A DNA stretch of 64,000 nt from an uncultured Pseudomonadales bacterium (lineage in GTDB: Bacteria > Pseudomonadota > Gammaproteobacteria > Pseudomonadales > Azotimanducaceae), in contig OY282430.1 in assembly GCA_958296025.1 (NCBI GenBank), forward strand, positions 992,001-1,056,000. Direction: 5' to 3'. The notes under the pieces are model-generated. The model was not told the DNA's origin, made no database searches, and saw nothing but the letters and a program-made list of their open reading frames with translations. The first letter of the stretch is position 1. Every line of letters starts with the position of its first letter. The translations under genes and the position numbers were made by a program. Shown piece after piece: positions 1-64,000 of this stretch.

Positions 1-29
1 GCAACTCTCTCGTTGCTGAATCGGCGCAA

Positions 30-353
30 CTAGGATTCGTTTGCTGTGTGGGTGGGATTCCCCTTCTCGCAGTACATCAGCAAGTCGACGCCCACGAACA
101 CGTCCGGATTGTGCCGGTAGCGGGCGCGGAGGGCCGTGGCGCTGTCCACCATCGCCCCGAACTGCCAAGTGTTCTCAGCCATGGGCTGGCCGTCCGAACT
201 GGGGTAGAGCGGATCCTCCACTTGGCTGGTCGGCGCGGGGCGACAGGCAATAAGGGCACAGCAACCGACCGGGGCGGGGAGGTGGCGGGCGACAAGGGCG
301 CTGCGGCCGGCCGGGCCGGTAGCGGCACTTCGCTTGGCGGGCAGTGGCCTCGT
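30..353 (-). pseudogene. Uma2-type nuclease gene remnant (copy A)
   Basis: This is the first of several decayed copies of one Uma2-family (PD-(D/E)XK-like, DUF820) gene in the window. The Pro/Ala-rich leader and the start of the nuclease domain (MAENTWQFG, then NPDVFVGVDLLMY) can be read. The start codon seen in the best copy (10,660-10,662) is changed here from ATG to ACG. The frame ends just after the NPT motif, so the catalytic EVAS region is missing. It belongs to a block of about 1.35 kb, with the FitAB pair that follows, that is repeated near 10.35-11.71 kb. Confidence 0.7.
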
Positions 354-621
354 GGGTGGTTCCTCTGGTTCCCGGCGCGGGTGCCGCTTCTCTTGCTGCG
401 GGGAAAGGTAGCATATTTGAAGGGGAGGGTGCCTCCCCGCTCCCGTGCGTTCGGGCGATGGGCCGCAGGTTGCGGCATCGTCAAGGGCCTTGTCTGTAGG
501 AAATCTCTGCAATTGCAGCTACAGCGAGCATTGCTTGCTTCACTCTCGGCAGAGCCGCATTTGTAGCACCGACATTGTGGGCGCTGCCGCGTATCCGATA
601 GTGGCAACTCCAACCTGCGTC

Positions 622-1074
622 TCACATCGAGAGCGACTCCGTCCAGGGGTTGACGAGGGAAACACCGGTGTTCCTGAACTCCCGCTCGTTTCTGGTCATT
701 ACCGTGAGGCGGCGATTGAGCGCCGCGGCAGCGATCATCGCGTCCGGCAGGTGTCCGTCAAGGGGTTCGCCTCGGTGTCGCTTGATCTCCATGATCTTCG
801 CGCACGCTTGCGCGTCTTCGAGCGTCCAATCGAATACTCGGCCTTCGGTCAAGTCCTCCAGAAAGTGGAGAAAACGCTGGCGGAGGTCCTCCCGGCGTTG
901 GCTGGCGGGCAATCTCCCGATGCCGTTCAGTATCTCCCACGCGGTTACGGAGGCGATGCCGAGTCCAGCGTCAGACGCCGCGTCCACATACTCCACAACC
1001 CGTGCCAGCGGAGCGGGGCGCATCATCTCCGAAACGACGTTGGTGTCGAGAAGGTACGCAACGGACGGGCTCAC
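622..1074 (-). CDS. PIN-domain toxin, FitB/VapC type (copy 1)
   Basis: A 150-residue PIN-domain protein, the expected length for FitB/VapC ribonuclease toxins. The acidic residues of the active site are visible: D10 in LLDTNVVSE, E47 in VTAWEILNG, D111 in LPDAMIAAAA and E130 in TRNEREF. By family it should cut RNA and be held inactive by the antitoxin encoded just upstream, whose gene it overlaps by 4 bp (ATGA). The same pair recurs nearly identically at 10,931-11,637 and as a broken toxin at 6,472. It appears intact. The RNA target cannot be read from sequence. Confidence 0.88.
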   Translation of the reverse strand: MSPSVAYLLDTNVVSEMMRPAPLARVVEYVDAASDAGLGIASVTAWEILNGIGRLPASQRREDLRQRFLHFLEDLTEGRVFDWTLEDAQACAKIMEIKRHRGEPLDGHLPDAMIAAAALNRRLTVMTRNEREFRNTGVSLVNPWTESLSM

Positions 1075-1328
1075 TCATCCTCTCCGGCCGGGAACTCCAC
1101 CTGTCGGTAGCCGTAACCGCGGTGCAAGCAGAGTTCAATGCCGTGGCTCGGCCCAAAATGCCGTCTCGCCACGTCCGATGGCGCCATGCGGCGCTGCGCT
1201 TGCTCCCTCTTGTCCCGGATGATCCGGCGAACCAGCGCCTCCATCGACACACCGAGCTGGCGTGCCTCGCGCTGCAGCCAAGACTTGTCGTCAGGCGGCA
1301 AGTCACGAACGGTAATGGTGGAACCCAC
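1071..1328 (-). CDS. FitA-type ribbon-helix-helix antitoxin (copy 1)
   Basis: An 85-residue protein whose N-terminal half (TITVRDLPPDDKSWLQREA, then SMEALVRRIIRD) fits a FitA-type ribbon-helix-helix DNA-binding domain. The C-terminal half would bind the toxin. The stop overlaps the toxin start by 4 bp, so the two are probably translationally coupled. By family it should also repress its own operon. The copy at 11,380-11,637 is virtually identical. Confidence 0.85.
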   Translation of the reverse strand: MGSTITVRDLPPDDKSWLQREARQLGVSMEALVRRIIRDKREQAQRRMAPSDVARRHFGPSHGIELCLHRGYGYRQVEFPAGEDE

Positions 1329-1516
1329 GGCGTGTCTCCCTATAGGCGATGACAGGACCCAAGGCTGATGCTAGCAGAAATTGCTTGCAGGCGCACACCA
1401 AGTGATCTGATCCAGCCTTGGTCCCCGCTTAAGAAATCGTTGAAGTGGGCTGAAAGGCGCATAGAGCAAGGGTTCTTCTGGCGAAATGCCAGTTAAATAA
1501 AGACCACGCGGTAGGT

Positions 1517-2035
1517 GTGCCGATGGCAAGCACAACACCCCGCCCGCTGAAGGCTGAGCACGAATTCACGAACGCCCGGATGACGGGGTTCGGGGGCTGG
1601 TTCGCCTTGGCCTTGACGGCGGAACGTCTGGGCCTTTTTGGGGATTTGGCGGAGGGCGTGTCGGTCAAGGTTCGGCGGCGCGGGGCGTCGGGCGGCGGGG
1701 CGCTGTCCGATCTGGACGAGTTGCGGGCGGACCCGGCGGCGTGTCGGCTGCTGGGGGGCGGAGCGGGCCTTGGTGCTGCACGGCGCGTTCGTCGGCGGGC
1801 TGTGGGCGTCCGGGCGTCTGCATCCGGGCGGGGTCCATCCCGCGCACGGCTGGCAGGAGCGGATGGAGTCGGACGTGGTTGCGCTGCTACCCGAGGGGAC
1901 GCCCGTTTGGATTCGGGCGGACAACGCCTACTACCCTCCGACTCGACTGGATCTACGCGGCCGCGGTTCAACTGGAGTGAGCCGAAACGCTCGGCGAACC
2001 CAGCCCGAACCCCCGTCGAAACACGCCTGAACGAC
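1517..2035 (+). pseudogene. IS1380-type transposase remnant
   Basis: Several reading frames together recall an IS1380-family transposase. The N-terminal part has NARMTGFGGW and GLFGDLAEGVSVKVRRRG. After a frameshift and deletion there is a middle part with GRLHPGGVHPAHGW, LLPEGTPVW and IRADNAYY. No single frame is long enough to be functional. A second, differently deleted fragment of the same kind of element lies at 14,703-14,995 with a related 5' flank. The family call is from remembered motifs. Confidence 0.6.
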
Positions 2036-2675
2036 CCAAGGCGGGACCCCCTTCGTAGCAGCGTTCGCTAGATCTCAGTCGGGGAGCGCGAAGGGTGCCC
2101 CTCGCATGAAGAGCCCCCAGCGGTAGGCGCGTTCCGTCGAGCAGCAAGCCACTGTAGATGCAAGTCTTCCCAACTCGGAATGCCGACGGTCATCGGCTAC
2201 TTGGTCATCCACCTCCCTAAGGCGGCGATTCTCGCACTGATTTGCGGGAGGTGGGCGGCTTGCCTCGCCTTGAAGAAGTTGGCCAAGGGCCTAGGCGGGT
2301 GCCGATGCAGCGTTCAATGCACTATGATCACCGCACCAGCCCGCCGGGGCACACAGACGAAGGCAGCGCCTGTCCTTGGTTTGTCAGCGAACACGGTGGT
2401 ATATTAGCGTTGAAGAAAGTCAGAATTCAAGGAGAGTCGCATGATCTTCCGAGAACAGATCGCCCGCCACGCCATCGTGTACGGCGGGTACGCGCTGGTA
2501 TTCCGCGACCTTTTCACCCTTTAGGCCGCCGATGGCCTCACAACGAGCGAGAACCTTGTGCCCACACCAAGGTTCTCCCTGCCGAACTCCGCTAGTAGCC
2601 ACCGACGGTCGTGGCTGAGGTGTAGTATCATGGACGGTGCCGGCATAGCGGCGGGCGACTAGCAGAGGCTTCGAT
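2036..2675. other. Mostly non-coding stretch with one tiny reading frame
   Basis: I recognise no gene family here. The only signal is a 27-codon frame at 2441-2524 (+), starting MIFREQIARHAIVYGG, with a good AAGGAGA site 7-8 bases upstream. It may be the start of a lost gene. The last 100 bases before the ParA-like gene are a plausible promoter region for that operon, with a TAGTAT hexamer near 2,625. Confidence 0.35.
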
Positions 2676-3602
2676 ATGGCAAAGGTGCTTGCCTTCATCA
2701 ACTACAAAGGGGGAGTGGCGAAGACCACGTCCGCCTATCACATCGGGTGCTGGCTCGCCGGACGAAAGGAAAAACGGGTTCTGCTGATCGACATCGACCC
2801 GCAGACGAATCTCACCTTTCTTTGCGCGTCGGTGGGAGATTGGGAAAGACGAAAGAGGAACCCCGGCACGATCTTGCGCATGTACAAAAGGTATGTGGAT
2901 GGGACGCCCATAGACACCAAGAGGTACATTTGGCAAGAGCCGATCCGCCTCCGGGACAGGCGTAGGCATCCCCGAGTTCACCTAATCCCATGCGACATCG
3001 ACCTCATCGGCGAAGACGTCGCCACAGGGAGCATTGTCGGTGTGCATCCGAGCATGGCCAAGCTCAAGGAGCAGGCGGTCAGCGTCTTGCGCGACAGGCA
3101 GTTCCTTTGCCGGGTAATCGACGAGGTTGGCTCTGACTACGACTACATCATCATCGACTGCCCGCCGAACCTCTATCTGATGACGCAGAACGCCTTGCTC
3201 GCTAGTGATTACTACATCGTTACCGCAATCCCGGACCACCTATCCACCATTGGCTTGAACACGCTGCACCGAAAGGTCCGCGAGATGGACAAGATGCTGA
3301 ACAGCGCCGCAACTCTCGCCGGGCGGCACCAAGCTCGCTGTGCCGAGCTCGGTGGCATCCTGTTTGTCAGAGTGCGCATCGGCGGACAGGTCATGACCAA
3401 CGCTCACTCGAACAAGATGGCCGAAGTCCGCTCTACGTTCGAGGACAAGTGTTTCGACACGCACACCACAGAGCTGATTGGCTACACGGAGGCCGCAGCC
3501 AATAGCCTCCCCGTGTGGCTTCACGACTCCGAAAACGCAAGAAGAGCAACAAAAAAGCAAGAGTATCCCAAGGTAGTCGATGAGCTGCTGGAGAGGTTCT
3601 GA
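2676..3602 (+). CDS. ParA/Soj-like P-loop ATPase (type 1)
   Basis: A 308-residue ParA-superfamily ATPase. It has a deviant Walker A (KGGVAKTT, residues 11-18, with the signature first lysine), a Walker A' (VLLIDIDPQTN) and a Walker B (YIIIDCPPN) near residue 155. Such ATPases dimerise on ATP and bind DNA nonspecifically to move plasmids, chromosomes or protein clusters. No ParB follows. A 192-residue protein of unknown function starts 2 bp downstream (3605), so this is probably a two-gene operon. It is only distantly similar to the type 2 ATPase at 4,820. Partition of a former plasmid or a mobile-element or defence role are all possible. Confidence 0.85.
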   Translation: MAKVLAFINYKGGVAKTTSAYHIGCWLAGRKEKRVLLIDIDPQTNLTFLCASVGDWERRKRNPGTILRMYKRYVDGTPIDTKRYIWQEPIRLRDRRRHPRVHLIPCDIDLIGEDVATGSIVGVHPSMAKLKEQAVSVLRDRQFLCRVIDEVGSDYDYIIIDCPPNLYLMTQNALLASDYYIVTAIPDHLSTIGLNTLHRKVREMDKMLNSAATLAGRHQARCAELGGILFVRVRIGGQVMTNAHSNKMAEVRSTFEDKCFDTHTTELIGYTEAAANSLPVWLHDSENARRATKKQEYPKVVDELLERF

Positions 3603-3604
3603 GC

Positions 3605-4183
3605 ATGGGCGCTGTTACCACGGGCCGGAGACTCGACAGGTTCTTGAGCGATCTGTCTGCGCTGGTGGAAGCGCTGCCGTCGCCAGATGCGAAGGCAAGA
3701 ATGGATGCCGACTTGGCGTCACTGATCGGGTTTCTGCAGAACTTTCGCACCAAGCTGAACTCGTTGCCCACAGATGAGGGCGCAGAACAGATTGCCTCGA
3801 CAATCGAGGCCGTAAAGGACTTCGTCCGAATTGCCGAGGCAGATCCTATGATGTGTCGTGTTCTCGGTCTATCCGAGGAGATTCGCCCGACCGGCCGGCC
3901 AAGACGTCAGTTGAATAACGCGGGTGGTCGGGAGGTCACAAAAAGAACGCTTGACGAACTGCAGCAGCTACCGTCGCACGACGTTGAGCATACGCTGGCC
4001 AACCGAACAGCATACAACGTGGCGGCTTTGAGGGCGATCGCTACGGAGCTGGGCTTGAGGATTCCGTCAAAGGCAACAAGACTGTCGATCGTTGAGAAGA
4101 TATCCAAGACGCTCGCCAACCGCTGGGGTTACGACTACCTCAGGGGTGACGCCTGTGACAGTCGTCAGTCCGAAGACTCCTAG
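3605..4183 (+). CDS. Hypothetical partner of the type 1 ParA-like ATPase
   Basis: A 192-residue protein in the position a ParB would normally hold, 2 bp after the ATPase stop. The N-terminal 90 residues are predicted mostly helical. The C-terminal part (about 130-175: LRAIATELGLRIPSK, then IVEKISKTLANRW) looks like a small SAP- or Rho-N-like helical domain. The same spacing (Leu/Ile, Gly-hydrophobic, Pro-x-Ser-Lys, Arg-x-Ser, Lys-x-Leu-Ala) occurs in the partner of the type 2 ATPase at 5,686 (GIEEPKSKSRAS, then KFLAAM). I therefore infer that the two partners share a domain. No known family was recognised. Confidence 0.65.
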   Translation: MGAVTTGRRLDRFLSDLSALVEALPSPDAKARMDADLASLIGFLQNFRTKLNSLPTDEGAEQIASTIEAVKDFVRIAEADPMMCRVLGLSEEIRPTGRPRRQLNNAGGREVTKRTLDELQQLPSHDVEHTLANRTAYNVAALRAIATELGLRIPSKATRLSIVEKISKTLANRWGYDYLRGDACDSRQSEDS

Positions 4184-4321
4184 CGGAACAACGCAAGGCT
4201 TGACTCGTGCGAGGAAAATCTTGATTCGATTGACGGTCCGGCCGGTGGAGACGATCAAGCTCCGAGTGGCAAGTTGAGCGAAGTGTGGCGAGCTATACGC
4301 CACGGGTGAAGGAGGCTCGCG

Positions 4322-4735
4322 CTAGGCTTCTAGCTCAGCAGGGTTGCGCAGCGTCTCCGCCGACAGCCTGAAGCCGTGAACCTCCACCAGCTTCTCCCGA
4401 GCGAACGTCGGCCCGAAGTCCGCGTAGCGCTCCCGAACCAAGTCCATCGCCCGCCCGCGCACCTCCGCCGCAATCGCGTTGTTCGACCGCCTCCCCCGAC
4501 GCCCGGACGTCAATCCCGCCGCGCCGCGCTCCCGGCAGCGGCGCACCAAGCGCTTGACTTGGCGAACCCCCAACCCAGCCGTTCGGCCGCCTGGCGCTGC
4601 CGAATCGGACCCTCGACCACATCCCGAACCAACCCAAGCCTGTCCGCCTCCTTGCCGCTCATCAACACCAACCCTGCCGCCATCCGCCCGCCCTCCGGCG
4701 CAGCCAAAAGGGGACATTACAGCTTTGGTTTGACA
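4322..4735 (-). pseudogene. ISNCY/IS1202-type element fragment (transposase 5' part and right end)
   Basis: About 120 N-terminal codons of the transposase that is complete at 51,688-52,992 (QVKRLVRR, GRRGRRSNNAIAAEVRGRAM, YADFGPTFAREKLVEVHGF), cut off after SAETLR. The element end is at about 4,735 (GGGGACATTACAGC followed by TTTGGTTTGACA). This end has one copy of the subterminal GGGGACATT motif, whereas the complete element has two. The type 2 ParA cassette starts directly beside this end. Confidence 0.75.
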
Positions 4736-4819
4736 GGTCCCGTAAGTAGGGTTGACCCCTTCGGTGATCTCGTGGCACAGTTTCGGCCCGCCTGTAGCCG
4801 AATTTAGGCAGGAGTTGGC

Positions 4820-5686
4820 ATGCCCCGTGCAAACGGCCCGGTCTGCATATCTGTGATCAACATGAAGGGAGGCGTTGGCAAGACCACAATTGCCGCTCTC
4901 TTGGCCCGTTATGCGTCAAGGAGGCTCGGCCTCAATGTTCTCGCGGTCGATCTGGATCCGCAGGCGAATTTATCTCAAGCCTTCATGAGAGATGGGTACA
5001 AGCGTTTCTTGAGGGATCAAGCTCCATCCATCGTTGAGATATTTAGTGGCCATCAACCTCCGACGTCCAAGTCGGCGGCCCCAAGCACGCTCGACATCAG
5101 CGACATCGTCGTCAGCAATACCCCACTAGGCGGCCCTAGGCTGCGAGTCATTCCATCGCGGTTTGATTTCGCTGACAACCTGATGTCGTCAATTGGCGCT
5201 GACCAAAGGGTTCTAGCTAAGGTCATCGCCAACAACTTCCAAGATGCGGACATCGTGATCATTGACTGTGCGCCAACGGAGTCGATCTTCACTCGGGTTG
5301 CCTACCACGCATCCCGCTACGTTCTTGTTCCCGTCAGGCCAGAGTTCTTTGCAACCATCGGCTTTCCACTTCTGAATGACTCTCTGGATGCGTTCAGAAG
5401 CTCCAACCGAGGCCATGCAATTGACGTTGCGGGGATAGTGATAAACAACTCGTCTTATCATTTCAGCGGAAACCGTGGGGGTCCGGAGAGGGAAAGATCT
5501 ATTGGGGAGATAGGGAAGCAAGCCAAAGAAAATGAATGGTTCATTTTCGAAAAACAGATCCCGTTCTCTCGTGGATTTCCAAAGATGATGCGAGGTGACT
5601 TCAAACACATTGGAGACGCTGCTCTATTTCCTCACTTCGCAAGTGAATTTTTCCAACGACTAGGGATTGAGAAGGAGGGTGACTGA
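4820..5686 (+). CDS. ParA/Soj-like P-loop ATPase (type 2, intact copy)
   Basis: A 288-residue ParA-type ATPase with a deviant Walker A (MKGGVGKTT, residues 15-23), a Walker A' (VLAVDLDPQANLSQAF) and a Walker B (DIVIIDCAPTES). The start at 4820 has GGCAGGAG upstream. Its stop overlaps the next gene's start by 1 bp (TGATG), so the two are translationally coupled. The 80 bp upstream are conserved in the second copy at about 15,307 and probably hold the promoter. The partner is a basic 168-residue protein, not a recognisable ParB. Confidence 0.85.
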   Translation: MPRANGPVCISVINMKGGVGKTTIAALLARYASRRLGLNVLAVDLDPQANLSQAFMRDGYKRFLRDQAPSIVEIFSGHQPPTSKSAAPSTLDISDIVVSNTPLGGPRLRVIPSRFDFADNLMSSIGADQRVLAKVIANNFQDADIVIIDCAPTESIFTRVAYHASRYVLVPVRPEFFATIGFPLLNDSLDAFRSSNRGHAIDVAGIVINNSSYHFSGNRGGPERERSIGEIGKQAKENEWFIFEKQIPFSRGFPKMMRGDFKHIGDAALFPHFASEFFQRLGIEKEGD

Positions 5687-6192
5687 TGGAAAACGCCACG
5701 CTCAGGCTGGAGCTTCGATCAATGATTGACCAGTACGGCGTCGACCGGGTTGCGCAGGCCTTTCGAGAGGTCCGTGGTTCGTGCAGTCAGCCCAAGGCCG
5801 CTAAACAGAACCGGGTGTCCCGCAACCAAGAAACGGGGGCCGGCAAAAAGGCCCGAACTAAAGTCGATGTGCCGGAGTACGTTGCCAAGATGGAGGTTTC
5901 TGCAGACAATAGATCGGCAATCACTGAATTGGCGAAGCGCTTTCAGGATGGGGCGTTTCTGCCCACGTTCGGCGACATCAGCGATTTTTGTGCGGTGTAT
6001 GGAATTGAGGAACCGAAGTCCAAATCCCGTGCAAGCGCCGTGCCAAGGGTTTTCAAGTTCTTGGCTGCTATGGACGCCGCAGATGTGATGAGAATAGTTA
6101 GTGATGAGCTGTATTCGGGCCCAACGCGGCTCGGACCTATTGCCGAAGCCATCAGAAGAAACGGCAGGGCAGCTCGAATGAAGCCTAAGTAG
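5686..6192 (+). CDS. Hypothetical partner of the type 2 ParA-like ATPase (copy 1)
   Basis: A 168-residue basic protein. The layout is a helical N-terminus (LRLELRSMIDQYGVDRVAQAF), a Lys/Arg/Gln-rich linker (about 35-65), and a helical C-terminal domain with TFGDISDFCAVYGIEEPKSK and RVFKFLAAM, ending in a basic tail (RNGRAARMKPK). The basic tail suggests nucleic-acid binding. A nearly identical, full-length second copy at 15,736-16,242 follows a deleted ATPase. No family recognised. Confidence 0.7.
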   Translation: MENATLRLELRSMIDQYGVDRVAQAFREVRGSCSQPKAAKQNRVSRNQETGAGKKARTKVDVPEYVAKMEVSADNRSAITELAKRFQDGAFLPTFGDISDFCAVYGIEEPKSKSRASAVPRVFKFLAAMDAADVMRIVSDELYSGPTRLGPIAEAIRRNGRAARMKPK

Positions 6193-6471
6193 CGTCGCCT
6201 ATTGAATTGTGGAGGTCGAGAAAGATGCTGGCGAAAATTGTTCCCCAAAAGAGGTTCGGCACCGAATAGCCCCGCACCTCCACCCTCGGCAGTCCTGAAG
6301 AAGACGGTTGGGTCGCAGGTTGCGGCATCGTCAAGCACCTTGTCTGTAGGAAATCTCTGCAATTGCAGCCTCAGCGAGCGTTGCTTGCTTCACTCTCGGC
6401 AGAGCCGCATTTGTAGCAATGACATTGTGGGCGCTGCCGCGTATCCGATAGTGGCAACCCCAACCTGCGTC
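6193..6471. other. Intergenic remnant carrying Uma2 5'-leader sequence
   Basis: The first 115 bp belong to the ParA-cassette repeat. From about 6,308 onward the sequence is the upstream region of the repeated Uma2/fitAB block (TCGTCAAG, then TGTCTGTAGGAAATCTCTGC). No gene is visible. Confidence 0.6.
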
Positions 6472-6711
6472 TCACATCGAGAGCGACTCCGTCCAGGGGT
6501 TGACGAGGGAAACACCGGTGTTCCTGAACTCCCGCTCGTTTCTGATCATTACCGCGAGGCGGCGATTGAGCGCCGCGGCAGCGATCATCGCGTCCGGCAG
6601 GTGCCCGTCGAGGGGTTCGCCTCGGTGTCGCTTGATCTCCATGATCCTCGCGCACGCTTGCGCGTCTTCAAGCGTCCAATCGAACACTCGACCTTCGGCT
6701 AAGTCCTCCAG
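6472..6711 (-). pseudogene. FitB-type PIN toxin, 3' fragment (copy 2)
   Basis: The last 75 or so codons of the toxin that is intact at 622-1074 and 10,931-11,383, including LPDAMIAAAALNRRL. The N-terminal half with the first two acidic residues is missing, so it cannot be active. Homology ends abruptly at 6,711, where a fragment of an unrelated gene begins in another frame. Confidence 0.85.
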
Positions 6712-6913
6712 TCAACTCATACAGTACCCGATCGCCGTACTCCGTGCCGATTACCTCATTCAGATTCCGAAGACTTTCGTAGACCTTGAGGCCCTTCCGT
6801 TGTGCATCAGCGGCATGAGCCAGCACGGATCGGGCCTGCTCCTTCAAGTCCGCAGCCGGACGCGATCCCAACCGGTGGTTATCCGGCTCGGCCCGATCAA
6901 GCGCTCGGGTCAC
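6712..6913 (-). pseudogene. N-terminal fragment of a sacsin-like (HATPase) protein
   Basis: Read from a GTG at 6913, about 65 codons end in KGLKVYESLRNLNEVIG and GDRVLYEL. This resembles the start of bacterial sacsin-type N-terminal ATPase proteins, where it is followed by the ATP-binding Asn-Ala-x-Asp motif. Here the sequence breaks off just before that motif and joins the FitB fragment. These large proteins are often found in defence islands. The call rests on motif memory. Confidence 0.5.
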
Positions 6914-6914
6914 G

Positions 6915-7347
6915 TCAGCGTCGTTCCTTCGCGTAATCTTTCAGCGTCACCACCGTACCGCCGTGCTCGGTCGTCGCCAGCGCATTCGCGAAGCGGGCGT
7001 CTGCCGTCACCAGTTGGGCATCGACCCGATGCGCCAGCGCGAGGTAAACGCAATCGTAGGCCGGTCGGTCGAGTGCTACCGCCAGACGAACCGCGTCCAC
7101 GCAAACCGTCTCGTCGGAACTCCAATGAACCGGCATCTCCGATACGGCAGCCATCAGGATGCCGGCCCGCCCACGTTCGATCTCGCCCATCCGAGCCTTG
7201 CGGCCACACCGCATTGGCGACCTCGGACACCATCAACCGCGGCGCGTAGAGATCATCGCCGCCCGCCAGCAATCGATCCGCCGCGTCCGAATCCTCCTCC
7301 GCGACCAGCCATTTGACCGCGACGCTGGCATCGACGACCAGACGCAT
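6915..7347 (-). pseudogene. VapC-type PIN toxin with a frameshift
   Basis: The N-terminal part (MRLVVDASVAVKWL, ending near MVSEVANAVW) and the C-terminal part (ALDRPAYDCVYLALAHRV, LVTADARFANAL) of one PIN-domain toxin are in different frames. The 433-base span is not a multiple of three. The switch lies near 7,204, just after the ANAVW motif. Both PIN half-motifs are otherwise well preserved, which suggests a recent single-base indel. The start overlaps the antitoxin stop (TGATG). Confidence 0.8.
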
Positions 7348-7604
7348 CAGATGGCTCGGTGTCCGGTCTCGCGGTCTTCCCGGATCAGAACCTCCGAATG
7401 TGTCTGTGCGCGTCCTTCGGACTTGCGCCGCAGCCGCGCCGCCAGAGCCAGGAAGGACGCGCGCTTCGTCGACATCTCCCCCTCGACCGCGCATTCGAGA
7501 ATGTGCCGCGCCTCGCCTTCCAGGGAGCGGTTGTTCCCGGCAGCGCGTTGCTTGAGACGCCGGACCACGCCGTCATCCAGCCGCCGCACGTTGATCGTCG
7601 TCAT
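7347..7604 (-). CDS. VapB-like ribbon-helix-helix antitoxin
   Basis: An 85-residue protein beginning MTTINVRRLDDGVVRRLKQR, typical of FitA/VapB antitoxins with an N-terminal ribbon-helix-helix domain. A toxin-binding tail follows. Its stop overlaps the VapC start. Because the toxin gene is frameshifted, this antitoxin may now be an orphan that could still neutralise related toxins. Confidence 0.8.
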   Translation of the reverse strand: MTTINVRRLDDGVVRRLKQRAAGNNRSLEGEARHILECAVEGEMSTKRASFLALAARLRRKSEGRAQTHSEVLIREDRETGHRAI

Positions 7605-7745
7605 TGCACTCTCCGCAATCGCTTGTTATCAATTCGGTATCATGCCACACCGAAGCAGACAGGCACCGCTTCTGAACCACCTCGGGTTTCCCAGAGACTA
7701 CCATCGTTGAGTCTTCGGGAGGAAAGGTCTGATGAATTCATCCTC

Positions 7746-8129
7746 CTACAGCTTATAGCTCATCCGGTGATGATCCGGCACCCCGAAGATGACGAAAACG
7801 TCCGGCGCGACCCGCCACGTGGGGTCCCCCCGCTCGTAGTACATCAGCAGGTCGCCCCCACGAACAGGTCCGGGTTGCGCCGGTAGCGGCTGCGCAGGGC
7901 CAACGCGCTGTCCACCATCACCCCGAACTGCCAAGTGTTCTCAGACATGGGCTAACTGTCCGAACTGAGGTGGAGCGGGTCCTCTACTTGGCTGGTCGGC
8001 ACGGGGTGTAGGACAGCAGGCAACAAGGGCACAGCAACCGACCGGGGCGCACACCGACGGGGCCAAGGGCGCTGCGGCCGGCCGGGCCGGAAGCGGCGCT
8101 TCGCTTGGCTGGGCGGGCAGTGGCCTCAT
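7746..8129 (-). pseudogene. Uma2-type nuclease gene remnant (copy B)
   Basis: It starts with MRPLPAQPSEAPLPARP as in the best copy, then loses the frame in the leader. It resumes as GGDLLMYYERGDP and APDVFVIFGVPDHHRMSYKL and ends there. The EVAS motif and everything after it are absent. Not functional as a nuclease. Confidence 0.75.
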
Positions 8130-8216
8130 GGCTGGTTCCTCCGGTTCCGGGCGCGGGCGCAGTTTCTCTTGCTGCTGGGAAAGGTAGCATAGCCGAAGGG
8201 GAGCAGGTTTCCCTGC

Positions 8217-8310
8217 TCCCAGTCAAGGACATGGTAGCCGACACGGTCGCATTGATTTACCGGCAGGCCGGTTGGACGTGACGGGAGGAAACGACATGCG
8301 CTACGAGGCT
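8217..8310 (+). pseudogene. HicA 3' end and HicB 5' end (remnant 1)
   Basis: The last 20 or so codons of a HicA toxin (VKDM, then IYRQAGWT and stop at 8279-8281) are followed by a GGGAGGAAA ribosome site and the first codons of hicB (MRYEA, from 8296). It then diverges. The better copy is at 12,077-12,618. Confidence 0.65.
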
Positions 8311-8365
8311 TCGGGAAAACGTGCGTACTCGGCGATGGGCTCTTCACGAAAGGCGAATACGTCCA

Positions 8366-9397
8366 TTAGCGGTCCAATGGTCCTGGCACGTTGGCCCGTG
8401 CCTCTATCGCAGCGCACCGCTCCATCAGGGCATCGAACGGCTCATTCTCGTCGAGCAGCATGCCGTCGGACTGCATTTTCGCGTAATCGTCCGAGAGCAC
8501 CGCATGCGCCGTCCCGGAGGGAACGAGTTGCAAGCCGCCGGACACCGCCGCCTCGTAGTCGATCCGCTGGCCGCCGGCATTGTTCTCGGAGAAGAACATG
8601 GCCTTGTGGCGGGCGACGGTTAGGGCGAGTTCACGGTCAGCCAGTGCGCTCGCGGCAATCCCGGCTTCGTCGAGACGCGCAAGATCGTGCCAGTGCCGGG
8701 ACAGACGCTCGCCGCGCTGTCGTTCCTGGCGACAATAGACGTGAATGGCGGTCGCCTTCTCCCAGAAAGTTCGCTCCGCCAGCATGACTGTGGGATGCGC
8801 CTTGGGGAATGCCAAGTCGGACAGGTACGCCGCAGCGTCACACACGACGGGCTTACTGGTATGCGGCTCGCCTGTCGAACGTGCGCCGAACTCCAACTTG
8901 ACCTCCGTACGCACGAAATCCGTCTCCTCGAACAGTGGCTCGTAATCGATGAAGATTCGGGCTCCGTCCGCACGAACCTGCGCAACGAAACCCGCACGAG
9001 CAAGCGTCTCCTGAACGATCGGCAAGGCTTCACCGCGGACCCATTCGACAAGTCGGGCGCGGATCGCGCGCGTCCAGCGCTTCTGTTGGCTGCGTGTGGG
9101 TGGCAGCGCTTCGTCGCCGGAGCCGGCCACCAGATCCGGTGCGAAAGCACGGATGTCGTAGGTGATGTCGACATCTTCCGAGAAGCGGCGGATCGCGCGC
9201 CACACCTTGGACAGCGACGTGCCGCCCTTGAAGGTCAGATGTTCGGCAAACGGCGCATCGAACAGCACGCTGAGCGCCGCCACAACCCAGATGTCCTTCT
9301 CCAGCAGATGCGCCTTGTGGACGCTGGCGCGTTCCACGACCTCCAGAGCATCGCGACGTTCGGCGTCCGACAGATCCTGGTAGCGCGCTTCAGGCAT
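8366..9397 (-). CDS. abiEii: AbiEii/AbiGii-type nucleotidyltransferase toxin
   Basis: A 343-residue protein matching the AbiEii toxin family of type IV toxin-antitoxin and abortive-infection systems. The nucleotidyltransferase signature is present (LTFKGGTSLSK, then FSEDVDITYDI), as is the later EKATAIHVYCRQERQR block. By family it modifies RNA or tRNA ends with nucleotides. Its start overlaps the antitoxin gene's end by 8 bp. It looks intact. Confidence 0.88.
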   Translation of the reverse strand: MPEARYQDLSDAERRDALEVVERASVHKAHLLEKDIWVVAALSVLFDAPFAEHLTFKGGTSLSKVWRAIRRFSEDVDITYDIRAFAPDLVAGSGDEALPPTRSQQKRWTRAIRARLVEWVRGEALPIVQETLARAGFVAQVRADGARIFIDYEPLFEETDFVRTEVKLEFGARSTGEPHTSKPVVCDAAAYLSDLAFPKAHPTVMLAERTFWEKATAIHVYCRQERQRGERLSRHWHDLARLDEAGIAASALADRELALTVARHKAMFFSENNAGGQRIDYEAAVSGGLQLVPSGTAHAVLSDDYAKMQSDGMLLDENEPFDALMERCAAIEARANVPGPLDR

Positions 9398-9986
9398 GCG
9401 GCAGTCGTGCGCTCACGGGTTCGGCCATCCAGTTCGGCATCAACGCCCGCGCGGTCGAAAGCTCGTTCAGTTCTCCTGCGGAGAGCATCGGCAGAACCAC
9501 TTCCAGACCATCTTCGACTTCTTCGGGGCCGAGCCATGCCAGGGCGCGGATGACGTTCCCCGCCTTGCGGTGCGGCGCCGCCAGTTGCCAGCGCGGCGCG
9601 TGGCGCAGTTCGACCGTGTGTGCCCCGAAATGCAACCGGCGGCTGGGGCCGGAAGTGAGATAGACCATCCGAACGGGATTCTGGGTGGTCAGGCCCAGAC
9701 AATTGGCCGCGGCACCGCCGCACGGCACGATCGTTTCGCCCCACAGTGCGGAAAGCGCCGCGAGTGCCTTGCCGATCCTGGGTCCGCGGACACCGAAACT
9801 GGTCTCGACGGGGCGCATGTATATGCCCTTGCAGATGCGCATGAGCTTGCCGGAACGGGCAAGGCGCGACAGCGCCTGGTCTATGGCCGCACGATTTCCG
9901 AGGTGAAGCAGCGCACCTGGACACAGAGGCGTGGCCTCCGGGAGGCTTTCGGCATACTCCATGATGCGCTGTGGGAGGCTGCGCAT
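9390..9986 (-). CDS. abiEi: AbiEi-type antitoxin (DUF6088-like)
   Basis: A 198-residue protein starting MRSLPQRIMEYAESLPE. The N-terminal winged-helix region (CPGALLHLGNRAAIDQALSRL, then GKLMRICKGIYMRP) matches the DNA-binding domain of AbiEi/DUF6088 antitoxins. The C-terminal half would bind the toxin. I chose 9986 because earlier codons in this frame belong to the degenerated Uma2 region. By family it represses its own promoter. Together with the next gene it forms an apparently complete AbiE system. Confidence 0.85.
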   Translation of the reverse strand: MRSLPQRIMEYAESLPEATPLCPGALLHLGNRAAIDQALSRLARSGKLMRICKGIYMRPVETSFGVRGPRIGKALAALSALWGETIVPCGGAAANCLGLTTQNPVRMVYLTSGPSRRLHFGAHTVELRHAPRWQLAAPHRKAGNVIRALAWLGPEEVEDGLEVVLPMLSAGELNELSTARALMPNWMAEPVSARLPHA

Positions 9987-10039
9987 GGCCCGTGTCTCCT
10001 GTCGCGATGTCAGAACGATAGGGGCCAGAATACCACCGT

Positions 10040-10662
10040 ACAACGCATAAGAAACCCGTTTCCCGGGTTTCCCGGTCGAACCAGCAATCGCCGTACTCCC
10101 CATTTTGCAGGACAAGCCCCTGCAGCGGCGGGTCCAAAAACTCCGCCTTCGGGTCGAACAGCCAATACTCCCCAACCCCCAACTTAGCGTACAGGCCCCG
10201 CTTGCGCCCCACATCCTCCCACCAAGTGGACTCTGAGGCCACCTCCAGAACGAAGTCCGGCACCTTGCCCTCATCCCATAGCTTGTAGCTTATCCGGTGA
10301 TGGTCCGGCACCCCGAAGATGACAAAAACGTCCGGCGCCACCCGCCGCGTGGGATTCCCCTGCTCGTAGTACATCAGCAGGTCGCCGCCCACAAACACGT
10401 CCGGGTTGTACCGGTAGCGGCTGCGCAGGGCTAACGCGCTGTCCACCATCACCCCGAACTGCCAAGTGTTCTCAGCCATGGGCTGGCCGTCCGAACTGGG
10501 GTAGAGCGGGTCCTCCACTTGGCTGGTCGGCGCGGGGCGCAGGCCGACGGGGGCCAAAGGCGGTGCGACCGACCGGGGCGGGGAGGCGGCGGGCGACAAG
10601 GGCGCTGCGGCCGGCAGGGCCGGGAGCGGCGCTTCGCTTGGCTGGGCGGGCAGTGGCCTCAT
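10040..10662 (-). pseudogene. Uma2-type nuclease, best preserved but C-terminally truncated (copy C)
   Basis: This copy keeps the start codon (10,662, with GGAGG upstream), a 60-residue Pro/Ala-rich leader and most of the nuclease core: GGDLLMYY, APDVFVIFGVPDHHR, PDFVLEVASEST and KLGVGEYWLFDP. Homology ends near FDRETRETGF. The frame then stays open by chance to 9,235 through the abiE promoter and abiE genes. The coiled-coil tail seen in copy D is missing. It could still make a protein with the core, so truncated CDS is the alternative reading. Confidence 0.6.
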
Positions 10663-10930
10663 GGGCGGTTCCTCCGGTTCCGGGCGCGGGCGCCGCTTCT
10701 CCTGCTGTGGGGAAAGGTAGTATATTTGAAGGGGAGGGGGCCTCCCCGCTTCCGTGCGTTCGGGCGATGGGCCGCAGGTTGCAGCATCGTCAAGGGCCTT
10801 GTCTGTAGGAAATCTCTGCAATTGCAGCCTCAGCGAACGTTGCTTGCTTCACTCTCGGCAGAGCCGCATTTGTAGCACCGACATTGTGGGCGCTGCCGCG
10901 TATCCGATAGTGGCAACCCCAACCTGCGTC

Positions 10931-11383
10931 TTACATCGAGAGCGACTCCGTCCAGGGGTTGACGAGGGAAACACCGGTGTTCCTGAACTCCCGCTCGTTT
11001 CTGGTCATTACCGTGAGGCGGCGATTGAGCGCCGCGGCAGCGATCATCGCGTCCGGCAGGTGCCCGTCGAGGGGTTCGCCTCGGTGTCGCTTGATCTCCA
11101 TGATCTTCGCGCACGCTTGCGCGTCTTCAAGCGTCCAATCGAATACTCGGCCTTCGGTCAAGTCCTCCAGAAAGTGGAGAAAACGCTGGCGGAGGTCCTC
11201 CCGGCGTTGGCTGGCGGGCAATCTCCCGATGCCGTTCAGTATCTCCCACGCGGTTACGGAGGCGATGCCGAGTCCAGCGTCAGACGCCGCGTCCACATAC
11301 TCCACAACCCGTGCCAGCGGAGCGGGGCGCATCATCTCCGAAACGACGTTGGTGTCGAGAAGGTACGCAACGGACGGGCTCAC
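10931..11383 (-). CDS. PIN-domain toxin, FitB/VapC type (copy 3)
   Basis: A 150-residue toxin with the same translated sequence as the copy at 622-1074, including all four acidic residues. The start overlaps the antitoxin gene by 4 bp. Identity this close over 10 kb means a recent duplication or gene conversion. Confidence 0.88.
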   Translation of the reverse strand: MSPSVAYLLDTNVVSEMMRPAPLARVVEYVDAASDAGLGIASVTAWEILNGIGRLPASQRREDLRQRFLHFLEDLTEGRVFDWTLEDAQACAKIMEIKRHRGEPLDGHLPDAMIAAAALNRRLTVMTRNEREFRNTGVSLVNPWTESLSM

Positions 11384-11637
11384 TCATCCTCTCCGGCCGG
11401 GAACTCCACCTGTCGGTAGCCGTAACCGCGGTGCAAGCAGAGTTCAATGCCGTGGCTCGGCCCAAAATGCCGTCTCGCCACGTCCGATGGCGCCATGCGG
11501 CGCTGTGCTTGCTCCCTCTTGTCCCGGATGATCCGGCGAACCAACGCCTCCATCGACACACCAAGCTGGCGTGCCTCGCGCTGCAGCCAAGACTTGTCGT
11601 CAGGCGGCAAGTCACGAACGGTAATGGTGGAACCCAC
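11380..11637 (-). CDS. FitA-type ribbon-helix-helix antitoxin (copy 3)
   Basis: An 85-residue antitoxin with the same translated sequence as the one at 1071-1328. Each antitoxin should neutralise both toxins, so deletion of one locus would not be punished. That removes the usual stabilising effect of such pairs. Confidence 0.85.
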   Translation of the reverse strand: MGSTITVRDLPPDDKSWLQREARQLGVSMEALVRRIIRDKREQAQRRMAPSDVARRHFGPSHGIELCLHRGYGYRQVEFPAGEDE

Positions 11638-11721
11638 GGCGTGTCTCCCTATAGGCGATGACAGGACCCAAGGCTGATGCTAGCAGACATTGCTGGCAGG
11701 CGCACACCAAGCGATCTGGGC

Positions 11722-12021
11722 CTGATCCTGTCCCCGCACTCGACGCGCAAAGTGTCGAGGAGCCTGACGCTCCACTACCGCCGTCGGGAGCGCCAGCTCC
11801 AGGTTTGGGGCCAAGGCTACGGGCTGCGCGGCGCCCGGGTGACGGTCTGCGAGGGCTTCGACGGGCGGGCGGCGGGCGTCGGCGCCGAGCGCGCCGCGGC
11901 GGGGCCGTGACCTCCGGTCGCTCCGCTCCCTCCGTTTACGGCCCCGCTGCCCCGGCGAATCCAGTAACGTCCGCTTGGGAAAAGAAAACAGGAAAGGGGA
12001 CATTTCTACTTTGGTTTGACA
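11722..12021 (+). pseudogene. ISNCY/IS1202-type element fragment (transposase 3' part and left end)
   Basis: About 45 codons of the transposase C-terminal part (LILSPHSTRKVSRSLTL, GQGYGLRGARVTVCEGFDGR) jump by an internal deletion to the last residues (GAERAAAGP). The element end then follows (GGGGACATTTCTAC, then TTTGGTTTGACA, ending near 12,021). It is a deletion derivative of the type of element that is complete at 51,550-53,068, inverted relative to it. Confidence 0.75.
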
Positions 12022-12076
12022 TTCAGGGGCATTAAGATGCGCCATCGGCTATTTTGGGGCACAATGAGAACAGCCC

Positions 12077-12265
12077 ATGGATCGCAACAGCCGCAAGCTA
12101 ATCGGGTTGCTGGAGCGCGATGGCTGAATGCGCGTCGCCGTAAGAGGCGGCCACTGGCAGTTCAAGCATCCGAGTAGGCTAGGCCGCGTTACGGTTCCGC
12201 ACCCGGTCAAGGACATTGCGGCCGGCACAGTCGCATCCATTTACCGGCAGGCCGGTTGGACGTGA
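12077..12265 (+). pseudogene. hicA: HicA toxin with an internal stop (remnant 2)
   Basis: A full-length HicA-type frame (MDRNSRKLIGLLERDG, then VRGGHWQFKHP, VTVPHPVKDI, YRQAGWT) is broken by a TGA at codon 17 (12,125-12,127). Other HicA proteins usually have Trp or another aromatic residue there. The double-stranded-RNA-binding-like fold and the key His (GGHWQFKHP) are otherwise kept. This is most simply a one-base TGG to TGA change that inactivates the toxin. The hicB gene starts 14 bp downstream. Confidence 0.8.
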
Positions 12266-12279
12266 CAGGAGGAAACGGC

Positions 12280-12618
12280 ATGCGCTACGTCGCATTCATC
12301 CACAGTGATGAGGAGGCTGGCTTCGGCATCAGCTTCCCGGACTTTCCAGGCTGCATTTCCGTTGGCGAAAGCCGCGAGGACGCCATCCGCCGCGGTGCCG
12401 AAGCGCTCGCCTTCCATGTCGATGGAATGGTTGAAGACGGCGAGCCAATCCCGCCGTACCGTTCAATCCAGGCAATCAAAGCGGATCCCAACTTGGCGGA
12501 TTGGCGGATTGGCGCTGACTTCGCCTTGGTGTCCATTGGTTTAGACCGAAGCATCGCTGTCGGGAAAAAGCAGCCGAAGCGGCAGCGCAAGACGCCCGAT
12601 GGCTTGGCCTTCCGCTAG
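12280..12618 (+). CDS. hicB: HicB antitoxin
   Basis: A 112-residue HicB protein: MRYVAFIHSDEEAGFGISFP, then DFPGCISVGESREDAIRRG and AEALAFHVDGMVED. This is the RNase H-like fold of the antitoxin. The start has an AGGAGG site 7 bases upstream. The C-terminal tail (GKKQPKRQRKTPDG) is basic, and I see no clear DNA-binding domain. Its toxin partner is broken, so it is an orphan antitoxin. Confidence 0.85.
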   Translation: MRYVAFIHSDEEAGFGISFPDFPGCISVGESREDAIRRGAEALAFHVDGMVEDGEPIPPYRSIQAIKADPNLADWRIGADFALVSIGLDRSIAVGKKQPKRQRKTPDGLAFR

Positions 12619-12657
12619 GGACATCCAGACTTTGCCTATTGGGGAAGGCATTAGGTG

Positions 12658-13536
12658 TCAGCCGACGCCCAATGTCTCCGCAATGAGGTAGTGGCTATCC
12701 AGCCCATAGCCTCGGCAAGTAGGGCACAGACCCGAGGCGTCCACGCACACTTGGCAATCGTCCGCCTTGGCCGCCTCGCCCAAGCAGTTCCAACAGAAAC
12801 CCGTGCCCTCACACTCCGGGCAGGCGTAGCCCTCCGCCAATGCCGGATAGTGGCGCTCAGGTTCGCTGCCTGCCCCGTCAGCGTCGCGGCAATTACCAGT
12901 TCTGCGGAACGTGGCGTGGCTGAGTTTTTCGCCCCGGTCCGTGGACTCAAGCGGTTCGTCTGGACCTATGAAGCCACGGGAAGACACACGGGCCCACATG
13001 CTTGCCAAGACTCGCCCGTGGCGGAGCACCTTCAATTCGCCGCGCGTACCGGGAACCAGTTCTTGCATGGCGGGCGCATTTTCTGTTTTGCGCCAACTGG
13101 CTGTGAAGGCCTGGCCGGTGCGCAAAGGCAAGCCCCAGTCATCAAGCCGATGGCTTGGCGGGTCGTAGATGGGGCCCTCCCATACCGACTCTCCTGATTG
13201 CCACTTGATGCTCCAACCTGTGCGCCAGTCTTCAAGGCTTGTTGAAAGCGGTTTGGGCCGGTTGTTGCGGAAGGAAAACCGTTTTCCGTGGAAGGTCATG
13301 CAGCATTTATCCGCCATACCTAAAAACTGGCACAGGTCGATGTCGTGTTCCTCTTCCGCCATCCGCTGAAACTGCTTCATGGAATGGTCAAGCCATTCCC
13401 GCATTGCGTCGCTGTACGGCTGCAAATCCCCGACCCGAATGTATTTGGAGAAAGCATTTATTATGCCGTCATTATTCCGCTTCCAGCCTTCCAAATGATC
13501 CCCTTTCAGAAAGTCCTCAAATTTTGTTCTGACCAA
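12658..13536 (-). CDS. Hypothetical protein with C-terminal zinc-ribbon; second gene of an unrecognised unit
   Basis: About 292 residues with no recognised family. The N-terminal 200 residues are rich in Trp and charged residues (GWKRNNDGI, MREWLDHSMKQF). The C-terminal region carries four CxxC-type pairs in a DnaJ-like pattern (ACPECEGTGFCWNCLG, CQVCVD, LCPTCRGYG), so it probably binds zinc and perhaps nucleic acid. There is no ATG near the start. The only start codon after the in-frame TAG is the TTG at 13,536, inside the end of the upstream gene and without a ribosome site. Translation may depend on coupling or on a -1 frameshift at AAATTTG (13,522-13,528). Confidence 0.6.
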   Translation of the reverse strand: MVRTKFEDFLKGDHLEGWKRNNDGIINAFSKYIRVGDLQPYSDAMREWLDHSMKQFQRMAEEEHDIDLCQFLGMADKCCMTFHGKRFSFRNNRPKPLSTSLEDWRTGWSIKWQSGESVWEGPIYDPPSHRLDDWGLPLRTGQAFTASWRKTENAPAMQELVPGTRGELKVLRHGRVLASMWARVSSRGFIGPDEPLESTDRGEKLSHATFRRTGNCRDADGAGSEPERHYPALAEGYACPECEGTGFCWNCLGEAAKADDCQVCVDASGLCPTCRGYGLDSHYLIAETLGVG

Positions 13537-14537
13537 CTTGGTGGACGTGAGCTATTATGCTGTAGGGCTCTTTCAAGCAGATCCTCTAAACGATGGTAAA
13601 CGCCACTCGGCTTGTATGGTTTCTTGAAAGCCTTGGCCTCTAATATGTCGAGTGCGCAACGGGTTAGCTCCAACAATATGCCCAACAACACATGCGGATG
13701 AGCTGTAGATGGAAGATTTTCCTCAAATCTGCGGGCCATTCTCTCGAGGACCGCCATTGAGAGGGGCTTCTCCTCAGTCTTGCCCTTTCCCTCCTTCTTC
13801 TGCAAAAAATTCTCCAGAAGATTCCTCAATTCCTCACGCTCGCTCTCCCCAAGGTTAAGGCCTTGGGTGCGTTTCCCACGGCCTTCCTCCCGTAGAAATT
13901 TCGCTAGAAAGTCTATAATCTCCCAAAATTTTTCTGGATATTCCTCTATGCGATCCTTCGATCGGTCTTTTTTGGAATTAAAAATTCCCTCCACCTTTTG
14001 CATATTACTCTCGCTGCCCAAAAACTCTACCAAAATCCTTATCAAGCCCGTGGAGAGATACCATTCCAGAATCAAATACCTCCAAGCGACTTGATTTCGT
14101 TTTCCACCCTCCTCCTGCAAGAAGTCGTTCAGCGTTCGGAACTCACTTGTGCGTTCAATGTATGACGCATACTGGTTGTAGCACTCATTCAGGCAGTCCC
14201 TGTCTGAGCTATCTAGCTTCTTGAACACTTTTTTCAGGTTATGGCTGTCTTGTTGTGCGTACGTCCTCCCATTCTCAGGCATGTCCAAGTAGTCTGTCTG
14301 TCGGATGGCGACCAACAGTTTCAGGCACTGCTCCAGAAGCGAGTACGCCTGAAAAACTATTGGTTGAAAACGCACCACATCGTAGTAGGGCTTTAGGTCA
14401 CGCCCCCAAGTTTGGGGCCTTTGCTTGAGCAATTCGTCGAAGTGCATCCGCATGTGGTGCACAGATTCACGGTACTCCATCACATGCATCATATCCTTCG
14501 ACCCATGCTCTCTTTCCAAAACTTTGTGACCGCACAT
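13506..14537 (-). CDS. Hypothetical helical protein; first gene of an unrecognised unit
   Basis: About 343 residues from the ATG at 14,537, which has CAGGAG nine bases upstream; a GTG at 14,564 is an alternative. It is strongly helical and charged. The segment FQAYSLLEQCLKLLVAIRQ followed by SHNLKKVFKKL resembles the core of HEPN-like domains, but I find no RxxxxH nuclease motif there. A very acidic/basic stretch (EEGRGKRTQ, then LRNLLENFLQKKEGKGKTEEK) follows. It is clearly richer in A/T than its neighbours, which suggests separate acquisition. No known defence family was recognised. Confidence 0.6.
   Translation of the reverse strand: MCGHKVLEREHGSKDMMHVMEYRESVHHMRMHFDELLKQRPQTWGRDLKPYYDVVRFQPIVFQAYSLLEQCLKLLVAIRQTDYLDMPENGRTYAQQDSHNLKKVFKKLDSSDRDCLNECYNQYASYIERTSEFRTLNDFLQEEGGKRNQVAWRYLILEWYLSTGLIRILVEFLGSESNMQKVEGIFNSKKDRSKDRIEEYPEKFWEIIDFLAKFLREEGRGKRTQGLNLGESEREELRNLLENFLQKKEGKGKTEEKPLSMAVLERMARRFEENLPSTAHPHVLLGILLELTRCALDILEAKAFKKPYKPSGVYHRLEDLLERALQHNSSRPPSWSEQNLRTF
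13522..13528 (-). other. Possible -1 frameshift site (A AAT TTG)
   Basis: In the frame of the first gene the codons read CAA AAT TTG AGG. The heptamer A AAT TTG fits the X XXY YYZ pattern, and slipping back one base gives AAA TTT GAG, which is the frame of the second gene. The first gene would otherwise stop four codons later (13,506-13,508). No clear downstream stem-loop was found, so this is a suggestion only. Confidence 0.3.
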
Positions 14538-14702
14538 CGCCGTTTTCTCCTGCTGGCTGCTCACTTCAGTGGGGAGGCCAGTTAACGCCGTTGATTGCCC
14601 TCATCCCCTGATAAGGGATCCTTGACTAAGGCTGGAAGGCACGCCGTGCGGGAATTTTCCGGCAAAGTGCCAGTTTCTCAAAAATCACTCCGCAGGTGCG
14701 CC

Positions 14703-14995
14703 GATGAAGAGAATACTGCTCCGCCCGTCGAAAGTCGAATACGGGTTCACGGACGCCCGGCTGACGGGCTTCGGAGGCTGGTCGGAGCTGGTCCTGACGG
14801 CGGCGCGGCCGGTTCTTTTTGGGGCTTGGCGGCGGAGATTGCGCCGGCCGTCGTTGAGCATGAGGATGGAGTGAAGGGCTATGTGCCGGTGTTTGCGGAC
14901 CGCATGGGGACCGAGGTCGGCGGGGAGTTGTTCGAGGGTGGGGGCGCAGCTGGAGGGCTTGGCGGAGTCCGCTTGGAAGGACATTGGCTTGTCTA
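14703..14995 (+). pseudogene. IS1380-type transposase remnant 2
   Basis: It starts MKRILL, with VEYGFTDARLTGFGGW, as in IS1380-family transposases. After a deletion it shifts frame to VVEHEDGVKGYVPVFAD and EVGGELFEGGG. It covers a different part of the gene from the remnant at 1,517. The conserved 5' flank (a GTGCCAGTTT and GTGCGCCG context) is shared with that copy. Confidence 0.6.
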
Positions 14996-15105
14996 GGGAC
15001 AACGTGCTGATAGGAGGTAACCTGCTCATCTACTACGAGGAGGGCGATCCGGGCAAGCGGGTGGCGTCGGACATGTTTGTCGCCCGGGCTCTATCCGGCG
15101 ACCCC
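14996..15105 (+). pseudogene. Small Uma2-like fragment on the plus strand
   Basis: About 35 codons read GLSRDNVLIGGNLLIYYEEG and GKRVASDMFV, matching the NPDVFVGGDLLMYYEQGNP and APDVFV region of the other Uma2 copies. It is the only Uma2 fragment on the plus strand and is fused directly to the IS1380 remnant. The next 280 bp (to 15,389) hold nothing I can identify before the repeated ParA cassette begins. Confidence 0.5.
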
Positions 15106-15389
15106 TTGAATGCGCTGGCGTTGGGTCAGGTGCGACGCATCGCTGCCATCATCGATGAAACGCCGGCCCTGCACGGCAGGTGAGCGCTTGCCTGTACAAT
15201 CCGGCAGCAACGACGCATTCACGAGTTCCTGGGTGAGGTTCCTGAATTCCGCAGGCAGCGGGGCTTTCGCCACCAGTTGACGAAGGTGCTGGCCGTCGCT
15301 TTGGTGGTCCCGCGAGTAGGGTTGACGGCTTCGGTGACCCCGTGGCACAGTTTCGGCCCGCCTGTAGCCGAATTTAGGCAAGAGTTAAC

Positions 15390-15735
15390 ATGCCCCGCAC
15401 AAGTGGTCCGGTCTGCATATCTGTGATCAACATGAAGGGAGGCGTTGGCAAGACCACAATTGCCGCTCTCTTGGCCCATTATGCGTCAAGGAGGCTCGGC
15501 CTCAATGTTCTCGCGGTCGATTTGGGTCCGCAGGCAAATTTATCTCAAGCCTTCATAAGAGATGGGTACAGGCGTTTCTTGAGGGATCAAGATCCATCCA
15601 TTGTTGAGATATTTGGTGGCTATCAGCCTCCGACGTCCAAGTCAGCGGCCCCAAACACGCTGGGGACGCTTATCTATTTCCCCACTTCGCAAGCGAAATT
15701 TTCCAACGACTTGGGATTCAGAAGGAGGGTGACTG
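15390..15735 (+). pseudogene. Type 2 ParA-like ATPase with internal deletion (copy 2)
   Basis: The first 90 or so codons, including the Walker A (KGGVGKTT) and A' regions, are present. A 520-bp deletion then removes the Walker B and the middle of the protein and shifts the frame. The final 55 or so bases match the 3' end of copy 1. In the A' motif DLDPQ has become DLGPQ, so the conserved aspartate is also lost. It cannot be an active ATPase. Confidence 0.85.
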
Positions 15736-16242
15736 ATGGAAAACGCCACGCTCAGGCTGGAGCTTCGATCAATGATTGACCAGTACGGCGTCGACCGGGT
15801 TGCGCAGGCCTTTCGAGAGGTCCGTGGTTCGTGCAGTCAGCCCAAGGCCGCTAAACAGAACCGGGTGTCCCGCAACCAAGAAACGGGGGCCGGCAAAAAG
15901 GCCCGAACTAAAGTCGATGTGCCGGAGTACGTTGCCAAGATGGAGGTTTCTGCAGACAATAGATCGGCAATCACTGAATTGGCGAAGCGCTTTCAGGATG
16001 GGGCGTTTCTGCCCACGTTCGGCGACATCAGCGATTTTTGTGCGGTGCATGGAATTGAGGAACCGAAGTCCAAATCCCGTGCAAGCGCCGTGCCAAGGGT
16101 TTTCAAGTTCTTGGCTGCTATGGACGCTGAAGATGTGATGAGAATAGTTAATGAGGAGCTGTATTCAGGGCCAACGCGGCTCGGGCCTATTGCCGAAGCC
16201 ATTAGAAGAAACGGCAGGGCAGCTCGAATGAAGCCTAAGTAG
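15736..16242 (+). CDS. Hypothetical partner of the type 2 ParA-like ATPase (copy 2)
   Basis: A 168-residue protein nearly identical to the one at 5,686-6,192; the visible changes include Y to H near residue 105 and AADVMRIVSDE to AEDVMRIVNEE. It has stayed intact although its ATPase is broken. It may work with the ATPase of copy 1, or simply not have decayed yet. Confidence 0.65.
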   Translation: MENATLRLELRSMIDQYGVDRVAQAFREVRGSCSQPKAAKQNRVSRNQETGAGKKARTKVDVPEYVAKMEVSADNRSAITELAKRFQDGAFLPTFGDISDFCAVHGIEEPKSKSRASAVPRVFKFLAAMDAEDVMRIVNEELYSGPTRLGPIAEAIRRNGRAARMKPK

Positions 16243-16495
16243 TGTCGCCTATTGAATTGTGGGGTCGAGCAAGATGGTGACGAAAATTGTTCCCCAAAAG
16301 AGGTTCGGCACCGAATAGCCCCGCACCTCCGCCCTCGGCAGTCATGAAGAAGACGGCTGGGCCAGGGAGTGACGCACTGTCTCGACCGCGCATCACCCGC
16401 TGCTACAAGTGAAAGCGCGGAACCATTGGGGCTTTTGGATAGCGCATCGTCGCTCTGAGTGTTCCGTGGATGCCTTGCCGCGGGCTGTGCCGCTG

Positions 16496-17101
16496 CTAGC
16501 TGTTATCCGGGTCGGAGACTTGACCATCACTTGGCGCCAAAGCACCCGCGGGAGTGGCGGCAAGAGAATTTCGGCGCTCGGCTGCCAACCGGGCCTCCAA
16601 GGCGCGGACCCGAGCCTCCAACTCCGCGTTGCGGGCCTGTGCTGTCCGCTTGGCGGCTTCCGCTCGTTGGCGGGCTGCGGCTTCTTGGTCTCGTTGTGCT
16701 TCCGTGCGTTGGCGGGCGGCGGTCTCCTCCTCAAGGGTGCGCAGGTCCTCCCGTCCACCCGCAGGTTCAACCCCAAAACCCGGCTGCGCAGCACCCGAAC
16801 GCCGTTCTCCATTCGCCCCGGCAAATCGCCGTACTCCCCATTTTGGAGGACAAGCCCCCGCAGCGGCGGATCCAAAAACTTCCCCATCACCCCGAACTGC
16901 CAAGTGTTCTCAGACATGGGCTGGCCGTCCGAACTGGGGTAGAGCGGGTCCTCCACTTGGCTTGGTCGGTGGGGGGCGCAGGCCGACGGGGGCCAAAGGC
17001 GCTACGACCGACCGGGGCGGGGAGGTGGCGGGCGACAAGGGCACCGCGGCCGGCGGGGCCGGGAGCGGCGCTTCGCTTGACGGGGCGGGCAGTGGCGTCA
17101 T
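16496..17101 (-). pseudogene. Uma2-type nuclease gene remnant with coiled-coil tail (copy D)
   Basis: The leader (with a changed start of the Pro/Ala region) and MSENTWQFGVM are present. An internal deletion then joins directly to FLDPPLRGLVLQNGEYGD. After a frame change the C-terminal tail is readable: EEETAARQRTEAQRDQEAA, then KRTAQARNAELEARVRALE. This Glu/Arg/Ala-rich coiled coil is typical of the C-termini of Uma2 proteins and is missing from the other copies. The nuclease core is deleted. Confidence 0.7.
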
Positions 17102-17106
17102 GGGTG

Positions 17107-17565
17107 GTTCCTCCGGTTCCGGGCGCGGGCGCCGCTTCTCCTGCTGCGGGGCAAGGTAGCATATTTGAAGGGGAGGGGTCCTCCCCGCTTCCGTGCGCTC
17201 GGTCGATGGGCCGCAGGTTGTGCCGGCGTCGAGCGACCCCGGCCGCTGCGCCTACCTATGGTATGGTAACAACGTTATCGAGTATCGCTGCCCTAGGCAT
17301 TGGTCGAGGGTGACCTTTATTGGCCAGTCGGTCCCAGCGAATCGCCGCGCAGAGGATGCCTGCATCGTGACCACCGCAACCTACCCTTCGCGCCGACAAG
17401 CCATGCGGAATCCAAAGCAGCGGGCTGTCGGCCACGGTTTCATTGGCTTGAATGCACACGCGCTCACGGTTCCAGCTTCGACGCCTTGGCCGACGCCGAT
17501 CTTGCTCTCATGGGCGACAACGCTACCGCCGGCTTGTCGTATCAACATGGTTCCGGGCTCGTAAA
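17107..17565. other. Upstream region of the SIR2-HerA operon
   Basis: The first 120 bp repeat the Uma2 upstream leader. The rest shows no recognisable gene and presumably holds the promoter of the SIR2-HerA operon. I could not assign -35 and -10 boxes with confidence. Confidence 0.4.
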
Positions 17566-18810
17566 ATGGGAACTGACCCCCACATTCCTGCCGCTGTTGT
17601 AAATGCTCTGCGAGAAATCTTGGCGGTCGACAAGCTACCAATTGGCTTTCTTCTCGGGGCGGGCGGCCCATGCTCTGTCAAGGCCACGGATCAAGACGGC
17701 GCACCCTTCATCCCGGACGCAAAAGGACTTACAAAGGCGGTCGTAGATCGATCTTCCAAAACCGATCTAGCCGAGTCGTTCCAACGCCTCCAAGCGATGC
17801 TAGTCGAGGATGGGCAAAAGAACCCCACCATCGAACACATGCTAACCCGCGTTCGCGCCATGCAGGCTGTTGTTGGCAACGATAAAGTGCGAGGTTTTTC
17901 CCTATCTGATCTGCGGTGCCTAGAGCAGTCGATCTGTAAAAACATCTCCAGCGTGGTCAACAAGCCGCTTCCTAAATCCACGACGCCCTACCACTCCTTG
18001 GCTAGGTGGATTGGGCAGCGAAGGAACAGATCCGTTATTTTCACTACCAACTATGACTTGCTCGTTGAGCAGGCTTTGGAGGCGCTCCAAGTGCCGTTCT
18101 TCGACGGCTTTATTGGCTCCTACCGGCCGTTTTTCGATCAGCAGGCGATAGAGCAGGACGATTTTCCCGCGCAGTGGGCTTTGGTTTGTAAGCTCCACGG
18201 TTCGATCAATTGGCGACTCGACCGCAAGAGGAACGCTATCGTGCGAAGCCTTGATGATGAAGCAGGGGACGAACTCCTCATTCATCCCTCGCACCTAAAA
18301 TACGCCGAAAGCAGACGCATGCCCTACTTCGTAATGCTTGACCGCCTCAAGACGTTCATCGGAAATCGCAAGGAGCCGGCCGCTCTGCTCATCATCGGCT
18401 ACTCATTCTCCGACGAACATGTTAATGACACTATTGCAGACGGCCTTCGGGCCAATCCTTCTGCTGTTTGTTATGCGCTGCAATACGACAAGCTCTCCGC
18501 CTATCCGCAAGTCACCAACTTGGTCCAACGCTGCTCCAACTTGCATGTTCTTGCTCCTGATGAGGCGGAAACCAATGGCCGGCGCTCTGGTTGGAAAACG
18601 TGCTCTCATGAACAGGTAAGCGAACTCGGCGGCGCATTCCGTCCTCGATGTTCCAGAGAGGATAGTTCCACGATTGGAAGCGAGGATGTTGATGGCGACG
18701 AGGTTGCTGTTGAGTGCCGTCTTGGGGACTTCGACATCTTTGGGCGCTTTCTCGCGTCCTTCTCCCCCGCGAAAACACTACCTATGAGTGAAGCAGAGCC
18801 AACCTCGTGA
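17566..18810 (+). CDS. SIR2-like NADase of a SIR2-HerA defence system
   Basis: About 414 residues with the SIR2-family signatures: GFLLGAGG (about 27-34) for NAD binding, FTTNYDLLVEQ (about 158-168), CKLHGSINW (about 207) and IIGYSFSDEHVN (about 275). By family it hydrolyses NAD+ when a phage infection is sensed. The stop overlaps the herA start (GTGA, 4 bp), so the two are coupled, matching the described SIR2-HerA anti-phage pair. I placed the start at the ATG at 17,566 because earlier codons in frame are Arg-rich and do not look like protein. The ribosome site there is weak. An 80-residue C-terminal tail follows the SIR2 fold. Confidence 0.82.
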   Translation: MGTDPHIPAAVVNALREILAVDKLPIGFLLGAGGPCSVKATDQDGAPFIPDAKGLTKAVVDRSSKTDLAESFQRLQAMLVEDGQKNPTIEHMLTRVRAMQAVVGNDKVRGFSLSDLRCLEQSICKNISSVVNKPLPKSTTPYHSLARWIGQRRNRSVIFTTNYDLLVEQALEALQVPFFDGFIGSYRPFFDQQAIEQDDFPAQWALVCKLHGSINWRLDRKRNAIVRSLDDEAGDELLIHPSHLKYAESRRMPYFVMLDRLKTFIGNRKEPAALLIIGYSFSDEHVNDTIADGLRANPSAVCYALQYDKLSAYPQVTNLVQRCSNLHVLAPDEAETNGRRSGWKTCSHEQVSELGGAFRPRCSREDSSTIGSEDVDGDEVAVECRLGDFDIFGRFLASFSPAKTLPMSEAEPTS

Positions 18811-20711
18811 ATACCGACCCTACGTTCCTTGGAACTGTCGAGGACGTATCCGGTACGACGATTCGTGTCAGATTGGATGACGCCACGGCGTCCGGCCTTA
18901 GCTTCGTGGATGGCCAAAGCTATCGGGTTGGCCAGCTTGGGGGGTTTGTTCGGTTTCCGATGGGGTTCGTGAGTCTCTACGGGATAGTGTCCCAAGTCGG
19001 GGCAAGCGCGGTACCACAGCGGCTGATGGTGGAGATGCCTCAGGACAATAGATGGATCACCGTTCAGCTTGTGGGCGAGGTGCGGCCAAACAAGGACTTC
19101 CAGAGAGGCATTTCGCAGCATCCCACCGTGGGGGACTCAGCGCACCTGGTGACCAAGGAGGATCTTGGGACGATCTACCGCAGGCCCAAGGATCCTCGCT
19201 ATGTCGAGATTGGTCATTTGGCCGCCGCTGAGTCGATTCCGGCGTTGATCGACCTCAACGCCCTTGTCACTCGGCATAGCGCTGTTGTAGGGGCTACGGG
19301 GTCTGGGAAATCCACTACGGTGGCCGGCGTCTTGTCGGCCTTGGCCGACGGGAGCAGGTATCCTTCTGCGAGAGTGCTCATTATTGACATACACGGCGAG
19401 TATGGGGCGGCGCTGGGGCAGAAGGCTGCAATCTATCGCACCAGCACAGACGCAGGAAAGAGTGAGAGGCCGCTTCATATCCCCTATTGGGCAATGAGCT
19501 TGGACGAACTGATGCCTGTCACGTTCGGGCAACTTGAAGGCCGCGAAAGGGGGGCGCTGGTCGATCGGATTGTGGCCCTCAAGAGACAGGCCGTTGCAGC
19601 TTGTCCGAGGAAAGGCGTAGCTGATGACGATCTAACGGTGGACACGCCGGTGCCCTTCAGTATTCACAAGCTATGGTTCGACCTTTACTGTGAGATCAAC
19701 GCAACGCATATCCAGGAAGGCGGCACGATTCAATCGCGTGACACATGGGCTCTGGAGATGGGAAGCGACGACAATCCGATTCAGCCGGGGGACGTGATGA
19801 AGGCCGTGCCGCCACGTTTTCGGGGGGCCAAGGATGTAAAGGGCGATACGGAGAAAATCCGTCTGAGCAACTCGAACTTGAACATAGGCAGGCAAATCGA
19901 TGCTTTGGGAGCAAGATTGCGGGACCCGAGATTCGACTTTCTCCTTCGTCCCGGCCCGTACCTGCCCGATGAGAATGGAGAGGTAAAGGCTGACCTCGGC
20001 AAACTGTTGGCTGACTGGCTGGGAGAGAAACAGCCGGTTACGATACTGGATCTGTCGGGAGTGCCAAGCTCGATCCAGGCAGCGATCGTGGGTACGCTCC
20101 TTCGAGTTGTGTATGACGCCTTGTTCTGGGCGAGGAACCTCCCTGAAGGCGGACGCGAGCGCCCGTTGCTGATCGTGTTGGAGGAGGCGCATGCATATCT
20201 TAGCAGTGACGGTGAAGGAAGCGCGGCGGCAGGGGTGCGGCGAATAGCGAAGGAGGGCCGCAAGTACGGGATCGGCGTCATGTTGGTCAGCCAGAGGCCG
20301 TCAGAGATCGACGCGACCGTTCTTTCCCAGTGCGGGACGATTTTCGCTATGAGGCTAGCAAACGGAGAGGACCGCGGAAAGGTGGAAGGGGCGGCTAGCG
20401 ACAGCTTGGAGGGGCTGTTCGGTGTGCTGCCGGTGCTCCGGACCGGTGAGGCTCTTGTCGTCGGCGAGGCGGTCAACATTCCTATCCGTGCGAATGTGGA
20501 CCCTGTGCGTCCGCCGCCGGACAGCGCGGACCCTGCGGTGGTGGTGGAGGGAAACGAAAAGGAAGGATACGCAGCGCCGGGGGGTTGGAATCAGCGGCGC
20601 GACAAGGCAGACTACGATGAGGTTGTCGAGGTGTGGAGACAACAAAACCCGCGACCTAGCAGGGTCGTACAGGCAACGAAGACGGTAGATGGAGAACAGA
20701 ATGACGCGTGA
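18807..20711 (+). CDS. herA: HerA-type hexameric ATPase/translocase
   Basis: A 634-residue HerA/FtsK-superfamily ATPase starting at a GTG. An N-terminal HAS-barrel-like region (1-100) precedes Walker A GATGSGKST (162-170). VLIIDIHGEYG follows, then Walker B LLIVLEEAHAYLS (about 450-463) and the arginine-containing SQRPSEIDATVLSQCG (about 490-505). In SIR2-HerA systems the HerA hexamer carries SIR2 subunits and is needed for NAD+ depletion. The 3' end overlaps the KTSC gene by 11 bp. All motifs appear intact. Confidence 0.88.
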   Translation: MNTDPTFLGTVEDVSGTTIRVRLDDATASGLSFVDGQSYRVGQLGGFVRFPMGFVSLYGIVSQVGASAVPQRLMVEMPQDNRWITVQLVGEVRPNKDFQRGISQHPTVGDSAHLVTKEDLGTIYRRPKDPRYVEIGHLAAAESIPALIDLNALVTRHSAVVGATGSGKSTTVAGVLSALADGSRYPSARVLIIDIHGEYGAALGQKAAIYRTSTDAGKSERPLHIPYWAMSLDELMPVTFGQLEGRERGALVDRIVALKRQAVAACPRKGVADDDLTVDTPVPFSIHKLWFDLYCEINATHIQEGGTIQSRDTWALEMGSDDNPIQPGDVMKAVPPRFRGAKDVKGDTEKIRLSNSNLNIGRQIDALGARLRDPRFDFLLRPGPYLPDENGEVKADLGKLLADWLGEKQPVTILDLSGVPSSIQAAIVGTLLRVVYDALFWARNLPEGGRERPLLIVLEEAHAYLSSDGEGSAAAGVRRIAKEGRKYGIGVMLVSQRPSEIDATVLSQCGTIFAMRLANGEDRGKVEGAASDSLEGLFGVLPVLRTGEALVVGEAVNIPIRANVDPVRPPPDSADPAVVVEGNEKEGYAAPGGWNQRRDKADYDEVVEVWRQQNPRPSRVVQATKTVDGEQNDA

Positions 20712-20910
20712 ACCCGTTAGCTCGAGCAACTTGGCAGAGGTCGGCTACGACTCTCCAACGCAGACCTTAGAGGTCTGCTTCAAGAGCGGTCGCAGGTACC
20801 AGTACTTCGATGTCCCTGAGCAGATCTATGACGGCTTGAGGGCCGCAGGGTCTCCAGGCGGGTACTTGAACCGTGAATTAAAGGGCAATTACCGGTACGC
20901 CAGGGTTTGA
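20701..20910 (+). CDS. KTSC-domain small protein
   Basis: A 69-residue single-domain KTSC protein: SSSNLAEVGYDSPTQTLEV, FKSGRRYQYFDVPEQIYDG, SPGGYLNRELKGNYRY. The start at 20,701 has GGAG six bases upstream and overlaps the herA stop by 11 bp, so it is the third gene of the operon. KTSC domains are short and of unknown function. They are often found alone or fused to tRNA-synthetase- or nuclease-type proteins. Its coupling here suggests a role with SIR2-HerA, for example as an inhibitor, sensor or adaptor, but that is inference. Confidence 0.8.
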   Translation: MTREPVSSSNLAEVGYDSPTQTLEVCFKSGRRYQYFDVPEQIYDGLRAAGSPGGYLNRELKGNYRYARV

Positions 20911-21179
20911 TCAGGCGGACAGGCCGTTGCTTCGGTCGGAGCCTGTTGGCACGTTCGGGTCGCTAGGCAGAACCTAGGCGGTGGAGGCGTAACGGCGTCG
21001 GGCTGGACGGCGATGGGCTTCTGGAAGACGGCTTGATTTTGTCAGACGTCCTCCCAGCGCCCTAATCCTTCGCGCCGATGTTGGGGTACGCCGATGGATT
21101 TGAGTCCGTAGTGTCAGTTGGTGCCATTTCCGGGTCGGTGGTGGTGAGGAGGTAAACCATCTTTGCGGGCCTCCGCCAA

Positions 21180-21420
21180 ATGGCGGTCGGCTCAGGGCGA
21201 CAGGGGCGCTGCGGCCGGCCGGGGAGCGGCGCTTCGCTTGGCTGGGCAGGCAGTGGCCTCATGGGTTGTTCCTCCGGTTCCGGGCGCGGGCACCGCTTCT
21301 CCTGCTGCGGGGAAAGGTAGCATATTTGAAGGGGAGGGGGCCTCCCCGCTTCCGTGCGTTCGGGTGATGGGCCGAAGGTTGCGGCATCGTCAAGGGCCTT
21401 GTCTGTAGAAAATCTCTGCA
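21180..21420 (-). pseudogene. Uma2 leader remnant (copy E)
   Basis: Only the upstream region (through the TCTGTAGAAAATCTCTGC motif) and the first codons (MRPLPAQPSEAPLPG, from 21,262) remain. The sequence then runs into unrelated DNA. The 270 bp before it (20,911-21,179) show no gene. Confidence 0.65.
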
Positions 21421-21557
21421 ATTTGGCGACTGCACCCCGCATCCGAAGCGCCTTCCGAATCCGCGCCCTGCACCCGTGCTGCGTCGCCATCCTTCGCGCC
21501 GACCTGTGATACGATGGCTGCACAGCGCTGATACCAACGGCCACCGACGCCCAGCCC

Positions 21558-21833
21558 ATGACAGCCATTGATGCCTTCCGCCAAGACGCTCGGACGCAAC
21601 AAGACACGCGCCTCCCTGATGACTGGGCAACCATCGCCCTCAGCTGGGAAGGCATCCACGACCTCCAAGTCGATACCATAGGCCGTAGCGTCATCAATGG
21701 CACTGGGCTAAACGGCACGGCAGGGCGCCAAGTCTCTTACGCTACTCCATTCCGCCGCTGCACAGGCAAATCGGACCACTGCTCTTGTTGGAAATTGCTG
21801 GCCGCCACAGACCTAGCAACAGAAGTCGCCTGA
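21558..21833 (+). CDS. Short hypothetical reading frame before the helicase
   Basis: A 91-codon frame (MTAIDAFRQDARTQQD, then WATIALSWEGIHDLQVD) ends 2 bp before the helicase start. The first 55 residues look protein-like; the Cys/Ser-rich tail does not. It may be a genuine small gene or the remains of one. No family was recognised and no good ribosome site was found. Confidence 0.3.
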   Translation: MTAIDAFRQDARTQQDTRLPDDWATIALSWEGIHDLQVDTIGRSVINGTGLNGTAGRQVSYATPFRRCTGKSDHCSCWKLLAATDLATEVA

Positions 21834-21835
21834 AC

Positions 21836-23508
21836 ATGCCCGAGACCATGTTCGATGCGCTGAGAGAGCTGCTCGCAGGCGATACGTTATCCATCGTAGA
21901 GCGCTTCGTCCTACCTGGTCGCCCCGCCAAGCATAGCCAAGTACCGCGGTTCCTGCGGGACTCTCGCGTGGGTTGGCATCTCAACCGGATCCTAACAAGC
22001 GACGGACAGCTTTGGTCGCATCAAACCGACGCTCTCGAGTGCGTTGGACGCGGGGAAAACCTCGTCGTGTCGACGGGTACCGCGTCTGGGAAGAGCTTGA
22101 TTTTCAGAGCCTTGGCTTTCCACAAGGCGCTATTGAAGCCCGGGAGCCGAACCTTAGTCTTCTACCCGCAAAAGGCGCTAGCGGCGGATCAGATGAAAGG
22201 CTGGCAGGAGATGGCACACGGTCTCAAACTGCCGGAAAGCACCATCGGTCGGATCGACGGAGATGTGCCAGTGAGGGAACGAGAAGGAATACTGAGCACC
22301 GCACGGATCGTCGTGATGACACCGGACGTCTGCCACGCTTGGCTTATGTACCGATTGGCGCTGCCGATCGTCCGCGAATTCGTGCGCTCCTTAAGCACCT
22401 TGATCATGGACGAGGCACATACTCTCGAGGGCGTCTTTGGCAGTAACTTCGCGTTCCTGATACGCCGCCTCATGGCCGCCCGGGATCACCTGTCAAAGGA
22501 CACGTCGAAAGATCCATTGCAGCTAGTCGCAGCCACAGCCACGATTAGGGACCCTGGGCGTCACATGAAGCTTCTTACAGGCAAGAGCTTCACTGTGGTC
22601 GACCACGAACGGGACGGTTCCCCACAGCACGACAGGCTCGTTGCGCACATTGCCTGTGCGGACGGTGAGGAAGTCAACGTCGCCAAGGCGCTTCACACTT
22701 CGCTGCTTGAAGGCGCACCAAACGGAGCGTTCATCACTTTCTTGGACTCACGAAAAGGCGTCGAGGCGCTTGCTATGGCCAGCGGTGCCACCCCGACTGC
22801 CGACGTCCTGCCCTATCGGGCCGGCTTCGCTCCTGAAGACCGAGCCGCTATTGAGCAGCGCCTTCAAGAAGGCAGCCTCAAGGGAGTGATATCCACATCG
22901 GCGTTGGAATTGGGTATCGACCTACCCCACCTCCAAGTGGGCATCAATGTAGGTGTGCCAAGCACCCGGAAATCATACCGGCAAAGGCTCGGACGAGTGG
23001 GGAGAAGCGGCAGAGCAGCATTCGTGGTCATAGCGCCGCCGCGTGCCTTTAGCAGCTTCGGCACTTCCTTCCGGCAGTACCACGAGATGTCCGTGGAGCC
23101 TTCGTACCTGTATCTCGACAACCGCTTCATGCAGTTCGCTCATGGGCGTTGTCTCGCTACCGAGCAAGAGCCACTTGGTGCGCCCGCCCACACGCCGACG
23201 GGCATCGACTGGCCACCCGGTTTCAACGAGCTGTACGCGGCGGCGCGTCCTGGCGGCAACAGGCCAACCGAATTTGATGCTATTGCAGCGCTTGGCGGGG
23301 ACGATCCACATCATGGATACCCACTACGGAATGTTGGGGAGCTCAGGTTCCAGATCAGGACGCACAAAGATGCGCCCAGTATCGGCGACGTCAATCAGAA
23401 CCAAGCGCTGCGCGAATGCTACCCAGGAGGAACATACCTGCATTTGGCAACGGCGTACGAAGTCAAGGCATGGATTACGAGCGCCTTCGATTCCTATATT
23501 CTGGTCTA
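21836..23508 (+). pseudogene. DEAD/DEAH helicase (YprA/MrfA-like), cut by an IS30 element
   Basis: About 557 residues of a superfamily 2 helicase: SHQTDALECVGRGENLVV, Walker A TGTASGKS, DEAH box LIMDEAHTLEG, ATATIRD, and the C-terminal LELGIDLPHLQVGIN and QRLGRVGRSGRAAF. This resembles the N-terminal half of YprA/MrfA-like helicases, which normally go on to an MZB (DUF1998) zinc domain. Here the stop codon is provided by the left end of an IS30 element at 23,506. No continuation is found beyond the IS, so the 3' end has been lost. Related helicases act in DNA repair and in some defence systems. Confidence 0.75.
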
Positions 23509-24585
23509 GATTCAACTCACAAGTGCAACACCTAGTTTGTTGGGCCAAGCGGGGTAACATCATCCTTGGCCCGATCAAAAACCCAGGAGTTGCAGATGCA
23601 AGGCTACGCCCACTTGGCCCAAGAGGAACGATACCACATTGAAGCGTTGCGCAAGGAGGGCCGCTCCATGCGCAGCATTGCGGCTGGCATGGGGCGCTGC
23701 CACAGCACCGTCAGCCGCGAGTTGAGGCGCAACGCCGGACAGCGAGGCTATCGCCACCAGCAGGCGGACCGCAAGGCGCGGGAGCGCCTCAAGGCCAAGC
23801 CCAAATGCGTCAGGATGACGCCGGAGGCGGCGGCTTTCGTGGACGCCCGCCTGTCGGACGGCTGGAGCCCGGAGCAGATCAGCGGGCGGATGAAGGCCGA
23901 GGGAATGCCGGCGGTGTCGCACGAGGCCATCTACCGCCGCATCTGGCTGGACAAGGCCAACGGCGGAGGTCTTCACCGCTTTCTGCGCCATTCGCACAGG
24001 AAACGCCGCAAGCGCTACGGCAAGAACGACTTTCGGGGGCGGATCCCTTGCCGCACGGACATATCGGAGCGTCCGCCCGTGGTGGACGAGCGCTCCCGGC
24101 TGGGCGATTGGGAGGCCGACACGGTGATCGGCAAGGGACATCGCGGCGCTCTGGTGACGCTGGCGGAGCGCAAGACCCGGTTCATGCTGGCGCATCCGAT
24201 CATGCGCAAGACCAAGCTGGAGACGGCGAATGCCCTGCTGCATCTGCTCTCGCCCATCGCCCAATGGGTCCGCACCATCACCTACGACAATGGACGGGAG
24301 TTCAGCGACCATGTCCGGGTGGCGCGGGCGCTGGCCTGCGAGGATTACTTCGCCACGCCCTACCGCAGTTGCGAGCGCGGCACGAACGAGAACGGCAACG
24401 GCCTGCTTCGGCAATACTTCCCCAAGTCCATGCCACTGTCACAGGTGCGCCCGGAGCAGGTCCGGTCCGCCATCGACAAGCTCAACAACCGCCCGCGGAA
24501 ATGCTTGGACTACCGAACCCCCAAGGAGGCGTTCCGGGATGCTATCCTTGACGAAGGAAGTGTTGCACTTATGGGTTGAATCTAG
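23506..24585 (+). mobile_element. IS30-family insertion sequence
   Basis: About 1.08 kb with inverted ends CTAGATTCAACTCACAAGTG (left) and the complement of a nearly matching right end (CACTTATGGGTTGAATCTAG), enclosing one transposase gene. No target-site duplication is evident: the left flank ends CTGGT and the right begins GCTCT. The helicase gene on the left does not resume on the right. This suggests the element also caused or marks an adjacent deletion. Confidence 0.85.
23596..24579 (+). CDS. IS30-family transposase
   Basis: A 327-residue DDE transposase. An N-terminal helix-turn-helix (EGRSMRSIAAGMGRCHSTVS, then RELRRN) and a second DNA-binding part (SDGWSPEQISGRMK) precede the catalytic core with GDWEADTVIG, ITYDNGREF and NENGNGLLRQY. 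These supply Asp, Asp and Glu. The ATG at 23,596 has CAGGAG seven bases upstream; an in-frame TTG 30 bases earlier is less likely. It appears intact and could be active. Confidence 0.92.
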   Translation: MQGYAHLAQEERYHIEALRKEGRSMRSIAAGMGRCHSTVSRELRRNAGQRGYRHQQADRKARERLKAKPKCVRMTPEAAAFVDARLSDGWSPEQISGRMKAEGMPAVSHEAIYRRIWLDKANGGGLHRFLRHSHRKRRKRYGKNDFRGRIPCRTDISERPPVVDERSRLGDWEADTVIGKGHRGALVTLAERKTRFMLAHPIMRKTKLETANALLHLLSPIAQWVRTITYDNGREFSDHVRVARALACEDYFATPYRSCERGTNENGNGLLRQYFPKSMPLSQVRPEQVRSAIDKLNNRPRKCLDYRTPKEAFRDAILDEGSVALMG

Positions 24586-24661
24586 GCTCTAATATATCGT
24601 TCCATCAGGGCAATTAGCGCCGCCCGGCCCGACGTCATCGTCGGCATACTTTTTGACCGAT

Positions 24662-24883
24662 TCATCCTAGTGTCCAAATGTCCACCGCTAGGCTCGAATT
24701 AGCATGGCTACTAAGGGTTTTGGTGAGTCGCCGTTGCTTGATATCTGGCAAACCGATGGAAGTTTCAGGTGTGGGATTCCTTCTGACCTTGGCGTCGCAC
24801 CGCAGGAAACCATCGCTAATGATTGACGACAGCCGGTCCACATGGACGATGTGGAAAATCTTGGGGTTTTGGGGAATCGGCAC
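24662..24883 (-). pseudogene. DarT-type ADP-ribosyltransferase toxin, N-terminal fragment
   Basis: A 73-codon frame starts MPIPQNPKIFHIVHVDRLSS, then IISDGFLRCDAKV and IGLPDIKQRRLTKTLSSH. This matches the first 65 or so residues of DarT (DUF4433), the toxin that ADP-ribosylates thymidines in single-stranded DNA. The later catalytic part (normally with a VPFYF and PRSPM-like block) is missing. No DarG antitoxin is nearby, so this is a dead remnant. Confidence 0.6.
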
Positions 24884-24959
24884 GTTCAGAACCCGTTTTC
24901 AGACTGCTTCCCGAATTGGCTTTTAGGCTAGGCTAGGTGCCGGAGCGCCGGCCACCGTC

Positions 24960-25186
24960 CTCCGCCCGCAGGGGAAAGCACAACACCCGGCTGCGCAAGG
25001 CCAGTGCGCTGTCCACCATCACCCCAAACCGCCAAGTGGTCAGCCATGGGCTGGCCGTCCGAACTGGGCTGGAGCGGGTCCTCCACTTGGCTGGTCGGCG
25101 CGGGGCGCACGCTGGGGGGGCAAGGGCGCTGCGGCCGATTGGGCGGGGAGCGCCGCTTCGGCTGGATGGGCGGGCATTGGCCTCAT
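24960..25186 (-). pseudogene. Uma2 leader remnant (copy F)
   Basis: It reads MRPMPAHPAEAALPA from 25,186, then the Pro/Ala leader. After a frame change there is only a short trace of the MAENTWQFG-like region. The nuclease core is gone. This is the most diverged of the leader copies. Confidence 0.6.
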
Positions 25187-25298
25187 GGCTGATTCCTCTG
25201 GTTCCGAGTGCGGGGTGCTGTTTGCTTTGCTGCGGGGAAAGATAGCATAGCTGATGGGAAGGGGCCTCCCCGCTCCCGCCAGCCGTGGGCGGCGCGGT

Positions 25299-25367
25299 CC
25301 GCACCCGGTCAAGGACATTGCAGCCGGCACGCTCGCATCCATTTACCGGCAGGCCGGTTAGACGTGA
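25299..25367 (+). pseudogene. HicA 3' fragment (remnant 3)
   Basis: The final codons of HicA (HPVKDIAAGT-like, then SIYRQAG) remain. The Trp codon before the normal stop has become TAG (25,359-25,361). The 5' part is missing. It directly precedes a hicB copy, keeping the old operon order. Confidence 0.65.
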
Positions 25368-25381
25368 AAGGAGGAAACGGC

Positions 25382-25663
25382 ATGCGCTACGTCGCATTCA
25401 TCCACAGTGATGAGGAGGCTGGCTTCGGCATCAGCTTCCCGGACTTTCCGGGCTGCATTTCCGTTGGCGAAAGCCGCGAGGACGCCATCCGCCGCGGTGC
25501 CGAAGCGCTCGCCTTCCATGTCGATGGAATGGTTGAAGACAGCGAGCCAATCCCGCCGTCCCGTTCAATCCAGGCAATCAAAGCGGATCCCAACTTGGCA
25601 GATTGGCGGATTGGCGCTGACTTCGCCTTGGTGTCCATTGGTTTAGACCGAAGCATCGCTTGA
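25382..25663 (+). CDS. hicB: HicB antitoxin, C-terminally shortened copy
   Basis: A 93-residue HicB almost identical to the one at 12,280 (MRYVAFIHSDEEAGFGISFP), with only a few changes (MVEDSEP for MVEDGEP). It ends at LDRSIA, 19 residues short of the other copy. A ribosome site (AGGAGG) precedes the ATG at 25,382. The toxin gene is only a stump, so any function would be as an orphan antitoxin. Confidence 0.65.
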   Translation: MRYVAFIHSDEEAGFGISFPDFPGCISVGESREDAIRRGAEALAFHVDGMVEDSEPIPPSRSIQAIKADPNLADWRIGADFALVSIGLDRSIA

Positions 25664-25845
25664 AGAGCCAGGCGTAACCTTGCAGGTCACTATGGTGACG
25701 GAACGTCAGGTGGCGTAGTTGGAACGCGATGGCGCGTCGCGTCCACTGCGGCCGGCCATCGTTGGGGCCTGATGCGGCATCTCCGTTGACGAGTTGCCGA
25801 CCAGACCCGTACAGTAGCACTGTACGCAATCAGGAGGTTTTTGCG

Positions 25846-26130
25846 ATGATTCAGGAGGCAAACTACACGCAGGCGCGGCAAAACTTAGCGGCGCTGCTGG
25901 ACCAAGTTGCGGAAACCCGTGAACCTGTGCTGATTCGTCGGCACGGCAAGGAAGCTGTCGCGCTGATTGCGGCTGATGAGTTGGCCGGCTGGCTGGAAAC
26001 AGCGCATCTTTTGCGGTCGCCAAACAATGCCCGCCGCCTTCTTGAAGCAAGCGAGAGGGCAACGGCGGGATTGGGTGAGACCATCCATCCTGACGATTTG
26101 CGCCAACGCCTTGGGCTGCTGAAGTCGTGA
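25846..26130 (+). CDS. yefM: YefM/Phd-family antitoxin
   Basis: A 94-residue antitoxin with the typical start (MIQEANYTQARQNLAALLDQ, then EPVLIRRHGKEAVALI) and a toxin-binding C-terminal region (LLEASERATAG). AGGAGG stands eight bases before the ATG. By family it is a DNA-binding antitoxin and autorepressor paired with YoeB, whose gene follows. A CAGTAGCACTG-type inverted sequence near 25,812 may be the operator. Confidence 0.85.
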   Translation: MIQEANYTQARQNLAALLDQVAETREPVLIRRHGKEAVALIAADELAGWLETAHLLRSPNNARRLLEASERATAGLGETIHPDDLRQRLGLLKS

Positions 26131-26155
26131 CCAGCGATGATCACGGCAAGCGGTT

Positions 26156-26398
26156 GTGGACCCTCATTTCCTTGAGGACTTGGAGCACTGGACAAAGACA
26201 GACCGGCGACGGACGCTAAGGACGCTTCGGCTCGTCGATGCGGTGCGCCGGGACCCGTTCGCCGGCCCCGGAAAACCAGAACCGCTGCGCGGCCAACTCA
26301 GCGGCAACTGGTCTCGCCGAATCGATCAGGAACATCGGCTTGTTTACCGGGTGGAGGCAGACAAAGTGCATTTTCTGTCAGCAAGGTTCCACTACTGA
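26156..26398 (+). CDS. yoeB: YoeB/Txe-type mRNA interferase toxin (5' end doubtful)
   Basis: An 80-residue YoeB-like RNase E-fold toxin from a GTG. Family residues are visible: Glu in [12 protein letters not shown], Arg in [13 protein letters not shown], and the C-terminal His-Tyr in ARFHY. By family it cuts mRNA on the ribosome. The usual KxxW start (here KRLW) lies just upstream in another frame, so a one-base deletion near 26,155 may have removed the original start. Activity is uncertain. A second fragment of the gene is at 28,603. Confidence 0.75.
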   Translation: MDPHFLEDLEHWTKTDRRRTLRTLRLVDAVRRDPFAGPGKPEPLRGQLSGNWSRRIDQEHRLVYRVEADKVHFLSARFHY

Positions 26399-26402
26399 GG
26401 CG
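26214..26402. repeat. Direct repeat of the yoeB 3' part, first copy
   Basis: This stretch, from GGACGCTTCGGCTC through the yoeB stop and GAGGCGGCGG, recurs at about 28,603-28,793 in the same direction with only a few differences. The pair encloses the aldehyde dehydrogenase operon. Confidence 0.75.
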
Positions 26403-26408
26403 GCGGCG

Positions 26409-26728
26409 CTAAAACAGCGGCACCAACTGCAATGCCGCGCCGATTTCGCGGACGTCCACTTGCTTTTCAACATAGTAGGGTGTCCGTCGAAGGCACAAGG
26501 CATTTAGCTTCTTGACGAAGTCACTCGGCAGGGTGGCTTGCGATTCGGCTATCGCTTCCCGCAGCTCTTGAATGACGGGATTCGGCGCGGTCCGAGTTGG
26601 AGGGTGATCGAGGCGTTCGGCTACGGGGTTCGGCCGGTGTCGAGCCACGACTGCATTGCGCTGCCGCGGGGCTGACGGGCCGCTTGCAAGGCTTGCAGAA
26701 AGTCTTTAAACGACAGGCGCTGATCCAT
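26409..26728 (-). other. Possible remains of a small gene downstream of the aldehyde dehydrogenase
   Basis: A 35-codon frame (26,621-26,728: MDQRLSFKDFLQALQAARQP) has a GGAGG site before its ATG and overlaps the dehydrogenase 3' end by 23 bp. A protein-like frame (26,409-26,648: NPVIQELREAIAESQATLP, then FVKKLNALCLRRTPYYVEKQ) partly overlaps it. They might be one gene split by a frameshift. No family was recognised. Confidence 0.3.
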
Positions 26729-28157
26729 ATCCTCCGCCTGCCGCCGCCTCGGCAAAGCTCGTCATGGGCTGAGGCGCTCCATGCTGAATGATGAGCGCCT
26801 TCTTGCGCAGGAAGCGGTAGATGCTGCCCGGCCCCATTCGAGAACCGCCCAAGCCCGAGTGATTGAACGCGGTTTTTTCCGGCTCGTAGGTCATGGAGGT
26901 GAGGCCGCAATCGTTGAGGCTCAGGCCGCCGGCATCAACCCGCTCCGCAACCGCCCGCACCCGGGTCAGATCGCCGCCGATGACAGAGGCGGACAGGCCG
27001 AAATTCGTGTCGTTCGCCAAGGCCACCGCCTCGTCTTCGTCCGCGAAGGCCATCACCGGCAGAATCGGCCCGAAGGTTTCCTTGCGCATGATGTCCATCT
27101 CCTGGGTCACCCCGGTGAGAACCGTCGGCTTGATCCAGCGACCGCCGCCCAAGGTTTCGACTTCGCCGCCGCAATGCACCCGGGCGCCCCGGGCTTTCGC
27201 ATCCGCGAGATGGGCTTTGATGACCTTGGCCTGACGCTCCAGGATGATCGGGCCGAGCTCGCCCCGGCGAATGTCGGGATAGTTGAACTCCACCGCCTGC
27301 GCCTTGGCGACCAGCTGATCGACGAAAGCATCGTGGATGTCCGTCTGCACATAGACGCGCTCGATGGACAGGCAGACCTGCCCGGAATTCACGATGGCGC
27401 CGCGCAGCACCGCGTCGGTGGCCCGGGGCAGGTCCGCATCGCCCAGCACGATGACCGGGTCCTTGCCGCCGAGTTCCAAAAAGGCCGGGATGAAGTTGCC
27501 GGCCGCCGCCGCCGCCACCTTGCGGCCCGTGGCCACGCTGCCGGTGAAACAGATCAGATCCACCTGCTCGATCAGCGCCGCGCCGGTTTCTCCGTCGCCC
27601 AGCATGAAGTTCAGCACCTCGCCAAGGCCGGGCGTCGCGTCAATGGACTTGCGCAGCGGCTCGACGAAGCGCGGCGTCACTTCGCTGGGCTTGACCAGCG
27701 CCGCGCAGCCGGCGGCGAGGGCTGGCACCGCGTCGATCAGAGACAGTGTGACCGGGAAATTCCAGGGCGTGATTAAGCCCGCCAGGGGATAGGGAACGTA
27801 CTGATTGTCGTAGCTGAGGCTGGCGATCAGCGCCGAGGGCCGCTCCTGCGTTTGCAGCAAGCCCGGCGCCATGTGCACCCAGCGGCGAAGGTTGGCCAGC
27901 GCGCCTTCCACTTCCCGCTGGGAAAGAAACAAGCGCCCGGTATCGGCAACCAGCGCGGCGATCAGTTCGGTTTTGACGGCTTCAATGGCATCGGCCCAAG
28001 CGGCGAGGATTTCGACACGGGCCTGAACCCCCAAGGCGAACCAATTGCCCTGACGCGCCCGCAAGTTCTGGGCGGCTTGGGCAATGGCGGCCGGCGAGGC
28101 GGGTTGGAAGCGGTAGTCCGCTTCGCCGGTGCGCGGATTTCTGACCTCAATGGTCAC
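26706..28157 (-). CDS. NAD(P)+-dependent aldehyde dehydrogenase
   Basis: A 483-residue ALDH-superfamily enzyme that oxidises an aldehyde to the acid. Catalytic residues are visible: Asn in ITPWNFPVTLS, Glu in FLELGGKDPVIVLG and Cys in NSGQVCLSIERVYV. FGLSASVIGGD and the ETFGPILPVM region also match. I chose the GTG at 28,157 because it overlaps the upstream gene by 11 bp and the family homology starts there. The longer frame to 28,307 is antisense-free but not ALDH-like. The substrate cannot be told from sequence; similarity by eye is to semialdehyde or aromatic-aldehyde types. Confidence 0.9.
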   Translation of the reverse strand: MTIEVRNPRTGEADYRFQPASPAAIAQAAQNLRARQGNWFALGVQARVEILAAWADAIEAVKTELIAALVADTGRLFLSQREVEGALANLRRWVHMAPGLLQTQERPSALIASLSYDNQYVPYPLAGLITPWNFPVTLSLIDAVPALAAGCAALVKPSEVTPRFVEPLRKSIDATPGLGEVLNFMLGDGETGAALIEQVDLICFTGSVATGRKVAAAAAGNFIPAFLELGGKDPVIVLGDADLPRATDAVLRGAIVNSGQVCLSIERVYVQTDIHDAFVDQLVAKAQAVEFNYPDIRRGELGPIILERQAKVIKAHLADAKARGARVHCGGEVETLGGGRWIKPTVLTGVTQEMDIMRKETFGPILPVMAFADEDEAVALANDTNFGLSASVIGGDLTRVRAVAERVDAGGLSLNDCGLTSMTYEPEKTAFNHSGLGGSRMGPGSIYRFLRKKALIIQHGAPQPMTSFAEAAAGGGYGSAPVV

Positions 28158-28509
28158 GGGCCGCCTGGCCGCCGGCTTGGGCCGTCGCGGCCGATGCCTG
28201 CATGGCTGCAATGTCCTGATGCAGGATGCGCAGCACCCGGGCGAGCAGTGCCTCGTGTCTAGCGAGCCGTTCCTTGGCCGCCTGGGAATCGGGCTGGAAC
28301 GCTTCAATTTCCTCGGCCTGGACCAAATTCTTGGCGGTCAGCAGCCGCTCCACCGTGTCCAAACGCTCCTGAGTGACCGCCAATTCTCCGGTCAGCGCCA
28401 GAACGATGTCCAGCAGGCGCTCCACATCCGGGTGGTCGAAGACGTAGGTGCGCGGCGCCGTCACCGCACGGCTGGCCTTGCGAACCACGTCCAAATGCTC
28501 GTCGCTCAT
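28147..28509 (-). CDS. Conserved hypothetical protein before the aldehyde dehydrogenase
   Basis: A 120-residue, largely helical protein (MSDEHLDVVRKASRAV, then DHPDVERLLDIVLALTGELA and VTQERLDTVERLL). It overlaps the ALDH start by 11 bp and so forms an operon with it. The mostly leucine-zipper-like middle suggests self-association or binding to the dehydrogenase. I do not recognise a named family. Confidence 0.6.
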   Translation of the reverse strand: MSDEHLDVVRKASRAVTAPRTYVFDHPDVERLLDIVLALTGELAVTQERLDTVERLLTAKNLVQAEEIEAFQPDSQAAKERLARHEALLARVLRILHQDIAAMQASAATAQAGGQAARDH

Positions 28510-28602
28510 TTCAGGTTCCGCCTCGCCAAGATTCGCTGCATGGGTTTTTCAATGATGGCATATCTGGCAAAGCTGGTGTAACGGCACCGCCTGCGTGACT
28601 AC

Positions 28603-28793
28603 CTCGCCAAGAACGCTGCGGCTCATCGACCCGGTGCTTCGGGATCCGTTCGCCGGCCCGGGAAAACCAGAACCGCTGCGCGGCCAACTCAGCGGCAACC
28701 GGTCCCGCCGAATCGATCAGGAGCATCGGCTTGTTTACCGGGTGGAAGCGGATAAAGTGCATTTTCTGTCAGCAAGGTTTCATTACTGAGGCG
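28603..28793 (+). pseudogene. YoeB toxin 3' fragment (second repeat copy)
   Basis: The last 60 or so codons of YoeB ([20 protein letters not shown], then [13 protein letters not shown] and ARFHY) without the N-terminal third and without an antitoxin gene. The Trp in GNWSRR is Arg here. It marks the right side of the direct repeat and is close to the end of the accessory region. Confidence 0.75.
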
Positions 28794-28902
28794 GCGGAGC
28801 TTTTTTTGGGGGTTTGCCCTCGGACGTTCCGGCGCAGGTCTGGGTCTTGCGTTGCAGCCTAAAGATCCTCTATTGTAGGAATTAAGCGCAGGAAGCACCC
28901 CA

Positions 28903-29355
28903 ATGGCTTTTGCAATCGACACCTACGCCGCCGTCAAGAAGTTCGAACAGGCCGGCCTGAACGCCCAGCAGGCGGAGGCGGTGGTCGAGGTCATCAACGG
29001 CGCCGCCGGCGAACAAGTCACCAAGAAGGACCTCGATCAGGGGCTGGCGAGGTGCGCCACCAAGGAGGACCTCGAGCAAGGGCTGGCGAGGTGCGCCACC
29101 AAGGAGGACCTCGAGCAAGGGCTGGCGAGGTGCGCCACCAAGGAGGACCTCCGACGTGAGATGGAGAGGTTCGCCACCAAGGAGGACTTGGCGAGGTGCG
29201 CCACCAAGGAGGACCTCAAGCAAGAGTTGGCGAGGTACGCCACCAAGGAGGACTTGGCCATGCTTCGGGCCGACATCTATCGTGCGCTTTGGTTGCAGTT
29301 CGGGGCCATCGTGGCGGCAATGGTCGCCATGCTGTCCATTGCGCGGGTGATCTGA
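28903..29355 (+). CDS. DUF1640-like coiled-coil protein with tandem repeats and a C-terminal membrane segment
   Basis: A 150-residue protein. The N-terminus (AIDTYAAVKKFEQAGLNAQQ, then AEAVVEVI) matches the start of bacterial DUF1640 proteins, relatives of the mitochondrial CCDC90/MCUR1 coiled coils. The middle (about 40-125) consists of 13-residue units of the form ARCATKEDLEQGL. Three are nearly identical at DNA level (39-bp repeats from about 29,041), and others are shortened. A hydrophobic C-terminus (WLQFGAIVAAMVAMLSIARV) is a likely membrane anchor. Function is unknown. Repeat number may vary between strains. Confidence 0.75.
   Translation: MAFAIDTYAAVKKFEQAGLNAQQAEAVVEVINGAAGEQVTKKDLDQGLARCATKEDLEQGLARCATKEDLEQGLARCATKEDLRREMERFATKEDLARCATKEDLKQELARYATKEDLAMLRADIYRALWLQFGAIVAAMVAMLSIARVI
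29041..29157 (+). repeat. 39-bp tandem coding repeats
   Basis: Three nearly perfect 39-bp units (CTGGCGAGGTGCGCCACCAA and so on, encoding LARCATKEDLEQG) lie inside the DUF1640-like gene, with shorter related units after them. Being a multiple of 3, copy-number changes would keep the frame. Confidence 0.85.
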
Positions 29356-29510
29356 GCGGATTGCGGCGACACAGGGCGCTTTTGCCGTTTGCACCGATTG
29401 GTTCGGCATTGCACACCCTCCGAATGGGCTGCATGAGGGTGCCGGCTAGCGCATCGCCGAACCCGTCGACGCTAGCGGCACCTTAAGCGCCATCGGCGTG
29501 AAGGGTGGCC

Positions 29511-30425
29511 TCAGCCCTTCAGGCTGCCCAGAAACTCCAAGGTGCGCTCATAGGCGCCCGGCTCGACATCCATGATGGCGGCGTTGAAATCGGTGACGCC
29601 GGTGTCCTCCAGGCGCTTGAGTTCGTCGCGCAGCAGGTTTTCATCGCCGAGGATGGCGATGTCCTCAGGACCCTGTGCGCCCTCCCGGTCCAGCATGGCG
29701 CGGTAACTGGGCAGCTGCCCGTAGATGACCAATGCCTCGCCGACCGCCGCCCGGGCTTCGTCGGGCTTGCTGGTCAGGGCGATGGGATAGCCGCCGACCA
29801 CTCGGGGTGGCGGCTTGCCAGCTCCGTGCGCGGCGGCGCTGAGCTTGGGCACGATGTGCTGCGCCATGGTCTTCGGCCCCACCATCCAGGTGTTGGTGCC
29901 GTCCGCCAGTTCGCCGGTGGCCCGCAGCATGGCCGGGCCTAGGGCGGCCACCACCACGGAAAGCCCCTCGGAACCGGGGATGTCCAAGGTCAAGCCATGC
30001 ACCTGGTACTCCTCGCCGTCGTAGTTGACCGTCTCGCCACGCAGCAGGGCGCCCAGCACCTCAAGGTATTCCCGCATGTGGGCGGCCCGCCGGCCGTAGG
30101 ACAGGCCCAGCATGTTTTCAATCACCATCTTGTGGGAAAGCCCGATGCCCAAGGTGAAGCGCCCCTTGCAGGCCGCCTGCGCGGTCATCGCCTGTTGGGC
30201 GATGGCGGTGGGATGCCTGGGATAGGTGGGCGTGACCGCTGTGCCGAGGCCGATGCGTTGCGTCTGCCCGCCAATCAACGCCAAGGTGGTGATGGCGTCG
30301 AAGGAGAAGATGTTCGCCAGCCAGACGTTGTCCAGCCCCGCCGCCTCCGCCCGCTGCGCCGCCCTGATGACCCCGTCAAGGTCCGTCCGTCCACCGTCCG
30401 CCCCGAGCATGATTCCAATGCGCAT
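29511..30425 (-). CDS. LLM-class F420-dependent oxidoreductase
   Basis: A 304-residue luciferase-like (LLM) TIM-barrel protein. Its features are MRIGIMLGADGGRTDLDG, AEAAGLDNVWLANIFSFDA, LGTAVTPTYPRHP, TLGIGLSHKMVIENMLGLSY and VVAALGPAMLRATGELADGT. These fit the F420-binding branch with the G-x-G-x-x-H segment. The start at 30,425 was chosen because the earlier codons are not protein-like. It is transcribed away from the F420 biosynthesis genes that start 180 bp away, so it is probably a user of the cofactor. The substrate is unknown. Confidence 0.88.
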   Translation of the reverse strand: MRIGIMLGADGGRTDLDGVIRAAQRAEAAGLDNVWLANIFSFDAITTLALIGGQTQRIGLGTAVTPTYPRHPTAIAQQAMTAQAACKGRFTLGIGLSHKMVIENMLGLSYGRRAAHMREYLEVLGALLRGETVNYDGEEYQVHGLTLDIPGSEGLSVVVAALGPAMLRATGELADGTNTWMVGPKTMAQHIVPKLSAAAHGAGKPPPRVVGGYPIALTSKPDEARAAVGEALVIYGQLPSYRAMLDREGAQGPEDIAILGDENLLRDELKRLEDTGVTDFNAAIMDVEPGAYERTLEFLGSLKG

Positions 30426-30605
30426 CGCAGTTCCTTCATCAAGAGTTGATGTTGTTGGCGCATACCTTAAGCGCATGTCTGCGAAAAAGGAAGGCGGGGC
30501 GGGCGTCGTGTCGCCCAGCAGTCAGGAGATTGGAGTTGTTGACGGCCGGCAGTGGCGCACAATTGTGCTTTGCCCTCATAATCCGCACCTTTTTTGGGGA
30601 GGCCC

Positions 30606-31280
30606 ATGCCGGAACGACGAAAGGACAAGGAAAGCATCGCCATCTTGGGCGGCACCGGGGATTTGGGGACGGGCTTGGCCATGCGTTGGGGCAGGGCTGG
30701 CTATCGGTTGATCATCGGCTCGCGCACCCTGCCCAAGGCGCGGCGGGCGGTGGACGCGCTGCATGAAGTCAGCCCGGTCAGCCAGGCCGTGCCGATGGAG
30801 AATCCCGATGCGGCGGCGGCCGGGGACATCGTGGTGTTGACCGTGCCGGCGGTTCACCAGCTATCGACTTTGGCCGAGGTCAAGGGTGCCTTGACCGGCA
30901 AGATTCTCATTGACGTGACCGTGCCCTTGTTGCCGCCCAAGGTGGGCACTGTGCAACTGCCGCCGGAGGGCAGCGCCGGCAAGCGGGCGCAGGACTTGCT
31001 TGGCGAGGAGGTGATGGTGGTCAGCGCTTTTCAGAACGTCGCCGCCCATCTGCTCAAGGAGGATGTTCAAATCGACTGCGACGTGCTGGTGGCCGGCAAC
31101 CGGAAGGCGGCGCGGGACAAGGTCATTGAATTGGCGCATGCGGCCGGAGTGACCGGTTGGCACGCCGGCCCCATCGACAATGCAGCGGCGGCGGAAGCGC
31201 TGACTTCCGTCCTCATCCACATCAACCGCCGCCACGACATCGACCACTCCGGCATCAAGATCGTCGGCCAGCGCCACTGA
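30606..31280 (+). CDS. npdG: F420:NADP+ oxidoreductase (NADPH-dependent F420 reductase)
   Basis: A 224-residue Rossmann protein with IAILGGTGDLGTGLAMRWGR for NADP binding and IIGSRTLPKARRA. DIVVLTVPAVHQ, ILIDVTVPLLPPKVG and ALTSVLIHINRRH-type segments match Fno/NpdG. It reduces F420 with NADPH and so supplies F420H2 to enzymes such as the LLM oxidoreductase. The ATG at 30,606 follows GGGGAGG. Its stop overlaps the cofE start (TGATG). First gene of the F420 operon. Confidence 0.88.
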   Translation: MPERRKDKESIAILGGTGDLGTGLAMRWGRAGYRLIIGSRTLPKARRAVDALHEVSPVSQAVPMENPDAAAAGDIVVLTVPAVHQLSTLAEVKGALTGKILIDVTVPLLPPKVGTVQLPPEGSAGKRAQDLLGEEVMVVSAFQNVAAHLLKEDVQIDCDVLVAGNRKAARDKVIELAHAAGVTGWHAGPIDNAAAAEALTSVLIHINRRHDIDHSGIKIVGQRH

Positions 31281-32044
31281 TGCGTCCACCCCTGCTCTTG
31301 GTGCCGGTGCCCGAGGTGCCGCTGATTCGTCCCGGGGACGATCTGGCGGCGTTGGCGGCGGCGGCCATGGCAAGGGCTGGCCTAGGGCTTGAGCCGGGCG
31401 ACCTGATCTGCGTTGCGCAAAAAATCGTCTCCAAGGCGGAAGGGCGGCAGGTGGATTTGGCGGAGGTGGTGCCCGGTGCTGGGGCGAAACGGCTGGCGGC
31501 GGTGGTGGAAAAGGACCCGCGCTTGGTGCAGCTGATCTTAGATGAATCCACGGAGGTGCTGCGCCAGCGCCCTGGCATCGTCATCGTGCAACATCGGTTG
31601 GGGTTCGTCTGCGCCAACGCCGGCATCGATCAGTCCAACATCGACCACGGCGGTGGTCAGCAGGCGTTGCTTTTGCCGGAGAATCCCGACCGCTCGGCGG
31701 CGGAACTGCGCAACCGGCTGCACGACCTAACCGGTGTGCGCGTCGGCGTCATCATTACCGACAGCCACAATCGCCCTTGGCGCTTGGGCACTTTGGGCGT
31801 TGCCATCGGCAGCGCCGGCCTCCATGTGCTGGCTGACCATCGCGGCGGGGAGGATCTATTTGGACGGGAATTGAAGGTCACCTTGGTGAACCGGGCGGAC
31901 GCCATCGCCGCCGCCGCCACGCTGTTGATGGGGGAAACCACGGAGGGAACTCCCATCGTGGTGATGAAGGGCCTGCCGTCGCAGAACAGCGAAGACCGCG
32001 CTAGCAGGATTGTCCGCCCGCTCAGCGAAGACTTGTTCCGTTAG
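31280..32044 (+). CDS. cofE: F420-0:gamma-glutamyl ligase
   Basis: A 254-residue single-domain CofE. It starts with VPVPEVPLIRPGDDLAALA and has CVAQKIVSKAEGR, GFVCANAGIDQSNID, VGVIITDSHNRPWRLGTLGV and NRADAIAAAATLLMG, the conserved GTP- and metal-binding blocks. It adds glutamates to F420-0. It lacks the C-terminal nitroreductase-like domain of actinobacterial FbiB, which reduces dehydro-F420. The start overlaps npdG by 1 bp. Confidence 0.92.
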   Translation: MRPPLLLVPVPEVPLIRPGDDLAALAAAAMARAGLGLEPGDLICVAQKIVSKAEGRQVDLAEVVPGAGAKRLAAVVEKDPRLVQLILDESTEVLRQRPGIVIVQHRLGFVCANAGIDQSNIDHGGGQQALLLPENPDRSAAELRNRLHDLTGVRVGVIITDSHNRPWRLGTLGVAIGSAGLHVLADHRGGEDLFGRELKVTLVNRADAIAAAATLLMGETTEGTPIVVMKGLPSQNSEDRASRIVRPLSEDLFR

Positions 32045-32228
32045 CGGTTCTCTCGGCTGCCGGAGTAATGGAGGTTTTTCCGGGTCCAGCCTTGGGATTA
32101 AATTCAAGGCATGCCATTCAGATCGACGATGTGATGGACTGTTCAAAGCCAATGGCCCAAGGGTGCGGCGTTATTGCCTCGGTTGGTGGGCGAATGGCCC
32201 CTTTCTCGCGGAAGGGCTTGCGGCGCTG

Positions 32229-33161
32229 ATGGCTTTCTTGGCCCTTACTGGCGGCATCGGCGGCGCCAAGCTGGGGTTGGGGCTGGCCCGCATTCTGGAC
32301 CCCGGCGCCCTCGGCTTCGTGGTCAACACCGGCGATGATTTCGAGCATTTGGGCTTGCACATCTCGCCGGATATGGACACCCTGACTTACACCTTGGCGG
32401 GGATCAGCAACACCGCCACCGGCTGGGGCCGCCGGGATGAGACTTGGCGTTTCATGGCGGCACTAGAGGCGCTGGGCGGGGAGACTTGGTTTCGGCTTGG
32501 CGACGCGGACATGGCGCTGCACCACAGCCGCACCGAGATGCTCAAGGCTGGGGCGAGCTTGACCGAGGCCACCCGCACCCTCAGCGCCAAACTGGGCTTG
32601 GCGTACGCCATCCTGCCGATGAGCGACGACCCGGTGCGCACCTTGGTGCATACCGCGGACGGCCCCTTGGCCTTCCAGCACTACTTCGTGCGTGACCGTT
32701 GCCGCCCGCAGGTGACCGGTTTCGAGTTCGCCGGGGCCGAAGCCGCATCGCCCTGTCCAGACCTGCTGGCTCTGCTGCCGGTCTGCGAGGGGGTGGTCGT
32801 CTGCCCCTCCAACCCCTTCGTCTCCATCGATCCCATCTTGGCGGTCCCCGGTTTGAAGACGGCCCTCAAGGCTTGCGGAGCGCCCATCGTCGCCGTCTCC
32901 CCCATCGTCGGCGGCGCCTCCATCAAGGGGCCGACGGCGAAGATGATGCGTGAGTTGGGCGTTCCGAGCACGGCGGCCCAGGTGGCGGAGCACTATCGGG
33001 GCTTCATTGACGGCCTCATCCTGGATGCCCAGGACGCTGGCTTGCACGGCACCTTAGGGCTGCCCACCAGAGTGGAGCCCTCGGTGATGGCCAGCTTGGC
33101 GGACCGGGAGCGTTTGGCTGGCGCCGCTTTGGACTTCATCAAGGAATTGCGCGGCGGGTAG
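32229..33161 (+). CDS. cofD: 2-phospho-L-lactate (or analogue) transferase
   Basis: A 310-residue CofD: ALTGGIGGAKLGLGLARILD at the N-terminus, VVNTGDDFEHLGLHISPDMD, NTATGWGRRDETW, PSNPFVSIDPILAVPG and AVSPIVGGASIKGPTAKMM. It joins the activated phospho-acid made by CofC to Fo to give F420-0 or a variant. The ATG at 32,229 lies 184 bp after cofE; the open frame upstream of it is not conserved. Only a weak ribosome site is seen. Confidence 0.92.
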   Translation: MAFLALTGGIGGAKLGLGLARILDPGALGFVVNTGDDFEHLGLHISPDMDTLTYTLAGISNTATGWGRRDETWRFMAALEALGGETWFRLGDADMALHHSRTEMLKAGASLTEATRTLSAKLGLAYAILPMSDDPVRTLVHTADGPLAFQHYFVRDRCRPQVTGFEFAGAEAASPCPDLLALLPVCEGVVVCPSNPFVSIDPILAVPGLKTALKACGAPIVAVSPIVGGASIKGPTAKMMRELGVPSTAAQVAEHYRGFIDGLILDAQDAGLHGTLGLPTRVEPSVMASLADRERLAGAALDFIKELRGG

Positions 33162-33271
33162 GTGCAAGATGAGGGCAACGGAGTCCTTGGGCCGCCGGCC
33201 TTGGCTGTTTCTCCGGTCATGGCGGGCTTGGCCGCCGAACGTCGGCATTGACGCTTCGGAGGGGTAGGGCG

Positions 33272-33931
33272 GTGTGGGCCATCGTTCCCATCAAGCGTTT
33301 CGACCAAGCCAAGAAGCGCCTCGCCGACGTGCTGACCGCAGCGCATCGAAAGAACCTGATGCTGGCCATGGCCCGCGATGTGCTGACCGCTCTGCACCAA
33401 GCCAGCCAGCTGGTCGGCATCCTGCTGGTTTCCCGCGCCGCGGAGGCCGGATCGCTGGCCGCCCCCTTCGCCGCCCGGCGGTTCGCCGAAAGTCCGGCGG
33501 CCAACCTGCCCAAGGCGTTGACGGAGGCCCGCGACCACGCTGTGGCGGAACTCGGCGCCAAGGCCCTGTTCATCGTTCCCGCCGACGTGCCGCTGATCTC
33601 CGGGGCGGAGATCGACCGGCTCATCCTCGCCCATAAGACCGTTACGCTGCTGCCGGACCACGCGCAAGTCGGCACCAACGGCCTGATCTGCACACCACCG
33701 GACGCCATCCCCTTGGTCTTCGACGGCAAAAGCTTCAAGGCTCATGCCGCCCACGCCGGCAACGCTGGCTTCGTGCCGCGCATCGTTCTCGACAGCGGCT
33801 TCGCCTTGGACATAGACACCCCGGACGACTTGGTTCGTCTGCTGCGCCAAAGCCAGCGTACCCAAACCGCAACCTATTTGCGGCAATCCGGGGTGGCCCA
33901 ACGGCTATTCGCCGGTCATTCGCCGGTTTGA
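33272..33931 (+). CDS. cofC: Phospholactate guanylyltransferase-like enzyme
   Basis: A 219-residue nucleotidyltransferase of the CofC/FbiD family: WAIVPIKRFDQAKKRLADVL, LFIVPADVPLISGAEID, VGTNGLICTPPDAIPL, and the closing LDIDTPDDLVRLL. It activates a phospho-acid with GTP. The precursor may be 2-phospholactate, PEP or 3-phosphoglycerate, and the choice decides which F420 variant is made. I chose the GTG at 33,272, which has GGAGGGG seven bases upstream, over the TTG at 33,248. Confidence 0.88.
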   Translation: MWAIVPIKRFDQAKKRLADVLTAAHRKNLMLAMARDVLTALHQASQLVGILLVSRAAEAGSLAAPFAARRFAESPAANLPKALTEARDHAVAELGAKALFIVPADVPLISGAEIDRLILAHKTVTLLPDHAQVGTNGLICTPPDAIPLVFDGKSFKAHAAHAGNAGFVPRIVLDSGFALDIDTPDDLVRLLRQSQRTQTATYLRQSGVAQRLFAGHSPV

Positions 33932-34051
33932 TCGGGGGTTCTTGGTTGCAATTTGGGGTGTTTCAATACAAGGTATCCGGCTTGGCGAAGCCGTGCCCTG
34001 CTCTATTTAGGGTCGCAGGGCGAAAGGGCGGTTGGGCGAAGAAGGAGCAAC

Positions 34052-36523
34052 ATGGGGACCTCTGCACCGGCGCTGGCGAAGGCGCGGCAAGGCGAACCGC
34101 TGACAGGCGCTGAGGCGCTGAGCCTCGCCGCTTGCGACGACGTCCGCGCCTTGGCGGACATCGCCGCCGCCCAGCGCAACCTAGGCTTCCACAACGTGGT
34201 GACCTACTCGCGCAAGGTCTTCATCCCCTTGACCCACCTGTGCCGGGACGTGTGCCACTACTGCACTTTCGCGCAGGTGCCGCGCCGCATCAAAGCGCCC
34301 TACATGCGCTTGGAGGAGGTGCTTGAAGTGGCCCGCCGGGGTGCCGCCCTCGGCTGCAAAGAGGCCCTGTTCACCTTGGGCGAGAAGCCGGAGCTGCGCT
34401 ACAAGGCGGCCCGCGAGGGCTTGGCCGAACTGGGCTTCGAAAGCACCCTGGACTATCTGCGCCATGCTGCCGAAGCCGTGCTGGAGCAGACGGGCCTGTT
34501 GCCGCACCTGAACGCCGGCACCATGACCCCGGCGGAGCTGGCCTGTTGCCGGCCGGTGTCGCCGTCCATGGGCATCATGCTGGAATCCGCTTCGCCGCGC
34601 CTGTCCGGCAGGGGGATGCCGCATTACGGCTCCCCGGACAAGGTGCCCGCCGTGCGCCTGCAAACCTTGGAGGACGGCGGCCGGGCCAAAATCCCCTTCA
34701 CCACCGGCATCCTCATCGGCATCGGCGAGACCCGCCGGGAGCGCATCGAATCCCTGCTGGCCATCCGCGCTCTGCATGAGCGGCACGGCCACATTCAGGA
34801 GGTCATCATTCAGAACTTCCGCGCCAAGCCGGAAACCAAGATGGCCCAGGCGCCGGAGCCGAGCTTGGACGAACTGCTGTGGACCATCGCCGTGGCCCGC
34901 CTCATCTTCGGGCCGTCGATGAGCATTCAGGCGCCGCCGAACCTAAGCCCTGGGGTGTTGCCGCAGATCGTCGCCGCCGGCATCAACGATTGGGGGGGCG
35001 TCTCTCCCCTGACGCCGGATTTCGTCAACCCGGAGGCGCCTTGGCCGCACTTGGAGGAACTGGCGCGGGAGACCGCCATCGCCGGCAAGGATTTGCAGGA
35101 GCGTCTGACCATCTATCCAGCCTATGTCCGCGCCCACAGCGAGTGGGTTGCGCCGGAGTTGCACGAGGCCCTGCTTGGGCTGGTGGATGCGGATGGCCTG
35201 CCGCGCACGGACCCTTGGTCGGCCGGGGAGCGGACCCCGCCGCCGGCGAGCCTGCTGGACGCCATCGAGCAGCCGCCCGAGCGCACCTCCACCGACTTGG
35301 CGGCCATCTTGGCCAAGGCGGCGGCCGGCGCTGGAGACCTCACCGAGGCGGAGGTGGTGCGGCTGTTCCAGGCCCGCGGCCAGGACTTCGCCGCCGTGGT
35401 GCGGGCGGCGGACCGCCTGCGGGCGGAGGTGAACGGCGATGTGGTCAGCTTCGTGGTCAACCGCAACATCAACTACACCAACATCTGCTACTTCAAGTGT
35501 CAGTTCTGCGCCTTCTCCAAGGGCAAGCTGTCGGAGAACCTGCGCGGACGGCCCTACGATCTTTCCCATGAGGAGATCCAACGGCGCACCGAGGAGGCTT
35601 GGCAGCGGGGCGGCACCGAGGTCTGCATGCAGGGCGGCATCCATCCGGAATACACCGGCGAGACCTACATCGACATCCTCAAGGCGGTGAAGGCGGCCGT
35701 GCCGGACATGCACATCCACGCCTTCTCCCCCTTGGAGGTTTGGCAGGGGACCGCCACTTTGGGGCTGGGCCTGCCGGCCTATTTGCAGCGCCTGAAAGCG
35801 GCCGGCCTCGGCACCCTGCCGGGCACCGCCGCGGAGATTCTGGACGACGAAATCCGCGCCCTGATCTGCCCCGACAAGATCAACACGGCGCAATGGCTTG
35901 AGGTCATGGAGGCCGCCCACGGGGCCGGCTTCAAGACCACCGCCACCATCATGTACGGCCACCTGGAGGGGTCCGTTCACTGGGCGCGGCATCTGCTCCG
36001 GGTGCGCGACCTGCAGCGACGCAGCGGCGGCTTCACCGAATTCGTGCCGCTGCCCTTCGTCCACATGGAAGCGCCCATGTATCTGAAGGGCAGGGCGCGC
36101 AAGGGGCCGACCTTCCGCGAAGCCGTGCTGATGCACGCCGTGGCTCGGCTGACCCTGCATCCGCACATCACCAACATCCAGGCCAGTTGGGTGAAGATGG
36201 GGCGCCAAGGCGTGGTCGCTTGCCTGAACGCCGGCTGCAACGATTTGGGCGGCACCCTGATGAACGAGAGCATCAGCCGCGCCGCCGGCACCACCCACGG
36301 CCAGGAAACCTCCCCCCAGGCCATGGCCGCCATGATCGAAGCCGCCGGCCGTCGTCCCCGGCAAAGGGACACCCTGTACCGGGATGCAAGCGCCGAGCGC
36401 ATCGCCGTCGGCCGCTGCGCCGCGGAACTGAACGAGATCATCAACACCCCGGCCCGCAAGTACGAGCGCAAGCGCACCGCCCCGCTGCAGCGCCCCGGCC
36501 TCATCGAATCGGCGCAGGCCTAG
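34052..36523 (+). CDS. fbiC: Fo synthase, CofG-CofH fusion
   Basis: An 823-residue bifunctional radical SAM enzyme. The CofG half has the CX3CX2C cluster C64, C68, C71 (THLCRDVCHYCTF), followed by LFTLGEKPE and GILIGIGETRRERIE. The CofH half has a second cluster C479, C483, C486 (ICYFKCQFCAFSKGK), with CMQGGIHPEYTGETYIDIL and FVPLPFVHMEAP. Together they make the deazaflavin Fo from tyrosine and the flavin precursor 5-amino-6-ribitylaminouracil. The fused form is the one known from actinobacteria, while archaea have two proteins. AAGGAG precedes the ATG at 34,052. Confidence 0.95.
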   Translation: MGTSAPALAKARQGEPLTGAEALSLAACDDVRALADIAAAQRNLGFHNVVTYSRKVFIPLTHLCRDVCHYCTFAQVPRRIKAPYMRLEEVLEVARRGAALGCKEALFTLGEKPELRYKAAREGLAELGFESTLDYLRHAAEAVLEQTGLLPHLNAGTMTPAELACCRPVSPSMGIMLESASPRLSGRGMPHYGSPDKVPAVRLQTLEDGGRAKIPFTTGILIGIGETRRERIESLLAIRALHERHGHIQEVIIQNFRAKPETKMAQAPEPSLDELLWTIAVARLIFGPSMSIQAPPNLSPGVLPQIVAAGINDWGGVSPLTPDFVNPEAPWPHLEELARETAIAGKDLQERLTIYPAYVRAHSEWVAPELHEALLGLVDADGLPRTDPWSAGERTPPPASLLDAIEQPPERTSTDLAAILAKAAAGAGDLTEAEVVRLFQARGQDFAAVVRAADRLRAEVNGDVVSFVVNRNINYTNICYFKCQFCAFSKGKLSENLRGRPYDLSHEEIQRRTEEAWQRGGTEVCMQGGIHPEYTGETYIDILKAVKAAVPDMHIHAFSPLEVWQGTATLGLGLPAYLQRLKAAGLGTLPGTAAEILDDEIRALICPDKINTAQWLEVMEAAHGAGFKTTATIMYGHLEGSVHWARHLLRVRDLQRRSGGFTEFVPLPFVHMEAPMYLKGRARKGPTFREAVLMHAVARLTLHPHITNIQASWVKMGRQGVVACLNAGCNDLGGTLMNESISRAAGTTHGQETSPQAMAAMIEAAGRRPRQRDTLYRDASAERIAVGRCAAELNEIINTPARKYERKRTAPLQRPGLIESAQA

Positions 36524-36633
36524 GCATCCAATCCGTCCGCGCGAGCCAAGCCAAGCCCGGTCATTTGGCTACCGGAGGGCATCGCCGAGGCCGCCAGCTT
36601 TTCCGAGGGACAACGAGTAGGCCAGCTGCCGCC

Positions 36634-37518
36634 TCAATTCTTGAAGGCCGCCAGCATGGCGTCGGCCGGCGGAGCGTAGAAGAAGCTGCCGCTGACTGGC
36701 TTGGAGTAGCTGAGCAGGCGGTCGCGGAAGTTGGGGTCCCGTAGGCCGTACATGGATTCCAGCAGCCAGCGGAAGCGATTCAGGTCGGCACTGAAGGCTA
36801 GGAAGTAAAGGCCGGCGTCGCGCACCCCGCCCACCGGGGCGCTGCGCCGGTAGATCTTCACCGCTTGGCCGCCGCGCTTGATGTCCGTGCGGCTGACGTG
36901 GCTGTTGGGCAGCATGGCGTCCCCGGTCAGTTCGATGCTTTCCGCCTTGGTGCGGCCGATCACCCGCTCTTGGTCGGAGATTGGCAGGGCGTGGAAGGCG
37001 GCCAGGTTATGCACCCAGCGTTGGGCCAAAACGTAGCTGCCTCCGGCTTGGCGGCCTTCACCGATGCAGGCCGCCGCAGCCTTGGCGTCCCCCTTGGGGT
37101 TGGCGCTGCCATCCACGAAGCCGGTTAGGTCGCGGCTGTCCCGAAAGCGGAAGCCGTGTTCCTCCGTCGCCAAGTCGGCAACTTCGATCAGCGCATCTCG
37201 CCACGCCAGGGCGCGGGCGAACAGCTCGTCGCGTCGCTCCCCTTGCAGCCAAATGAACAGATCCCGCTGCGTGGCCGGGGCGCTCAGCCCCTCCGCTCCT
37301 TCAATGGCGGTGAAGTCCGCAATGCCTTCCGGCGCCGGCACTTCAGCCAAGCTGCGCGAAAGCCCGGCGCCGAAGGCCAGCACCTGCGCTCCGTCCGGCA
37401 CCGACGCCATCGCCAAGGCCCTCCCCGGCAGGGCCGTCGGCGCTCCGCGCACGGCGAATTCGAGGAAGATGTGGTGGGAACTGTCGTCTTGCACTATGCC
37501 CGTTTGCCACTGAGCCAT
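36634..37518 (-). CDS. Dyp-type haem peroxidase
   Basis: A 294-residue Dyp peroxidase, probably the YfeX/DypB-like class. The diagnostic GXXDG motif is GFVDGSANP (about 132-140), with the haem-ligand region LPNSHVSRTDI (about 202-212) and RRSAPVG after it. No signal peptide is seen, so it is likely cytoplasmic. It is convergent to the F420 operon, 110 bp from fbiC. Function within F420 metabolism is not implied by family. Confidence 0.88.
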   Translation of the reverse strand: MAQWQTGIVQDDSSHHIFLEFAVRGAPTALPGRALAMASVPDGAQVLAFGAGLSRSLAEVPAPEGIADFTAIEGAEGLSAPATQRDLFIWLQGERRDELFARALAWRDALIEVADLATEEHGFRFRDSRDLTGFVDGSANPKGDAKAAAACIGEGRQAGGSYVLAQRWVHNLAAFHALPISDQERVIGRTKAESIELTGDAMLPNSHVSRTDIKRGGQAVKIYRRSAPVGGVRDAGLYFLAFSADLNRFRWLLESMYGLRDPNFRDRLLSYSKPVSGSFFYAPPADAMLAAFKN

Positions 37519-37584
37519 CGCTTTTGCCTACTTGCCTGTTGTCCTACATCCTTCACTTCAAGAACGGACTGGCCTTCCATGCGG

Positions 37585-40254
37585 TCATTTCGTGCGTTTG
37601 CCTGCGCGCCCGCTTTTAACGGCGGGCTTCCTCGTCGGCGCCGCCTTGCCCTCCACCCACTTGCCGCCCCGGTGGAAGGCCTGCCAGCCAGTGGGTTTGC
37701 CATCCTGCTCGGACTGCACATACTGCTGCTTGGTCTTGCGGCTGAAGCGGATCACCGTGGGCAAGCCATCTGGGTCCGTCGTCGGCGCGGCAAGCAAATA
37801 CTTGAACTTGGGATCCAGCTCATTAGCGTGGGGCAGCAGTTCGGCCACCTTGGGGGGACGGGTCTCCCGATTCTTGGGGAATTGGCTGGCGGCCAGGAAG
37901 ATGCCGGAGGCGCCGTCGCGCAGCAGATAGTAATCATCCACCGTCTGACAACGCAGTTCCGGCATCGGCACGGGATCCGCCTTCGGTGGCGCCGGCTGGC
38001 CGTTGCGCAACAACTTGCGCGTGTTCTTGCAGGCCATGCAGCCAAAATACTTGCCGAAGCGGCCGGACTTCAACTGCATGTCCGCCCCGCAGCGGTCGCA
38101 CTCGATCACCGGCCCTTCATAGCCCTTGATGCGGAACCGGCCTTGCTCCACCTCGAATCCGGGGCACTCCGGGTTGTTGCCGCAGATGTGCAGCTTGCGC
38201 TCCGCATCGACGAGGTAGCCGTTCATCGGCAAACTGCACAGAGGGCACTTGCGCTTGCTGCGCAGCAGCCTGGATTCGCCTTCGTCGTCCTCTGCGGTGG
38301 CGGCATCCTCGCCCGGGACCAGGTTGAGAGTGCCTTGACAGCGCTCCTTGGGCGGCAGCCGATAGCCGGAGCAGCCGAGGAACACGCCGGTGCCGGCGGT
38401 TCTGATCTGCATGGGCCGGCCGCACTTGGGGCAGGCGACGTCCGTGTCCGTGGGCAGGTTCGGCCGCATGCCGCCGTCGCTGCGTCTGGCGTTGGCCAAG
38501 TTGGTGCTGAAATCCCGGTAGAAGGTGTCCAGCACACTGCGCCAGCGAGCCTTGCCGGCGGCGATCTGATCGAGCTCCCGCTCCAGTTTGGCGGTGAAGC
38601 CGTAGTCCATCAGGTCTTGGAACTGCTCCACCAAGCGGTCATTGACCAGCTCTCCGATCTTCTCTGCATGGAAACGGCGCTTGACCAGCATGACGTAGCC
38701 GCGTTCCTGAATGGTGGAAATGATCGCGGCGTAAGTTGAGGGACGGCCGATGCCGCGCTTCTCCAGCTCCCGAACCAAGCTGGCCTCGCCGTAGCGAGGC
38801 GGCGGCTTGGTGAAGTGCTGAACGGCCTCGGCGTCCGCAAACACCAGCGCCTCGCCCACGGCGAGGCCCTCCGACAAGGGCTTGTCCTCGTCGCCGCGGG
38901 CCGCTGGCGGCAGCACCCGGGTGTGCCCGTCGAAAAGCTGGATGCGGCCGCGGACGCGCAGTTCGAACCCGCCGCCTGTGGCCAGCACCGTGGTGGCCAG
39001 ATAGGCCGCATCCGGCATCTGGCAGGCGATGAACTGGCGACGGATCAGGTCGTAGAGGCGCATCGCTTCGGCGTTGACCCCGGCCAGCTGCTCCGCAGCC
39101 TTGCCGACGTTGGAGGGGCGGATTGCTTCGTGGGCCTCTTGGGCGGATGCTTTGCTGGCGTAAAACCTGGGTTTGTCAGGCAGATACTTGTTTCCGTATT
39201 GGTCGCCGATGTGTCGTCGGCAGGCGGCGACCGCCTCGCCGCTCAGGTTTGTCGAGTCCGTTCGCATGTAGGTGATGTGGCCGGCTTCGTACAGGCGTTG
39301 GGCCAAGCCCATCGTCTTCTTGACGCCGTAGCCTAGGCGGGCGCTGGCCGCCTGCTGCAGGGTGGAGGTGATGAACGGTGGATTTGGGCGGGTCTTGGTG
39401 GGCCGATCCTTGCGGGCGCTGACTGTAAAGACGCCATCGCGCCCGATCTGCCGCAGCCGGTCGAGAGCCTCCTGCGCCGTCGCCTCGTTGCCAGGCCGGA
39501 AGTCCTGGCCGCCGTCCTTGACCACCTGGAAGCGCACGGCGTCGGCCTCCCCGGCCCGCTTCAGGTCGGCAAAGAGCTCCCAATACTCCTCCGGCGTGAA
39601 GGCGCGGATCTCCCGCTCCCGCTCCACCACCAAGCGCACCGCCACGGATTGCACCCGGCCGGCCGACAGCCCCCGGGCAATCTTGGCCCAGAGCAGGGGC
39701 GAGACCTCGAAGCCCACCACCCGGTCGAGAAAACGGCGCGCCTGCTGGGCGTTGACCCGATTCATGTCCAGTTCGGCAGGGGTGCTGAAGGCGTCCTGAA
39801 TGGCCTTGCGGGTGATTTCGTTGAACACCACCCGGCGGTAGCGCTGCGGGGTGCCGCCGATGGCCTCGCGCAGGTGCCAAGCGATGGCCTCCCCCTCCCG
39901 GTCCAGGTCCGTGGCCAAATAGACGGCGTCCGCTTTGGCGGCCAGCTTGGACAAGTCCTCAACCACCTTCTCCTTGCCGGGCAGCACTTCGTAGTGGGCC
40001 TTCCAGCCATCGTCCGGATCGACCCCCATGCGCCGGATCAGCTGCTGTCGCGCCAGTTGCGCCCGATTCGCGGCCCGCCCCTCGGAGGACAAGCCGCCGG
40101 CCTTCTTTTTGGCCGCGCCCTTGCCGTCCCCGCCGCCGGCCGGCAGATCCCGAATGTGCCCGACGCTGGACTTGACTACATAGCCCTTGCCGAGATAGCG
40201 GTTGATGGTGCGGGCCTTTGCCGGGGATTCGACGATGACGAGTGATTGGGTCAA
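37585..40254 (-). CDS. topA: DNA topoisomerase I
   Basis: An 889-residue type IA topoisomerase. The Toprim domain is at the N-terminus ([20 protein letters not shown], then [17 protein letters not shown]). The active-site tyrosine is near residue 328 ([10 protein letters not shown]). Three C-terminal C4 zinc ribbons follow: [11 protein letters not shown] near 610, [10 protein letters not shown] near 670 and [10 protein letters not shown] near 715. A basic tail ([10 protein letters not shown]) ends the protein. It relaxes negative supercoils. Length and domains match the proteobacterial enzyme. Confidence 0.95.
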
Positions 40255-40480
40255 GGCTGCTTCCTTCTTGCGTTGATTGGGGCGGCCGCCCGCGAATGGG
40301 CGGCTTTTATAAGGTCAGTGGAAAACCGCTGTCAAGGCGCTGCCGGACAAAACTGGTCAGCGGGGAACTCCAATCCAGCCCGCCAACCCCTGTGCATCGC
40401 AAGGGGAGGGGTGGGCGAAGGGCGGCGAATGGCCGTAGTTGGGCATGGATGGAAGCCAATGGCCAAACCGCCAAGGGAGG

Positions 40481-41116
40481 TTAGGACCGATTGAAGGCTT
40501 CCGCCTCCCAAGCGGCAACCGCTTTGGCGACTTCCGTCAGTGCGGCTTTCAGCTCCGTCACCGTGCCCGCTTGGGCGGGGAAGCGCTCCAACCAGCAGCA
40601 GCCCAGGGAGCGGCCTTGGCGATCAACCGCCACGGCGTCGTCCGGCAGACGGTCGAGCAGGGGCAGCAGTTGCGTCGCCAAGGCCGAGGGTGGCGGGACA
40701 TCCGCGTCGGCGGTCCAGCCGGCGGGTCCGTGCAGCAGGCGCCAGGATTGCGTCGCTGGGGCTTGTTGGAAGGGTTGGGCTGCTGCGTCGCCTTGCGCGG
40801 CCGCTGCGTCGGCTTCCGAGGCGGGGAAATCAACCTCCGCAGGGGGGGGCTTTGGCGGTTCCAACGCAAGGGGCAGGGCGTAGCGGACGCTTGGGTGCAT
40901 CGGTGTGCGAATGCGTCCGCCGGCGGTCACCCTTTCGGGCATGTCCGCACCCAGCTTGGGCACGGGCCGCAATTCGACGCTGAGGCCCTGCCGCCTCGCT
41001 GCGGCCCGCAGGATGGCCAGGCGACGGTCCTTCCTGCTGGGCATGAGGTGGAAGATGGGGCCAAAAGCCACTGCCAGTACGGCCAAAACGACGAGCCAGA
41101 CCCAGAGATTTTCCAT
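40481..41116 (-). CDS. Conserved membrane-anchored hypothetical protein upstream of topA
   Basis: A 211-residue protein. An N-terminal transmembrane helix (MENLWVWLVVLAVLAVAFG) is followed by RKDRRLAILRAAARRQGLSV, and then a cytoplasmic part with an Ala/Pro-rich middle. Similar proteins of this layout stand next to topA in pseudomonads, but their function is not known to me. The ATG at 41,116 is chosen because the membrane helix starts there; the frame extends further upstream without protein-like sequence. Confidence 0.7.
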   Translation of the reverse strand: MENLWVWLVVLAVLAVAFGPIFHLMPSRKDRRLAILRAAARRQGLSVELRPVPKLGADMPERVTAGGRIRTPMHPSVRYALPLALEPPKPPPAEVDFPASEADAAAAQGDAAAQPFQQAPATQSWRLLHGPAGWTADADVPPPSALATQLLPLLDRLPDDAVAVDRQGRSLGCCWLERFPAQAGTVTELKAALTEVAKAVAAWEAEAFNRS

Positions 41117-41503
41117 AGTTGAATGCGCCGAGCGCCGTGGTTTGGTGCATGGTAACCACCAGGGCCTGTTAACACTATCTGAGCGGTCTCTGCCGAGAGC
41201 CGTTTTTTCGTCCGGCAAGGCGGCGCGAGCGCGGCGTGGCCGAGTCACGTAAGCGAGCGCCAACGCGGCCTTGCCAAGGGTTGCAAGGCATCGTCGGCGA
41301 TGCATGGCAGTAGGTCCTTGCCGATGTGGGCACTGGGTTGCGGAACACCGCCTCCAGCAAGTTTGCGTTGCCGCCTGTGCCGGTGCGAGGGCATACTTTG
41401 CCGCACAGCCTGCGCTCGGGCGGTTGATGAGGCGGCGGTCTGCCTAGCCAAAGCGCCATCAGCCGCCCTCCGCCCATTTCGCGCATTGAATGGAGAAGTC
41501 GCC

Positions 41504-43411
41504 TTGCGCAATCTAAAACCCGGTGCCCCCCGCCGCGCCTTGATGCTGTGCCTGTTGCTGTGGGCGCCGTTCGCCAGCGGCGCAACCTTGCACGAGCAGC
41601 GTCAAGCCTACAAGCGGGCGGTGGACCACCTGTACGCCGGACACGTCAGCGCCGCCTTGAAAATCCAACGGCAGCTCAACGATTACGTGTTGACGCCCTA
41701 CATCACCTACCACCGCAACCGGCTGCGCCTTGCGCAACTTTCCGCCGACGAGGTGCAGGGCTTTCGCAGCGCTTACCCAGATCTGCCCGGCGCCCAGCGC
41801 ATCTATTGGCAGTGGCTCAAGCGGCAAGGGGAGAGGGGGCATTGGCGCACCTTTCTCAAGCACTATGAGCACACCGATGACGCCGCCTTGCAATGTCTGC
41901 GGCTGCGAGCGCTCTACGCCATCGAGGAGCGGCAGGCCGCCTTGGACGGCACGGCGGCCCTGTGGGCGGTTGGGGAATCGCAACCCAAGGCCTGCGACCC
42001 GATCTTCCAGGTTTGGCAGCGGGAGCGGCTCACCGATGAGGTGGCGTGGCGAAGGCTGCGCTTGGCCATCGAGGCCAATGAACGGACTTTGGCCCGCTAT
42101 CTGTTGCGCTTCTTCGGCACCAGCCGCAGGACTTGGGCGCAAGCCCTCTACGACGTGCATGTCTCTCCCAACCATGTCAAATCGGCTGGCCGCTACCGTA
42201 CGGACAACGCCCTGTCCCGGCAGGTGATCGGCCATGGACTGCGGCGATTGGCCGCCAGGGACGCCGCGGCGGCCGCGGCGGCTTGGGCGAAGTACCAGGA
42301 AAGCCATCGCTTTACGCCGTCCGAACGGCAGCGTATCGCCGCGCCGGTTGAGCAGGCGATGGCGGAGGCCGGGCTGCTCCGCAAATCCCCCGATGCGGAC
42401 TCGCCGCCAGAGGCGGCCGAAGGCTTTGCCAAGGCTTATCTACGGCAGCAAGCATGGTCCTCGGTGCAGGCTTGGATCGAGCGGATTCCGCAGGACCGGC
42501 GCTTCACCGACAACTGGCAGTATTGGCTGGCCCGGGCCCTCGACGACACCCATGGGGGGTCCGAGCGGGCCCGGCTGGCCTACCAGTCCTTGGCTCAGGG
42601 GCGATCCTACTACCGGTTTCTGGCCGCCCGGCGGGTGGACGCGCCCCTCAGCTTTCAAGACGTCGGCGCCCCTCCGACCGCCGCCGACAAGCAGAAGGTG
42701 TTGGTCGTTCCCGCTGTCGGCCGGGCCATTGAGCTGTTTGCCGTGGGCGACGAAGTCAACGCCCGTCGGGAACTGGCGGCCGTCATCCCTCGGTTGACCA
42801 TGGATGAGCGCCGCGCCGCCGTCCATTGGGTGCAGGACATCGGCTATCCGGTCCTCGCCATTCACACCGCCAACAAAGCGGAACTGCGGGATGACTTGGC
42901 GTTGCGCTTTCCGGTCCTGCATCTGCCGCTGTTCAAGCGGGCCAGCCACGTCACCGCCGTGCCCCTGCCGGTGCTGCTGGCCTTCGCCCGCCAGGAAAGC
43001 GCCTTCGAGGCGAACGCCCGCTCACCGGCCAATGCCCGGGGCGTTTTGCAGATGCTGCCCAGCACGGCGCGGCTGGCGGCCAAGCGGGCCGGCCTGCCGA
43101 TTCCATCGACTGCGGACCTGTTTGATCCGGCCATCAACATTCCCTTGGGCAGCAGCCACATCGCTTGGCTGATGCGGCGCTACGATGGTGCGCTGCCCCT
43201 AGTGACCGCCGCCTACAACGCCGGCGAACACCGCGCCGATCGTTGGGTCAAGGACTTGACGGGGGCGCCCATGGACGTTTGGATCGAATCCATCCCTTAT
43301 CGGGAGACGCGTAACTACGTCAAGAACGTCCTCGCCTTCGCCTCGGTTTACGCCTACCGCCTTGGCGAGCCACCGCCATACTTGGGGGTGGTGGGGGCAA
43401 TGGCGCCCTAG
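41504..43411 (+). CDS. slt: Soluble lytic murein transglycosylase
   Basis: A 635-residue Slt70-type enzyme, close to the usual length. A signal peptide (LMLCLLLWAPFASGA) leads to a long alpha-helical superhelix and then the C-terminal goose-lysozyme-like domain. The catalytic Glu sits in LLAFARQESAFEANARSP, with GVLQMLPSTARLAAK and TAAYNAGEHRADRW as the other signature blocks. It cuts peptidoglycan glycan strands in the periplasm. I propose the TTG at 41,504 (GGAG eight or nine bases upstream) because it fits the signal peptide. Confidence 0.88.
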   Translation: MRNLKPGAPRRALMLCLLLWAPFASGATLHEQRQAYKRAVDHLYAGHVSAALKIQRQLNDYVLTPYITYHRNRLRLAQLSADEVQGFRSAYPDLPGAQRIYWQWLKRQGERGHWRTFLKHYEHTDDAALQCLRLRALYAIEERQAALDGTAALWAVGESQPKACDPIFQVWQRERLTDEVAWRRLRLAIEANERTLARYLLRFFGTSRRTWAQALYDVHVSPNHVKSAGRYRTDNALSRQVIGHGLRRLAARDAAAAAAAWAKYQESHRFTPSERQRIAAPVEQAMAEAGLLRKSPDADSPPEAAEGFAKAYLRQQAWSSVQAWIERIPQDRRFTDNWQYWLARALDDTHGGSERARLAYQSLAQGRSYYRFLAARRVDAPLSFQDVGAPPTAADKQKVLVVPAVGRAIELFAVGDEVNARRELAAVIPRLTMDERRAAVHWVQDIGYPVLAIHTANKAELRDDLALRFPVLHLPLFKRASHVTAVPLPVLLAFARQESAFEANARSPANARGVLQMLPSTARLAAKRAGLPIPSTADLFDPAINIPLGSSHIAWLMRRYDGALPLVTAAYNAGEHRADRWVKDLTGAPMDVWIESIPYRETRNYVKNVLAFASVYAYRLGEPPPYLGVVGAMAP

Positions 43412-43460
43412 CCGGGATATCCGGGCTGCTGGACCTTGGGCTGATTCGGGTGCTCCGGCC

Positions 43461-44252
43461 ATGATCGACATCGGCGCCAACCTGCTCAACCGGCAGTTCC
43501 GCTCCGACCGGGCGGAGGTGCTGGATCGGGCTTGGGCGGCTGGCCTGACGCACCTGATCGTCACCGCCACCAACCCGGAGGAGGCTGCTGCCGCCAGTGC
43601 GCTTTGCGTTGCCGGCGACAATCTTTCCTGCACGGCGGGGGTGCATCCGCACCACGCTGGCGAAGTGCATGAAGCCGGCGGCGATTGGCTGGGCGAAATC
43701 CGCGCCTTGGCGGCCAGCGAGCGGGTTTGCGCCATCGGCGAGGCGGGGCTGGACTTCCACCGCAAGTTCTCTCCCCATGAGGCGCAACGGGCGGTCTTCG
43801 CCGCTCAAGCGGAGCTTGCCGCCGAACTGCGCCTGCCGCTTTTCGTCCACGACCGGGACAGCCAGGGCGGGGTTTACGACATCCTCATTGGCTTGGCGGA
43901 CGATTTGACCGGGGTGGTCATTCATTGCTTCACTGGCAGCGAGCGAGATCTTTTCCGCTACTTGGACGTCGGCTTCCTTATCGGCGTCACCGGCTGGGTC
44001 TGCGACCGGCGACGCGGCGAAACCCTGCGTCAGCTGGTGCCGCAGATTCCTCTGGACCGCCTCCTCATCGAAACCGACGCCCCCTTCCTGCTGCCCCACG
44101 GCAGCGCCAGCCCCAGTGCGCATAGGCGGCGCAACGAGCCCTGCCTGCTGCCCTTCATCGCCAAGTTCATCGCCCAGCTGCGGGGCCTTCCCACTGCGGA
44201 AATCGCCGCTCGCACCACCGCCAACGCGCAAAGGCTTTTCCGTTTGCCCTAA
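43461..44252 (+). CDS. tatD: TatD-family metal-dependent DNase
   Basis: A 263-residue TIM-barrel hydrolase starting MIDIGANLLNRQF. Metal-binding motifs are present: GVHPHHAGE, AIGEAGLDFHRK, LPLFVHDRDS, GVVIHCFTGSE and LLIETDAPFLLP. TatD-family enzymes are 3'-5' exonucleases linked to DNA repair and RNA turnover. The ATG at 43,461 fits the family start. The 3' end converges with the glutaredoxin-like gene and overlaps it by 4 bp. Confidence 0.93.
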   Translation: MIDIGANLLNRQFRSDRAEVLDRAWAAGLTHLIVTATNPEEAAAASALCVAGDNLSCTAGVHPHHAGEVHEAGGDWLGEIRALAASERVCAIGEAGLDFHRKFSPHEAQRAVFAAQAELAAELRLPLFVHDRDSQGGVYDILIGLADDLTGVVIHCFTGSERDLFRYLDVGFLIGVTGWVCDRRRGETLRQLVPQIPLDRLLIETDAPFLLPHGSASPSAHRRRNEPCLLPFIAKFIAQLRGLPTAEIAARTTANAQRLFRLP

Positions 44253-44482
44253 GGGCCGAGCAATTGCAGCACTTTCGCCCGATTGATGGGCGCATCGACC
44301 TCCTGGTCGCTTAGCCGCAGCACGGGGATGCGCTCTCCATAACGTCGCAGCAGGCTGTCATCCTCGGCTACGTCCACCACCCGCAGGGCTAGGCCGCGCA
44401 ACTCTGGCATACTGAACAGCAAATCCAGCGCCTCCTCGCAGAGGGCGCAGTGGTCGGTTGAGTAGAGGATCAGGGACTTCAT
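44249..44482 (-). CDS. Glutaredoxin-like protein (DUF836)
   Basis: A 77-residue thioredoxin-fold protein: MKSLILYSTDHCALCEEALD with a CxxC pair, then VDVAEDDSLLRRYGERIPVL and the cis-Pro region. This matches the small DUF836 glutaredoxin-like family. A second Met codon two residues earlier (44,488) is possible. Substrate unknown. Confidence 0.82.
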   Translation of the reverse strand: MKSLILYSTDHCALCEEALDLLFSMPELRGLALRVVDVAEDDSLLRRYGERIPVLRLSDQEVDAPINRAKVLQLLGP

Positions 44483-44734
44483 GCGCACATCTTACTGCTG
44501 CCGGCGCAAGCCTGGATGGCATCGCCACTGGTCAATCCGGCAAGACCGTCCGCCCTACGCAAGGCAGGTTAGGATCTCTAGATGTCGGTAGGCGCAGCGG
44601 GCGTTCATGCAGCAAACATCCAAGCCATTGGGTGATTGGGCCGCTAGGGGGCAGGCCGGCGGACGCTTGGCCGGCTCGGTTTGCTTCGGGCGTCGCCATC
44701 GTCGATCCGGCGCGACCACTGGGTTGCCGCTGCG

Positions 44735-44968
44735 ATGAAGCACTTCACATGGTTTCTGGTGCTGGCGCTCAGCTTCGCCTTCCTGACCGCCGGGCTGACG
44801 CTGTGGCATGAGCGGGCCTTTTCCGTGGACGGTCTGTGGATCTTCGCCGCGGACAGCCCCCATCCGCTGTACTTGCTGGGCATCGGCCTTTCCCTGATTC
44901 CAGGGGCGCTTTGGGAGATCTTCATTCTGGAGTATCGACGCAACCGGCGCGACCACGGCGATGGTTGA
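44735..44968 (+). CDS. Small two-helix membrane protein
   Basis: A 77-residue protein with two hydrophobic segments (TWFLVLALSFAFLTAG and PLYLLGIGLSLIPGALWEIF) and a basic C-terminus (EYRRNRRDH). It overlaps the acetyltransferase start by 8 bp. No family was recognised and the ribosome site is poor, so it may not be expressed strongly. Confidence 0.5.
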   Translation: MKHFTWFLVLALSFAFLTAGLTLWHERAFSVDGLWIFAADSPHPLYLLGIGLSLIPGALWEIFILEYRRNRRDHGDG

Positions 44969-45500
44969 GCGTGACGCACCCGAGGTTTGCCTACGCCCGG
45001 TCTGCAAGGAGGACCGGGATGCGTTTCTGGCGGTCATGCGGCGCAGCGCCGCCCTGCATCAGCCTTGGATCCAGCCGCCCATCACCGTGGAGATGTTCGG
45101 CCGCTACCTGAACCGCTTGCAGCGGGACGATCATGAGGGTCTTCTGGTGATCGACAGGTCTTCCGGCGACATCGCCGGCTGCTACAACATCAACAACATC
45201 ATCCTCGCCTCCTTTCGCAGCGGCTCGTTGAGCTACTATGCGGCGGCGCGTTATGCGGGGAGGGGCTACATGCAGGAGGGGCTGAAACAGGTCATTGCGT
45301 ACGCGGTGCAGAAGCTGGGCCTGCACCGTCTGGAGGCTAACATCCAACCCGGCAACCAAAGGTCGATTGCGCTGGTGCAGCGCTGCGGTTTCAGGAGGGA
45401 GGGGCTGTGCCGGGATTATCTATTCATCGGCGGCGCTTGGCGGGACCACGAGCGCTGGGCCTATCTGGACAGGCGCCCCGGCCTGCGCCCGCCGCCATGA
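44961..45500 (+). CDS. GNAT-family N-acetyltransferase (RimJ/RimL-like)
   Basis: A 179-residue acetyltransferase: VCLRPVCKEDRDAFLAVMRR, LSYYAAARYAGRGYMQEGLK for acetyl-CoA binding, LHRLEANIQPGNQRSIALVQ and CGFRREGLCRDYL, as in enzymes acetylating ribosomal-protein N-termini or amino groups. The 3' end overlaps the peptidase start (ATGA). Confidence 0.88.
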   Translation: MVERDAPEVCLRPVCKEDRDAFLAVMRRSAALHQPWIQPPITVEMFGRYLNRLQRDDHEGLLVIDRSSGDIAGCYNINNIILASFRSGSLSYYAAARYAGRGYMQEGLKQVIAYAVQKLGLHRLEANIQPGNQRSIALVQRCGFRREGLCRDYLFIGGAWRDHERWAYLDRRPGLRPPP

Positions 45501-47689
45501 GCGCATACGGGACTTGGGCTTCGCCCATCACCCCGGAAATGGTGGCCGGTGCCGCTGTCCGCCTCAGCGACCCTTGGGTGCATGAGGGGATGTTGCACTG
45601 GCTGGAGTCCCGTCCGGCCCAAGGCGGGCGGGTCACCTTGCTGCAAAGACGGGCGGAGGAGAAGACAGCGGCAGGAGGCGAAGACGGAACGGGGACGCAA
45701 GGCGTACGCGAAAGAGCGGGGCAAGGCAGGGGGGAGGAAGACGGCAAGGGTGACGCTGGGGCGAAGGTGGTTGAACTCACCCCGCTGCCCTACAACGTCA
45801 GAAGCCGGGTGCATGAGTACGGCGGCGGTGCCTACCTGCCGGCCGCTGGCGGCGCCTTCTTCGTCAATTTTCAGGACCAGAACATCTATTTGGTCGGAGA
45901 GGACGGCGCCATCCGCCAGATCACCCACTCCCCGACCAGCATCCGCTACGCGGATCTTTGCCACGACCGGCACCGGCGGCGGCTCATCGCCGTGACTGAA
46001 ATCCACGGCCAGGATGGCGAGGAGCCGGAAAATGCCGTCGTCGCCATCGGTTTGGACGACGGCGAAGCTCGGTTGCTGCACCGGGGCCATGACTTCTACG
46101 CATCGCCGCAGTTGTCGGCGGATGGCGGGGAGTTGCTGTTCATTGCCTGGGATCATCCGAACATGCCTTGGGACGGCACCCTGCTGCTGCGCTGCCGGTT
46201 GGCTGGTGCAGCGCCGCAGGTTGCGGCGTCCGTCCCTGGCAACGGCGCGATGGCCGAGGTGGCGGGCAGGGCAAGGAACGACCTGCGCCGCCCCGCGAAG
46301 GCCGAAACGACGGCTGGGGCGGCGGCTGCATGGCGTCGGGATGAAGGCGGCGCGGCTCAGGTTGGCACGGAGCCGGGCCTGGGGGGCTGCCAAGATGGGG
46401 ACATTCATGAAGCGACCATCATAGCCGGCGGCCCAGTGGAGGCCGTCATGCAGCCGTCTTGGGCGCAGGACGGGTCCATCCTCTACATCAGCGATCGAGA
46501 CGGTTTTTGGAACCTGCATCGGTTGGATGGGAACGGTGCGGTGCCGCTGCTGCGCGAAGACCTGGACTACGGCGGCCCCGCTTGGGTGTTCGGACAGCGC
46601 AGCTACGTTTGCCTGAACGACCGCCGCATCGCCGCCAGCCGCCATCGCAATGGCGGGCAGGAATTAGTGTTGATCGACACGACTAGGGGCTTGGTCGACG
46701 TCTTGGTGGAGAACGCCGCTGGTTGCGGGCAGTTGTCCGCGCACAACAACGATCTCTACTTTTTGGCGGCCGGCAGTGGCGGTCCGGCCGTTTGCATGCG
46801 CCTCAACTTGGCCAGTCGGGCGCAGACCGTCGTGGCGCAGCCGCCATCCCCGCCTCTGGACACACGGCTTCTGAGCGCTCCGGAGCACATTGCCTTCCCC
46901 ACTCGGGACGGTGCCGAAGCGTACGCCTATCGCTATCGGCCCCGCCATCCGCAGCATCCAAACCACAAAGGCCGACCGCCCCTGATGGTGCTGTGCCACG
47001 GCGGACCGACCGCAGCGGCCTCGCCGGCCCTGAACCTCTTGGTGCAGTTCTACACCAGCCGCGGCTGGGCGGTGGTGGATGTCGATTACCGGGGCAGCAC
47101 CGGCTACGGACGCACCTACCGGGAGGCATTGAAGGAGCGTTGGGGCGAGGTGGACGTTGCCGACTGCGAGGACGCCGTCCGTCACTTGGCCGCACAAGGG
47201 GATGCAGACCCGACCAAGGTGGCCATACGCGGGCGCAGCGCCGGTGGCTACACCACCTTGCGCGCCCTGACCACCTCGAGGGTCTTTCAGGCCGGGGCCA
47301 GCCACTACGGCGTGGCCGACTTGGTCGCCTTGGCGCGGGACACCCATAAGTTTGAATCCCGCTACCTGGACGGGCTGCTCGGCGAGGAGGCCGCCTTGGC
47401 GGAGCGCTCCCCCATCCATCATGTGGATGACTTGGCATGCCCGTTGATCTTCTTCCAAGGCGGGGAGGATAAAATCGTGCCGCCAAACCAAGCCCAGCGG
47501 ATGGTCGCCGCGCTGCGTCGCAAGGGGCTGCCGGTGGCCTACCTCGAATTTTCCGGCGAGGGGCACGGCTTCCGCGACGGTGGCAACATCGCCCGCTGCA
47601 TCGCCGCCGAATACGCCTTCTTCTGCCGGGTGTTCGGGTTGGGGCAACCGCAGGACTTGCCGGAAGTGGAGATCGAGAACCTTGATTAG
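45497..47689 (+). CDS. S9 (prolyl oligopeptidase-type) peptidase
   Basis: A 730-residue peptidase. An N-terminal beta-propeller (about 1-440; VHEYGGGAYLPAAGG, LYISDRDGFWNLHRL) leads to the alpha/beta hydrolase domain with HGGPTAA and the oxyanion region (VVDVDYRGSTGYGRTYREAL). The nucleophile is in IRGRSAGGYTTLRAL, the Asp in FFQGGEDKIVPP and the His in SGEGHGFRDG. Two low-complexity insertions (about 50-90, Gly/Glu/Lys-rich; about 255-310, Ala/Arg/Gly-rich) interrupt the propeller and are unusual for the family. ATGA overlap with the acetyltransferase. Confidence 0.9.
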   Translation: MSAYGTWASPITPEMVAGAAVRLSDPWVHEGMLHWLESRPAQGGRVTLLQRRAEEKTAAGGEDGTGTQGVRERAGQGRGEEDGKGDAGAKVVELTPLPYNVRSRVHEYGGGAYLPAAGGAFFVNFQDQNIYLVGEDGAIRQITHSPTSIRYADLCHDRHRRRLIAVTEIHGQDGEEPENAVVAIGLDDGEARLLHRGHDFYASPQLSADGGELLFIAWDHPNMPWDGTLLLRCRLAGAAPQVAASVPGNGAMAEVAGRARNDLRRPAKAETTAGAAAAWRRDEGGAAQVGTEPGLGGCQDGDIHEATIIAGGPVEAVMQPSWAQDGSILYISDRDGFWNLHRLDGNGAVPLLREDLDYGGPAWVFGQRSYVCLNDRRIAASRHRNGGQELVLIDTTRGLVDVLVENAAGCGQLSAHNNDLYFLAAGSGGPAVCMRLNLASRAQTVVAQPPSPPLDTRLLSAPEHIAFPTRDGAEAYAYRYRPRHPQHPNHKGRPPLMVLCHGGPTAAASPALNLLVQFYTSRGWAVVDVDYRGSTGYGRTYREALKERWGEVDVADCEDAVRHLAAQGDADPTKVAIRGRSAGGYTTLRALTTSRVFQAGASHYGVADLVALARDTHKFESRYLDGLLGEEAALAERSPIHHVDDLACPLIFFQGGEDKIVPPNQAQRMVAALRRKGLPVAYLEFSGEGHGFRDGGNIARCIAAEYAFFCRVFGLGQPQDLPEVEIENLD

Positions 47690-47779
47690 CTCAGCTCCAG
47701 GGCTTCATCCATGGTCGCAACCGCGTTGCCGTGCAGCGGCTGCAGCCGGGAAGCGCACCCTTGCGGGGTAAGCTGAAAG

Positions 47780-48724
47780 ATGCCTTCTAATTCCTGCGGT
47801 GTCGTCGTGCTCATGGGGGGGAATTCCTTGGAGGCGGAGGTCTCCAGGGTGTCGGCGCAGCAAGTGGCCGCCGGCTTGGATGCGGCCGGACATCAAGCCA
47901 CCTTGCTGGAATTGGACAGAAACGCCCCCGTCCGCTTGGCGGAGTTGCGCCCGGACGCCGTTTTTCCGGCCCTGCACGGGCCGCCGGGGGAGGATGGCGG
48001 GGTGCAGGGCCTGCTGGACATTCTGGAGTTGCCCTATGTCGGTGGCGGTGTCCAGGCCAGCGCTTTGGCCATGGACAAGGCCAGCGCCAAGGACCTGTTT
48101 CGCCGCATCGGGCTGCCGGTGGCGGAAGACTTGGTGCTGCTGCCGGACACGCCAATCAAGGAAGGCGTGGCACGGATCAGGGCGGTCTTGGGCGAACGGG
48201 TGGTCATCAAGCCCTCTGGCCAAGGCAGCGCCATCGGCGTCTCGCGGCTGCCTGACAGCAACCAAATCGACTCATGCTTGGGCGAGGCGCTGCGCTTGGG
48301 CAAGGTGATCGTCGAGCCCTTCGTCGTCGGCAAGGAGATCACCGTGGGCGTGTTGGACTTGCACGGCGCTACAGCCAAAGCCTTTCCGGTGATCGAAATC
48401 CGCACCGCCCCTGGTGAGTGGTACGACGCCGTGAACCGCTACAAGGCCGGCGCTAGCGAGCACCTCGTGCCGGCGCCCTTGCCGGCGGCCGTCACCGCCG
48501 ACCTGCAGCGCATTGCCGTGGCCGCCCACCGAGCCTTGGGCCTGCGCCACCTGTCTCGGGCGGACTTCATCCTCGGCGACGATGGCGGCATCCACCTGCT
48601 GGAAGTCAACTCGCTGCCGGGCATGACCCCAACCAGCCTGTATCCGGACGGTGCCCGGGCGGCTGGCTTGGCGTTCCCGCAACTGCTCGACGCCCTGATC
48701 CGCAGTGCCATCGCCGATGGCTGA
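47780..48724 (+). CDS. ddl: D-alanine--D-alanine ligase
   Basis: A 314-residue ATP-grasp ligase: VVVLMGGNSLEAEVS, PDAVFPALHGPPGEDGGVQG, LPYVGGGVQASALAMDK, VVIKPSGQGSAIGVSRL, RADFILGDDGGIHLLEVNSL and PGMTPTSLYP. It makes D-Ala-D-Ala for peptidoglycan. It stands apart from any division cluster here, so it may be one of two ligases. The next 210 bp (48,725-48,935) contain no gene. Confidence 0.9.
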   Translation: MPSNSCGVVVLMGGNSLEAEVSRVSAQQVAAGLDAAGHQATLLELDRNAPVRLAELRPDAVFPALHGPPGEDGGVQGLLDILELPYVGGGVQASALAMDKASAKDLFRRIGLPVAEDLVLLPDTPIKEGVARIRAVLGERVVIKPSGQGSAIGVSRLPDSNQIDSCLGEALRLGKVIVEPFVVGKEITVGVLDLHGATAKAFPVIEIRTAPGEWYDAVNRYKAGASEHLVPAPLPAAVTADLQRIAVAAHRALGLRHLSRADFILGDDGGIHLLEVNSLPGMTPTSLYPDGARAAGLAFPQLLDALIRSAIADG

Positions 48725-48935
48725 AGGCCGTCTGCCGCCGCCAACGGGCCACCGTCGCGGTCAAACCTGGAACCCTAACGAAGTGCGAAGAGGCCCGTAG
48801 GGGGCGTCTCCTTGCCGGGCGGCCCTGGCCGTTGGCGGCGACAGCTGCACTCGCCTTGCCGGGTGGGGCCGGTCTTCGCGAGTGGCGCAAGAGCTGGCGG
48901 GCAAGGGCATCCCGTCACCAGCGATGCGGCGATCT

Positions 48936-50219
48936 TTACAGGTCGTAGCCCCGCTCGTTGTGCATGGATAGGTCCAGCCCGGCCAGTTCCTCATCCTCGG
49001 ACACCCGGTTGTCCAACAGGGCGCCGGTGATCTTGAGGATGACGAAGGTGGCCAACGCGGTATAGCCCAGGGTGGCTACTACGCCGATGGCCTGCACACC
49101 CAGCTGGCTGCCCATGGTCATGCCTTCGGCATAGCCTTGACCGCTGAAGACGCCCAGCGACGTGCTCGCGAACACGGCGGTCAGCAGGGTGCCCAACGCA
49201 CCGCCGACGCCGTGGACCGGAAAGACGTCCAAGGAGTCGTCGATCTTCAGCGAGCGCTTGATGTAGTGGGTGGCCAGGAAGCAGACGAAGCCGGCGGCGA
49301 TGCCGATCACCAGGGCGCCGGCAGGACCAACAAAGCCCGAGGCGGGGGTGATGGTGCCGAGGCCGGCCACCATCCCGGTGACGGCGCCCAGGGCGCTCGG
49401 CTTGCCGAAGCGCACCCACTCGCACAGCATCCAGGTTAAGGCGCCGGCCGAGGCCGACAGATGGGTGACCAGCATGGCCATGGCGGCATCGCCGTTGGCG
49501 GCCAGGGCGCTGCCGCCGTTGAAGCCGAACCAGCCCACCCAAAGCATGCCGGCCCCAGCCATGGTCAAGGTCATGTTGTGCGGCGGCATGGCCTGCTGCG
49601 GAAAGCCGCGCCGGCTGCCGAGCACCAAGGCGGCGACGATGGCGGCGACCCCGGCCGTCACATGCACCACGGTGCCGCCGGCGAAATCCATCAGCCCCAT
49701 TTGGCCCAGCCAGCCGCCGCCCCACACCCAGTGGCAGATCGGCGCATAGACCAGCAGCACCCAAAGGGCGCTGAACAGCAGCATGGCGGAGAAGCGCATG
49801 CGCTCGGCAAAGCCGCCGACGATCAGGGCCGGGGTAATGATGGCGAAGGTCAGTTGAAACAGGGAGAAGGCGGATTCGGGAATGCCGCCGGACAAGGTGC
49901 CCTCGCCAACGCCGGCGAAGAATGCCTTGCCCAGATCCCCGATTAAGGCGTTGCCCTCGCCGAAGGCCAAGCTATAGGCGACCACCAGCCACAGCAGGGA
50001 GACCATGCAGGTGAGGGTGAAGCACTGCATCAATATGCTCAACACATTCTTGGTGCGCACGAGGCCTGAGTAGAACAGCGACAGCCCGGGTATGGTCATG
50101 AACAGCACTAGGGCCGTAGCGGTCAAAATCCAGGCGGTGTCGCCCTGATTCAGCCCATCCTGCGCCCAAGCGGGTGCCGCCGTCAGGCCGAGGATCAGAG
50201 CCGGCATCCAGCGAATCAT
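48936..50219 (-). CDS. amtB: Ammonium transporter
   Basis: A 427-residue Amt-family channel. A signal peptide (MIRWMPALILGLTAAPAWAQ) precedes 11 membrane segments. The pore histidines are in GGTVVHVTAGVAAI and DVFPVHGVGGALGT, and the Phe gate lies in SAFSLFQLTFAIITPALIVG. It moves NH4+/NH3 into the cell. No glnK gene is adjacent, which is unusual. The gene instead overlaps the cfa stop by 4 bp (ATGA). Confidence 0.92.
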   Translation of the reverse strand: MIRWMPALILGLTAAPAWAQDGLNQGDTAWILTATALVLFMTIPGLSLFYSGLVRTKNVLSILMQCFTLTCMVSLLWLVVAYSLAFGEGNALIGDLGKAFFAGVGEGTLSGGIPESAFSLFQLTFAIITPALIVGGFAERMRFSAMLLFSALWVLLVYAPICHWVWGGGWLGQMGLMDFAGGTVVHVTAGVAAIVAALVLGSRRGFPQQAMPPHNMTLTMAGAGMLWVGWFGFNGGSALAANGDAAMAMLVTHLSASAGALTWMLCEWVRFGKPSALGAVTGMVAGLGTITPASGFVGPAGALVIGIAAGFVCFLATHYIKRSLKIDDSLDVFPVHGVGGALGTLLTAVFASTSLGVFSGQGYAEGMTMGSQLGVQAIGVVATLGYTALATFVILKITGALLDNRVSEDEELAGLDLSMHNERGYDL

Positions 50220-51442
50220 GTTTGGTTTCTCCCATTGAGGTTGTTGTTTGGGAAAACGGTTGCGCCGCTGTCCGCGTAGAGATAATCCCGGGTGATGGGT
50301 GCTGCCGCGTTGCGTTTGGCGAGCTGCCATTGCAGCACCACGAGGTCGCCGACCTCAAAGGCGGTTTGGCTGGCCACCAGGTAGAACTCCCACATGCGGC
50401 AGAAATCCTCGCCCTTGCTGGCCGCGAACTCCGAACGCACTCGCTGAAAACGCCGGTTCCAAGCCTTCAAGGTCAGCGCGTAGTGGCGGCGCAGCACTTC
50501 GATGTCGGTGCTGACTAGATGTGCCCGCTCCACCGCCGGGGCGATGTCGGAAAGGGAGGGGATGTAGCCTCCCGGGAAGATGTAGCGACGGATCCAAGGG
50601 TTCACCGGTGTCGGCGGAGCCTTGCTGGCGATGGTGTGGAGCAAGGCCACCCCATCCGGCGCGAGGCAGTCGGCCAGCTTGCCGAAGAAGGCGCGGTAGT
50701 TGCGCTTGCCGACATGCTCGAACATGCCCACGGAGACCACCCGATCATAGGTTCCCTCGTGCTCCCGGTAGTCCTGCAGGCGGAAATCGACTCGGCCCTG
50801 CAATGCGGGCGCCCGCACCCGTGCCTTGGCCACCCGCAATTGCTCGGCGGAAAGGGTCAGCCCGGTGACGGCCACGTTTTGCCGCTCCGCCAAGTATGTG
50901 GCTAGGCCGCCCCAGCCGCAGCCGATGTCCAGCACCCGCTGTCCCGGCGTCAAATGCAGCTTGGCGGCGATGTGCTGGCATTTCGCCGCCTGCGCCTTTT
51001 CCAAGCTGTCCTGCCCATCTTGGAAGTAGGCGCAGGAGTAATGCATGTCCGCATCCAGGCAGGCTCGGAACAGAGGTTCGTCCAGGTCGTAGTGGCGGCT
51101 GGCGTTGCGCTGGCTGGCGGCAACGCCGTTCCAAGAGCCGAGCAGCGCCTTGGCGGCGTTCAGCCAACGGTTCCCGTCCAAATTGGCTTCAAAGTTGATG
51201 CGCAGGACCGTTAGCAGGGTGTGCAGGCCGCCTTCCCCGGCGTCCCACTCCCCGGCGAGATAGGTTTCGCCGAGGTTCAGCAGCGGATTGCGCAGGATGG
51301 CGTTTAAGGTCGAGGCCTTGTGCAACCGCCAAACGGCGCTGGGTTCCCCCTGCCCGAAGCAATGCTCCCGCCCGGCGTGATCGACCACCCGGAGCTGGCC
51401 TTGGTGAATGAATTTCTGAAGAAACTGCGGATTCACGGCCAA
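50216..51442 (-). CDS. cfa: Cyclopropane-fatty-acyl-phospholipid synthase
   Basis: A 408-residue SAM-dependent enzyme: HYDLDEPLFRACLDADMHYS, CAYFQDGQDSLEKAQAAKCQ, SAM site LDIGCGWGGLATYLAE, VGMFEHVGKRNYRAFF and PGGYIPSLSDI. It adds a methylene group to unsaturated fatty acyl chains in membrane phospholipids. It is translationally coupled to amtB. The region upstream (51,443-51,549) probably holds the promoter of the two-gene operon. Confidence 0.93.
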   Translation of the reverse strand: MAVNPQFLQKFIHQGQLRVVDHAGREHCFGQGEPSAVWRLHKASTLNAILRNPLLNLGETYLAGEWDAGEGGLHTLLTVLRINFEANLDGNRWLNAAKALLGSWNGVAASQRNASRHYDLDEPLFRACLDADMHYSCAYFQDGQDSLEKAQAAKCQHIAAKLHLTPGQRVLDIGCGWGGLATYLAERQNVAVTGLTLSAEQLRVAKARVRAPALQGRVDFRLQDYREHEGTYDRVVSVGMFEHVGKRNYRAFFGKLADCLAPDGVALLHTIASKAPPTPVNPWIRRYIFPGGYIPSLSDIAPAVERAHLVSTDIEVLRRHYALTLKAWNRRFQRVRSEFAASKGEDFCRMWEFYLVASQTAFEVGDLVVLQWQLAKRNAAAPITRDYLYADSGATVFPNNNLNGRNQT

Positions 51443-51533
51443 ACCGCTTGGTCAGGAAAGAGGGCCTGTGCGTCGCCGCATCGAAATGATCGAATCATTC
51501 AGTCAAGCTATTTCGGGTTTCGGAATATGTCAA

Positions 51534-51549
51534 GGCGCTGCCGCCGGTG
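51534..51549. repeat. 16-bp target-site duplication, left copy
   Basis: GGCGCTGCCGCCGGTG immediately left of the element. The identical 16 bases lie immediately right of it (53,069-53,084), with no mismatch. This means the insertion is recent and the ends assigned are right. Confidence 0.95.
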
Positions 51550-53068
51550 TGTCAAACCAAAGTAGAAATGTCCCCTTTTCTCCAAAGTTAAAATGTCCCC
51601 TTCCCTGTTTTCCGTTCCCAAGCGGACGTTGCTGGATTCGCCGGGGGGCGGCGGGGCCGTGAACGGAGGGAGCGGAGCGACCGGAGGTCACGGCCCCGCC
51701 GCGGCGCGCTCGGCGCCGACGCGCGCCGCCCGCCTCCAAGGATGGTCCGGGGCGGGCTTCCAGTTCGGGCGCGCCTGTTGGCGCGCCTTGGCCCGGTCCA
51801 CCGCATGGCGGACGCTCTTTTCGTCCTCCACGGAAACGGGCGGCTCCCCCTCGGCCAGCACCCGGAACGCAAGCGGCCGCCCGTCCCGAAGGATCGCCAC
51901 CCGCCCGTCGAAGCCCTCGCAGACCGTCACCCGGGCGCCGCGCAGTCCGTAGCCTTGGCCCCGAACCTGGATCTGGTGCTCCCGACCGCGGTAGCGGAGC
52001 GTCAGGCTCCTCGACACCTTGCGCGTCGAGTGCAGGGACAGGATCAGGCCCAGCTCCGCCGCGTCGTGCAGCACCGGCCGGTGCGCGTCCGCCGGGCAAA
52101 GGGGCTCCACCGCGAAGCGCCGGTTGTGGTCCTCCATGAACTCCGGCAGGAAGGCGTTGCCGGCCTCCATGCCGTCGATGCCCCGCAGCCGCATCTCCTT
52201 GACCAAACGGTCCTGCAGCGTCCCGTTGGCCCGCTCCACCCGCCCCTTCGCCTGCGGGCTGCCCGCATGGATCGGCTCGATGTCCAGCGTCCTCAGCGCC
52301 CGCCCGAACTGCGTCAGCTCCCCCTCGCGCTCCCGATGGTTCACCCGGAAGACCCCATGCTTGTCCGAATAAACCGCCACCGGGCGGCCATGCCCGTCCA
52401 AGTGGCCGCGCAGCACCTCCATGTAGGCCTCGGTGGTCTCCGCCGGGACGAACCGCAGCGCCAGAAGCCGGCTGGTCGCGTCGTCGATGAACACGATCAG
52501 CGAGCACCGCGGCCCCCGGTCCTCGAACCAGGCGTGCTCCGAGCCGTCGACCTGAACCAGCTCCCCGAAGCACGGACGACGGGGGCGCCTCTGGCGAACC
52601 GGCGCCCCCCGGCGCGGCTTGGCCCGCCGCAGGCCATCCTCAAGCATCCACTTGCGCAGCGTCTCCGCCGACAGCCTGAAGCCGTGAACCTCCACCAGCT
52701 TCTCCCGAGCGAACGTCGGCCCGAAGTCCGCGTAGCGCTCCCGAACCAAGTCCATCGCCCGCCCGCGCACCTCCGCCGCAATCGCGTTGTTCGACCGCCT
52801 CCCCCGACGCCCGGACGTCAATCCCGCCGCGCCGCGCTCCCGGTAGCGCCGCACCAAGCGCTTGACCTGGCGAACCCCCAAGCCCAAACGCTCCGCCGCC
52901 TGACGCTGCCGAACCCGTCCCTCCGCCGCGTCCCTGACCACGCCAAGCCTGTCCGCCTCCTTGCCGCTCATCAACACCAACCCTTCCGACATCCGTCCGC
53001 CCTCCGGCACAGCCAAAAGGGGACATTTCTACTTTGGAGAAAGGGGACATTACAGCTTTGGGCTGACA
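51550..53068 (-). mobile_element. ISNCY/IS1202-type insertion sequence, complete
   Basis: A 1,519-bp element with ends TGTCAAACCAAAG (left) and TGTCAGCCCAAAG (right, complement). It carries one transposase gene and is flanked by a perfect 16-bp direct repeat, GGCGCTGCCGCCGGTG (51,534-51,549 and 53,069-53,084). Each end has two copies of a CCAAAG...AATGTCCCC motif about 25 bp apart, whereas the fragments at 4,735 and 12,021 have one. Long target duplications are known in the IS1202 group. Confidence 0.92.
51688..52992 (-). CDS. ISNCY/IS1202-type transposase
   Basis: A 434-residue transposase. An N-terminal helix-turn-helix (RQRQAAERLGLGVRQVKRLV, then RRYRERGAAGL) precedes a DDE core: Asp in ELVQVDGSEHAWFEDRG, Asp in VAVYSDKHGVFRVNHRE, Glu in GSPQAKGRVERANGTLQDRL. 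A beta-strand-rich C-terminal domain follows (YRGREHQIQVRGQGYGLRG). I chose the ATG at 52,992 with GGAGGG upstream; a TTG at 53,016 is an alternative. It appears intact. Fragments at 4,322 and 11,722 come from related copies. Confidence 0.92.
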   Translation of the reverse strand: MSEGLVLMSGKEADRLGVVRDAAEGRVRQRQAAERLGLGVRQVKRLVRRYRERGAAGLTSGRRGRRSNNAIAAEVRGRAMDLVRERYADFGPTFAREKLVEVHGFRLSAETLRKWMLEDGLRRAKPRRGAPVRQRRPRRPCFGELVQVDGSEHAWFEDRGPRCSLIVFIDDATSRLLALRFVPAETTEAYMEVLRGHLDGHGRPVAVYSDKHGVFRVNHREREGELTQFGRALRTLDIEPIHAGSPQAKGRVERANGTLQDRLVKEMRLRGIDGMEAGNAFLPEFMEDHNRRFAVEPLCPADAHRPVLHDAAELGLILSLHSTRKVSRSLTLRYRGREHQIQVRGQGYGLRGARVTVCEGFDGRVAILRDGRPLAFRVLAEGEPPVSVEDEKSVRHAVDRAKARQQARPNWKPAPDHPWRRAARVGAERAAAGP

Positions 53069-53084
53069 GGCGCTGCCGCCGGTG
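53069..53084. repeat. 16-bp target-site duplication, right copy
   Basis: Right partner of the duplication at 51,534-51,549. The bases just beyond it (AAGTGTCCAATTTTGGAG, then AACTGTCCGCTTTGG) look like the subterminal motifs of another, related element end. The insertion may therefore have gone into an older IS remnant. Confidence 0.95.
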
Positions 53085-53165
53085 GATGGCAACAAATGGA
53101 AGTGTCCAATTTTGGAGTAAATGAACTGTCCGCTTTGGCTGCGGTGGGCGTGGGCAAGGCATTGG

Positions 53166-54056
53166 CTACCTGCGCCCGGCGGACTGTTTGACGTGGTCGA
53201 TGATGGCTTGGGCGATTGCCGGAACCAAGGGCTCCGGCAGGTCGTGGCCCATCTTGTCGAAGACCTTGAGCTTGGCGTTGGGCAGGGCCTTGGCGGTGTC
53301 TTCGCCGGCGGCCAGGTTGACCAAAGGGTCGGCGCCGCCGTGGATGACCAGCGCCGGCGCCTGCACTTGGGCGAGGGCTTTGCGCCGGTCTGGGGCGTGG
53401 CGGATGGCCAGCAATTGGCGGGCGAAACCTGCGGTGCTGAAGCCCCGGTCCACGGCTTGCTCGGAGAATCGGGCCAGCCCTTCGGTGGTGGAGTCGTAGT
53501 GGGGTCCGCCGACCGTTTGCCAACCCCGTTGATATTGGGCGATGGCCTGCGCCCGGTCTTTGGGGCGGTCGGCGAGGAAGGCGGCGGCGGCTTCCGGCGT
53601 TGCCGGCGGCAGGTCCGGGTTGTTGGTGGAGGACATGATGGAGGTCAGGCTGAAGCAACGTTGCGGATGCTCGATGGCCAGGATTTGCGCGATCATCCCG
53701 CCCATCGAGAGGCCGACGATGTGGGCGCCGGATTGGCCGAGATGGTCGAGCAAGGCCACCGCGTCCGCCGCCATGTCGTTCAGGCTGTAGGCCGGCGGAT
53801 GGGCGGAGAGGTCGGCCAGGTTGGCGACGATTTCGGTCACGCTGGGCACTGCTGTGTCCAGCGTGGAGGACAGCCCCATGTCGCGGTTGTCCAAGGCGAT
53901 GACGCGCTGCCCGGAGGCCGCCAAAAACTCGATCAAGCGAGGCGGCCAGTGGATGATTTGGCAAGACAGCCCGTGGATCAGCAGCACCGGCGGGTCGGCG
54001 CGGGCTCCCCATTGCTCATAGTAAAGGCGTAGGCCGCTGCGTGTGAAGCTGGGCAT
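53166..54056 (-). CDS. Alpha/beta hydrolase
   Basis: A 296-residue hydrolase: PPVLLIHGLSCQIIHWPP for the oxyanion region, VIALDNRDMGLSS, nucleophile Ser in AHIVGLSMGGMIAQILA, Asp in LVIHGGADPLVNLAAG and His in KMGHDLPEPLVPA. Related enzymes are esterases or lactone hydrolases; the substrate is unknown. The ATG at 54,056 starts the conserved part (MPSFTRSGLRLYYEQWG). Confidence 0.85.
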   Translation of the reverse strand: MPSFTRSGLRLYYEQWGARADPPVLLIHGLSCQIIHWPPRLIEFLAASGQRVIALDNRDMGLSSTLDTAVPSVTEIVANLADLSAHPPAYSLNDMAADAVALLDHLGQSGAHIVGLSMGGMIAQILAIEHPQRCFSLTSIMSSTNNPDLPPATPEAAAAFLADRPKDRAQAIAQYQRGWQTVGGPHYDSTTEGLARFSEQAVDRGFSTAGFARQLLAIRHAPDRRKALAQVQAPALVIHGGADPLVNLAAGEDTAKALPNAKLKVFDKMGHDLPEPLVPAIAQAIIDHVKQSAGRR

Positions 54057-54370
54057 GGCGAAACGGCAAAAAAATTGAATTCTAGCAGTTTGCACCAGCC
54101 AATCGGCCAGCCCACTTTGCGCAGTTTTTCGGCATTTCCCACAAGGGTCCGCGGGCCTTGGATGTCGGTCATCGCGCCTGTGCTCACTACCCAGCGTCCG
54201 CCTTCATCTCCGCACAATTCTTGCCGACGCGCCATGAGGAGGCAAATGGTGCCTAAGGGTCGCTTGGCGGCGCAGTCCTGAGGGGCGCATCACCATGCGC
54301 GTCTTGACAGTAGCTCCCTTGGCCTTGACCATGCCCGCATCCATCGCGTTGGTTTGACGGAGAAATCGGC
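54057..54370. other. Intergenic region upstream of the candidate selenoprotein operon
   Basis: No gene is visible. A TTGACA hexamer at about 54,305 could be the -35 of a promoter for the redoxin operon, but no convincing -10 is seen at the right distance. ACGGAGAA precedes the redoxin ATG. Confidence 0.4.
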
Positions 54371-54967
54371 ATGAAGCATGCACTGATGGCCTTGGCCGCA
54401 TACGTTTTGGCTTCGTTGGCGTCGTCGGCGCTCGCGGATGCCTATACGGATGGATGGGGCTTGGCCGTGGGCGCCAAGGCGCCGACCATCAAGGCCCCGG
54501 ACCAAACTGGTGCCGTTCGGGACCTATCGTCCTTGGCGGGGGAGCGCGGGTTGTTGCTGTTCCTGAACCGCTCCGCTGATTGGTGACCCTTTTGCATGCA
54601 CCAGTTGGTTCAACTGGAGGAATGGCGGGAACCGTTCGAGGCGGCTGGTGTCAAAGTTGCCGCGATGACCTACGACGCGGTTGACATCTTGGCCGGCTTT
54701 CACGCCGAGCGAAACCTTGGCTATCCCCTGCTGCACGATGAGGGGGCTAAACATGTGATCGGCTTCAACGTACTGAACGAGCAGTACGCCCCAGGCCACG
54801 GCGCCTACGGCATCCCTCATCCGGGCGTCTTCTACCTGTCGCCGGAAGGTGCGGTGGTGGCCAAGTTCGCCATGCCGAGCTACCGAGAGCGCCCACCGAT
54901 GCAGGAGCTGCTCGATGCGGTGCAGGCCGCCGCGCCGGTTCAGGCTGAAGCGGGGGCGGCGGGCTGA
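54371..54967 (+). CDS. Thioredoxin-fold redoxin with in-frame TGA at the active site; candidate selenoprotein
   Basis: A single frame of 198 codons is interrupted only by a TGA at codon 72 (54,584-54,586). The N-terminus is a signal peptide (MKHALMALAAYVLASLASSA). The domain is an AhpC/TSA-like redoxin: FLNRSADW, then TGA, PFC, MHQLVQLEEWREPFEAAG, VKVAAMTYDAVDIL, YPLLHDEGAKHVIGF, GIPHPGVFYLSPEGAVVAKF. In homologues I know, this reads SADWCPYC or SADWCPFC, so the TGA replaces the first cysteine of the CxxC, giving UxxC. A perfect 7-bp hairpin stands 14 bases later. Selenocysteine is the better explanation; a nonsense mutation is the alternative. It is coupled to tatT by a 1-bp overlap. Confidence 0.75.
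54601..54617 (+). promoter_or_regulatory. Possible bacterial SECIS hairpin
   Basis: CCAGTTG-GTT-CAACTGG forms a perfect 7-bp stem with a GTT loop. It begins 14 bases after the TGA, and the loop G is 22 bases from the TGA. That is within the range of bacterial SECIS elements, which lie just 3' of the UGA and present a G/U-containing apical loop to SelB. This hairpin lies inside the coding sequence, as expected. Confidence 0.6.
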
Positions 54968-55839
54968 TGCCGCCACCGAGCGGTTGGAGGCATTGCGTTC
55001 GAGCACTGTTTTTGGCCGCCCCGGTGGCCTTGGCCGGCTGCGCCACCATGATGTCCTCCGTCACGGAGAGCATGGCGGAGGATTTGGCGGCGGCGATTCT
55101 GGAGAATCCCGATGTTGACATCGTGCGCGAGGGGGCGCCGGCCTTCCTGTTGCTGATCGACGGCTTGCTGGAAGGCGCTCCGGATAGCGTCGCCTTACTG
55201 TCCCAGGCGGCAGCCCTGAATTCCGCCTACGCCGGCGCTTTTCTGGACGACGAGTTGCGCATTCGTCTGATGGCGGCCAAGGCCAAGGGCTTGGCCGAAC
55301 AGGCCCTCTGCCTCGGCGTACGGGGCGGCTGCGGCGTCACCCGCCGGCCCTTTGCGGAGTTCGAGCAGTGGGCTGCGGCTTTGCGGTCAGACGACGTACC
55401 CCTCGCTTACGGCCTAGCCACCGCTTGGGCCACCTGGATGCAGGCCAACAGCGAGGACTTCAACGCCATCGCCGACCTCGGCCGGGTTAAGCTGCTGATG
55501 CAGCGTGTCGTCGAACTGGACGAAGGCTATGAATACGGCGGCCCGCAACTCTACATGGGCGTCTTTGAAACCCTGTTGCCGCCGGCCTTGGGCGGGCGCC
55601 CAGAGGTGGGCCGCGCCCACTTTGAACGGGCCTTGGCGCTGGCCGAAGGCAAGCATCTGCTCACTCAGGTGATGTTCGCCGAACAGTACGCCCGGTTGGT
55701 GTTCGACCGCGCCCTGCATGATGATTTGCTCAACGAGGCACTGGCCTCGGAGGTGGACATCCCCGAGCTGAGGCTGATGAACGCCATCGCCAAACGCCGC
55801 GCCCAAGGCCTGATGGAGACCGCCGATGCCTATTTCTAA
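54967..55839 (+). CDS. tatT: TatT-like TRAP-associated lipoprotein
   Basis: A 290-residue lipoprotein (lipobox LAGC, Cys25) with a TPR-like helical body: LLSQAAALNSAYAGAFLDDE, YGLATAWATWMQANSEDFNA, GPQLYMGVFETLLPPALGGR and RAHFERALALAEGKHLL. It matches TatT, the trimeric TPR protein that works beside the TRAP binding protein TatP. The next gene is exactly such a binding protein and overlaps by 14 bp. The start overlaps the redoxin stop by 1 bp. Confidence 0.85.
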   Translation: MPPPSGWRHCVRALFLAAPVALAGCATMMSSVTESMAEDLAAAILENPDVDIVREGAPAFLLLIDGLLEGAPDSVALLSQAAALNSAYAGAFLDDELRIRLMAAKAKGLAEQALCLGVRGGCGVTRRPFAEFEQWAAALRSDDVPLAYGLATAWATWMQANSEDFNAIADLGRVKLLMQRVVELDEGYEYGGPQLYMGVFETLLPPALGGRPEVGRAHFERALALAEGKHLLTQVMFAEQYARLVFDRALHDDLLNEALASEVDIPELRLMNAIAKRRAQGLMETADAYF

Positions 55840-56836
55840 CCGTTCCATTCCGTTCATCCTACTGGTTGTCTGTGCGCTGTTGGGGCCGGCCTTCGGCGCC
55901 GCCGTCACCTTGAAGGTGGCCGCGCTGTCGCCGGAGGGATCGGTGTGGATGAAACTGCTGCGCGAGGGCGGCGAACGGGTGGCCGCGCAGACCGAGGGCC
56001 GGGTGGCTTTCAAGTTCTATCCCGGCGGCGTCATGGGCGACGACAAGGCGGTGCTGCGCAAGATGCGGGTGGGCCAGCTGCAGGGCGCCGTGGTCACCTC
56101 CGGGGCCTTGGTGCAAGTCTATCCGGACATTGGCCTGTACAACCTGCCGATGGCCTTTCGCTCCAGTGCCGAGGCGGACTATGTGCGAAAGCGTCTGGAC
56201 GGGCGGCTGTTGGCCGGTTTGGAGGGGGAGGGCTTGGTGGCCTTCGGCTTCGCCGAAGTGGGCTTCGCCCTCGCCATGGCGCGCACCCCGGTCACCAGCG
56301 TGGCCGACGCCAGGGCGCGCAAGGTGTGGACGCCGGACAACGACCCGGGCTCCGCCCGCGCCCTGCAGGCGTTCGGCATCACGCCCATACCCCTGCCCAT
56401 CGTCGATGTTTTGGGCGGCCTGCAGACCGGCCTGATCGACTGCATCGCCGCGCCGCCGGTGGGGGCCATCGCGTTGCAATGGCACACTAGGGTCAGCCAT
56501 GTGTTGAATCTGCCCCTGCTTTACATCTACGGCCTGCTGGCCATCGACAAGGGCCGCTTTGACCGGCTGGATACGGCGGACCAAGCCGTGGTGCGCAAGG
56601 TCATGGGGGAGATGGTGGCCAAGGTCAACGCCCGCAGCCGCCGCGACCATGAGCAGGCGTCGGCGGCGCTGGCCAACCAAGGGCTGCAATGGCTGCAAGC
56701 CTCCGCCGACGAAGCGGCCGAGTGGCGTACGCTGGCGGACCGAGCCGCAGCTCGGCTGGTGCAGGAGGGCTACGTCTCCGCCGACCTGCACAACGCGATG
56801 CTGGAGCATCTCAGAGTCTTTCGAGCGGGTTCCTGA
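55826..56836 (+). CDS. dctP: TRAP transporter solute-binding protein (DctP/TatP)
   Basis: A 336-residue periplasmic binding protein with a signal peptide (SIPFILLVVCALLGPAFGA). Conserved DctP segments are present: LKVAALSPEGSVWMKLLREG, FKFYPGGVMGDDKAVLRKM, LYNLPMAFRSSAEADYVRK and TPDNDPGSARALQAFGITPI. The Arg that usually contacts a carboxylate in DctP proteins is not obvious to me. Together with TatT next door this fits a non-carboxylate, perhaps hydrophobic, ligand. Confidence 0.88.
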   Translation: MPISNRSIPFILLVVCALLGPAFGAAVTLKVAALSPEGSVWMKLLREGGERVAAQTEGRVAFKFYPGGVMGDDKAVLRKMRVGQLQGAVVTSGALVQVYPDIGLYNLPMAFRSSAEADYVRKRLDGRLLAGLEGEGLVAFGFAEVGFALAMARTPVTSVADARARKVWTPDNDPGSARALQAFGITPIPLPIVDVLGGLQTGLIDCIAAPPVGAIALQWHTRVSHVLNLPLLYIYGLLAIDKGRFDRLDTADQAVVRKVMGEMVAKVNARSRRDHEQASAALANQGLQWLQASADEAAEWRTLADRAAARLVQEGYVSADLHNAMLEHLRVFRAGS

Positions 56837-56946
56837 CTGCGTCGTTCAGCTGATTTCAAAATGGGCTTGCGGCCGCTCGCTGTGCGGCCGTGCGGATTTT
56901 CTCAAGGCCGCGTTAGCATATTAATGAATAGGTGCGCACCGGCAGG

Positions 56947-56972
56947 CGGGCGTCGTGCGGCTCGGACGCCCG
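56947..56972 (+). promoter_or_regulatory. Intercistronic hairpin between dctP and dctQ
   Basis: CGGGCGTC and GACGCCCG form a perfect 8-bp stem with a 10-base loop. No T-run follows, so it is not a typical terminator. In transporter operons such a hairpin often protects the upstream binding-protein mRNA, which would allow more DctP than membrane subunits. The 175-bp gap (56,837-57,010) contains no gene. Confidence 0.45.
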
Positions 56973-57010
56973 GCTTCCTCATGCGGCCGCCCTGGATTGG
57001 AGGAGATTAG

Positions 57011-57469
57011 GTGAAGCAGGCACTGGCGCTGCTGCGGCGGTTCGAGGATGCGGTCTTGGTCCTGATCTTGGCCGCCATCATCGGCGTGGCCGCCTATCAG
57101 GTGGTGGCCCGCAACCTATTCGACACCGGTTTGCTGTGGGGGGACGCCTTGGTGCGGGTGCTGGTGATTTGGGTGGCGATGGTGGGGGCCATGGTGGCCT
57201 CGCGCACAGACGACCACATCCGCATCGATCTGGCGGCCCGCTTCGCCCCGGCCTCTTGGCGGCCGTTCCTGGTCCGCTTCGCCAACGGCTTCACCAGCGC
57301 CGTGCTTGGCGTTTTCGCTTGGTTCAGCCTGCGCTTCGTGCTCTTTGAATACGAGGATGGGATGATCGCCTTCGGCGCGGTCCCGGCTTGGCTTTGCGCC
57401 AGCATCCTGCCCTTGGGTGCCGGCCTCATGTGCCTGCGCTACCTGCTGCATACCTTGGCGCCGCGATGA
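57011..57469 (+). CDS. dctQ: TRAP transporter small membrane subunit (DctQ)
   Basis: A 152-residue protein with four membrane helices (FEDAVLVLILAAIIGVAAYQ, LVRVLVIWVAMVGAMVAS, SAVLGVFAWFSLRFVLFEY, and a final AWLCASILPLGAGLMCLRYL) and the DctQ signature near RTDDHIRIDL. The start is a GTG at 57,011 with GGAGGAG upstream. It overlaps dctM by 4 bp (ATGA). Confidence 0.88.
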   Translation: MKQALALLRRFEDAVLVLILAAIIGVAAYQVVARNLFDTGLLWGDALVRVLVIWVAMVGAMVASRTDDHIRIDLAARFAPASWRPFLVRFANGFTSAVLGVFAWFSLRFVLFEYEDGMIAFGAVPAWLCASILPLGAGLMCLRYLLHTLAPR

Positions 57470-58794
57470 TTTGGGCCGGCATCCTCCTAGTGCTGGCTGC
57501 GGCCTTGGCCGGGGCACCGCTCATCGCGGTGCTCATGGCCGCCGCCATGCTGGGCTTTATGGCCGCCGGCATCGATCTGACAGTGGTGGCCATCGAGGTT
57601 TACCGCATCGTCGATACGCCCCTGTTGGTGGCCCTGCCGCTGTTCACCTACGCCGGCTACGTTCTGGCCGAGGCGAGGACCTCGGAGCGGTTGGTGGCCC
57701 TGGTGCGCAGCCTGTTCGGCTGGCTGCCGAATGGCTTGGCCATCGTCGGCTTCATCGCCTGCGGCCTGTTTACGGCACTGACCGGTGCCTCCGGGGTCAC
57801 CATCGTCGCCTTGGGTGCCTTGCTGCTGCCGGCCTTGCTTCAGGCCGGCTACGGGCAGCGCTTCAGCTTGGGGCTGGTCACCACCTCCGGCAGCCTGGGC
57901 CTGCTGCTGGCGCCCTCCCTGCCGCTCATTTTGTATGGCGTCATCGCCCAACAGATCAATCTGGGCGAACCCTTCACCATCATCGATCTGTTCAAGGCGG
58001 GGGTGCTGCCGCTGCTGCTGATGCTGGCCTGCCTGATCGCTTGGACGCTATGGACGCAGCGCGGCGGCGCGTCGCCAACGGGCGAGGGCGGGCGAATGGA
58101 GGCCGGCACGGACGATGCCCCACAATTGGTCGCCGCCCAACGCCCGTCGGTCCGCGCCGCCCTGTGGGACGCCCGCTGGGAATTGCCTCTGCCGCTGGTG
58201 GTGCTCGGCGGCATCTACTCCGGCTTCTTCGCCATCTCCGAGGCGGCGGCGGTGACTGCGGTTTACGTCACCCTTGCGGAGACGCTGCTATACAAGGATT
58301 TGCGCCTGCGTACACTGCCGGCGGTGGCGGTCAAGGCCATGATGATGGTCGGCGGCATCCTGCTGATTCTGGGCGTGGCGCTGGCCTTCACCAGCTTTTT
58401 GGTCGATGCCGAAGTGCCGCAGCTGTTGTTCGAGTTCATGCAGGCCCACATCGAAAGCCCCATTGCCTTCCTGCTGTTGTTGAATGTCTTGCTGTTGGCC
58501 TTGGGCGCCCTGCTGGACATCTTCTCCGCATTGGTCATCATGGTGCCCCTGATTCTGCCGGTGGCGGTGGGCTACGGCATTGATCCGGTGCATTTGGGCA
58601 TTGTATTTTTGGCAAACATGCAGATTGGCTACTTCACGCCGCCGGTGGGCATGAACCTGTTCATCGCCAGCTATCGATTCAATCAGCCAGTGCTGACCCT
58701 GTACGCCGCCTGCTGGCCGTTCATGCTGGTGTTGTTGGCGGCCCTGCTGCTGATCACCTACGTTCCCTGGTTCACCTTGGCGTTGGTGCGATGA
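57466..58794 (+). CDS. dctM: TRAP transporter large membrane subunit (DctM)
   Basis: A 442-residue polytopic membrane protein of the DctM family: ALPLFTYAGYVLAEARTSER, FTALTGASGVTIVALGALLL, GLLLAPSLPLILYGVIAQQ, and the C-terminal LGIVFLANMQIGYFTPPVGM. It is the sodium- or proton-driven permease. An insert of about 40 hydrophilic residues (about 200-235, Gly/Glu-rich) lies in a loop. It overlaps mlaC by 4 bp, which ties the TRAP genes and the Mla genes into one transcript. Confidence 0.9.
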   Translation: MIWAGILLVLAAALAGAPLIAVLMAAAMLGFMAAGIDLTVVAIEVYRIVDTPLLVALPLFTYAGYVLAEARTSERLVALVRSLFGWLPNGLAIVGFIACGLFTALTGASGVTIVALGALLLPALLQAGYGQRFSLGLVTTSGSLGLLLAPSLPLILYGVIAQQINLGEPFTIIDLFKAGVLPLLLMLACLIAWTLWTQRGGASPTGEGGRMEAGTDDAPQLVAAQRPSVRAALWDARWELPLPLVVLGGIYSGFFAISEAAAVTAVYVTLAETLLYKDLRLRTLPAVAVKAMMMVGGILLILGVALAFTSFLVDAEVPQLLFEFMQAHIESPIAFLLLLNVLLLALGALLDIFSALVIMVPLILPVAVGYGIDPVHLGIVFLANMQIGYFTPPVGMNLFIASYRFNQPVLTLYAACWPFMLVLLAALLLITYVPWFTLALVR

Positions 58795-59456
58795 GGCGCC
58801 GGCCTCCTTGCCGTGCTTGGACCAGCCGGGGCGGTCGCGCCGCTGGGGTGCGGCTGCGGCTGGCCGCCTTGGTTTGGGGCGTTGGCTTCGCGGCGGCGGC
58901 TTGGCTTGCGGCACCTTGGGCTGCCGTGCCGGAGGGGGCGGAGGAAGCCGCCGCCAGCGTGGACCGCTTTCACGGCGTGCTTGTCGGGGCCATGCAAGCC
59001 GGCGCCTTTGATGCCCGCCTGGTCCTGCTTGCGCCGGCCGTGGCGGAGTTATTCGATGTGGTCTCCATCGCTCGCATCAGCGTTGGTCGCAGCAGTTGGC
59101 GCAGCTTGCCGGATGCCGAGCGCACGGCCTTCATTGAACTGTTGGAGCGCCTGATCGTCGCCACCTACGCGGACCGCTTCGACAGCTACAGCGGCCAGCG
59201 CTTCGAGCGGGTCGGGTCGGCGGCCGCTAGCACCGGCGTGGTCATCAAGTCGCAACTCATCCGCGCCAACGGCGAGCCGGTGAATTTGGACTACTACTTT
59301 CGCGGCGCCAAGGTGTTCAATGTGGTGGCTGACGGGGTCAGCGATCTGTCCTTGCGGCGGGCGGACTATGCCGCCATCATCAGGAAGCAGGGCTTTGCGG
59401 CGCTGGTGGAGCACATTGAGGCCAGCATTGCCGAGGCCGGTGCGGCGGGGCCCTAA
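58791..59456 (+). CDS. mlaC: MlaC-type phospholipid-binding protein
   Basis: A 221-residue MlaC (Ttg2D) protein: LLAPAVAELFDVVSIARISV, LPDAERTAFIELLERLIVAT, FDSYSGQRFERVGS, NLDYYFRGAKVFNVVADGVS, DLSLRRADYAAIIRKQG. A hydrophobic segment at about 22-45 is a signal peptide. It carries phospholipids through the periplasm. No MlaEFDB transporter genes are beside it; instead the RND-type protein follows after mlaA, as in hopanoid (Hpn) loci. Confidence 0.88.
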   Translation: MRRRPPCRAWTSRGGRAAGVRLRLAALVWGVGFAAAAWLAAPWAAVPEGAEEAAASVDRFHGVLVGAMQAGAFDARLVLLAPAVAELFDVVSIARISVGRSSWRSLPDAERTAFIELLERLIVATYADRFDSYSGQRFERVGSAAASTGVVIKSQLIRANGEPVNLDYYFRGAKVFNVVADGVSDLSLRRADYAAIIRKQGFAALVEHIEASIAEAGAAGP

Positions 59457-59486
59457 AAGCCGGTCGGGGTCGAATGGGAGATACAG

Positions 59487-60335
59487 ATGAATGCGCGCAC
59501 AACGAGCATCGGCGCCTTTAACCGCCGGGAAATGGGGGCGGCCAAGCCGGGGGCGACCGGGCTGAACGGCGGGTCGGCGCCTGGCGGATATCCGTCGGCT
59601 GGCGCAAGCCGTGTCGCCGGCCCGTTGCTGGTGGCGGCTGTCCTGCTGCAAGGTGCCTGCGCCAGTCTGGAGGGGCCGGATTACGCCGTTCAAGATCCTG
59701 GCGAGAAGTTCAACCGAGCCTCCTTCGAATTCTCCGAGGAGGTGGACCGGAGCTTCCTGGTGCCGGTGGCGCGGACCTACCAAAGGGTGCTGCCGGATCC
59801 GTTGGAGAGGGGCGCCTCCAACTTCTTTGCTAACTTGCGCATGGTCGATAGCGGCCTCAACGGCTTCCTGCAGGGCAAGCCGAAGAGCGGCAGCACCGAC
59901 CTGATGCGCTTCCTGCTCAACAGCACCTTGGGCGTGGCCGGCCTGTTCGATGTGGCCACCCCCGCCGGCTTGCGCGCCCAAAACGAGGACTTCGGCCAAA
60001 CCCTGGCCGTTTGGGGTTGGCGCAGCAGCCGCTACGTCTATGTGCCCTTGGTTGGGCCATCGACAGTACGCGACCTGCCGGCCATGGCACTCAGCGCCTT
60101 CGCCCCGCGCCTGCTGCTGGGCCAATACCATAGGCTCTGGGTCAGCGGCGTCGGCTTGGTCGGCACCCGCGCCGATGCGCTGGCGCTAACCGACGTGAGG
60201 GACGCCGCGGCCTTGGACCCCTACGCTTTCACTAGGGAAGCCTACTATCAGCGCCGTGAGTTCCTCATTCATGATGGGCAGCCGCCTCTGGACGACTTCG
60301 ACAGCTTCTTCAACGAGGCCGACGCCGGCGAATGA
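59487..60335 (+). CDS. mlaA: MlaA/VacJ-type outer-membrane lipoprotein
   Basis: A 282-residue MlaA: DPGEKFNRASFEFSEEVDRS, VARTYQRVLPDPLERGASNF, LMRFLLNSTLGVAGLFDVAT, GQTLAVWGWRSSRYVYVPLV and GPSTVRDLPA. A putative lipobox (LQGAC) at about 55-58 is imperfect, and the N-terminal extension of about 40 residues before the hydrophobic segment is unusual. MlaA takes phospholipids from the outer leaflet of the outer membrane. It overlaps the RND gene by 4 bp. Confidence 0.88.
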   Translation: MNARTTSIGAFNRREMGAAKPGATGLNGGSAPGGYPSAGASRVAGPLLVAAVLLQGACASLEGPDYAVQDPGEKFNRASFEFSEEVDRSFLVPVARTYQRVLPDPLERGASNFFANLRMVDSGLNGFLQGKPKSGSTDLMRFLLNSTLGVAGLFDVATPAGLRAQNEDFGQTLAVWGWRSSRYVYVPLVGPSTVRDLPAMALSAFAPRLLLGQYHRLWVSGVGLVGTRADALALTDVRDAAALDPYAFTREAYYQRREFLIHDGQPPLDDFDSFFNEADAGE

Positions 60336-62893
60336 TTCAACGCTGGCTGATACAGAGCCTAGTCAAATGGGTGGCTCTGGTTTATACCCATGCTTGGGCC
60401 ACCTTGGTGGCGGTGACTCTGCTGACCAGCGTCTGCGCTTGGTTCGCCTTGGACCGCTTCAGGATGAACGCGGACTTAGGGGACCTCATCAAACAGGAGG
60501 CCGCTTGGCGGGACGACTTCGACCGCTTTGAGGGGCTGTTCCCGGATCACGTCAAGACCGCCGTGGTGGTCGTTTTCGGTACCGGCTTCAAACAGGTGGA
60601 GGACACCGCCAAGCGCATTGAGGATGAAATCCGCCGGCGCCCGGACCGCTTTCGCGCCCTATACGCCCCAGGCAACGATCCCTTCTTCCGCGATCACGCA
60701 CTCCTCTATCTGGAAGCAGAGGAACTGGAGGATGTCGCCGACCGCCTAGCCGAGGCGCAGCCTTGGCTTACTGCGGTCGCCGAAGATCCCAGCCTGCGCG
60801 GCATCCTCGGGCTGCTGGCGGAGGGCATCGAAAACGAGTTGCCCAGCGGTGCCGACCGCACCGTGCGCCTGCTGGAGGCATCGGCTGTGGCCCTGCTGCA
60901 GGGAGGCGACCCCAGCGTGTACTGGGCCAATGAGTTCTTCACCGCCGATGAGACGAGGCACCGGCTCATCGCCGTCAAGAGCAATTTCGCTTTAAGCGGC
61001 ACCTTGGCCGATGCCGAGGTGGTGCGTGAACTGCGCGGCATCATCGCCGCAGTCGGCGTTCCGCCCGGCGTTGGCGTCGGCGTCACCGGTGAAGTGGCCT
61101 TGGCCCACGAGGAGATCGAGGCGGCGGTGGACGGTGTGCAGCTGGCTGGCTGGCTGGCCGTGGCGCTGTTGGCGGTGTTGCTGATCCTTGGCGTCCGCTC
61201 CTGGAAGATTATCGTCGCCACCTTCGCCATGCTGCTTGTCGGCATCACCTGGACTGCCGCCTACGGCATGCTGTCGGTGGGGGAGTTCAACACCCTCTCC
61301 ATCGTCTTCATGGTGATGTTCTTTGGCCTCGGCGTGGACTTCGCCATCCACTTTTCCCTGCGCTATCAGGAGGCGGTCAACACCGGCGAGGGGGCCATCG
61401 ATCAAGCGCTGGAATCCACGGTACACAGCGTCGGCAGCGCCATTGTGGTCTGCACCTTGACCACGGCCTTGGGCTTTCTCAGCTTTTGGCCAACGGACTA
61501 TCAAGGGCTGGCCGACCTCGGCCTGATCTGCGCCGGGGGCATCGTCATCGCCGGGTGGCTGACCTTCACCCTGCTGCCGGCCCTGTTCGCCGTGCTCGGC
61601 CCCATCAGTTCCCACGTCATGCCCATCCCCTCCAGCGCCCGGCTGGTAAATGCCCTCATCGGCCGTCGCCGCGCCGTGCTGGCCACCTTTGCCGTCCTAG
61701 CGGCCTTGGCGCTGGCCGTCGCCGACCAGACGCGCTTCGACTACAGTGTGCTGGCGTTGAAGGATCCGCAGACGGACTCCATGCGCACCCTGCGCCAGCT
61801 GCAGGCGCACGGCCAAGCGACGGATTACGCCCTGCTGCTGGTTTCCGCCGACGCGCAGGCCCTGCAGTCCATTGCGGCGCTGCCGACGGTGGATGCAGTC
61901 ATCAGTCAAGCGGACTTCCTGCCGACCGATCAGGAGGACAAGCTCTATGCGCTTGAGGATCTCAGGTTCATCCTCGGCAGTGCGCTGGATCCATTGCGCC
62001 AGTTGCCGGCGCCGGTGGCCAGCGAACTGCGGGCCAGTGTGGAGGCGCTGATTCAGAGCATTGAAGTCAACGACGACAACAGCCGTTTCGACGGCCTCAA
62101 AAGGGCCCTGCAGGAGCTGGCGAGGGGGCCGTCGCAGCAGCTGCAGCTGTGGCAGCGTGGCGTGGTGGCCAACTTGGTTGAGGAAATCGACTGGCTGCGC
62201 CGGGCGTTGCAGGTGTCCCCGGTGACGGTGGAAGAGGTGCCGGCCCAGGTTCGCGGCCGCTTCACTGGCGCAAATGGCGAGGGGTTGAGCATTGTTCTGC
62301 CCAAGGGGGAAGTCGCCGATGTGGATGCCATGACCCGCTTCATCCAGGATGTGCGAGCCATTGCGCCGACGGCGACCGGCCGCCCGGTTCTGGAGTGGGG
62401 AATTGGCGGCGTGGTGGTGTCGGCCTTTCAGCAAGCCTTGGCCTTCGCCTTGGTGTCCATCGGCTGCGTCCTGCTGCTGATGTTTCAGAGCCTACGTTAC
62501 GCCTTGCTGGTGGTCGTGCCCCTGGTCTTGGCGGTGGCCTTCACCTTGGCGCTCGGCGTATTGCTCGATATGCCGCTGAACATGGCCAACATTCTGGTGA
62601 TGCCTTTGATCTTCGGCCTTGGCGTCGATAACGGCGTGCATGTGGTGGACCGCTACCGGGGCGAGGGCGGCGTGTCCCACCTGATGTACTCCAGTACGCC
62701 GCGGGCGGTGGTGCTGAGCGCCCTGACCACCGTGGGCGCGTTCTCGGCCCTGTCCCTTTCGCCCCATGCCGGCACGGCGTCCATCGGCCTGCTGTTGGCC
62801 ATCGCCGTATCCCTGCTGTTGGTGTTCACCGTCTTCCTGTTGCCGGTGCTTCTGTCCTGGTTGTCCCATCCGGTCCACGAGCGGCGCGGATGA
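60332..62893 (+). CDS. RND/MMPL family exporter (HpnN-like)
   Basis: An 853-residue RND protein with two repeats of a periplasmic domain followed by six membrane helices. First bundle: WLAVALLAVLLILGVRSWK to MFFGLGVDFAIHFSLRYQEA. Second bundle: FALVSIGCVLLLMFQSLRYA to LIFGLGVDNGVHVVDRY. This layout and the company of MlaC and MlaA match HpnN-like lipid (hopanoid) exporters. No hopanoid synthesis gene is in the window. ATGA overlaps on both sides. Confidence 0.85.
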   Translation: MIQRWLIQSLVKWVALVYTHAWATLVAVTLLTSVCAWFALDRFRMNADLGDLIKQEAAWRDDFDRFEGLFPDHVKTAVVVVFGTGFKQVEDTAKRIEDEIRRRPDRFRALYAPGNDPFFRDHALLYLEAEELEDVADRLAEAQPWLTAVAEDPSLRGILGLLAEGIENELPSGADRTVRLLEASAVALLQGGDPSVYWANEFFTADETRHRLIAVKSNFALSGTLADAEVVRELRGIIAAVGVPPGVGVGVTGEVALAHEEIEAAVDGVQLAGWLAVALLAVLLILGVRSWKIIVATFAMLLVGITWTAAYGMLSVGEFNTLSIVFMVMFFGLGVDFAIHFSLRYQEAVNTGEGAIDQALESTVHSVGSAIVVCTLTTALGFLSFWPTDYQGLADLGLICAGGIVIAGWLTFTLLPALFAVLGPISSHVMPIPSSARLVNALIGRRRAVLATFAVLAALALAVADQTRFDYSVLALKDPQTDSMRTLRQLQAHGQATDYALLLVSADAQALQSIAALPTVDAVISQADFLPTDQEDKLYALEDLRFILGSALDPLRQLPAPVASELRASVEALIQSIEVNDDNSRFDGLKRALQELARGPSQQLQLWQRGVVANLVEEIDWLRRALQVSPVTVEEVPAQVRGRFTGANGEGLSIVLPKGEVADVDAMTRFIQDVRAIAPTATGRPVLEWGIGGVVVSAFQQALAFALVSIGCVLLLMFQSLRYALLVVVPLVLAVAFTLALGVLLDMPLNMANILVMPLIFGLGVDNGVHVVDRYRGEGGVSHLMYSSTPRAVVLSALTTVGAFSALSLSPHAGTASIGLLLAIAVSLLLVFTVFLLPVLLSWLSHPVHERRG

Positions 62894-64000
62894 GAGGCTT
62901 TTGGCTGCGCTTCGCCATCCTCTGCATGGCGTTGTGGTTCGGCTTGCGGCTGGTGTTGGCGCTGCTGCTGCCCGAGGTGCCGCTAGGCGAGCGGTTGGTC
63001 GCCATCGCCTACGGTTTCAGCGGCGATTTGCAGGCCTTGGCGCTGGTTTGCGGACTGTTGGCCCTAGGCTTTCTGACCGGGCGCCGCTTCGCCGTCTTTT
63101 GGCTGGCGCTGACCGCCGCGGCGGTCGCTGTCGTGTTCATCGCCGAAGTGCTGCATTGGGGGGAGTTTCAAACCCGGCTCGGACGTTTGGCCATTCAGTA
63201 CGTCCGCTATGTTCGGGAGGTGTTGGCATTCGTTGATGAACAGGTTTACCTGACCTACTTGCTGCTGCCCTTCGCAGCCTTGGCTTGGTTCGTCGGTCGT
63301 CGCCTGGCGCGTTGGCTACCCGAAGGGTTCACCCGCTCACAACGCCTCGCCTGCGTCGGTTGGGTTGCCGCAGCCGTTACCGTATTGGTTTTCGGCCGTT
63401 CCGTCGCCCCCACCGAACCCTTACGTCCCCTCAACCAGCTGGCCAGCAACGGCTACTTGGAAATGCTGCGGGCGCTGCGCATCGACTTGTCGCAATGGCA
63501 GGGACTCTATTGGGCGCCGTCCGCGTTCGCGCCTGCGGACTTGGCGCTGATCCCCAATAAGCCCCCTACCGAGGCGGGTGCGCGAACCCTTTTGGACCGG
63601 CCCTTGGCCTTGGCGGCGGACGCAAATGTCCTGCCGAGGCCCCCGGCGGACCTGCACCCCCGCGCTCCATCCGCATCCTTCAAGCACTTGCTTTTGGTGA
63701 TAGAGGAGTCCTTTGGCGGTAAGTATTGGCGGGATTTGCATCTGCGCACGAAGTACATGCCCGAAATGCAGGCCATTGCCGCCGCCGGCGTCGCTTTCGA
63801 CGGCGTCCACTCCACCGGAAGCCGCACCGTACGGGGGCTGGAGGCCCTTTTCAACAGCTATCCGCCGTTGCCGGGCGTCGGCCTACCGAGGGATGAAGAC
63901 CTGAGCAAGCTGCCATCCCTGCCTCGGGCCTTGGCCGCCGCCGGCTTTCACCCCATCTTTGTCTATGGCGGCTGGCCGGGCTTTACCAACCTATTCGACT
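62890..64000 (+). CDS. LTA synthase/sulfatase-family membrane protein (runs off the window)
   Basis: The first 370 residues of a gene cut by the window end. Several N-terminal membrane helices (WLRFAILCMALWFGLRLVLA, LQALALVCGLLALGFLTG, FWLALTAAAVAVVFIAEVLH, TYLLLPFAALAWFVG) precede an alkaline-phosphatase-fold domain. That domain starts at KHLLLVIEESFGGKYW and goes on to FDGVHSTGSRTVRGLEALF, with the Thr nucleophile region. Related proteins transfer phosphoglycerol, or remodel lipids or glycans. It overlaps the RND gene by 4 bp and probably belongs to the same envelope locus. Confidence 0.85.
   Translation, partial: MRGFWLRFAILCMALWFGLRLVLALLLPEVPLGERLVAIAYGFSGDLQALALVCGLLALGFLTGRRFAVFWLALTAAAVAVVFIAEVLHWGEFQTRLGRLAIQYVRYVREVLAFVDEQVYLTYLLLPFAALAWFVGRRLARWLPEGFTRSQRLACVGWVAAAVTVLVFGRSVAPTEPLRPLNQLASNGYLEMLRALRIDLSQWQGLYWAPSAFAPADLALIPNKPPTEAGARTLLDRPLALAADANVLPRPPADLHPRAPSASFKHLLLVIEESFGGKYWRDLHLRTKYMPEMQAIAAAGVAFDGVHSTGSRTVRGLEALFNSYPPLPGVGLPRDEDLSKLPSLPRALAAAGFHPIFVYGGWPGFTNLFD

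Follow-up and report, generated by a model that had tools for sequence, protein, structure and literature searches.

Does a TGA codon within an otherwise open redoxin frame of an uncultured Pseudomonadales bacterium mark the loss of the gene, or is it read as selenocysteine, as the original prediction held? The question arises on contig OY282430.1 (assembly GCA_958296025.1), of which a stretch of 64,000 nucleotides, referred to here as the window, was analysed. In view of the sel genes of this bacterium, the conservation of the UGA codon among relatives and a covarying hairpin that is missing in the cysteine (Cys) forms, the prediction appears well supported. We assign a probability of roughly 0.94 to the reading that the gene specifies an exported AhpC/TSA (Prx-like) UxxC selenoprotein, the UGA codon 72 of which would be decoded as selenocysteine (Sec) via SelB, tRNA-Sec and a SECIS hairpin. 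The features of the locus are collected in Table 1.

Table 1. Features of the redoxin locus and the genes that follow it (positions within the window)
Feature	Coordinates	Strand	Basis or remark
UxxC redoxin selenoprotein gene (AhpC/TSA family), candidate	54371..54967	+	frame, PF00578, relatives; stop TGA included
UGA codon 72, putative selenocysteine	54584..54586	+	TGA in 29/30 loci; TGC/TGT in 80/80 Cys homologues
SECIS-like hairpin	54601..54617	+	ccagttg-gtt-caactgg; loop GU opens the Val80 codon
tatT, TRAP transporter T-component	54967..55839	+	Pfam TAtT, 226.4 bits
dctP, TRAP solute-binding protein	55826..56836	+	Pfam DctP, 104.7 bits
dctQ, TRAP small membrane subunit	57011..57469	+	Pfam DctQ, 85.4 bits
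dctM, TRAP large membrane subunit	57388..58794	+	Pfam DctM, 247.2 bits; listed start TTG
mlaC-like	58791..59456	+	Pfam MlaC, 110.1 bits
mlaA-like lipoprotein	59487..60335	+	Pfam MlaA, 208.9 bits
MMPL-family RND transporter	60332..62893	+	Pfam MMPL, 96.8 bits; place as read in the window

The redoxin gene and the selenocysteine machinery

The redoxin frame runs for 198 codons from an ATG at 54371 to a terminal TGA (54965-54967), and its sole inner TGA is codon 72, in the context SADW-U-PFC, the coordinates and codon number being exactly those originally given. The 126 codons past this TGA stayed open in 538 of 20,000 base shuffles, a frequency that, taken alone, makes their openness suggestive only. 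With Cys put at the TGA, the product matches PF00578 (69.8 bits; Pfam cut-off 26) and, more weakly, PF08534 (42.5 bits; cut-off 26.6), and both positions of the UxxC motif, U72-P-F-C75, are invariant in 25 alignment rows in which U was written as C. Among the nine PF00578 matches in the genome, eight of them over the cut-off, only this redoxin contains an inner stop. An AlphaFold2 model (mean pLDDT 90.0, pTM 0.83) places residue 72 after strand 60-65 and directly ahead of helix 73-91, and the best PDB matches to the fold by Foldseek are peroxiredoxins, with ResA-like oxidoreductases ranking lower, an order with which the sequence search agrees. The N-terminus, which is hydrophobic up to a closing ALA and predicted to be helical at residues 2-22, points to an exported, probably periplasmic protein. 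Ordinary annotation would give fragments of 71 and 123 residues, and the locus is a clear example of probable UGA recoding that such annotation would break in two. Candidate assignments to the SelL-related redox proteins (NF040769, a weak match over residues 37-126; 33.9 vs 120 bits), the PrxQ/BCP thiol peroxidases (NF006960; 37.3 vs 140 bits) and the ResA-like WAxxUGC proteins (NF041054; 20.2 vs 300 bits) were rejected at the curated cut-offs.

The genome, a single contig of 3,915,453 bases, contains all four of the genes that the original prediction had proposed to look for, with selA (511 bits), selB (402 bits), selD (263 bits) and the tRNA-Sec gene selC (76.6 bits) each scoring above its cut-off; selB and selC, the absence of either of which had been named as grounds for giving the prediction up, are thus both present. 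The selA and selB genes overlap, selC is next after selB, and ARAGORN likewise reports a tRNA-SeC with anticodon tca. Among the genomes compared, selB was found over the cut-off in 31 of 34 with the TGA form (scored at about 60 bits or more) and in 6 of 24 without it, for which Fisher's test gives p 2.5e-7 with relatedness ignored; because the loci are related, this value, like those of the hairpin statistics below, overstates. The TGA-form genomes that gave no selB over the cut-off, G024, G026 and G036, are 91, 91 and 85% complete. Formate dehydrogenase alpha, the usual selenoprotein, was not found over the cut-off by model TIGR01553, and a covariance model of UGA and hairpin, with which 150 of 1946 first-look candidates in this genome were scored, found no second site of the redoxin type, the window site scoring 65.4 bits and the next 15.8. 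As a separate observation, selD lies within an 818-aa open frame, at L017 1501-2400 (G000:C1:1654872-1655771), which would fit an Ndh-SelD fusion such as that described in the available text of PMC2398784.

Conservation of the UGA codon and its hairpin

The redoxin protein was matched in 47 of 58 relatives' genomes (own included), and TGA follows the conserved Trp in 29 of 30 loci, that is, our own and those of 29 relatives from many genera. The exception, L030 in genome G024, has TGG at this codon and two further in-frame stops, and looks decayed. Frame-breaking changes downstream of the TGA in close relatives, which had been put forward as evidence that would count against recoding, were looked for, and none stands behind a kept TGA except in L040, where a TAA lies near the C-terminus; the other TGA-keeping loci are open to the homologous end. 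In six pairs of sequences, one of which (L026/L027) is nearly identical and little informative, pN/pS was 0.18-0.35 downstream and 0.20-0.35 upstream of the TGA. A plasmid search returned 20 records, none with more than 80% coverage and all with identities below 60%. Two side observations concern individual relatives. The decayed copy L030 (G024:C49) still has TatT-DctPQM-MlaC-MlaA downstream, in a genome for which no selB match passed the cut-off. In another genome, a PrxQ-like frame (L059, G030:C100:43700-45000) has TGA at the usual peroxidatic Cys, in the motif TPG-U-T, and judged by its sequence is likely a second kind of selenoprotein.

The hairpin that had been noticed 14 nt past the TGA, with a perfect 7-bp stem and a GTT loop, was confirmed. 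It may be drawn either with a 7-bp stem and the 3-nt loop GTT at 21 nt, or with a 6-bp stem and the loop GGTTC at 20 nt. According to the available text of PMC13188914, the bacterial SECIS model comprises a loop of 3-9 nt on a stem of 4-16 bp, a G in the first two loop positions, a distance of 16-37 nt between UGA and loop, and an MFE of <= -7.5 kcal/mol. The UGA-to-loop distance, loop size and early-loop G of our hairpin all fit this model, and its folding energy of -10.4 is within the limit. All 29 TGA loci have a five-base loop with GU at positions 2-3, exactly 20 nt after the UGA, on a stem of 5-7 bp; in two of the 29, L042 and L046, the energies of -7.0 and -6.9 exceed the limit.

In alignment A1, 85.3% of cells are paired, compared with at most 38.8% in slid versions, two-sided changes affect 28 cells vs 10.6 in shuffles, and the covariation score is 0.327 vs 0.146, none of these three values being reached in any of 500 column shuffles. 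Of five pairing and covariation measures in these shuffles, three stood at 0/500 and the other two were unremarkable (131 and 121 of 500). It is because they are conserved that the TGA and hairpin go beyond chance, as is evident from the codon in 29/30 loci and from the three measures that no shuffle reached. Single-sequence folding and synonymous shuffles were dropped as proof, because energy hardly differs (mean -11.5 kcal/mol vs -10.4 in synonymous shuffles, our own sequence folding more weakly than its shuffles, at -10.4 vs -11.8) and single sequences are not significant: although the mean stem of the 29 sequences is 6.2 vs 3.8 in synonymous shuffles, the fraction of 300 such shuffles with a stem at least as long is 0.56 for our own sequence and ranges from 0.03 to 0.85 over the 29. 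An Rfam scan of the window gave no match; neither did RF00031 in the genome, a model that also gave 0/14 in control genomes and is thus uninformative.

Probable selenocysteine forms and cysteine homologues

Alignment of Cys homologues across the TGA, as the original prediction had proposed, gave TGC or TGT at this column in 80 of 80, these being the best of 179 relatives obtained with a Cys-requiring pattern; since the pattern demands Cys, it fixes their codon but not the absence of the hairpin, for which these homologues are the best control. A stem of at least 5 bp with a GU loop at the fixed place is found in 34 of 36 TGA forms, the other two (L051 and L056) having GG in place of GU, and in none of the 80 Cys homologues, while a generic search for stems of at least 5 bp found one in 36/36 and 18/80, respectively. 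Residue 80, the codon of which carries the loop GU, is Val in 34 of 36 TGA forms, whereas the Cys forms mostly have Ile (39/80) and Val in only 11/80; the constraint on Val80 seems to come from the RNA loop and not from the protein.

When 293 genomes of the order were searched, free of the Cys-pattern bias, 41 gave matches at E <= 1e-20, and the 18 loci read from these (L213-L230) include 13 with TGA, five of them genes already in the 30-locus count, and 5 with TGC or TGT. Twelve of these TGA loci, scored by script, have a stem of 5-7 bp and GU; in L229, inspected by eye, the stem carries the loop AGGTG. Both forms are found in family f223: genus g357 contributes two loci with TGA, a stem of 6 and a GU loop, and five loci of genus g340 have Cys, GU in 0/5 and Gln or Glu codons at the place of the Val codon, the stem being only 1-2 bp in four and 6 in L222. 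Sister lineages with Sec and the hairpin, or with Cys and no hairpin, make this family a natural experiment. A tree of 115 rows groups 33 Sec rows in a single branch, within which four Halieaceae Cys rows are nested; the Sec rows of L051 and L056 sit among acidobacterial Cys rows. The tree needs three changes. This tree, which is unrooted, suggests a loss of Sec in the Halieaceae and a separate origin of Sec for L051 and L056. The nested Halieaceae Cys forms (L099, L119, L120 and L127) fall within a membrane-anchored-looking TGA subtype and likely reflect a change from Sec to Cys; in L051 (G024:C38) and L056 (G030:C63), the frames of which span about 420-450 aa, the TGA form is divergent (VWUPPCWTQLGEL).

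How do these observations bear on readings that dispense with selenium? The competing idea raised in the original prediction, that a recent nonsense mutation turned a Cys codon into TGA (or that the TGA is a sequencing error) and that the gene is a pseudogene or the source of a truncated product, can draw on the single step between TGC or TGT and TGA, on the Cys of all 80 homologues fetched and on the existence of a decayed relative. We consider it highly improbable in view of the TGA kept in 29/30 loci from many genera, the like constraint on either side and the covarying hairpin missing in 80/80 Cys forms; the decayed relative, moreover, has TGG at the codon, and in its genome no selB reached the cut-off. 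Hardly any weight attaches to the production of an exported peptide of 71 residues plus a separate 123-residue protein from an ATG at 54596: such a frame does exist (54596-54967, 123 aa), yet the cut would break up the UxxC motif and, between strand 60-65 and helix 73-91, the fold as well, homologues with Sec and with Cys are continuous single proteins, and relatives often have AAG or some other codon in place of the ATG. The odds are similarly long against UGA readthrough as another residue (Trp, or by near-cognate suppression) to give a selenium-free protein, for which TGG in the one decayed relative could be cited, given a genome with a full Sec system, Cys in functional homologues, a hairpin that goes with TGA and not with Cys, and terminal TGA stops in normal use, e.g. 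that of the redoxin gene itself.

With decoding as selenocysteine, the short SECIS hairpin, its N-G-U-N-N loop starting 20 nt past the UGA, would recruit SelB and tRNA-Sec to insert selenocysteine at codon 72, and full translation of the redoxin would lead into tatT, which starts on the last base of the redoxin stop. In the periplasm, U72, placed ahead of the first long helix of the thioredoxin-like fold, may serve as nucleophile and C75 as resolving residue, in thiol-disulfide or peroxide chemistry. The decoding is supported by sequence and comparison; export, catalysis and substrate are our inference.

The transporter cluster and known systems

The redoxin gene is the head of a same-strand cluster continuing with tatT, dctP, dctQ, dctM, mlaC, mlaA and the MMPL gene, and the ATG of tatT shares one base with the last base of the redoxin stop; the true start of dctM is probably further in than the one listed. 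Regions were compared for 20 of the 29 relatives; 16 of them have TatT downstream, 15 have DctP, and 10 have MlaC with MlaA. TatT adjoins the redoxin in about 14 of the 20, is some kilobases off in G011 and G012, and is absent from G004, G014, G023 and G036, of which G023 has MlaC and MlaA. Cluster genes were found near none of 80 Cys homologue loci (tblastn at 1e-6, up to 4 kb on each side), and among loci L213-L230 TatT lies within about 1.5 kb in 7 of 13 with TGA vs none of 5 with Cys. Elsewhere in the window, a transposase-like frame on the minus strand (51688-53016), with helix-turn-helix domains over the cut-offs and a weak integrase-core match, is flanked by genes for a CMAS-family methyltransferase and an alpha/beta hydrolase.

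This neighbourhood, conserved yet unexplained, resembles lipid-transport machinery, and the genetic setting suggests that the redoxin serves a transport system for hydrophobic molecules, with a possible redox role in periplasmic lipid traffic. A more specific proposal, which we advance only tentatively and think unlikely in its full form, is that the redoxin is a dedicated selenoenzyme of a periplasmic hydrophobic-import route, reducing lipid hydroperoxides or disulfides at TatT-DctP-MlaC-MlaA-MMPL, and that redoxin and TatT production are coupled, with selenium supply gating the transporter. The chances are about even that the selenoprotein is instead a general periplasmic thiol oxidoreductase or peroxidase, tied to TatT/TRAP/Mla/MMPL by lineage synteny with no functional link. 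Such a view would accommodate the four regions that lack TatT, the two in which it is kilobases away, the 6 of 13 TGA loci (L213-L230) without it within about 1.5 kb, and the Cys homologues that live without the cluster, whereas adjacency in 14 of 20 regions, across several genera and at protein identities down to about 44-56%, and the overlap of the tatT start with the redoxin stop argue for a closer relationship. The association of a selenoprotein with a TRAP/Mla/MMPL cluster offers a testable lead on the function of Prx-like selenoproteins. Literature searches of incomplete coverage found no published account of a selenoprotein next to a TRAP/Mla cluster, and absence from print is not claimed.

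As a PF00578 protein with UxxC, the redoxin fits selenoprotein families already in print, as far as the available text of PMC2398784 and PMC13188914 goes. The GOS survey (PMC2398784 Table 2) has PF00578 UxxC selenoproteins as 'Prx-like 1' (225 sequences), and a 2026 review lists a Prx-like thiol:disulfide oxidoreductase selenoprotein of PF00578 with UxxC or UxxU (PMC13188914 Table 1), under a name also used in a 2006 study (PMC1794560). These proteins share with ours PF00578, UxxC, many Cys homologues and a SECIS just past the UGA; the likeness is one of domain and motif, and a TRAP/Mla/MMPL link goes unmentioned in the available parts of the survey and review. The Redoxin family selenoprotein of the same review (PF08534, UxxC; Table 1) has both domain and motif in common with the present redoxin, the PF00578 match of which is stronger. 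Classical peroxiredoxins (AhpE, PrxQ/BCP) have the same fold (5enu_A, E 3.7e-11; AhpE 1xxu_A, TM-score 0.88 by target length; Foldseek), but Sec peroxiredoxin is listed as TxxU (PMC13188914), unlike the UxxC found here.

The cluster itself may be compared with the BstABC sterol transporters and with TatT/TatP of Treponema, T-components being linked to hydrophobic ligands. BstA is an RND transporter. In the available text of the respective papers, BstC is described as a T-component that binds sterols (PMC10942540), and Treponema TatT as having a linear hydrophobic molecule in its pore, with uptake of hydrophobic molecules proposed (PMC5812351). Like the cluster described here, these systems include both a TRAP T-component and a periplasmic binding protein; a redoxin is unmentioned in those parts of the two papers, whereas the present cluster is headed by one and contains MlaC and MlaA as well.
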